Source: a bacterium
GTDB lineage: Bacteria > NPL-UPA2 > JAUVJM01
Reading direction: 5' to 3'
NCBI GenBank assembly: GCA_030606215.1
Contig: JAUWGW010000025.1
Coordinates: 1-23,097 of the forward strand
Length of the DNA: 23,097 bases
Shown here: one piece after another, positions 1-23,097 of the stretch
How positions within the stretch are numbered: the stretch's first letter is position 1
Layout of the letters: the number at the start of each line of letters is the position of its first letter
The notes under the pieces: model-generated
What the model was told of the DNA's origin: nothing
Databases searched by the model: none
Seen by the model: the letters and a program-made list of their open reading frames with translations, nothing else
Made by a program: the position numbers and the translations under genes

Positions 1-230
1 CTTATTCTTTTGACTACCTCTTTCTCAGCAAAATTAAATTCTTCCTTTTTCAATTTGCCAAGAAATCCCGTTATCTTGCTGCGATCGATAAGAAGACAAA
101 TATCCACATCTTGTGTAAACCTTGGATACCCTAACGCTGCAGAAGCAATTCCTCCAATAACAAGGTAATCTACCCCCTCTTTTTCCAAAAAGAAAATTAC
201 TTTCTTAAATAGTTCTGCAAGTGTGTTCAC
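1..230 (-). CDS. Nucleotidyltransferase-fold protein (AbiEii/MNT-like), partial
   Basis: The reading frame opens with GTG at 228-230 and runs off the left edge after 76 residues, so only the N-terminus is visible. Residues 24-43 hold the nucleotidyltransferase signature: a Gly-Gly pair (26-27), then an Arg-Phe-Thr stretch and Asp-Val-Asp (41-43), which would be the metal-binding acidic pair. This pattern is known from the AbiEii/AbiGii-type toxins, MNT-type toxins and related small nucleotidyltransferases that transfer NMP to RNA or protein. The start codon overlaps the stop of the upstream small gene in a GTGA tetranucleotide, which implies translational coupling. The pairing suggests a toxin-antitoxin-like module with this as the enzyme; that role is inference. 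The exact subfamily cannot be fixed without the C-terminal half. Confidence 0.72.
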   Translation of the reverse strand, partial: MNTLAELFKKVIFFLEKEGVDYLVIGGIASAALGYPRFTQDVDICLLIDRSKITGFLGKLKKEEFNFAEKEVVKRI

Positions 231-451
231 TTTTTTGGTTTCCTCAGAGTTAGTTCGAGACATACCGGAGTATCCAACAGGAATCGATCTTTGAACTCAT
301 TTACCATCTCTGGCGAGGTAAGCGACTCAAAAATTTCAACACTTTTTTCAATGGTCAACCCCCTCAAGTATTTTGTCTTCTCCTCCTCCATCCACTTAAA
401 CCTTTCCCCATTCAGAAATCCCCAATTAGGTCCTTTAATCTTTCTTCTCAT
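227..451 (-). CDS. Small protein coupled to the nucleotidyltransferase, putative antitoxin
   Basis: This 74-residue, highly charged protein is predicted mostly helical (Lys/Glu-rich centre, residues 20-45, with an IEKSVEIFESL segment). I do not recognise a named family. It starts at an ATG with only a weak purine-rich stretch upstream, and its TGA overlaps the next gene's GTG start by 4 nt. Small helical partners upstream of nucleotidyltransferases commonly act as antitoxins or substrate adaptors, so that is the working guess. An extended -10 element (509-517) and a perfect 16-bp inverted repeat (469-484) lie just upstream, which fits an autoregulated operon. That this frame is coding is supported mainly by the tight coupling to a recognisable enzyme. 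Confidence 0.6.
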   Translation of the reverse strand: MRRKIKGPNWGFLNGERFKWMEEEKTKYLRGLTIEKSVEIFESLTSPEMVNEFKDRFLLDTPVCLELTLRKPKK

Positions 452-468
452 TGTTATCAGTTCTCTAT

Positions 469-484
469 ATCCACTTATGTGGAT
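469..484. promoter_or_regulatory. Inverted repeat, candidate operator
   Basis: ATCCAC-TTAT-GTGGAT is a perfect inverted repeat with 6-bp arms between the -10 element and the start of the small gene. A further copy of the half-site (ATCCAC, 533-538) lies near the -35 position. Three half-sites around one promoter suggest an operator for autorepression by the pair. The arms resemble part of a DnaA box but do not match TTATCCACA. Confidence 0.4.
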
Positions 485-508
485 TCAAGATGTCTCCCAC
501 CTGATGGA

Positions 509-517
509 ATTATATCA
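509..517 (-). promoter_or_regulatory. Extended -10 promoter for the leftward pair
   Basis: On the minus strand these bases read TGATATAAT, a perfect TGn-TATAAT extended -10. No good -35 hexamer sits 16-18 bp upstream; the sequence there includes GTGGAT (533-538), which is also the half-site of the inverted repeat at 469-484. The start codon of the small gene is about 58 bp downstream. Confidence 0.5.
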
Positions 518-656
518 TTGACTCGTGTAAAAATCCACATAGAAATATTGCACAAAAATCTGCAATTCAGACAGCAGACCATCATCCCCCCCCCCTTGAT
601 TCTCTAGTGCACTGTTGCAAAAATCCTTTTACTTATTTGCACTACTTAACCGGAGG

Positions 657-719
657 GTCATTGCGAGGAGTGACAGCGACGAAGAATCTCCGGAGATTCT
701 TCGCTATGCTCAGAATGAC
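657..719. repeat. Dispersed palindromic repeat, copy 1
   Basis: A 63-bp imperfect palindrome runs from GTCATTGCGAGG to TCAGAATGAC, with a strong central stem GAAGAATCTC/GGAGATTCTTC. A close relative with the same GTCATT...AATGAC ends and the same GAAGAATCT core lies at 8991-9052. Two copies in 23 kb, both between genes, indicate a dispersed, non-coding repeat family (REP- or MITE-like). Confidence 0.75.
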
Positions 720-864
720 ATGTAATATTTGCTGTAGGAGGCCACTATAAGTTAGCATTTTTATGAAACACTACACTAGCAGGCCTCAAAGAGGAGAGTT
801 AAGAGGGAAACAAGACGAGGCAAAAATGGCGAAGCAGAATTTCATATATTTTCACATCAGGCAA

Positions 865-873
865 TGATATAAT
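865..873 (+). promoter_or_regulatory. Extended -10 promoter upstream of the methyltransferase gene
   Basis: TGATATAAT is a perfect extended -10. It is identical to the motif that faces the other way at 509-517. The region 17 bp upstream is AT-rich (845-850) and has no TTGACA-like hexamer. Initiation near 880 would give a leader of about 120 nt. Confidence 0.45.
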
Positions 874-1001
874 CTTATGGACAAGGTTACCCCCACCTAT
901 TTCCTCCCCCCTGCCTCGCCGGCAGGCGGGCCTTGAGGGAAAGGACTAAGGAGAGGGGAAAAGGAAATTCCTACACATTAAACTTAGAAGAAGGCGTTTC
1001 T

Positions 1002-1895
1002 ATGAGCGAGTTTGATAAAACTTTAGAAGAGAAAAAGATTCTTGTTGCTGATGGGGCATGGGGGACTGAAATGATGAAGATGGGGCTTTCAACCGGAGAA
1101 ACTCCTGAATTCTGGAATCTTGAAAGACCTCATCTCGTAAAAAAGGTTGCGAAGGGGTATAGAGAGGCTGGAGCAGATATTATATTAACAAATACATTCG
1201 GGGCAAATAGATTAAAACTGAAGAGGGCTGGATTTGAAGGAGATGTAAAAGAAATAAACAGGGTTGGCGTTGAGCTGTCAAAAGAGGAGGCGGGGGACTC
1301 CCTGGTCTTTGCCTCAATTGGTCCAACAGGAGAATTCTTAGAACCTTCGGGGAATTTTAAAGAAAAAGATTTTATAGAGACTTTCTCTGAACAGGTTGAA
1401 GGTTTTGTTGAGGGAAAAGCAGATGGCGTGATAATTGAGACTATGAGTGATGTAAAAGAAGCATTATGCGCGTTGAAAGCGGTTAGAGAAAATTCATCTT
1501 TATCTGTCGGTGTATCTCTGAGTTTCAACAAAGCTAAGGAAGGTTTCAGAACAATGATGGGGTTAACTGTTCAAGAGGTTGTTTCATCTCTTATAGAACA
1601 GAATCCAGATATCATCGGGGCTAACTGCGGCTCGGTAACTATTGAAGATATGGTTGGAATTACAAGAACAATGAGAGAGTTCACAACCTCTCCTCTATGG
1701 ATAAAACCAAATGCCGGGATTCCATATCTTAAAGATGGGAAGACTTTTTATCCTCAAGAACCTGAAGAGATGGCTTCTTTTGTACCTGAACTTATAAAAG
1801 AAGGAGTAAATATTATTGGGGGGTGCTGTGGGACCACACCGGAACATATAAAACTTATCAGGGAGAAGATAGATTCATGCCTGACATCCTGGTAA
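1002..1895 (+). CDS. Homocysteine S-methyltransferase domain protein
   Basis: This 297-residue protein belongs to the homocysteine S-methyltransferase family (BHMT, MmuM and the N-terminal module of cobalamin-dependent MetH), which moves a methyl group to the Zn-bound thiolate of homocysteine. The Zn ligands are visible: GANCG with Cys209, and GGCCG with Cys275-Cys276. The N-terminal DGAWGTEM motif (17-24) and TNTFGANR (63-70) fit the TIM barrel. The frame is open further upstream from a TTG near 933, but ATG 1002 has a good ribosome site (AGAAGAAGG) about 7 nt upstream and gives the family's usual N-terminus. No folate-, cobalamin- or SAM-binding MetH module follows, so the methyl donor is unknown. 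It could be a split MetH subunit or a methylated-compound scavenger. The next gene is about 105 bp away. Confidence 0.88.
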   Translation: MSEFDKTLEEKKILVADGAWGTEMMKMGLSTGETPEFWNLERPHLVKKVAKGYREAGADIILTNTFGANRLKLKRAGFEGDVKEINRVGVELSKEEAGDSLVFASIGPTGEFLEPSGNFKEKDFIETFSEQVEGFVEGKADGVIIETMSDVKEALCALKAVRENSSLSVGVSLSFNKAKEGFRTMMGLTVQEVVSSLIEQNPDIIGANCGSVTIEDMVGITRTMREFTTSPLWIKPNAGIPYLKDGKTFYPQEPEEMASFVPELIKEGVNIIGGCCGTTPEHIKLIREKIDSCLTSW

Positions 1896-2000
1896 AATAA
1901 ACTATATGCTTGACTTTTGTGTGGAAATTTGGTAATGATATTAGATAGGGTTGGCTAAATATGGTAAATTGGGATTGAAAAAGGAAGGAGGGTGTTCACC

Positions 2001-2438
2001 ATGAAAAAGGGAGGGAGTTCGGTAGTAGTTGTGGTGCTTCTGGTTGTAATCGCTATCGCCGCTGCCTTTATAATCAAGGCGGCAATACCGAAACGCTATC
2101 CGCGTCCAAATGTAGACTGGACATGTGAAGCATGTGATTACAAGTTTGTTGCAGAAGCCCAGGCAAAACCCATGGTTTGTCCTGAATGCGGCGGTGAAGC
2201 TGTTCGGACATATTATTATTACTGCAGTGTCCATGACCATGTGTTTGAGGCTTACAGGTCTAAACCTAATCCTGATGTAACACCGGAAGAAATGGGACCG
2301 CCTGAAGAAATGATGCTTTATAAACTGTCGGGTGGGAAATGGACAACGGAATTTCCTGCGAAAATTAGATGTCCCAAGGGAAATTCAGACCCTGAAACAA
2401 TTAGCTACTGTCCACCAGGATCAGAAAAAAGAGAATAG
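2001..2438 (+). CDS. Membrane-anchored zinc-ribbon protein of unknown function
   Basis: The 145-residue product has one hydrophobic helix (about residues 7-27) after a short Lys-containing N-terminus. A zinc-ribbon follows with CxxC pairs at Cys42/Cys45 and Cys60/Cys63. Further Cys and His residues (Cys75, His78, His80, Cys124, Cys137) suggest a second metal or disulfide site in the C-terminal half. ATG 2001 is chosen because AAGGAGG (near 1984-1991) sits about 9 nt before it; an in-frame GTG at 1992 is too close to that site. A weak promoter-like TTGACT-N17-TAATGA occurs at 1910-1938. The gene converges on parB with only 2 bp between the stop codons. I do not recognise a named family; the fold assignment is solid, the function is not. 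Confidence 0.75.
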   Translation: MKKGGSSVVVVVLLVVIAIAAAFIIKAAIPKRYPRPNVDWTCEACDYKFVAEAQAKPMVCPECGGEAVRTYYYYCSVHDHVFEAYRSKPNPDVTPEEMGPPEEMMLYKLSGGKWTTEFPAKIRCPKGNSDPETISYCPPGSEKRE

Positions 2439-2440
2439 AT

Positions 2441-3286
2441 TTAATCTAATTTTATACCGAGCAGGTTGAGGAAGCGTTCCAGGTCCTCATCAGAATAGTA
2501 TTCTATCTCCACTCTGCCGCCTGCTCTATGCTTTTTGACATGGACTCTGGTACCAAAAAATTGCTGTAATTTCTCTTCAATAGCAGCAAGCTCAGGTGAT
2601 TTTCTGACCACCAGTTGTCTTCTGGGCATTGTCGTAAGTGTCCGTTTTATCAGCACTTCCGTCTCACGGACAGATAACCCTTGTCTGACAATCTTCCTGC
2701 ACAGTTTCACCTGCTGATTCCTGTTTCCAAGACCCAGCAGAGCAATAGCATGTCCGCGGGAGATTCTGTCATGCCCCAGTTCTTCCTGGACCTCCTTCGG
2801 AAGCCTTAAAAGACGAACAGTATTTGCTATGGTTGCCCTGTCTTTCCCAACATCCTCAGCCAGTTTTTCCTGAGTAAGCCCGAACTCATCCATCAATTGT
2901 TTATATGCAGATGCCTCCTCAAGCGCATTAAGGTCATCCCTCTGAATATTCTCAATAAGGGATATCTCAAGCATTTCCCTGTCCGTAACATTTCTCACAA
3001 TAGCAGGAATACTCTCCATCCCCGCTCTCTTCGCTGCCTCCAAACGCCTCTCACCGGCAATTAGCTCATAACCTCCCTCTATAGATCTGACAATCACAGG
3101 CTGGATTACACCTCTCTCGCCCAATGACGCAACTAATTCCTCAAGTTTCGCCTCATCAAAATGTTTCCTTGGCTGATAACGATTTGGCGAAATTGTCTGG
3201 AGCCGCAGGTTTACAACCCCCTCAGTCTCCTTCTCCGCTCTGGGAATCAGAGCTTCCAACCCCCGTCCTAAAGCTTTCCTTGTCAT
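2441..3286 (-). CDS. parB: ParB, CTP-dependent chromosome partition protein
   Basis: ParB (281 aa) loads at parS, spreads as a CTP-bound sliding clamp, and recruits ParA and SMC. Visible parts are the N-terminal RKALGRGLEALIP segment expected for ParA contact, the CTP-binding domain with GERRLEA (78-84) and ENIQRDDL (112-119), a KorB-type helix-turn-helix around residues 135-185 (GLTQEKLAEDVGKDRATI), and a C-terminal dimerisation domain ending IEYYSDEDLERFL. The length is usual for chromosomal ParB. Its ATG lies inside the end of parA (65-nt overlap), so the two are translationally coupled. Two parS sites are located less than 1 kb upstream. The stop is 2 bp from the convergent zinc-ribbon gene, and no obvious terminator lies between them. 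Confidence 0.97.
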   Translation of the reverse strand: MTRKALGRGLEALIPRAEKETEGVVNLRLQTISPNRYQPRKHFDEAKLEELVASLGERGVIQPVIVRSIEGGYELIAGERRLEAAKRAGMESIPAIVRNVTDREMLEISLIENIQRDDLNALEEASAYKQLMDEFGLTQEKLAEDVGKDRATIANTVRLLRLPKEVQEELGHDRISRGHAIALLGLGNRNQQVKLCRKIVRQGLSVRETEVLIKRTLTTMPRRQLVVRKSPELAAIEEKLQQFFGTRVHVKKHRAGGRVEIEYYSDEDLERFLNLLGIKLD

Positions 3287-4070
3287 CTTTTATCACTTCC
3301 TTTGCCAGTTTTTGATACGCCTCAGCCCCAGGAGAAGTTATGTCATAGAGAATTATCGGTTTTCCAAAACCCGGAGCTTCACCAAGCCGAACACTACGCG
3401 GAATTATTGTTTCATAAACCTTCCCCCCAAAAAATCCTTTCACCTCCTCTACAACCTGCCGTGACAGATTTGTTCGCCAATCTGCCATTGTAAGCAGAAC
3501 ACCACTTACCTCAAGAGAAGGGTTGAGATTATGGTTTACAAGCTCAATTACCTTCAAAAGCTGGCTCAACCCTTCAAGTGCATAGTATTCACACTGAATC
3601 GGGATAATCGCACAGTCTGCCGCTGTCAGAGCGTTGACAGTCAGAAGTCCTAAAGAAGGAGGACAGTCAATAAAAATATAATCATACTTGTCCCTGACAG
3701 GCTCTAATGCCACCCTCAACTTTGTCTCCCTCGCAAACATTCCCACCAGTTCAACCTCCGCTCCGGTTAACTGGATATTTGACGGAACTATGTTAAGATT
3801 TTCAATCCCGGTTGAGATTATCACGCTTTCAAGAAACTTACCTCCAATAAGAGAATCATAAATGCTTTGCTCTATCTGCTCTTTGTTAATACCCAAACCA
3901 CTTGTAGCGTTCCCCTGCGGGTCGATATCAACCACAAGAATCTTGAGCGATTCAGACGCTATACATGCGGCTAAATTAATAGCTGTTGTAGTCTTTCCCA
4001 CACCTCCTTTCTGATTTGCAACCGCAAAAACTTTTCCCAATTTACCCCCTATTTGTTCCACGTGGAACAT
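3222..4070 (-). CDS. parA: ParA/Soj chromosome partition ATPase
   Basis: ParA is the deviant-Walker ATPase that binds nucleoid DNA and moves ParB-parS complexes. The 282-residue frame shows the deviant Walker A NQKGGVGKTT (19-28, with the signature Lys21), the DIDPQGN motif (48-54) and IDCPPSLG (134-141). The annotated ATG at 4070 lies at the edge of a parS site, so residues 1-6 (MFHVEQ) are encoded by the site itself. No good Shine-Dalgarno precedes that ATG. A TTG at 4038-4040, preceded by AGGGGGT, would give the more family-typical LGKVFAVANQ beginning, so the true start may be 30 nt downstream. The gene follows rsmG by about 18 nt and overlaps parB by 65 nt. Confidence 0.96.
   Translation of the reverse strand: MFHVEQIGGKLGKVFAVANQKGGVGKTTTAINLAACIASESLKILVVDIDPQGNATSGLGINKEQIEQSIYDSLIGGKFLESVIISTGIENLNIVPSNIQLTGAEVELVGMFARETKLRVALEPVRDKYDYIFIDCPPSLGLLTVNALTAADCAIIPIQCEYYALEGLSQLLKVIELVNHNLNPSLEVSGVLLTMADWRTNLSRQVVEEVKGFFGGKVYETIIPRSVRLGEAPGFGKPIILYDITSPGAEAYQKLAKEVIKDDKESFRTGVGSSDSQSGEGD
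4054..4069. promoter_or_regulatory. parS centromere site 1
   Basis: TGTTCCACGTGGAACA is a perfect 16-bp palindrome that matches the bacterial parS consensus (TGTTtCACGTGaAACA type). It overlaps the annotated parA start codon. ParB binding here could also affect parA expression. Confidence 0.95.
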
Positions 4071-4088
4071 TAACGACCGTTTTCATTT

Positions 4089-4928
4089 CTATGTTTTGTG
4101 ACCTACGACACCCATTTTGCTTAACTTCTTCTTATCCAAAGTCCTGATATGCATTGTTCCACGTGGAACAATGAGGGTATGAAGAGGTTTCCTCGCAGGA
4201 ACCCCATTCCCGCGGGGATATTCAGAGGGAGTTACCCTTTCCTTTCGGAAAGCAAGAATAACCCTCTTCTCTCTCCCGCCAGGCAAAACAAATTCTTTGA
4301 TTTCCTTTAGCTTGCCACCGAGAACTTTCACCGCACCTTTCCCTTCTTCAAATTCTTTCATTCCTGCGGGACCTTTCTGCGCTATAAAAAGCCCTCCCAC
4401 CTGCAGTAAAGGGAACGCATATTCAGAAATAACACTTAAATGAGCAACTGCTCTGCAGACCACAAGTTCATAACCCTCTGTGTAACCATCCGAATGCCCG
4501 AAGTGCTCTGCCCTTCCATTAAGAATTTTGACTCCATCAAGTTTCAGAAGGGAAATAATATGCCCCAGGAAAAAGCATTTCTTCCTGGATGCTTCAAGGA
4601 GGTGAACGAAAATATCCGGTCGTATGATTTTAAGGACAAGTCCCGGGAACCCCGCCCCCGTTCCGATGTCCAGGAGATGCACATAGCGTTCTTTTGGAAG
4701 TAGAGAAGAGCACGCAAGAGAATCAATAAAGTGTTTCCTCAGAATTTGCTCATCAGATGCTTTCGCAACCAGATTTATACGCCAGTTGTACTTAATCAAC
4801 TCCTCTAAATATTCAAGTATCAGTCTTTTCTCTTTTTCCCCGATTGAAACGCCAATCTCTTCGCACCATTTGCACAAATTTGTACTTTGCTTTTTATTTT
4901 CCAATGCAGAACTGTGAGAAAATTCCAT
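4089..4928 (-). CDS. rsmG: RsmG, 16S rRNA m7G527 methyltransferase
   Basis: RsmG (GidB) methylates N7 of G527 in 16S rRNA using SAM. The Rossmann SAM motif DIGTGAGFPG is at residues 87-96, and the conserved C-terminal YPRGNGVPARKPL is at 237-249. The family usually ends there, yet this frame continues for 30 more residues (250-279); part of that tail is encoded by parS site 2. The only in-frame ATG is at 4926-4928, inside the end of mnmE (35-nt overlap), with a weak ribosome site; a TTG a few codons in is an alternative start. The mnmE-rsmG-parA-parB order is a common origin-proximal arrangement in bacteria. Confidence 0.95.
   Translation of the reverse strand: MEFSHSSALENKKQSTNLCKWCEEIGVSIGEKEKRLILEYLEELIKYNWRINLVAKASDEQILRKHFIDSLACSSLLPKERYVHLLDIGTGAGFPGLVLKIIRPDIFVHLLEASRKKCFFLGHIISLLKLDGVKILNGRAEHFGHSDGYTEGYELVVCRAVAHLSVISEYAFPLLQVGGLFIAQKGPAGMKEFEEGKGAVKVLGGKLKEIKEFVLPGGREKRVILAFRKERVTPSEYPRGNGVPARKPLHTLIVPRGTMHIRTLDKKKLSKMGVVGHKT
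4155..4170. promoter_or_regulatory. parS centromere site 2
   Basis: This is a second, identical TGTTCCACGTGGAACA, 101 bp from site 1. It lies inside the 3' end of rsmG, in the C-terminal extension that reads IVPRGTM. Two identical palindromes next to parAB and about 5.5 kb from the DnaA-box clusters mark the origin-proximal centromere. Confidence 0.95.
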
Positions 4929-6267
4929 TCAGAATATCTTCGTTTGTAACCTTCCCCACAATCTCCCCGAGATTACTGAGAGCCTCTTTTAAATTAAAGG
5001 CAAGAATTTCCTCGCCCATTTTGCCAAGGCCCTCCGTTGCTCTCTTTAAACTTTCAGACGCCTTCTGCAACGCATTTAAGTGTCTTAGATTTGTCACAAT
5101 AGGTTCGCCGCGCGGACCTGCATCCCCATTCCATACTGTGCTTGCGATTTTCTCCTTCAATTCACTGACGCCTGTGCCCTGCACAGCTGAAACCATGAGA
5201 ATTCCATCTCTCCCACAAATTTTTTCCACTTGCGCTCGCTCAACACAAACCAGTAAATCGCATTTATTTATGATAGTAATTGCTCTGCTTTCACTCAAAT
5301 CTTGAAGAAGGCATTTATCTCCTTCAGTCAGAGGTTCGGAACCATCAATTACAGCGATAATCAGGTCAGCCCGGGAAAGACATTCAAGACTCCTCTTCGT
5401 CCCCTCCTTCTCTATTAAATCAGCAGAATCTCTCATGAGCCCTGCGGTATCTGCCATCCTCACAGGGATCCCGCCAATATCCACCATTTCTTCAACAACA
5501 TCCCTCGTTGTTCCAGGGATAGGGGTAACAATAACGCGCTCCTTCCCGAGAAGCACATTGAAAAGCGTGGATTTACCGACATTCGGTCTTCCAATAATTG
5601 ACATTCTAAGACCTTCCCTGAGAATAAGCCCAATATCCGCTGTAGCTCTTAACTCATCTATTTCTTCAATCAAGTTTAAAACTTCCCTGCGGAGAATCTC
5701 ACAGGAAGGGGGCACAACCCCTTCAGTCACAAAATCAATAGATGCCTCCACTTGAATAAGCATATCCTGCATTTTCTGAGCTAAACACTCCACTTTCTCT
5801 GCCAATTGCCCGTGTAATTGGGCTAATGCTGCCTTACAGCTTGTATCTGTTTTCGCCCTGATTACATCTGCCACCGCTTCTGCCTGAGTCAGGTCAATTC
5901 TGCCATTAAGATATGCTCTTTTTGTAAATTCACCAGGCTCAGCAAGACGGGCTCCTTTATGTATGACGAGTCTTAGAACACATCTAAGTGGAACAATCCC
6001 GCCGTGGCAGTTAATCTCAACTATATCCTCTCTCGTGTAGGTTCGTGGCGCTCGCATCACCGTAACCAGAACCTCATCAATGATTTCCCCGTCAGATGTG
6101 ATATGCCCGTAAGAAATTGTGTGGCTCGGGAGCTCGCTCAGAGTCTTGCCACTCTTACTCTGGAATATTTCTTCAACAATCCGCACAGCATCTTCCCCGC
6201 TCAACCTGACAATCCCGATACCACCCTCTCCCGGAGGAGTGGATATAGCCGCAATTGTATCATCCAT
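4894..6267 (-). CDS. mnmE: MnmE (TrmE), tRNA wobble-uridine modification GTPase
   Basis: MnmE works with MnmG to place aminomethyl-type groups at C5 of wobble U34. The 457-residue protein is full length. It has the N-terminal folate-binding domain beginning MDDTIAAISTPPGEGGIGI, a helical domain, and an inserted G domain with G1 GRPNVGKS (226-233), TTRD (253-256), DTAG (273-276) and NKCD (334-337). Glu286 aligns with the catalytic glutamate of the family. The C-terminal FCIGK (453-457) with its conserved Cys is intact. The ATG overlaps the end of yidC by 8 nt, and its own 3' end overlaps rsmG by 35 nt, so it is part of a compact leftward operon. MnmG is not in the window. Confidence 0.97.
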   Translation of the reverse strand: MDDTIAAISTPPGEGGIGIVRLSGEDAVRIVEEIFQSKSGKTLSELPSHTISYGHITSDGEIIDEVLVTVMRAPRTYTREDIVEINCHGGIVPLRCVLRLVIHKGARLAEPGEFTKRAYLNGRIDLTQAEAVADVIRAKTDTSCKAALAQLHGQLAEKVECLAQKMQDMLIQVEASIDFVTEGVVPPSCEILRREVLNLIEEIDELRATADIGLILREGLRMSIIGRPNVGKSTLFNVLLGKERVIVTPIPGTTRDVVEEMVDIGGIPVRMADTAGLMRDSADLIEKEGTKRSLECLSRADLIIAVIDGSEPLTEGDKCLLQDLSESRAITIINKCDLLVCVERAQVEKICGRDGILMVSAVQGTGVSELKEKIASTVWNGDAGPRGEPIVTNLRHLNALQKASESLKRATEGLGKMGEEILAFNLKEALSNLGEIVGKVTNEDILNGIFSQFCIGK

Positions 6268-8140
6268 TTTTCTTTTTCATTATCAGGGATTGCTGAAGCC
6301 CCGTGAATATATTAAAAGATAACCAGTACAATACAATCCCGGCGGGGAGTCTGAAGAATATAAATGTCAGAAAAACAGGCATCATCCATTTCATCATCTT
6401 TTGCTGGTCCTGCTGGGCGCCGCCGGCTCCCATACTTGCACCCCCCATACCTGTCTGTTTCTGCTGCCAGAACATGCTCACCCCCATCAAAATAGGGAGA
6501 ACTTTCCATGGGTCAGGAGATGAAAGGTCCGTTATCCAGCCCAAAAAGTGCGTCCCCCTTAAATCAATGGAATTATAAAGCACAACATAAAGAGCAAAAA
6601 AGACAGGCATCTGGAGAAGCATAGGGAAACATCCGGACTTGCAGCCGCTCAAGGGATTTATCCCCTCTTTACGGTATAGTTCCATCGTAGCTTTATTCAA
6701 CTTCTGCTGACTATCCCCATACTTTTCCTTGAGAGCGTTTATTTTCGGCTGAAGTTCCTTCATACCCTCCTGCATCTTATGCATCCCCTCAAAAGTGCGA
6801 TGGGTCAGCGGATAAAAAACAATCTTTATAAACAGCGATAGCACGACAATTGACCAGCCATAATTCCCGACGACGCTGAAAATCTTTCTCAGCAAATAGT
6901 CAATAGCTTTCGCTATTGGCCCCCAGAAACCATAATCAATAATTTTCTCAAGCGCCCGCCCCCCCCTTCTAAGTTCTTCAGTTTTTTGAGGTCCAAGGTA
7001 TATCTTGAAAGTTGTCCTGAAACTCTCGCCATTTTCAAGGCTGAACGGGGGCATTTTTACTCCTACCCTATACCCACCCGTGGCCAAGTTCTCTGCTATT
7101 ACAGCCTCGCATTTCTGAATAAGAATTGCTGCAAAATATTTGTTACGCAAAGCTACCCACTCAAAATCTCCCGTGCGTATGGCGGATACGCCAGAAGCCA
7201 TAGTCGGTTTGCTCAGGAAGCTTCTTTTCATCGTTTCAAACTGCGCTTTCGGTCTCCCTGTTATATATGATGCTATACTTTTTGTTGCCCCTCTCGCCTG
7301 GGTTTCTTCAACGAGTCCCACTCCAGGACCATAGGCAAGCATTGCTCTTTCGTCCTTGATAATGTCTGAGGAGTTGTTCTCAACAACTACATCCAGTCCG
7401 ATAACATATTCTCCCCGCGTAAAGGTAAAAACTTTCTTCACTCTCACTCCCGCAACCTCTGCCTCAAATCTTAGAGTATCTTTCTCGTCTGCTACGAGAG
7501 CTATTCTGTCGACATCACATCTAAACAAGGCGGTGTTCAAATCTAAATTTAGATTCGGGAAACTTAGAGTAAGTGGATAGTCCCCGTATAATGGACCCGC
7601 TGAAGGGACAAGTTCCACCCCGCTTTCAACTTTCAACTCTTCCTCAAGTTCCATTGCCCTCTCATAATCGCCTCTTAACCTGACTTCTTTTATTTCTTCT
7701 TCAATCTCCTCTACTCTACGCGTGCGTTTCTTTCTCTCCTCATTAACGTATAGAAGGATTTCTTTTGAGCGAACCAGGGACTCCTCTCCCGCATTCTTCG
7801 CCAGTTTTCTCTCTATCTCACCTATTCCTCTCTCCAACTCCTTTTCTTCCTTCCACATTTCAGGATACCCTTTCAACCTGAAACTCTTTATCCTCGCGCC
7901 GCATGTGGTCAGAACTAATCTGTAAAGACTCGTTTCAACGACAATGTCTTCTCCCTCCGCCGCTACCGGCAAAGGAGCTCTCTCTCGAACAGGCAGCTCT
8001 TTCTCCTCCCGGGTCTCTTCCTCAACAAGCCCAACTTCCGACCCTTGCCTGCCAGCATGCGGGGGAGACTCTAAATTAACGTAATAGACAATCAGCACCA
8101 GCGCTGAGAGAGCAATAGCAATAAGTAATCTTTTTTCCAT
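6260..8140 (-). CDS. yidC: YidC membrane protein insertase with an unusual periplasmic insertion
   Basis: YidC inserts and folds inner-membrane proteins alone or with SecYEG. The 626-residue protein has an N-terminal membrane helix (4-21), a large periplasmic beta domain of the Gram-negative type (about 60-390), and the conserved five-helix core (about 400-620), including the GCFPMLLQMPVFFALY stretch (503-518). The usual hydrophilic-groove Arg appears as Lys439 in the FIKIVFYPL segment. Residues about 95-175 form a highly charged, predicted coiled-coil insertion in the periplasmic domain, with a GDYERAMELEEEL piece that resembles a UVR motif. This is not typical of YidC. The Met-rich cytosolic loop (563-586) precedes the last helix. 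Its ATG shares one base with the yidD stop (TAATG). Confidence 0.97.
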   Translation of the reverse strand: MEKRLLIAIALSALVLIVYYVNLESPPHAGRQGSEVGLVEEETREEKELPVRERAPLPVAAEGEDIVVETSLYRLVLTTCGARIKSFRLKGYPEMWKEEKELERGIGEIERKLAKNAGEESLVRSKEILLYVNEERKKRTRRVEEIEEEIKEVRLRGDYERAMELEEELKVESGVELVPSAGPLYGDYPLTLSFPNLNLDLNTALFRCDVDRIALVADEKDTLRFEAEVAGVRVKKVFTFTRGEYVIGLDVVVENNSSDIIKDERAMLAYGPGVGLVEETQARGATKSIASYITGRPKAQFETMKRSFLSKPTMASGVSAIRTGDFEWVALRNKYFAAILIQKCEAVIAENLATGGYRVGVKMPPFSLENGESFRTTFKIYLGPQKTEELRRGGRALEKIIDYGFWGPIAKAIDYLLRKIFSVVGNYGWSIVVLSLFIKIVFYPLTHRTFEGMHKMQEGMKELQPKINALKEKYGDSQQKLNKATMELYRKEGINPLSGCKSGCFPMLLQMPVFFALYVVLYNSIDLRGTHFLGWITDLSSPDPWKVLPILMGVSMFWQQKQTGMGGASMGAGGAQQDQQKMMKWMMPVFLTFIFFRLPAGIVLYWLSFNIFTGLQQSLIMKKKNG

Positions 8141-8349
8141 TATTCTACAGGGTCATATCCACCAGGATTAAACGGATGACAGCGAATGAGTCTCTTTACA
8201 GCAAGCCACCCCCCTCGCCGCAATCCAAACCGAACAATTGCGTCCTTCGCATATGTTGAGCAGGAAGGATAAAAGCGACAACAGGGCCATTTCAGAGGAG
8301 AAATTACCCTCTGATAAAACCCGATCAAACCGACTATTAGTCTGGTCAC
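8140..8349 (-). CDS. yidD: YidD membrane protein insertion efficiency factor
   Basis: YidD is a small, membrane-associated helper of YidC-dependent insertion. This 69-residue copy shows the family core: [10 protein letters not shown], then [14 protein letters not shown] (21-34), and the [13 protein letters not shown] ending (56-68). Cysteines 23, 24, 30 and 57 are in the usual places. Its ATG overlaps the rnpA stop in an ATGA tetranucleotide, and its TAA shares a base with the yidC start, so rnpA, yidD and yidC are translationally coupled in the standard order. Confidence 0.96.
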
Positions 8350-8696
8350 TCAAGCGCTCCTGCTCTATTTAATAACTGCAGGAAAGAGTTCTCAATCTCC
8401 GAGAGATGCAATCCATCTGCTTCCTTTCCTGCTACCACGACAACCAAGACCTTATCGCAAACTTTACTCTTGTTCCGTCGGAAAATCTCTCTGAGCAACC
8501 GTTTCAAACGGTTTCTCTTAACCCCTGAACGCACAACCCTTCTTACAACAAATCCTGCCTTTCTCTCCTCACCCTTAAGAGTATAAACTGTAAGAACTCC
8601 GTCGCAGAAACGTTTACCTTTTGAAAAAACTTTTTTGAATTCGCTCCTCTCAAGACGTTCCCTTCTCGGAAATCGGGCGTTATCAAATTTGACCAC
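8346..8696 (-). CDS. rnpA: RNase P protein component
   Basis: RnpA is the protein cofactor of the ribozyme RNase P that matures tRNA 5' ends. The 116-residue, Arg/Lys-rich protein has the signature [11 protein letters not shown] (60-70) and the aromatic [10 protein letters not shown] patch (20-29) that contacts the pre-tRNA leader. The frame begins with GTG (8694-8696), with AGGA about 9 nt upstream; an overlapping ATG at 8696-8698 is out of frame. It lies about 100 nt behind rpmH, with a strong hairpin between (8721-8762), and overlaps yidD by 4 nt. Confidence 0.95.
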
Positions 8697-8720
8697 ATCT
8701 TTACTTCCTGCTACTCCTGC

Positions 8721-8762
8721 GATTCAGACAGTGATAAGATGTGGAAGCTGTCTGTCTGAATC
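8721..8762 (-). other. Long inverted repeat between rpmH and rnpA
   Basis: GATTCAGACAG (8721-8731) pairs perfectly with CTGTCTGAATC (8752-8762) around a 20-nt loop. The stem is 11 bp and no T-run follows in the direction of transcription, so it is not a simple intrinsic terminator. A processing site or attenuator that separates high rpmH expression from low rnpA expression is plausible. The 10-mer ATTCAGACAG also occurs at 565-574. Confidence 0.6.
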
Positions 8763-8794
8763 AGAATTACTACTTAATTCTTAATCCTGCTTTT

Positions 8795-8929
8795 TCACAC
8801 TGTAAGTTGATGACGTCCCTTGGCGCGCCTTCTCTTTAAAATGTTTCTCCCCGCTTTAGTGGACATCCTTTCCCGAAACCCATGCTTCGACTTACGCTTC
8901 CTGTCAGAAGGTTGATATGTTCGTTTCAT
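8795..8929 (-). CDS. rpmH: 50S ribosomal protein L34
   Basis: The 44-residue product starts [18 protein letters not shown] and ends [12 protein letters not shown], the unmistakable L34 pattern: a very basic protein with the KRTYQPS opening and the HGFRERM motif. ATG at 8927-8929 is preceded by GGAG about 11 nt upstream. It is the first gene of the leftward rpmH-rnpA-yidD-yidC cluster, the usual neighbour of dnaA on the opposite strand. It is slightly shorter than the E. coli protein (46 aa). Confidence 0.97.
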
Positions 8930-8990
8930 CTTTTCATCATCTCCATCTCTCTACGCACTTGTAAATATTCAGCGAACTGCATCCCAATCT

Positions 8991-9052
8991 GTCATTCTGA
9001 ACGGAGTGAAGAATCTCTATAGATTCTTCGTCGCAGAGCTCCTCAGAATGAC
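8991..9052. repeat. Dispersed palindromic repeat, copy 2
   Basis: This 62-bp palindrome starts GTCATTCTGA and ends TCAGAATGAC, with the core GAAGAATCTCTATAGATTCTTC. It shares ends and core with the copy at 657-719. It sits between rpmH and the origin boxes. Confidence 0.75.
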
Positions 9053-9309
9053 ACGGAGTTCACTGAGCTTTTACACGCACTTTGTTTGCAAACATTCACA
9101 AAATTGCGGTATCAGTGTTTGCACCGATGTGATTCGCTGAACACTTTTATCTATTTAACCATAACCGCACATATTAGTCAAATTTTTCTTACGATTTTTC
9201 TTGCCAGGCATGGCTTTCCGGGGTATCATTAACATCAGATGAGAAACTCTGAACCACGTTAAAATGTTTCGTATTGCGTAAATATTCGGTGGGCTGTGTT
9301 TGAGTCCCT

Positions 9310-9421
9310 GTCATTCCCCTGTTTTCACAGGGGCAGGCTCTGCGAAGCTTGTCCCCGCGAAAGCGGGGACAGGAATCCAGAGTAGAGAACCGGCATAGAT
9401 TCCCGCTTGCGCGGGAATGAC
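9310..9421. repeat. Compound hairpin repeat element with GTCATTCCC/GGGAATGAC ends
   Basis: The 112-bp element has complementary ends GTCATTCCC and GGGAATGAC. Inside are three hairpins: CCCCTGTTTTCACAGGGG (9317-9334), GTCCCCGCGAAAGCGGGGAC (9351-9370) and TCCCGCTTGCGCGGGA (9401-9416). It is GC-richer than its surroundings and resembles the non-coding REP/MITE-type repeats found in many environmental genomes. It is a different family from the 657 and 8991 copies, though the GTCATT...AATGAC ends are shared. Confidence 0.7.
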
Positions 9422-9496
9422 GCGGGCACGCTTGACCGAATATTTTACCGTATTGCGATTGAGGATTTTCCCGAACAAAGTGAGTTGCATTTTAAA

Positions 9497-9606
9497 TGTG
9501 GATAAGTTGTTAGTAAACTGTTGAGTGCTCTCTAATGGAAAAGAAGTTCAAAGTGGATTTTGTATTTCCTGAGAGCATTTATGATATGTGGATAAACTGT
9601 GGATAA
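9497..9606. promoter_or_regulatory. DnaA-box cluster upstream of dnaA (left part of oriC)
   Basis: Three perfect DnaA boxes (TGTGGATAA, the complement of TTATCCACA) lie at 9497-9505, 9587-9595 and 9598-9606, all in the same orientation. The last two are 11 bp apart, one helical turn. They are 20-130 bp before dnaA and are expected both to autoregulate dnaA and to act as part of a bipartite origin. Confidence 0.9.
9560..9587 (+). promoter_or_regulatory. Possible dnaA promoter
   Basis: TTGTAT (9560-9565), a 16-bp spacer, then TGATAT (9582-9587). The -10 touches the DnaA box at 9587-9595, which would permit repression by DnaA. The match to consensus is modest. Confidence 0.3.
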
Positions 9607-9625
9607 ACATTGAGCGGCTGAGATA

Positions 9626-10933
9626 ATGCAAATCTGGGCTCAACTTCTTGAAACCCTCAAGAAGCATCTCAACGAACAAATCTTCACATCATGGTTTGAA
9701 CCAATTGAATGCGATTCGTTTGAGGGTGGAAAGCTTCTTCTCAAAGTCCCTAACAAGATCTTTGAAGAGTGGATAGGAAAACACTATCTCGGTCTCATAA
9801 AAGAAACTCTCTCTGATATTACCCATATCCCACCCGAACAGATATCCATTCACTTCATCTCCGGCATGGATGAGAGAAGAAGTAAGCAGACGATTGATGC
9901 GCCCGTTGAACCTGGTCATCCCCTGAACCTAAAATACACATTTGAAAATTTTGTTGTTGGGGCAAGTAACCAGTTTGCACATGCCGCATCCCTCGCAGTT
10001 GCTGAATCACCTGCTAAAGCATATAATCCGCTGTTTATCTATGGCGGAGTGGGGCTGGGAAAAACACATCTAATGCAGGCAATTGGCTGGTTTATCATCG
10101 GAAAACCCCGAAATAACCTCAAGGTTGTATATGCTTCAACCGAAAGTTTTACCAACGAACTTATAAATGCTATACAGAACCGAAAGACGCTCTCGTTCAG
10201 AAATAAATACCGTGGGGTGGATGTACTGCTCATAGATGACATCCACTTTCTCGCAGGAAAGGAGAGCACGCAGGAAGAATTTTTCCACACATTCAATGCT
10301 CTGTATGACGCCCACAAACAGATTATTGTCTCCAGCGACCGTCCCCCAAAAGAAATCCCTACCCTTGAAGAAAGGCTGGTATCAAGATTTGACTGGGGAT
10401 TGGTTACTGATATCCAGCCTCCCGATCTGGAGACAAGAATTGCTATCCTCAGAAAAAAGAGCCTCACACAGAATTTTGATGTTCCCGAAGAAATAACGCT
10501 TTTTATTGCAAACAAAATAAAGTTCAATATCAGGGAGTTAGAAGGAGCATTAACCACGGTTACTGCTTTCTGTTCCATCAGCAAAAAACCTCTAAATCTT
10601 GAAACTGCAAAGCGCGCCCTTGAAAACATTATACCCAAAGAAAAACAAATTACACTTGACCTCATTCAAAGTAAAGTGGCAGACTACTTTGATTTACACA
10701 TCATGGATATGAAAAAGAAAAATCGCTCAAAAAATGTCGCTCTCCCAAGACAAATTGCGATGTTTCTTGCAAGAGAATTAACGGAACATTCCTTGCCGGA
10801 AATAGGAGAGAATTTCGGAGGAAGGGACCATACAACAGTGCTTCACGCCTGCCGTAAGATAGGAACTGGCATACAAGCTGACGAAGACTTAGGAAGAATT
10901 GTTGAAGAGTTAAGACAAATAATAAACGAATAA
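9626..10933 (+). CDS. dnaA: Chromosomal replication initiator DnaA
   Basis: DnaA is the AAA+ ATPase that binds DnaA boxes and melts oriC. The 435-residue protein has domain I (about 1-75), a short linker, and the AAA+ domain with Walker A GGVGLGKTH (140-148), Walker B LLIDDIHF (201-208) and the arginine-finger region ERLVSRF (249-255, Arg254). Domain IV carries the signature GGRDHTTV (398-405) for box recognition. ATG 9626 gives the standard N-terminus although the ribosome site is weak. It is flanked on both sides by perfect DnaA boxes and followed by dnaN, the classical order. Confidence 0.98.
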   Translation: MQIWAQLLETLKKHLNEQIFTSWFEPIECDSFEGGKLLLKVPNKIFEEWIGKHYLGLIKETLSDITHIPPEQISIHFISGMDERRSKQTIDAPVEPGHPLNLKYTFENFVVGASNQFAHAASLAVAESPAKAYNPLFIYGGVGLGKTHLMQAIGWFIIGKPRNNLKVVYASTESFTNELINAIQNRKTLSFRNKYRGVDVLLIDDIHFLAGKESTQEEFFHTFNALYDAHKQIIVSSDRPPKEIPTLEERLVSRFDWGLVTDIQPPDLETRIAILRKKSLTQNFDVPEEITLFIANKIKFNIRELEGALTTVTAFCSISKKPLNLETAKRALENIIPKEKQITLDLIQSKVADYFDLHIMDMKKKNRSKNVALPRQIAMFLARELTEHSLPEIGENFGGRDHTTVLHACRKIGTGIQADEDLGRIVEELRQIINE

Positions 10934-11170
10934 CATCTTGTTGATAACCTGTGGGTAAATATAAACTTGTGGATGAAGTGGAAAAGATTGACAATTTACC
11001 AACAGGGTTAATAACAATCTTTTGTAGACTTAAATTACAGCTTATCCACAGAATTAACAGCTACTACTACGATTATTACTAAGTTTTAGTATAAAACAAG
11101 TAGTATTAAGGAATGTGGATAACTTATGGGAGATAGGTAATTTAATATTATAAAAACAGGAGGATAACCA
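10934..11170. promoter_or_regulatory. oriC region between dnaA and dnaN
   Basis: The 237-bp AT-rich gap contains perfect DnaA boxes at 11042-11050 (TTATCCACA) and 11114-11122 (TGTGGATAA), plus near-matches at 10950-10958 (TGTGGGTAA) and 10968-10976 (TGTGGATGA). The first perfect box is followed by a CTA/TTA triplet run and then AT-rich DNA (11080-11113). Together with the boxes upstream of dnaA this gives a bipartite origin like that known from Bacillus. It ends with the dnaN ribosome site CAGGAGGAT. Confidence 0.88.
11061..11081. promoter_or_regulatory. DnaA-trio-like unwinding element
   Basis: The bases read CTA CTA CTA CGA TTA TTA CTA: seven triplets, six of which fit the CTA/TTA pattern (the complement of 3'-GAT/AAT-5' trios). 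They start 10 bp after the DnaA box at 11042-11050. The DnaA-trio is the established single-strand loading element in B. subtilis; assignment here is by sequence likeness only. Confidence 0.7.
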
Positions 11171-12271
11171 ATGAAAATGTTATGCGAGAAATCTGAGCTT
11201 CTTGAAGGGATACAAAGAGTGCAAAATGTTGTTTCCCAAAAGGCAACCCTGCCTATCCTGTCACACATATTGATGGAAGCAGGGGAGAATAGATTGCAGT
11301 TATGTGCAACGGATTTGGAGGTTGGTATCCGCTGTTCCGTTTCTGCAGATGTTCAGGAAGAAGGGGCCATAACAGTTCCTGGACGCACAATCAGTGATAT
11401 TGTGCGGGAAGTTCCAGAAGAGAAAATAGAAATTGTAACCGAAAAAGGGAATTCGGTGACTATAAGTTGTGGGAAGAGTTTCTTTAAAATTATGGGGCTG
11501 CCAAAGGAAGAATTCCCAAAACTTCCTGAATCCGGAGGAGAAGAAAGTTTTTGTATGTCCCAGAGAAAGATAAAGGAACTTATAAGGAAGACATTGTTTG
11601 CTGTTTCGCGGGATGAAACACGATATGCTCTCGGCGGAATCCTTTTCCAGGTTAAGAAGGGGGAAATAACTGCCGTAGCTACTGATGGGAGAAGACTTGC
11701 AAAGTTAAGAAGAGAAAGAGACAAGGATGGAAAGATTGAAAAAGAGTTAATCTTGCCGGCAAAGGCTGTTAGCGAGATTAACAGGATTATGGAAGGGACT
11801 GAGGATGAAGTAAAAGTCTCGATCGGAAAGAATGAAGTTACTTTTGAGTTCAATCAAATTATATTCATGGCAAGGTTCCTTAAAGGAAAGTTCCCTGAAT
11901 ATGAGAATGTTATTCCAAAGACACAGAATATAAGGCTTTCCATGAACAGAGAAGAATTTCTGTCTACTATAAGGAGAGTTTCACTCCTTGCGAGCGAAAA
12001 ATCTAATTCGGTGAAATTGAATCTCTATCCAGAGAAGGTTGTTCTAACCGCAAGCACCCCTGAATTGGGAGAGGCGTCAGAAGAAATGAATGTTTCTTAT
12101 GACGGTGAAGAGGAGGTTATGGCTTTTAACCCGTCCTTCCTTATGGATTTCTTGCGAAATGAAACATGTGAGGAAATCTATTTTGATATAATTAATCCTG
12201 TTAGCCCTGCAATGTTAAGGCCGAAAGATGATGAAGACTATTTATATGTAATTATGCCAATAAAAATATAA
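11171..12271 (+). CDS. dnaN: DNA polymerase III beta sliding clamp
   Basis: DnaN forms the ring-shaped clamp that tethers Pol III to DNA. The 366-residue length matches the family (three repeated clamp folds). Recognisable pieces are the N-terminal block of the VSQKATLPILSHI type, YALGGILF with TDGRRLAK in the middle domain, and the C-terminal YVIMPIKI that forms part of the partner-binding pocket. ATG 11171 has a strong AGGAGG about 7 nt upstream. The stop shares one base with the ATG of the next gene (TAATG), so dnaN and the DciA-like gene are coupled. Confidence 0.98.
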   Translation: MKMLCEKSELLEGIQRVQNVVSQKATLPILSHILMEAGENRLQLCATDLEVGIRCSVSADVQEEGAITVPGRTISDIVREVPEEKIEIVTEKGNSVTISCGKSFFKIMGLPKEEFPKLPESGGEESFCMSQRKIKELIRKTLFAVSRDETRYALGGILFQVKKGEITAVATDGRRLAKLRRERDKDGKIEKELILPAKAVSEINRIMEGTEDEVKVSIGKNEVTFEFNQIIFMARFLKGKFPEYENVIPKTQNIRLSMNREEFLSTIRRVSLLASEKSNSVKLNLYPEKVVLTASTPELGEASEEMNVSYDGEEEVMAFNPSFLMDFLRNETCEEIYFDIINPVSPAMLRPKDDEDYLYVIMPIKI

Positions 12272-12564
12272 TGGCAGAACCAAAGAGAATTAAATCAGTT
12301 GTTGAAAAAGTTATGGGAAAACTAAAAAAAGAGGGGGGTGTTAAACCAATCCGGGAGCATTGGCAGTCTCTTTTTGAGGAGGAGGCAGCGAAACATTCTA
12401 TTCCTGTTTCTATCAGGGATGGGAAACTTCTGGTTTTGGTGGATAGTTCAGTCTGGCTTCAGCATCTGAGCATAAAAAAAGGAGATATCCTTAAAAAGTT
12501 AAAACAGCTTCCTTTGCGTGAGTCTGTGAAGGATATTCGATTTAAGCAGGGGAAATGGGGTTGA
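12271..12564 (+). CDS. DciA-like DUF721 protein, putative helicase-loading factor
   Basis: This 97-residue protein has the DUF721 pattern: a conserved Trp near residue 31, His-Ser-Ile-Pro around 42-45, a DGKLLV strand, then SSVWLQHLSIKKGDILKKL and a terminal VKDIRFKQG. DciA proteins of this family are the ancestral partners that help load the replicative helicase in bacteria lacking DnaC or DnaI. The short form without a long tail is common. It begins on the last base of the dnaN stop and is 25 nt before gyrB, a typical origin-region neighbourhood. Function is by family; no helicase gene is visible in the window. Confidence 0.82.
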   Translation: MAEPKRIKSVVEKVMGKLKKEGGVKPIREHWQSLFEEEAAKHSIPVSIRDGKLLVLVDSSVWLQHLSIKKGDILKKLKQLPLRESVKDIRFKQGKWG

Positions 12565-12586
12565 GAGTGCTAATGAGAAGGGATGA

Positions 12587-14953
<2,367 letters not shown>

Positions 14954-14983
14954 TAATGAGTTGTTCTATATAGGAGAGGGAGA

Positions 14984-15352
14984 GTGGTTAAAGCGTATGC
15001 GGGAGCAGATAGAAGAAGGCACTATCGTGGGGAAGAAGAAATATCACTGATGTACCAGTCTCCGGAAGGGAAAAAGGTTGAAATTTCTACAACAAAAAAT
15101 ATCAGTGGAGGCGGGGTATGTTTTGAAACTGAGATATACATTCCTCCAGCCGCAACAGTTGAGGTCCAGGTTAATAAACCAATTAACGGTGGATTAAAAG
15201 CAATACTTCCAGTCCGCGCTAAGGCAAGGGTGGTCTGGATAAGGCAGGCTGAAACAGGGAAATATAAATTGGGGTTAGAGTTTGTTAATATAGAAGAGAG
15301 GCATCGGGAAGAAATTATTAGAAATGTAGAGGAGATATCTAAGGCTGAGTGA
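14984..15352 (+). CDS. PilZ-domain protein, putative c-di-GMP receptor
   Basis: The 122-residue protein is a single PilZ domain. The c-di-GMP binding residues are present: RxxxR in RRRHYR (10-15) and NxSxxG as NISGGG (39-44). The GTG start at 14984 is preceded by TAGGAGAGGG at a good distance. No partner domain is attached, so it probably acts as a small adaptor whose target is unknown. It lies 30 nt after gyrB and its stop is 1 nt before the gyrA ATG, so it appears to be co-transcribed with gyrase. Confidence 0.85.
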   Translation: MVKAYAGADRRRHYRGEEEISLMYQSPEGKKVEISTTKNISGGGVCFETEIYIPPAATVEVQVNKPINGGLKAILPVRAKARVVWIRQAETGKYKLGLEFVNIEERHREEIIRNVEEISKAE

Positions 15353-15353
15353 G

Positions 15354-17810
15354 ATGAATATTTATACAAGAAACGAAAAAATTGTGCCGGTTTACATTGA
15401 AGATGAGATGCACTCTTCGTACCTTGACTATGCTATGAGCGTCATCGTTGCAAGAGCGCTGCCCGATGTAAGAGATGGGTTGAAACCTGCGCATCGTCGG
15501 ATTCTTATAGCAATGAATGACCTTAACCTATCATATGGCAGACCATTTCGCAAATGCGCAAAAATTGCAGGTGATGTCAGTGGAAATTATCATCCGCACG
15601 GTGAGCAGATTGTCTATCCTTCCCTTGTCCGTATGGCGCAGGGTTTCTCGCTCCGCTATCCGCTTGTTGACAGCCAGGGGAATTTTGGTTCAATAGATGG
15701 TGACCCGCCGGCAGCTATGCGTTACACAGAGGCAAGACTCTCTGCGATTGCAGGAGAAATGCTGAAAGACCTTGATAAAGATACAGTTAAATTCAGGCCG
15801 AATTATGATGAGACGCGGACAGAGCCTGTCGTGTTACCTTCTGCAATTCCAAACCTCCTGATAAATGGCTCATCCGGAATCGCAGTTGGTATGGCTACTG
15901 AGATACCTCCTCATAACTTAGGTGAAATTGTGGATGGGTTAACTCTCCTGATTGAAGACCCGGATGTGGGTATTGAGAAATTAAATAAGGTAGTAAAAGG
16001 GCCTGATTTCCCGACAGGCGGGTTGATAATGGGGCATGAGGGAATAAGAAGTGCTTACACAGGAGGTAGAGGACTCATAAGACTGCGCGCACGAGCTTTT
16101 GTCGAGAGAGAGAGGAAAGGGGAGAAGGAGAAAATTGTTATAACAGAGATTCCATATCAGGTGAATAAAAGCAATCTTGTTGAGAGTATCGCAGGGCTTA
16201 TCAGGGATAAGAAAATCACAGGCATATCAGATCTGCGTGATGAGTCTGACAAGGATGGTATAAGGATTGTGGTGGAACTTCGCAGGGAAGAACCGGCTGA
16301 GGTAGTTCTCAACCAGCTCTACAATCATACCCAGATGCAGGGCACTTTCGGAGCGATAATGCTTGCGCTTGTGAACGGAGAGCCCCGCATTCTCAATCTG
16401 AAGCAGATGCTCGAGCAGTATCTGTCCCACAGGCGGGAAGTTGTGACGCGGCGGACTAAATTTGAATTGAAAAAAGCTTCCGAGCGCGCCCATATAGTTG
16501 AAGGGCTGAAAATTGCTCTTAGCAAGATTGATGATGTCATAAAGACAATAAAGACTTCCAAAACCGTGGAAGATGCGCGAGATAGTTTAACGAAAAAATT
16601 CAAATTAACTGAGAGACAGGCGCAGGCAATTCTTGATATGCGTCTCCAGAGGCTCACGGGACTTGAGCGGAAGAAGCTTCAGAGTGAATATCTTGAATTG
16701 ATAAAGAGAATCGAGAAGTTACGGCAGATTCTTGCAAGTGAGAAGCAGTTAATGAACATAATCAGGGAGGAACTCCTTGAGATAAAGAACAAATACGGAG
16801 ATGAGAGGAGGACAGAAATAGTTGAGAGCGCGGGAGATTTTACAACGGAAGATTTAATTGCTGAAGAGGATATGGTCATAACAATAAGTCATAGTGGTTA
16901 TATAAAGCGTCTTCCGGTAAGTACTTACAGAAAACAGAAGCGCGGCGGCAAGGGAGTAATCGGCGGTGGAAGGAAGGAGGAAGATTTTATAGAGCATTTA
17001 TTCATTGCCTCAACCCATGAATACATCCTCTTCTTCACGGATTTAGGGCGGGTATACTGGGCAAAAGTTTATGAAATTCCTCAAGCAGGACGTCTCTCCA
17101 GAGGAAAAGCCATACCCAATCTCCTTCAGATTAATCCTGAGGAAAGGATTACTGCGCATGTAGTTGTTTCCAATTTTGACGCTGAGCATTTCCTCCTGAT
17201 GATTACTGAGCAGGGAGTAGTTAAGAAGACAAATCTCTCCGCATACGGTCATCCGAGAGCCGGCGGGATAATTGCTGTTGCCCTTGATGCAAAGGATAGA
17301 CTCATAGAGGGGAGATTGACAGATGGCAATGAGGAAATACTTATTGCGACAAGAAATGGAAAGGCAATTCGTTTTTCTGAAAGCCAGCTTCGTTCAATGG
17401 GAAGACCTTCGCGGGGTGTTAAGGGGATTACCCTGGGGAAGGGTGATAAGGTGATTGGAGCAGCAATCGCAGAACCTGATGCGACTGTTCTCTCCGTAAC
17501 TGAAAATGGGTTTGGGAAGAGGAGCCAATTCTCGGATTATCGTATGCAGAGACGCGGCGGAAAAGGAGTTATAAATATAAAGATGACAGACAGGAATGGC
17601 CCAATAGTTGGGTTGAGAACAGTAACTGACAGGGACGAACTGATGTTGATTACCTCAAGAGGGATGGTCATACGTATGCGTGTTGAGCCTATCCGGGTAT
17701 TGCATAGAAATACGCAGGGAGTGCGGTTGATAAGACTTGATGAAGGGGATAAGGTTGTCGCAGTAGCACGGGTGGCAGTTAAGGAGGAAGAAAATCAGGA
17801 AGAAATATGA
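15354..17810 (+). CDS. gyrA: DNA gyrase subunit A
   Basis: GyrA (818 aa) carries the DNA-cleaving tyrosine and the wrapping domain. Tyr124 in AAMRYTEARLS is the catalytic residue. The C-terminal domain has the GyrA box QKRGGKG (528-534), which identifies it as gyrase rather than topoisomerase IV; a related QRRGGKG occurs later. In the quinolone-determining region the sequence reads HGEQIVYPSLVRMAQ, with Gln85 and Pro89 where E. coli has Ser83 and Asp87. The gene starts 1 nt after the PilZ stop and its last 17 nt overlap the proposed archease start. Confidence 0.98.
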   Translation: MNIYTRNEKIVPVYIEDEMHSSYLDYAMSVIVARALPDVRDGLKPAHRRILIAMNDLNLSYGRPFRKCAKIAGDVSGNYHPHGEQIVYPSLVRMAQGFSLRYPLVDSQGNFGSIDGDPPAAMRYTEARLSAIAGEMLKDLDKDTVKFRPNYDETRTEPVVLPSAIPNLLINGSSGIAVGMATEIPPHNLGEIVDGLTLLIEDPDVGIEKLNKVVKGPDFPTGGLIMGHEGIRSAYTGGRGLIRLRARAFVERERKGEKEKIVITEIPYQVNKSNLVESIAGLIRDKKITGISDLRDESDKDGIRIVVELRREEPAEVVLNQLYNHTQMQGTFGAIMLALVNGEPRILNLKQMLEQYLSHRREVVTRRTKFELKKASERAHIVEGLKIALSKIDDVIKTIKTSKTVEDARDSLTKKFKLTERQAQAILDMRLQRLTGLERKKLQSEYLELIKRIEKLRQILASEKQLMNIIREELLEIKNKYGDERRTEIVESAGDFTTEDLIAEEDMVITISHSGYIKRLPVSTYRKQKRGGKGVIGGGRKEEDFIEHLFIASTHEYILFFTDLGRVYWAKVYEIPQAGRLSRGKAIPNLLQINPEERITAHVVVSNFDAEHFLLMITEQGVVKKTNLSAYGHPRAGGIIAVALDAKDRLIEGRLTDGNEEILIATRNGKAIRFSESQLRSMGRPSRGVKGITLGKGDKVIGAAIAEPDATVLSVTENGFGKRSQFSDYRMQRRGGKGVINIKMTDRNGPIVGLRTVTDRDELMLITSRGMVIRMRVEPIRVLHRNTQGVRLIRLDEGDKVVAVARVAVKEEENQEEI
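17781..17787 (+). promoter_or_regulatory. Perfect Shine-Dalgarno for archease inside gyrA
   Basis: AAGGAGG lies within the last codons of gyrA, exactly 6 nt before an in-frame ATC (17794-17796). No ATG, GTG or TTG in the archease frame lies within range, so this site argues for initiation at ATC. Confidence 0.6.
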
Positions 17811-18213
17811 AATTGTTGAACATACTGCAGATGTGGGGTTAAGGATTTTCGGAGAGAACCTCGAAACTCTTTTCATCAACGCGGGAATTGCCTTTTTTGA
17901 ATTAATCGCCGAAGTTGAAAAAGTTGAGGAGAAAGAATCGGTTGATTTCAGCGTAGAGGCAGAGGATAGGAAAGAGCTGCTTGTCAGATGGCTGAGCGAA
18001 CTGCACTTCAAGTTTGAAGTCGAGAGATTGCTTTTCACGCGGTTCCATATTTCAAAAATCAGCGAGAAGTCTCTGGAAGCAAAAGCTTATGGAGAAAAAT
18101 TTGACTCTGGACGCCATGAATTGAAAACGGAAATCAAAGGAGTTACCTACCACCAGTTGAAAGTGGAGCCCATTCAGGGAGGATGGGTTGCAGAGGTAAT
18201 TTTTGATGTCTGA
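17794..18213 (+). CDS. Archease, RtcB activator, with a probable ATC start
   Basis: Archease speeds guanylylation and turnover of the RNA ligase RtcB. The frame reads RKKYEIVEHTADVGLRIFG, then the conserved GRHELKTEIKGVTYH region and a terminal VAEVIFDV, a clear match to the family. The conserved EHTAD with metal-binding Asp13 lies upstream of the first conventional start (GTG 17833), so that start would delete an essential motif. From the stop at 17764 to GTG 17833 the frame has no ATG, GTG or TTG. ATC 17794 has a perfect AAGGAGG 6 nt upstream and gives the expected N-terminal length (139 aa). A sequencing indel or a frameshift from an out-of-frame ATG at 17807 is the alternative. It overlaps rtcB by 8 nt. 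Confidence 0.88.
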   Translation: MRKKYEIVEHTADVGLRIFGENLETLFINAGIAFFELIAEVEKVEEKESVDFSVEAEDRKELLVRWLSELHFKFEVERLLFTRFHISKISEKSLEAKAYGEKFDSGRHELKTEIKGVTYHQLKVEPIQGGWVAEVIFDV

Positions 18214-21178
18214 TATTCTTTTTGAAAAAGTTGATGATTACAGGTGGCGTATCCCACAGAATTTCCAGGAAGGGATGCGTGTTCCTGGATTGATTTATGC
18301 TGATGAAAGTCTCATTGAACCTATCAAGGGGGACAAAACTGCCCAACAGGTTGCAAATGTGGCAAGCTTGCCAGGTATTGTCAAGTACTCTCTGGCAATG
18401 CCTGATATTCACTGGGGCTATGGTTTTCCTATAGGGGGCGTTGCGGCGACCGACCCGTCTGAAGGAGGTGTAATCTCACCTGGAGGGGTGGGTTTTGATA
18501 TCAACTGTCTTTCTGGAGATTCGTCTATACTGCATGACCTGGGTTATTCGCTACCGATAAGAGATTTTGAAAACAGATGGAAAGAAGGAGTTATTAAGTG
18601 TTTTGATTTCCGTAGAGAGAGCTCGACTGGGGTATCTATCTGCAACTTTCTAAAGCGCAAGCCTCACAACAGGGTGTACGAACTGGTAACTGGTACGAGT
18701 AGGAAGATCATCGCAACAGAAGACCATCCATTTTATACAAAAGACGGTATGAAACCTCTCAATAAATTAACAGATGGAGAAGAAGTTGCTGTTTATCCAT
18801 TTGAAGGGGTTCCATACGAAAAGCCATCAGGTGAGGTGATAGTGACAGAGGAGGCGGTAAGGAAAATCCTCAAGCATCTCCGGAAAGGTTCCAGAGGTAA
18901 CGCGCTTGGGCAAATTCTCAAGCATCTGAAGAAACGGAATCTATTGTTGATACGGTACGATTCAGAAGTGTTACCTTATTTGTTGAAAGTAATGGCATAT
19001 GTTCTTGGGGACGGCACCATGTATTTCAGCGGGGCAGGAGGTTCTGGAATTACCTGGTTTTATGGTAAGCCACAAGATCTGGAGGAAATTCGGCAGGATG
19101 TAGTGAAAATAGGTTACACTCCTTCGCGTATTTATAAAAGGGAAAGAAACCACAAGATGCGTACTATGTATTCAGAATATGGGTTTAGTACGACTGAGAC
19201 TTCTTTTAAAGTATGCTCGAGTAGTTTTGCGGCTCTTCTCATTGCACTTGGGACGCCATTTGGAAATAAAGCGAGTCAGGATTTCTGTGTTCCTCCATGG
19301 CTTTTTAAGGCACCGCTCTGGCAGAAAAGGCTATTCCTTGCATCTTTCTTCGGAGCAGAGATGTCAACACCACGGTGTATGAGCGAACACCAACATAATT
19401 TCTATTGTCCGATGGTTTCAGTTAATAAGAAGAAAGGATATGTTCAAAACGGAAGAGTTTTTCTGGAAGAGATAGCATTATTACTTGAGGAGTTCGGAGT
19501 CCAGATACACAGGATCAGTAGAAAGTTAAGCTACGTGAATGATAAAGGAGAGACATCTGACCGTTTACGACTTATTCTATCGAGCAGCCCGGAAAGTATG
19601 ATGAATCTTTACGCCAGGGTTGGATTCGAATACAACAAAAAAAGGCGTTTCATTGGCAATGTTGTTGTTCATTATCTCAAACGGAAAGGAATTCTCATTC
19701 GTGAGCGAAAAGAAATAGCATCTCGAGCAAGACGATTAAGGGAAACGGCTCACTTGAGTGCAAAGTGTATCTATGATGAGCTTGATACGAAAGTAGTGAA
19801 TTTCAGATTTATACAGAGGTCAGTCTACGGGGGTAGGAAAACAGCACCCCGCATAGGGGAAGACAAAATTGGTTTTGATGAGTTTCTCAGTGATGTAACT
19901 TCAGGACTTGGTGAATCAGGTATGGTATGGGATGATATAGTGACCAAGAGAGAAATAGAATTTGATGATTATGTCTACGATTTTACTGTGAACCATCCTG
20001 ACCACAATTTTGTTGCGAATGGTTTTGTCGTTTCAAACTGTGGGATAAGATTAATGAGGAGTAATCTGAAATTGGGGGATGTGAGCAAATATATTGAGGA
20101 ACTTGTTGATGGACTATTTGCGAATGTGCCCTGTGGCGTCGGTTCACGCAGTTCCCTCAGATTATCCCGCAAGGAACAGGAGAAAGTGCTGGTGGAAGGT
20201 GCAAAATGGATTGTGGAGAGAGGTTATGGCACGATGGATGATGTTGCGCATACTGAGGAGAAAGGTGCACTTCCCGGGGCGGATCCGTCTAAGGTAAGTC
20301 AGCATGCAATGGAAAGAGGATCTCCACAACAGGGAACTCTTGGAGCGGGGAATCATTTCCTTGAAATTCAGGTTATTGAGAAGATTTATGAGCCGGAAGC
20401 TGCAAAAGTTTTCGGGCTTGAGGAAGGGCAGATTACTGTTATGATTCACTGTGGTTCAAGAGGGTTCGGTCATCAGGTATGTACTGATTACCTGCGGGTG
20501 ATTGGCAAAGCGATGGCACACTATGGAATCCATGTTCCTGATAGGCAATTAGCGTGTGTCCCGGTTGATTCTAAAGAAGGGAAGGATTATTTCTCCGCAA
20601 TGGCATGTGCGGCAAATTATGCCTGGGCGAATAGGCAGTTGATAATGCACTGGGTGAGGGAAACATTCCAGAAAGTGCTCGGGATGAGTCCTAATGACCT
20701 CGGTATGGAACTTGTCTATGATGTTGCTCACAACATTGCGAAGTTTGAAACTCATGGAGGGAAGAAACTCTGCGTCCACAGGAAAGGTGCAACAAGAGCT
20801 TTCCCTGCAGGGCATCCAGATTTGCCGGAAGATTACAGGGAGGTAGGACAGCCTGTAATTATTCCAGGCGATATGGGGAGAAATTCATATGTCCTCGTTG
20901 GGACTGAAAGAGCGATGAATGAGACATGGGGCAGCACCTGTCACGGAGCCGGGCGTGTTATGAGCAGACATGCTGCTATAAAGGCGGCTCGCGGGAAATC
21001 AATTTTCAAGGAACTTCAGGAGAGAGGTGTTACTGTGAGGGCAAAGGGAAGGGAGACACTTGCGGAAGAAGCGCCTGAAGCTTACAAAGATGTCAACAAA
21101 GTGGTAGAAGTGGTTCATAACGCTGGCATCTCTAAACGTGTTGCGAAAATGAAGCCAATAGGAGTGGTGAAAGGATAA
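18206..21178 (+). CDS. rtcB: RNA-splicing ligase RtcB, intein-containing precursor
   Basis: RtcB joins RNA 2',3'-cyclic phosphate or 3'-phosphate ends to 5'-OH ends through a guanylylated histidine and Mn2+. The 990-residue precursor encodes a 479-residue mature ligase (the size of the archaeal enzyme) split after Asn100 by a 511-residue intein. In mature numbering the metal and active-site residues are Cys101 (DIN/CGIRL), His206 (GAGNHFLE), His237 (HCGSRGFGH), His331 (VAHN) and His402 (TCHGAG), with spacing close to Pyrococcus RtcB. ATG 18206 is chosen over TTG 18203. It overlaps archease by 8 nt, and serS begins directly after its stop, so the three genes look co-transcribed. Confidence 0.97.
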   Translation: MSDILFEKVDDYRWRIPQNFQEGMRVPGLIYADESLIEPIKGDKTAQQVANVASLPGIVKYSLAMPDIHWGYGFPIGGVAATDPSEGGVISPGGVGFDINCLSGDSSILHDLGYSLPIRDFENRWKEGVIKCFDFRRESSTGVSICNFLKRKPHNRVYELVTGTSRKIIATEDHPFYTKDGMKPLNKLTDGEEVAVYPFEGVPYEKPSGEVIVTEEAVRKILKHLRKGSRGNALGQILKHLKKRNLLLIRYDSEVLPYLLKVMAYVLGDGTMYFSGAGGSGITWFYGKPQDLEEIRQDVVKIGYTPSRIYKRERNHKMRTMYSEYGFSTTETSFKVCSSSFAALLIALGTPFGNKASQDFCVPPWLFKAPLWQKRLFLASFFGAEMSTPRCMSEHQHNFYCPMVSVNKKKGYVQNGRVFLEEIALLLEEFGVQIHRISRKLSYVNDKGETSDRLRLILSSSPESMMNLYARVGFEYNKKRRFIGNVVVHYLKRKGILIRERKEIASRARRLRETAHLSAKCIYDELDTKVVNFRFIQRSVYGGRKTAPRIGEDKIGFDEFLSDVTSGLGESGMVWDDIVTKREIEFDDYVYDFTVNHPDHNFVANGFVVSNCGIRLMRSNLKLGDVSKYIEELVDGLFANVPCGVGSRSSLRLSRKEQEKVLVEGAKWIVERGYGTMDDVAHTEEKGALPGADPSKVSQHAMERGSPQQGTLGAGNHFLEIQVIEKIYEPEAAKVFGLEEGQITVMIHCGSRGFGHQVCTDYLRVIGKAMAHYGIHVPDRQLACVPVDSKEGKDYFSAMACAANYAWANRQLIMHWVRETFQKVLGMSPNDLGMELVYDVAHNIAKFETHGGKKLCVHRKGATRAFPAGHPDLPEDYREVGQPVIIPGDMGRNSYVLVGTERAMNETWGSTCHGAGRVMSRHAAIKAARGKSIFKELQERGVTVRAKGRETLAEEAPEAYKDVNKVVEVVHNAGISKRVAKMKPIGVVKG
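18506..20038 (+). mobile_element. Intein with LAGLIDADG homing endonuclease inside rtcB
   Basis: The 511-residue insertion begins at Cys1 (CLSGDSSIL, block A) and ends at Asn511 before the extein Cys (VVSN/C). Block B has ATEDHPF with Thr71 and His74; block F/G reads VYDFTVNHPDHNFVANGF. Two LAGLIDADG-like helices are visible: LKVMAYVLGDG (160-170, acidic residue Asp169) and FLASFFGAEMS (277-287), where the second acidic position is Glu285. The penultimate residue is Ser510 rather than the usual His. The site, directly before the Mn-binding Cys, is the one used by RtcB inteins in Pyrococcus. Removing it leaves an uninterrupted DINCGIRL motif. Confidence 0.96.
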
Positions 21179-22453
21179 ATGCTTGATTTGCGATTTGTAA
21201 GGGAGAATGGGGAAAAGGTTAAGGAATCTCTTAGGAAACGGGGAACGAAACTTGATATAGACCATCTCCTTGAGCTTGACAGTAAACATCGCCAGCTGCT
21301 TCAGGAAGTAGAAAAACTGAGGTATGAGAGAAATAGGGCTTCTAACGAAATTGGCAAACTTAAGCAAAAAGGGGAGGATGCGGGTAAGCTCCTTGAGCAG
21401 ATGAAAGCGGTGTCCCAGGAAATCCATGTTTTGGACTCAGAAGTGAAGGAAGTTAGCGCAAATATAGTCTCTTTAAGTCTCCTTGTCCCAAATATTGTTG
21501 ACGAAAGTGCTCCCAAAGGGAAAGGTCCGCAAGATAACATTGAGGTGAGGAGGTGGGGGGAGACCCCAGCCTTCAGTTTCAAGCCGCTGGGTCATATTGA
21601 AATAGGGAAGATACTCGGAATTATTGATTTTAAAGTTTCTGCAAAGCTTGCCGGCTCAGGATTTGCATTTTATAGAGGGTATGGGGCTCGTCTTGTTAGA
21701 GCTCTTATAAATTTTATGCTTGACCTTCATACTGAAAAGCATGGTTATCAGGAGGTATTTCCTCCTTTCCTTGTAAATAGAGACTGCATGGTTGGCACAG
21801 GACAGTTGCCAAAGCTTGAGGAAGATATGTATCGCATAGAGAAAGAAGATTTCTTCCTGGTCCCAACAGCAGAGGTGCCTGTTACCAATATTCATCGCGG
21901 GGAGATTATAGAAGGGGAGAGTCTCCCCATCTACTACGCTTCATATACTGCCTGTTTCAGACGGGAGGCGGGTTCGTATGGCAAGGAAACAAAGGGGCTT
22001 GTCAGGGTTCATCAGTTTGATAAAGTAGAACTTGTGAAATTTGTCCGTCCTGAAACTTCTAATGATGAGATTGAAAAACTCTTGCAGGATGCAGAAGAAG
22101 TTCTTAAGTCTCTTGGACTTCATTACAGGGTTGTGAACCTGTGTGCTGTTGATATAAGTTTTGCAGCCTCCAAATGCTATGATATTGAAGTATGGGCGCC
22201 GGGTGAAGGGGAATATCTTGAGGTATCTTCCTGCAGCAACTTCACGGATTTTCAGGCAAGGCGTGCTGGTATCAGGTATAGACCCAAGCCCGATGCAAAA
22301 CCAGAGTATGTCCATACCCTTAATGGTTCAGGTGTTGCGTTACCGCGAGTAATTGTTGCCCTCCTTGAAACATATCAACAGAAAGATGGGTCGGTTGTCA
22401 TCCCTGAAGCGTTACGTCCTTATATGGGAGGGATGGAGAGGATTTCCCCTTGA
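21179..22453 (+). CDS. serS: Seryl-tRNA synthetase
   Basis: SerS charges tRNA-Ser and tRNA-Sec. The 424-residue class II enzyme has the long antiparallel coiled-coil arm (about 30-105) that grips the tRNA variable loop, motif 2 around FRREAGSYGKETKGLVRVHQ (260-279), and motif 3 LNGSGVALPRVIVALLE (381-397). The SSCSNFTDFQARR stretch (350-362) is typical of the serine pocket. The ATG follows the rtcB TAA with no gap. Its last 56 nt overlap a convergent leftward gene, and no clear intrinsic terminator is seen at its end. Confidence 0.98.
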   Translation: MLDLRFVRENGEKVKESLRKRGTKLDIDHLLELDSKHRQLLQEVEKLRYERNRASNEIGKLKQKGEDAGKLLEQMKAVSQEIHVLDSEVKEVSANIVSLSLLVPNIVDESAPKGKGPQDNIEVRRWGETPAFSFKPLGHIEIGKILGIIDFKVSAKLAGSGFAFYRGYGARLVRALINFMLDLHTEKHGYQEVFPPFLVNRDCMVGTGQLPKLEEDMYRIEKEDFFLVPTAEVPVTNIHRGEIIEGESLPIYYASYTACFRREAGSYGKETKGLVRVHQFDKVELVKFVRPETSNDEIEKLLQDAEEVLKSLGLHYRVVNLCAVDISFAASKCYDIEVWAPGEGEYLEVSSCSNFTDFQARRAGIRYRPKPDAKPEYVHTLNGSGVALPRVIVALLETYQQKDGSVVIPEALRPYMGGMERISP

Positions 22454-22877
22454 CAAGGAGTTCTCTCTTAAACCCTTTGCTCAGGCGGTAGGTGAAAAAG
22501 TAAAATAGTGGTTTACAGGCAAAATCCCTCATGTTTGTGAACTGGTCAACAGTGAGATGCAGTATATATCCAGTGGTGATCCCAATCGTAAAGTTATTCC
22601 AGCCTATAAGATGAAATATCAAAAAAAGAAGCGGGACAATCTCATAGGAATGAAGCACTAAGTATAATTTTGAAAGCTTTGTATTATGACATAGAAAGAA
22701 AAATTCTTTCAAGCTGGCAATCCTGAAACGAGAGTGTACGAGATAATCAGGGAAATGGTCAAGGTCAGTAAAAACCCCAAGCATAAAACATCCAATCGCT
22801 CCTGCCAGTGATTTGAGGTAGAAGTATAGAGCGATGCTTACCGGTAAAGATATTGCTATGTGATGTTCTAATTTAAT
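22398..22877 (-). CDS. Multi-pass membrane protein with His/Asp motifs (YdjM/DUF457-like)
   Basis: From ATG 22784 the frame gives 128 residues, but homology-like features continue upstream: EHHIAISLPVSIALYFYL, then AGAIGCFMLGVFTDLDHFPD. Starting at ATT 22875-22877 gives 159 residues; GAAGGGGG lies about 9 nt before that codon and a stop closes the frame at 22881. Paired His (5-6), TDLDHFPDY (37-45), a His-Ser-Tyr-Glu segment and a later HLTVDQFTN recall inner-membrane metal-dependent hydrolase-like proteins of the YdjM/DUF457 type. Three or four hydrophobic helices are likely. The assignment is tentative. The gene converges on serS and overlaps its last 56 nt. A sequencing error that hides an ordinary start is possible. 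Confidence 0.6.
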   Translation of the reverse strand: MKLEHHIAISLPVSIALYFYLKSLAGAIGCFMLGVFTDLDHFPDYLVHSRFRIASLKEFFFLCHNTKLSKLYLVLHSYEIVPLLFLIFHLIGWNNFTIGITTGYILHLTVDQFTNMRDFACKPLFYFFTYRLSKGFKRELLVKGKSSPSLPYKDVTLQG

Positions 22878-22904
22878 TGTTTACTGCCCCCTTCTATTGT
22901 TTGA

Positions 22905-22991
22905 TGCATTATAGAGGCGCTTTCTTTTATGGTCAATGATAAAAAGCGGCGAAAACGTAACCCCTCAGTTACGGGTGGGGACGAACTGTAG
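22905..22991 (+). pseudogene. Possible 3' remnant of an IS200/IS605-type tnpB
   Basis: A short open frame ends KKRRKRNPSVTGGDEL before TAG at 22989-22991. The basic, low-complexity tail running directly into a structured G-rich sequence resembles the way tnpB 3' ends merge into the guide-RNA/right-end region of IS605-family elements. No upstream catalytic part of TnpB is present. This rests on general likeness only and could be chance. Confidence 0.25.
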
Positions 22992-23010
22992 CGCTCGGAT
23001 TTATCCGAGC
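22957..23010 (+). other. Structured sequence with two hairpins, possible transposon right end or omega-RNA
   Basis: GTAAC-CCCTCA-GTTAC (22957-22972) forms a hairpin, and CCCC at 22961-22964 could alternatively pair with GGGG at 22977-22980, as in a pseudoknot. A perfect 8-bp hairpin GCTCGGAT-TT-ATCCGAGC follows at 22993-23010. A hairpin close to the right end is a hallmark of IS200/IS605 elements, but no transposase is visible here. Confidence 0.4.
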
Positions 23011-23040
23011 TGAAAGAAGGGGGCAGGTAGGAGAAGTAAC

Positions 23041-23064
23041 ACGCGAAGCACGCGTCATTTTTTT
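23041..23064 (+). terminator. Intrinsic terminator-like hairpin
   Basis: ACGCG-AAGCA-CGCGT (23041-23055) is a perfect 5-bp GC stem, followed by CA and a run of seven T (23058-23064). It would end a rightward transcript from the structured region, immediately before a new promoter. Confidence 0.55.
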
Positions 23065-23065
23065 C

Positions 23066-23094
23066 TTGACAAAGCCTTATAGTATTACTACAAT
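23066..23094 (+). promoter_or_regulatory. Strong sigma70-type promoter facing out of the window
   Basis: TTGACA (23066-23071), a 17-bp spacer, and TACAAT (23089-23094) form a near-consensus promoter. It starts 2 bp after the T-run of the terminator-like hairpin. The gene or RNA it drives lies beyond the right edge. Confidence 0.8.
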
Positions 23095-23097
23095 AAG

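Follow-up and report, generated by a model that had tools for sequence, protein, structure and literature searches.

A probable homing intein with a LAGLIDADG endonuclease directly before the metal-binding cysteine codon of a bacterial rtcB gene

Introduction

The ligase RtcB of the archaeon Pyrococcus horikoshii is a product of protein splicing, with the splice junction at Cys98 (PMC4150793). Precursors of this kind have their own curated model, NCBIfam NF038162 ('intein-containing RtcB family protein'). In the open-access literature we found no paper on bacterial RtcB inteins. Here we describe an interrupted rtcB gene in a stretch of bacterial DNA of 23,097 nucleotides (the window, meaning the whole stretch analysed). 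We hold it very probable that the gene, the only rtcB found in its genome, carries a full-length homing intein with a LAGLIDADG endonuclease, placed directly before the codon of the metal-binding cysteine.

The interrupted gene and its neighbors

The genes around the insertion all lie on the + strand, in the order dnaA, dnaN, a small gene, gyrB, another small gene, gyrA, archease, rtcB and serS. The 3′-end of the archease gene overlaps the start of rtcB by 8 bases, and serS comes directly after rtcB. Archease is an established cofactor of RtcB. Over 17782-17833 (+) its frame is without ATG, GTG or TTG upstream of the GTG at 17833, and the homology reaches to about 17800; an ATC at 17794, 6 bases past an AGGAGG, may be a rare archease start codon.

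The rtcB gene itself is a single open frame from 18206 to 21178 (+) of 990 codons, with an ATG start, a TAA stop and no internal stops. It is interrupted at 18506-20038 by 511 residues (101-611 of the precursor) that stand between GFDIN and CGIRL. The features are as follows.

17794..18213, + strand: archease gene (PF01951, 159.5 bits; PRK00407, 139.6 bits)
18206..18505, + strand: N-extein of rtcB, 100 codons, ending in GFDIN (PF01139 match in the search of its own genome; aligned with PH1602 residues 5-98)
18506..20038, + strand: intein, 511 residues, Cys1 to Asn511 (PF14890, TIGR01445, TIGR01443; AlphaFold2 model)
18506..18793, + strand: first half of the Hint splicing domain, residues 1-96 (block A with Cys1; block B, ATEDHPF)
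18962..19627, + strand: LAGLIDADG endonuclease domain, residues 153-374 (match to I-DmoI; acids D169 and E285)
19628..19909, + strand: helical extension, residues 375-468, between the endonuclease and the second Hint half (secondary structure of the model)
19922..20038, + strand: second half of the Hint splicing domain, residues 473-511 (block F, VYDFTVNHPDHNF; block G, FVVSN)
20039..21178, + strand: C-extein of rtcB with the stop codon, starting with Cys+1 (PF01139, 525 bits; aligned with PH1602 residues 97-481)

Removal of the intein (990 - 511) leaves a predicted spliced RtcB of 479 residues with all of the metal and guanylylation ligands. This product aligns over nearly its full length with P. 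horikoshii RtcB (1uc2, PH1602; E=9e-177). C612 of the window precursor, the Cys+1 residue, falls on Cys98 of the archaeal protein, and D98, H717, H748, H842 and H913 fall on D95, H203, H234, H329 and H404. Once spliced, Cys+1 would become the metal ligand Cys101. A PF01139 search of the same genome (1.52 Mb, 92.9% complete) found no second RtcB gene, intact or otherwise. As one RtcB gene was found in the genome, a spliceable precursor would be the only apparent source of RtcB.

Anatomy of the intein

The borders of the intein are exact: Cys1 is the TGT at 18506-18508, Asn511 the AAC at 20036-20038, and Cys+1 the TGT that follows at 20039. Cys1, the terminal Asn511, Cys+1, the TxxH motif of block B, the block F motif and the Hint fold are all present. 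Three curated models score above their cut-offs, namely Pfam Intein_splicing (PF14890) at 54.9 bits (cut-off 35.8), TIGR01445 intein_Nterm at 34.8 bits (24.5) and TIGR01443 intein_Cterm at 21.1 bits (15.6). In the AlphaFold2 model of the intein (mean pLDDT 93.1), the Hint part superimposes on the Ssp DnaB mini-intein with a Z of 21.8 and 1.5 Å over 136 residues. A chance pattern is excluded by the curated models together with the predicted fold. The intein has a G+C content of 41.7%, the extein 47.8% and the window 43.6%, values that say nothing either way about a recent transfer.

The penultimate residue is Ser510 in place of the usual His, a deviation absent from the initial annotation, and Ser is the norm of the family (74 of 77 relatives). 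A penultimate His is usual among inteins but not obligatory, and hence Ser510 leaves the membership standing. In some inteins Ser at this position slows the cyclization of Asn.

The endonuclease is seen in the predicted fold. Residues 153-374 of the model match I-DmoI with a Z of 16.1 and 2.1 Å over 164 residues, and the two helices of the LAGLIDADG motif lie at 156-169, with D169, and at 271-285, with E285. The LAGLIDADG sequence models miss the domain (LAGLIDADG_3, PF14528, E=0.9), which made the predicted fold a requirement for recognizing it. That the helical extension which follows may contact DNA is a guess. The initial annotation had read splicing blocks A, B, F and G and two LAGLIDADG-like helices as splitting rtcB between DIN and CGIRL, and frame, models and fold show this to be correct to the base. 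Its 479-residue ligase with all metal ligands is borne out by the 1uc2 alignment, and the site that it held to be common to Pyrococcus RtcB is indeed so, given the splice junction at Cys98 and the alignment of C612 with that residue.

We infer from this anatomy that the precursor would excise its own intein through the Hint domain, by an acyl shift at Cys1, transfer to Cys+1 and cyclization of Asn511, and that DIN would thereby be joined to CGIRL in the 479-residue enzyme. The endonuclease, if it has the cutting activity that its fold suggests, would cut intein-free rtcB alleles at the same site, where repair would copy the intein in.

Family size, spread and conservation

NF038162 covers the window precursor end to end (2-961 of 961) with 1264 bits against a curated cut-off of 1150; the intein alone matches the model with 433 bits. 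One scan of species genomes, which selected loci by the patterns of blocks B and F, returned 128 relatives. The best 80 of these 128 represent at least 16 named phyla of bacteria and, among the archaea, several lineages (Altarchaeota, Thermoplasmatota, Nitrososphaerota, Brockarchaeota, Woesearchaeota, a nanoarchaeote and Diapherotrites). Most of the relatives are metagenome bins, and some host assignments may thus be in error. The window intein is not the notable bacterial find that it was at first taken for, since its class is named and, with 128 relatives, widespread. A scan of viral contigs for carriage by phage gave one distant match, with the intein in a different gene. Weak search matches also included inteins in a DnaB-like helicase and in a DNA polymerase III alpha-like protein.

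All 77 complete relatives have Cys1 and Asn511, 76 have E285 and 72 have D169, and 72 of the 77 occupy the same insertion site in rtcB. It should be noted that the way in which the scan selected loci partly builds in the conservation of blocks B and F. The distribution is patchy close to home: within a sample of 98 genomes centered on the relatives of the window, four have an RtcB intein, the window's own included. One relative, from an Aerophobetes bin (L070, 702-2066), no longer has either acid and lacks parts of the endonuclease (ENEK stands for GDGT, and K for the second acid), but its splicing residues are intact, as is typical of an element that decays in the course of the homing cycle.

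Mobility within the family

Homing predicts that an intein can be younger in a pair of hosts than the gene around it, and several pairs of relatives show this. In two Bipolaricaulota bins the synonymous divergence is 0.02-0.04 for the intein vs. 0.41 for the flanking rtcB, and identity steps sharply at the intein junctions. The corresponding values are 0.12-0.15 vs. 0.79 in a pair from Atribacterota, and 0.35-0.48 vs. 1.45 in a pair from the window's own intein group (L010 and L067). One further pair (L042 and L044) has the reverse pattern, the intein being more divergent than rtcB. The endonuclease is constrained, with a dN/dS of 0.05-0.34 where synonymous change is unsaturated. The divergence pattern and the constrained endonuclease directly support homing in the family, not of the window copy itself; movement between close relatives within the family has been recent.

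Trees and transfer between domains

The window intein groups with inteins from Atribacterota, Aerophobota and Clostridia bins, although the branch is not a strong one (SH-aLRT 90). Its nearest inteins are bacterial, and by the trees it has no archaeal link of its own. The archaeal inteins stand at three places of the intein tree, and joining them is marginally rejected (p-AU 0.041). Intein and extein trees conflict in places: the inteins of Altarchaea adjoin an intein of Desantisbacteria, whereas the exteins lie apart. The opposition of the extein data to a grouping of Altarchaea with Desantisbacteria is only marginal and does not firmly reject it (p-AU 0.057). Transfer between archaea and bacteria in the RtcB-intein family is plausible on these trees but unproven.

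Homing across the two domains had been proposed in the initial annotation, with a comparison of intein and extein trees as its check. The homing part is supported within the family, on synonymous divergence, whereas the case for a move between domains is weak. The two trees conflict in places and, for the window, have several neighbors in common.

Alternative explanations

The intein could be vertically old in the window lineage and lost from the sister genomes, instead of recently acquired. We regard this as a possibility of some weight, if on the whole unlikely. The intein and extein of the window have neighbors in common (Aerophobota L010, L067 and L015, and the Clostridia bin L014), and the closest intein is 42% divergent, so that no recent donor is seen. 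However, the site is empty in eight of eight genomes of the same phylum, one of them of the same family, which have rtcB without an intein. The window extein also lies near two of the intein-free genes of its phylum (L091 and L092), the nearest exteins from that phylum. The trees conflict elsewhere as well, as the Atribacterota inteins are near that of the window and their exteins fall outside that group. A different doubt concerns the endonuclease, which could be dead in the window copy, the element persisting through clean splicing alone. The failure of the LAGLIDADG sequence models and the comparable decay in L070 speak for this, but the window copy retains both acids and both motif helices intact and its fold matches I-DmoI, and a dead enzyme is accordingly improbable.

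The intein might instead be a regulatory switch, in which metal or oxidation acting at Cys1 and Cys+1 would control splicing and hence the level of active RtcB. By the alignment, insertion before a metal-ligand Cys would leave the precursor inactive. Conditional splicing is documented elsewhere, in RadA (PMC5790916) and in DnaB with zinc (PMC7360933) or with oxidation (PMC6195587), and L070 has kept its splicing residues though both endonuclease acids are gone. Yet a homing element is equally expected in invariant active-site codons, because there the target DNA cannot mutate away, and a conserved endonuclease in a mobile element needs no benefit to the host. We consider a switch very improbable; that splicing gates RNA repair, as the initial annotation proposed, is speculation from the position of the insertion. 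We prefer the reading of a homing intein with an intact endonuclease.

Other intein sites in rtcB

Unexpectedly, related inteins are also found at a second rtcB site, GYGF^CIGG (L049, L077, L084 and L089, with the end of one in L012), and at a third, SPGM^CGYDIN (L071). In both L049 and L089 one rtcB holds two complete related inteins; in L012 the end of a second one is visible. A Desantisbacteria gene (L033) has an extra intein, apparently of another family, at FGTV^CHGAGR near the C-terminus, where it splits the catalytic His motif. A single origin for the inteins of the two other sites is not rejected (p-AU 0.062). The broader proposal, that rtcB is a multi-site hotspot in which one intein lineage has shifted among at least three sites and crossed between archaea and bacteria, with splicing at the metal-ligand Cys as a gate on RNA repair that depends on conditions, is in our view very doubtful.

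Comparison with known systems

Multiple insertion sites and double inteins per gene, as in L049 and L089, are likewise known from the haloarchaeal MCM inteins a and d (PMC10643990), but MCM is a different gene and the window rtcB has one intein only. The two-domain fold of Hint and LAGLIDADG is that of PI-PfuI, TliVMA, PhoVMA and other structurally known endonuclease inteins. These differ in host gene and in domain placement: over the whole length the rmsd exceeds 12 Å, whereas the domains match separately. The intein of P. horikoshii RtcB (PH1602) has the same insertion point before the metal-ligand Cys, a likeness of site, and its host is archaeal whereas that of the window is bacterial. From the precursors of NF038162 the window precursor does not differ in architecture.

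In sum, the window intein is one more case of a class that is already known and named, a solid result and not a surprising one. It adds an uncharacterized bacterial member to the large family of RtcB inteins and alone alters no accepted view. Since that family extends across many bacterial candidate phyla and archaea, rtcB is a good subject for studies of homing across lineages.
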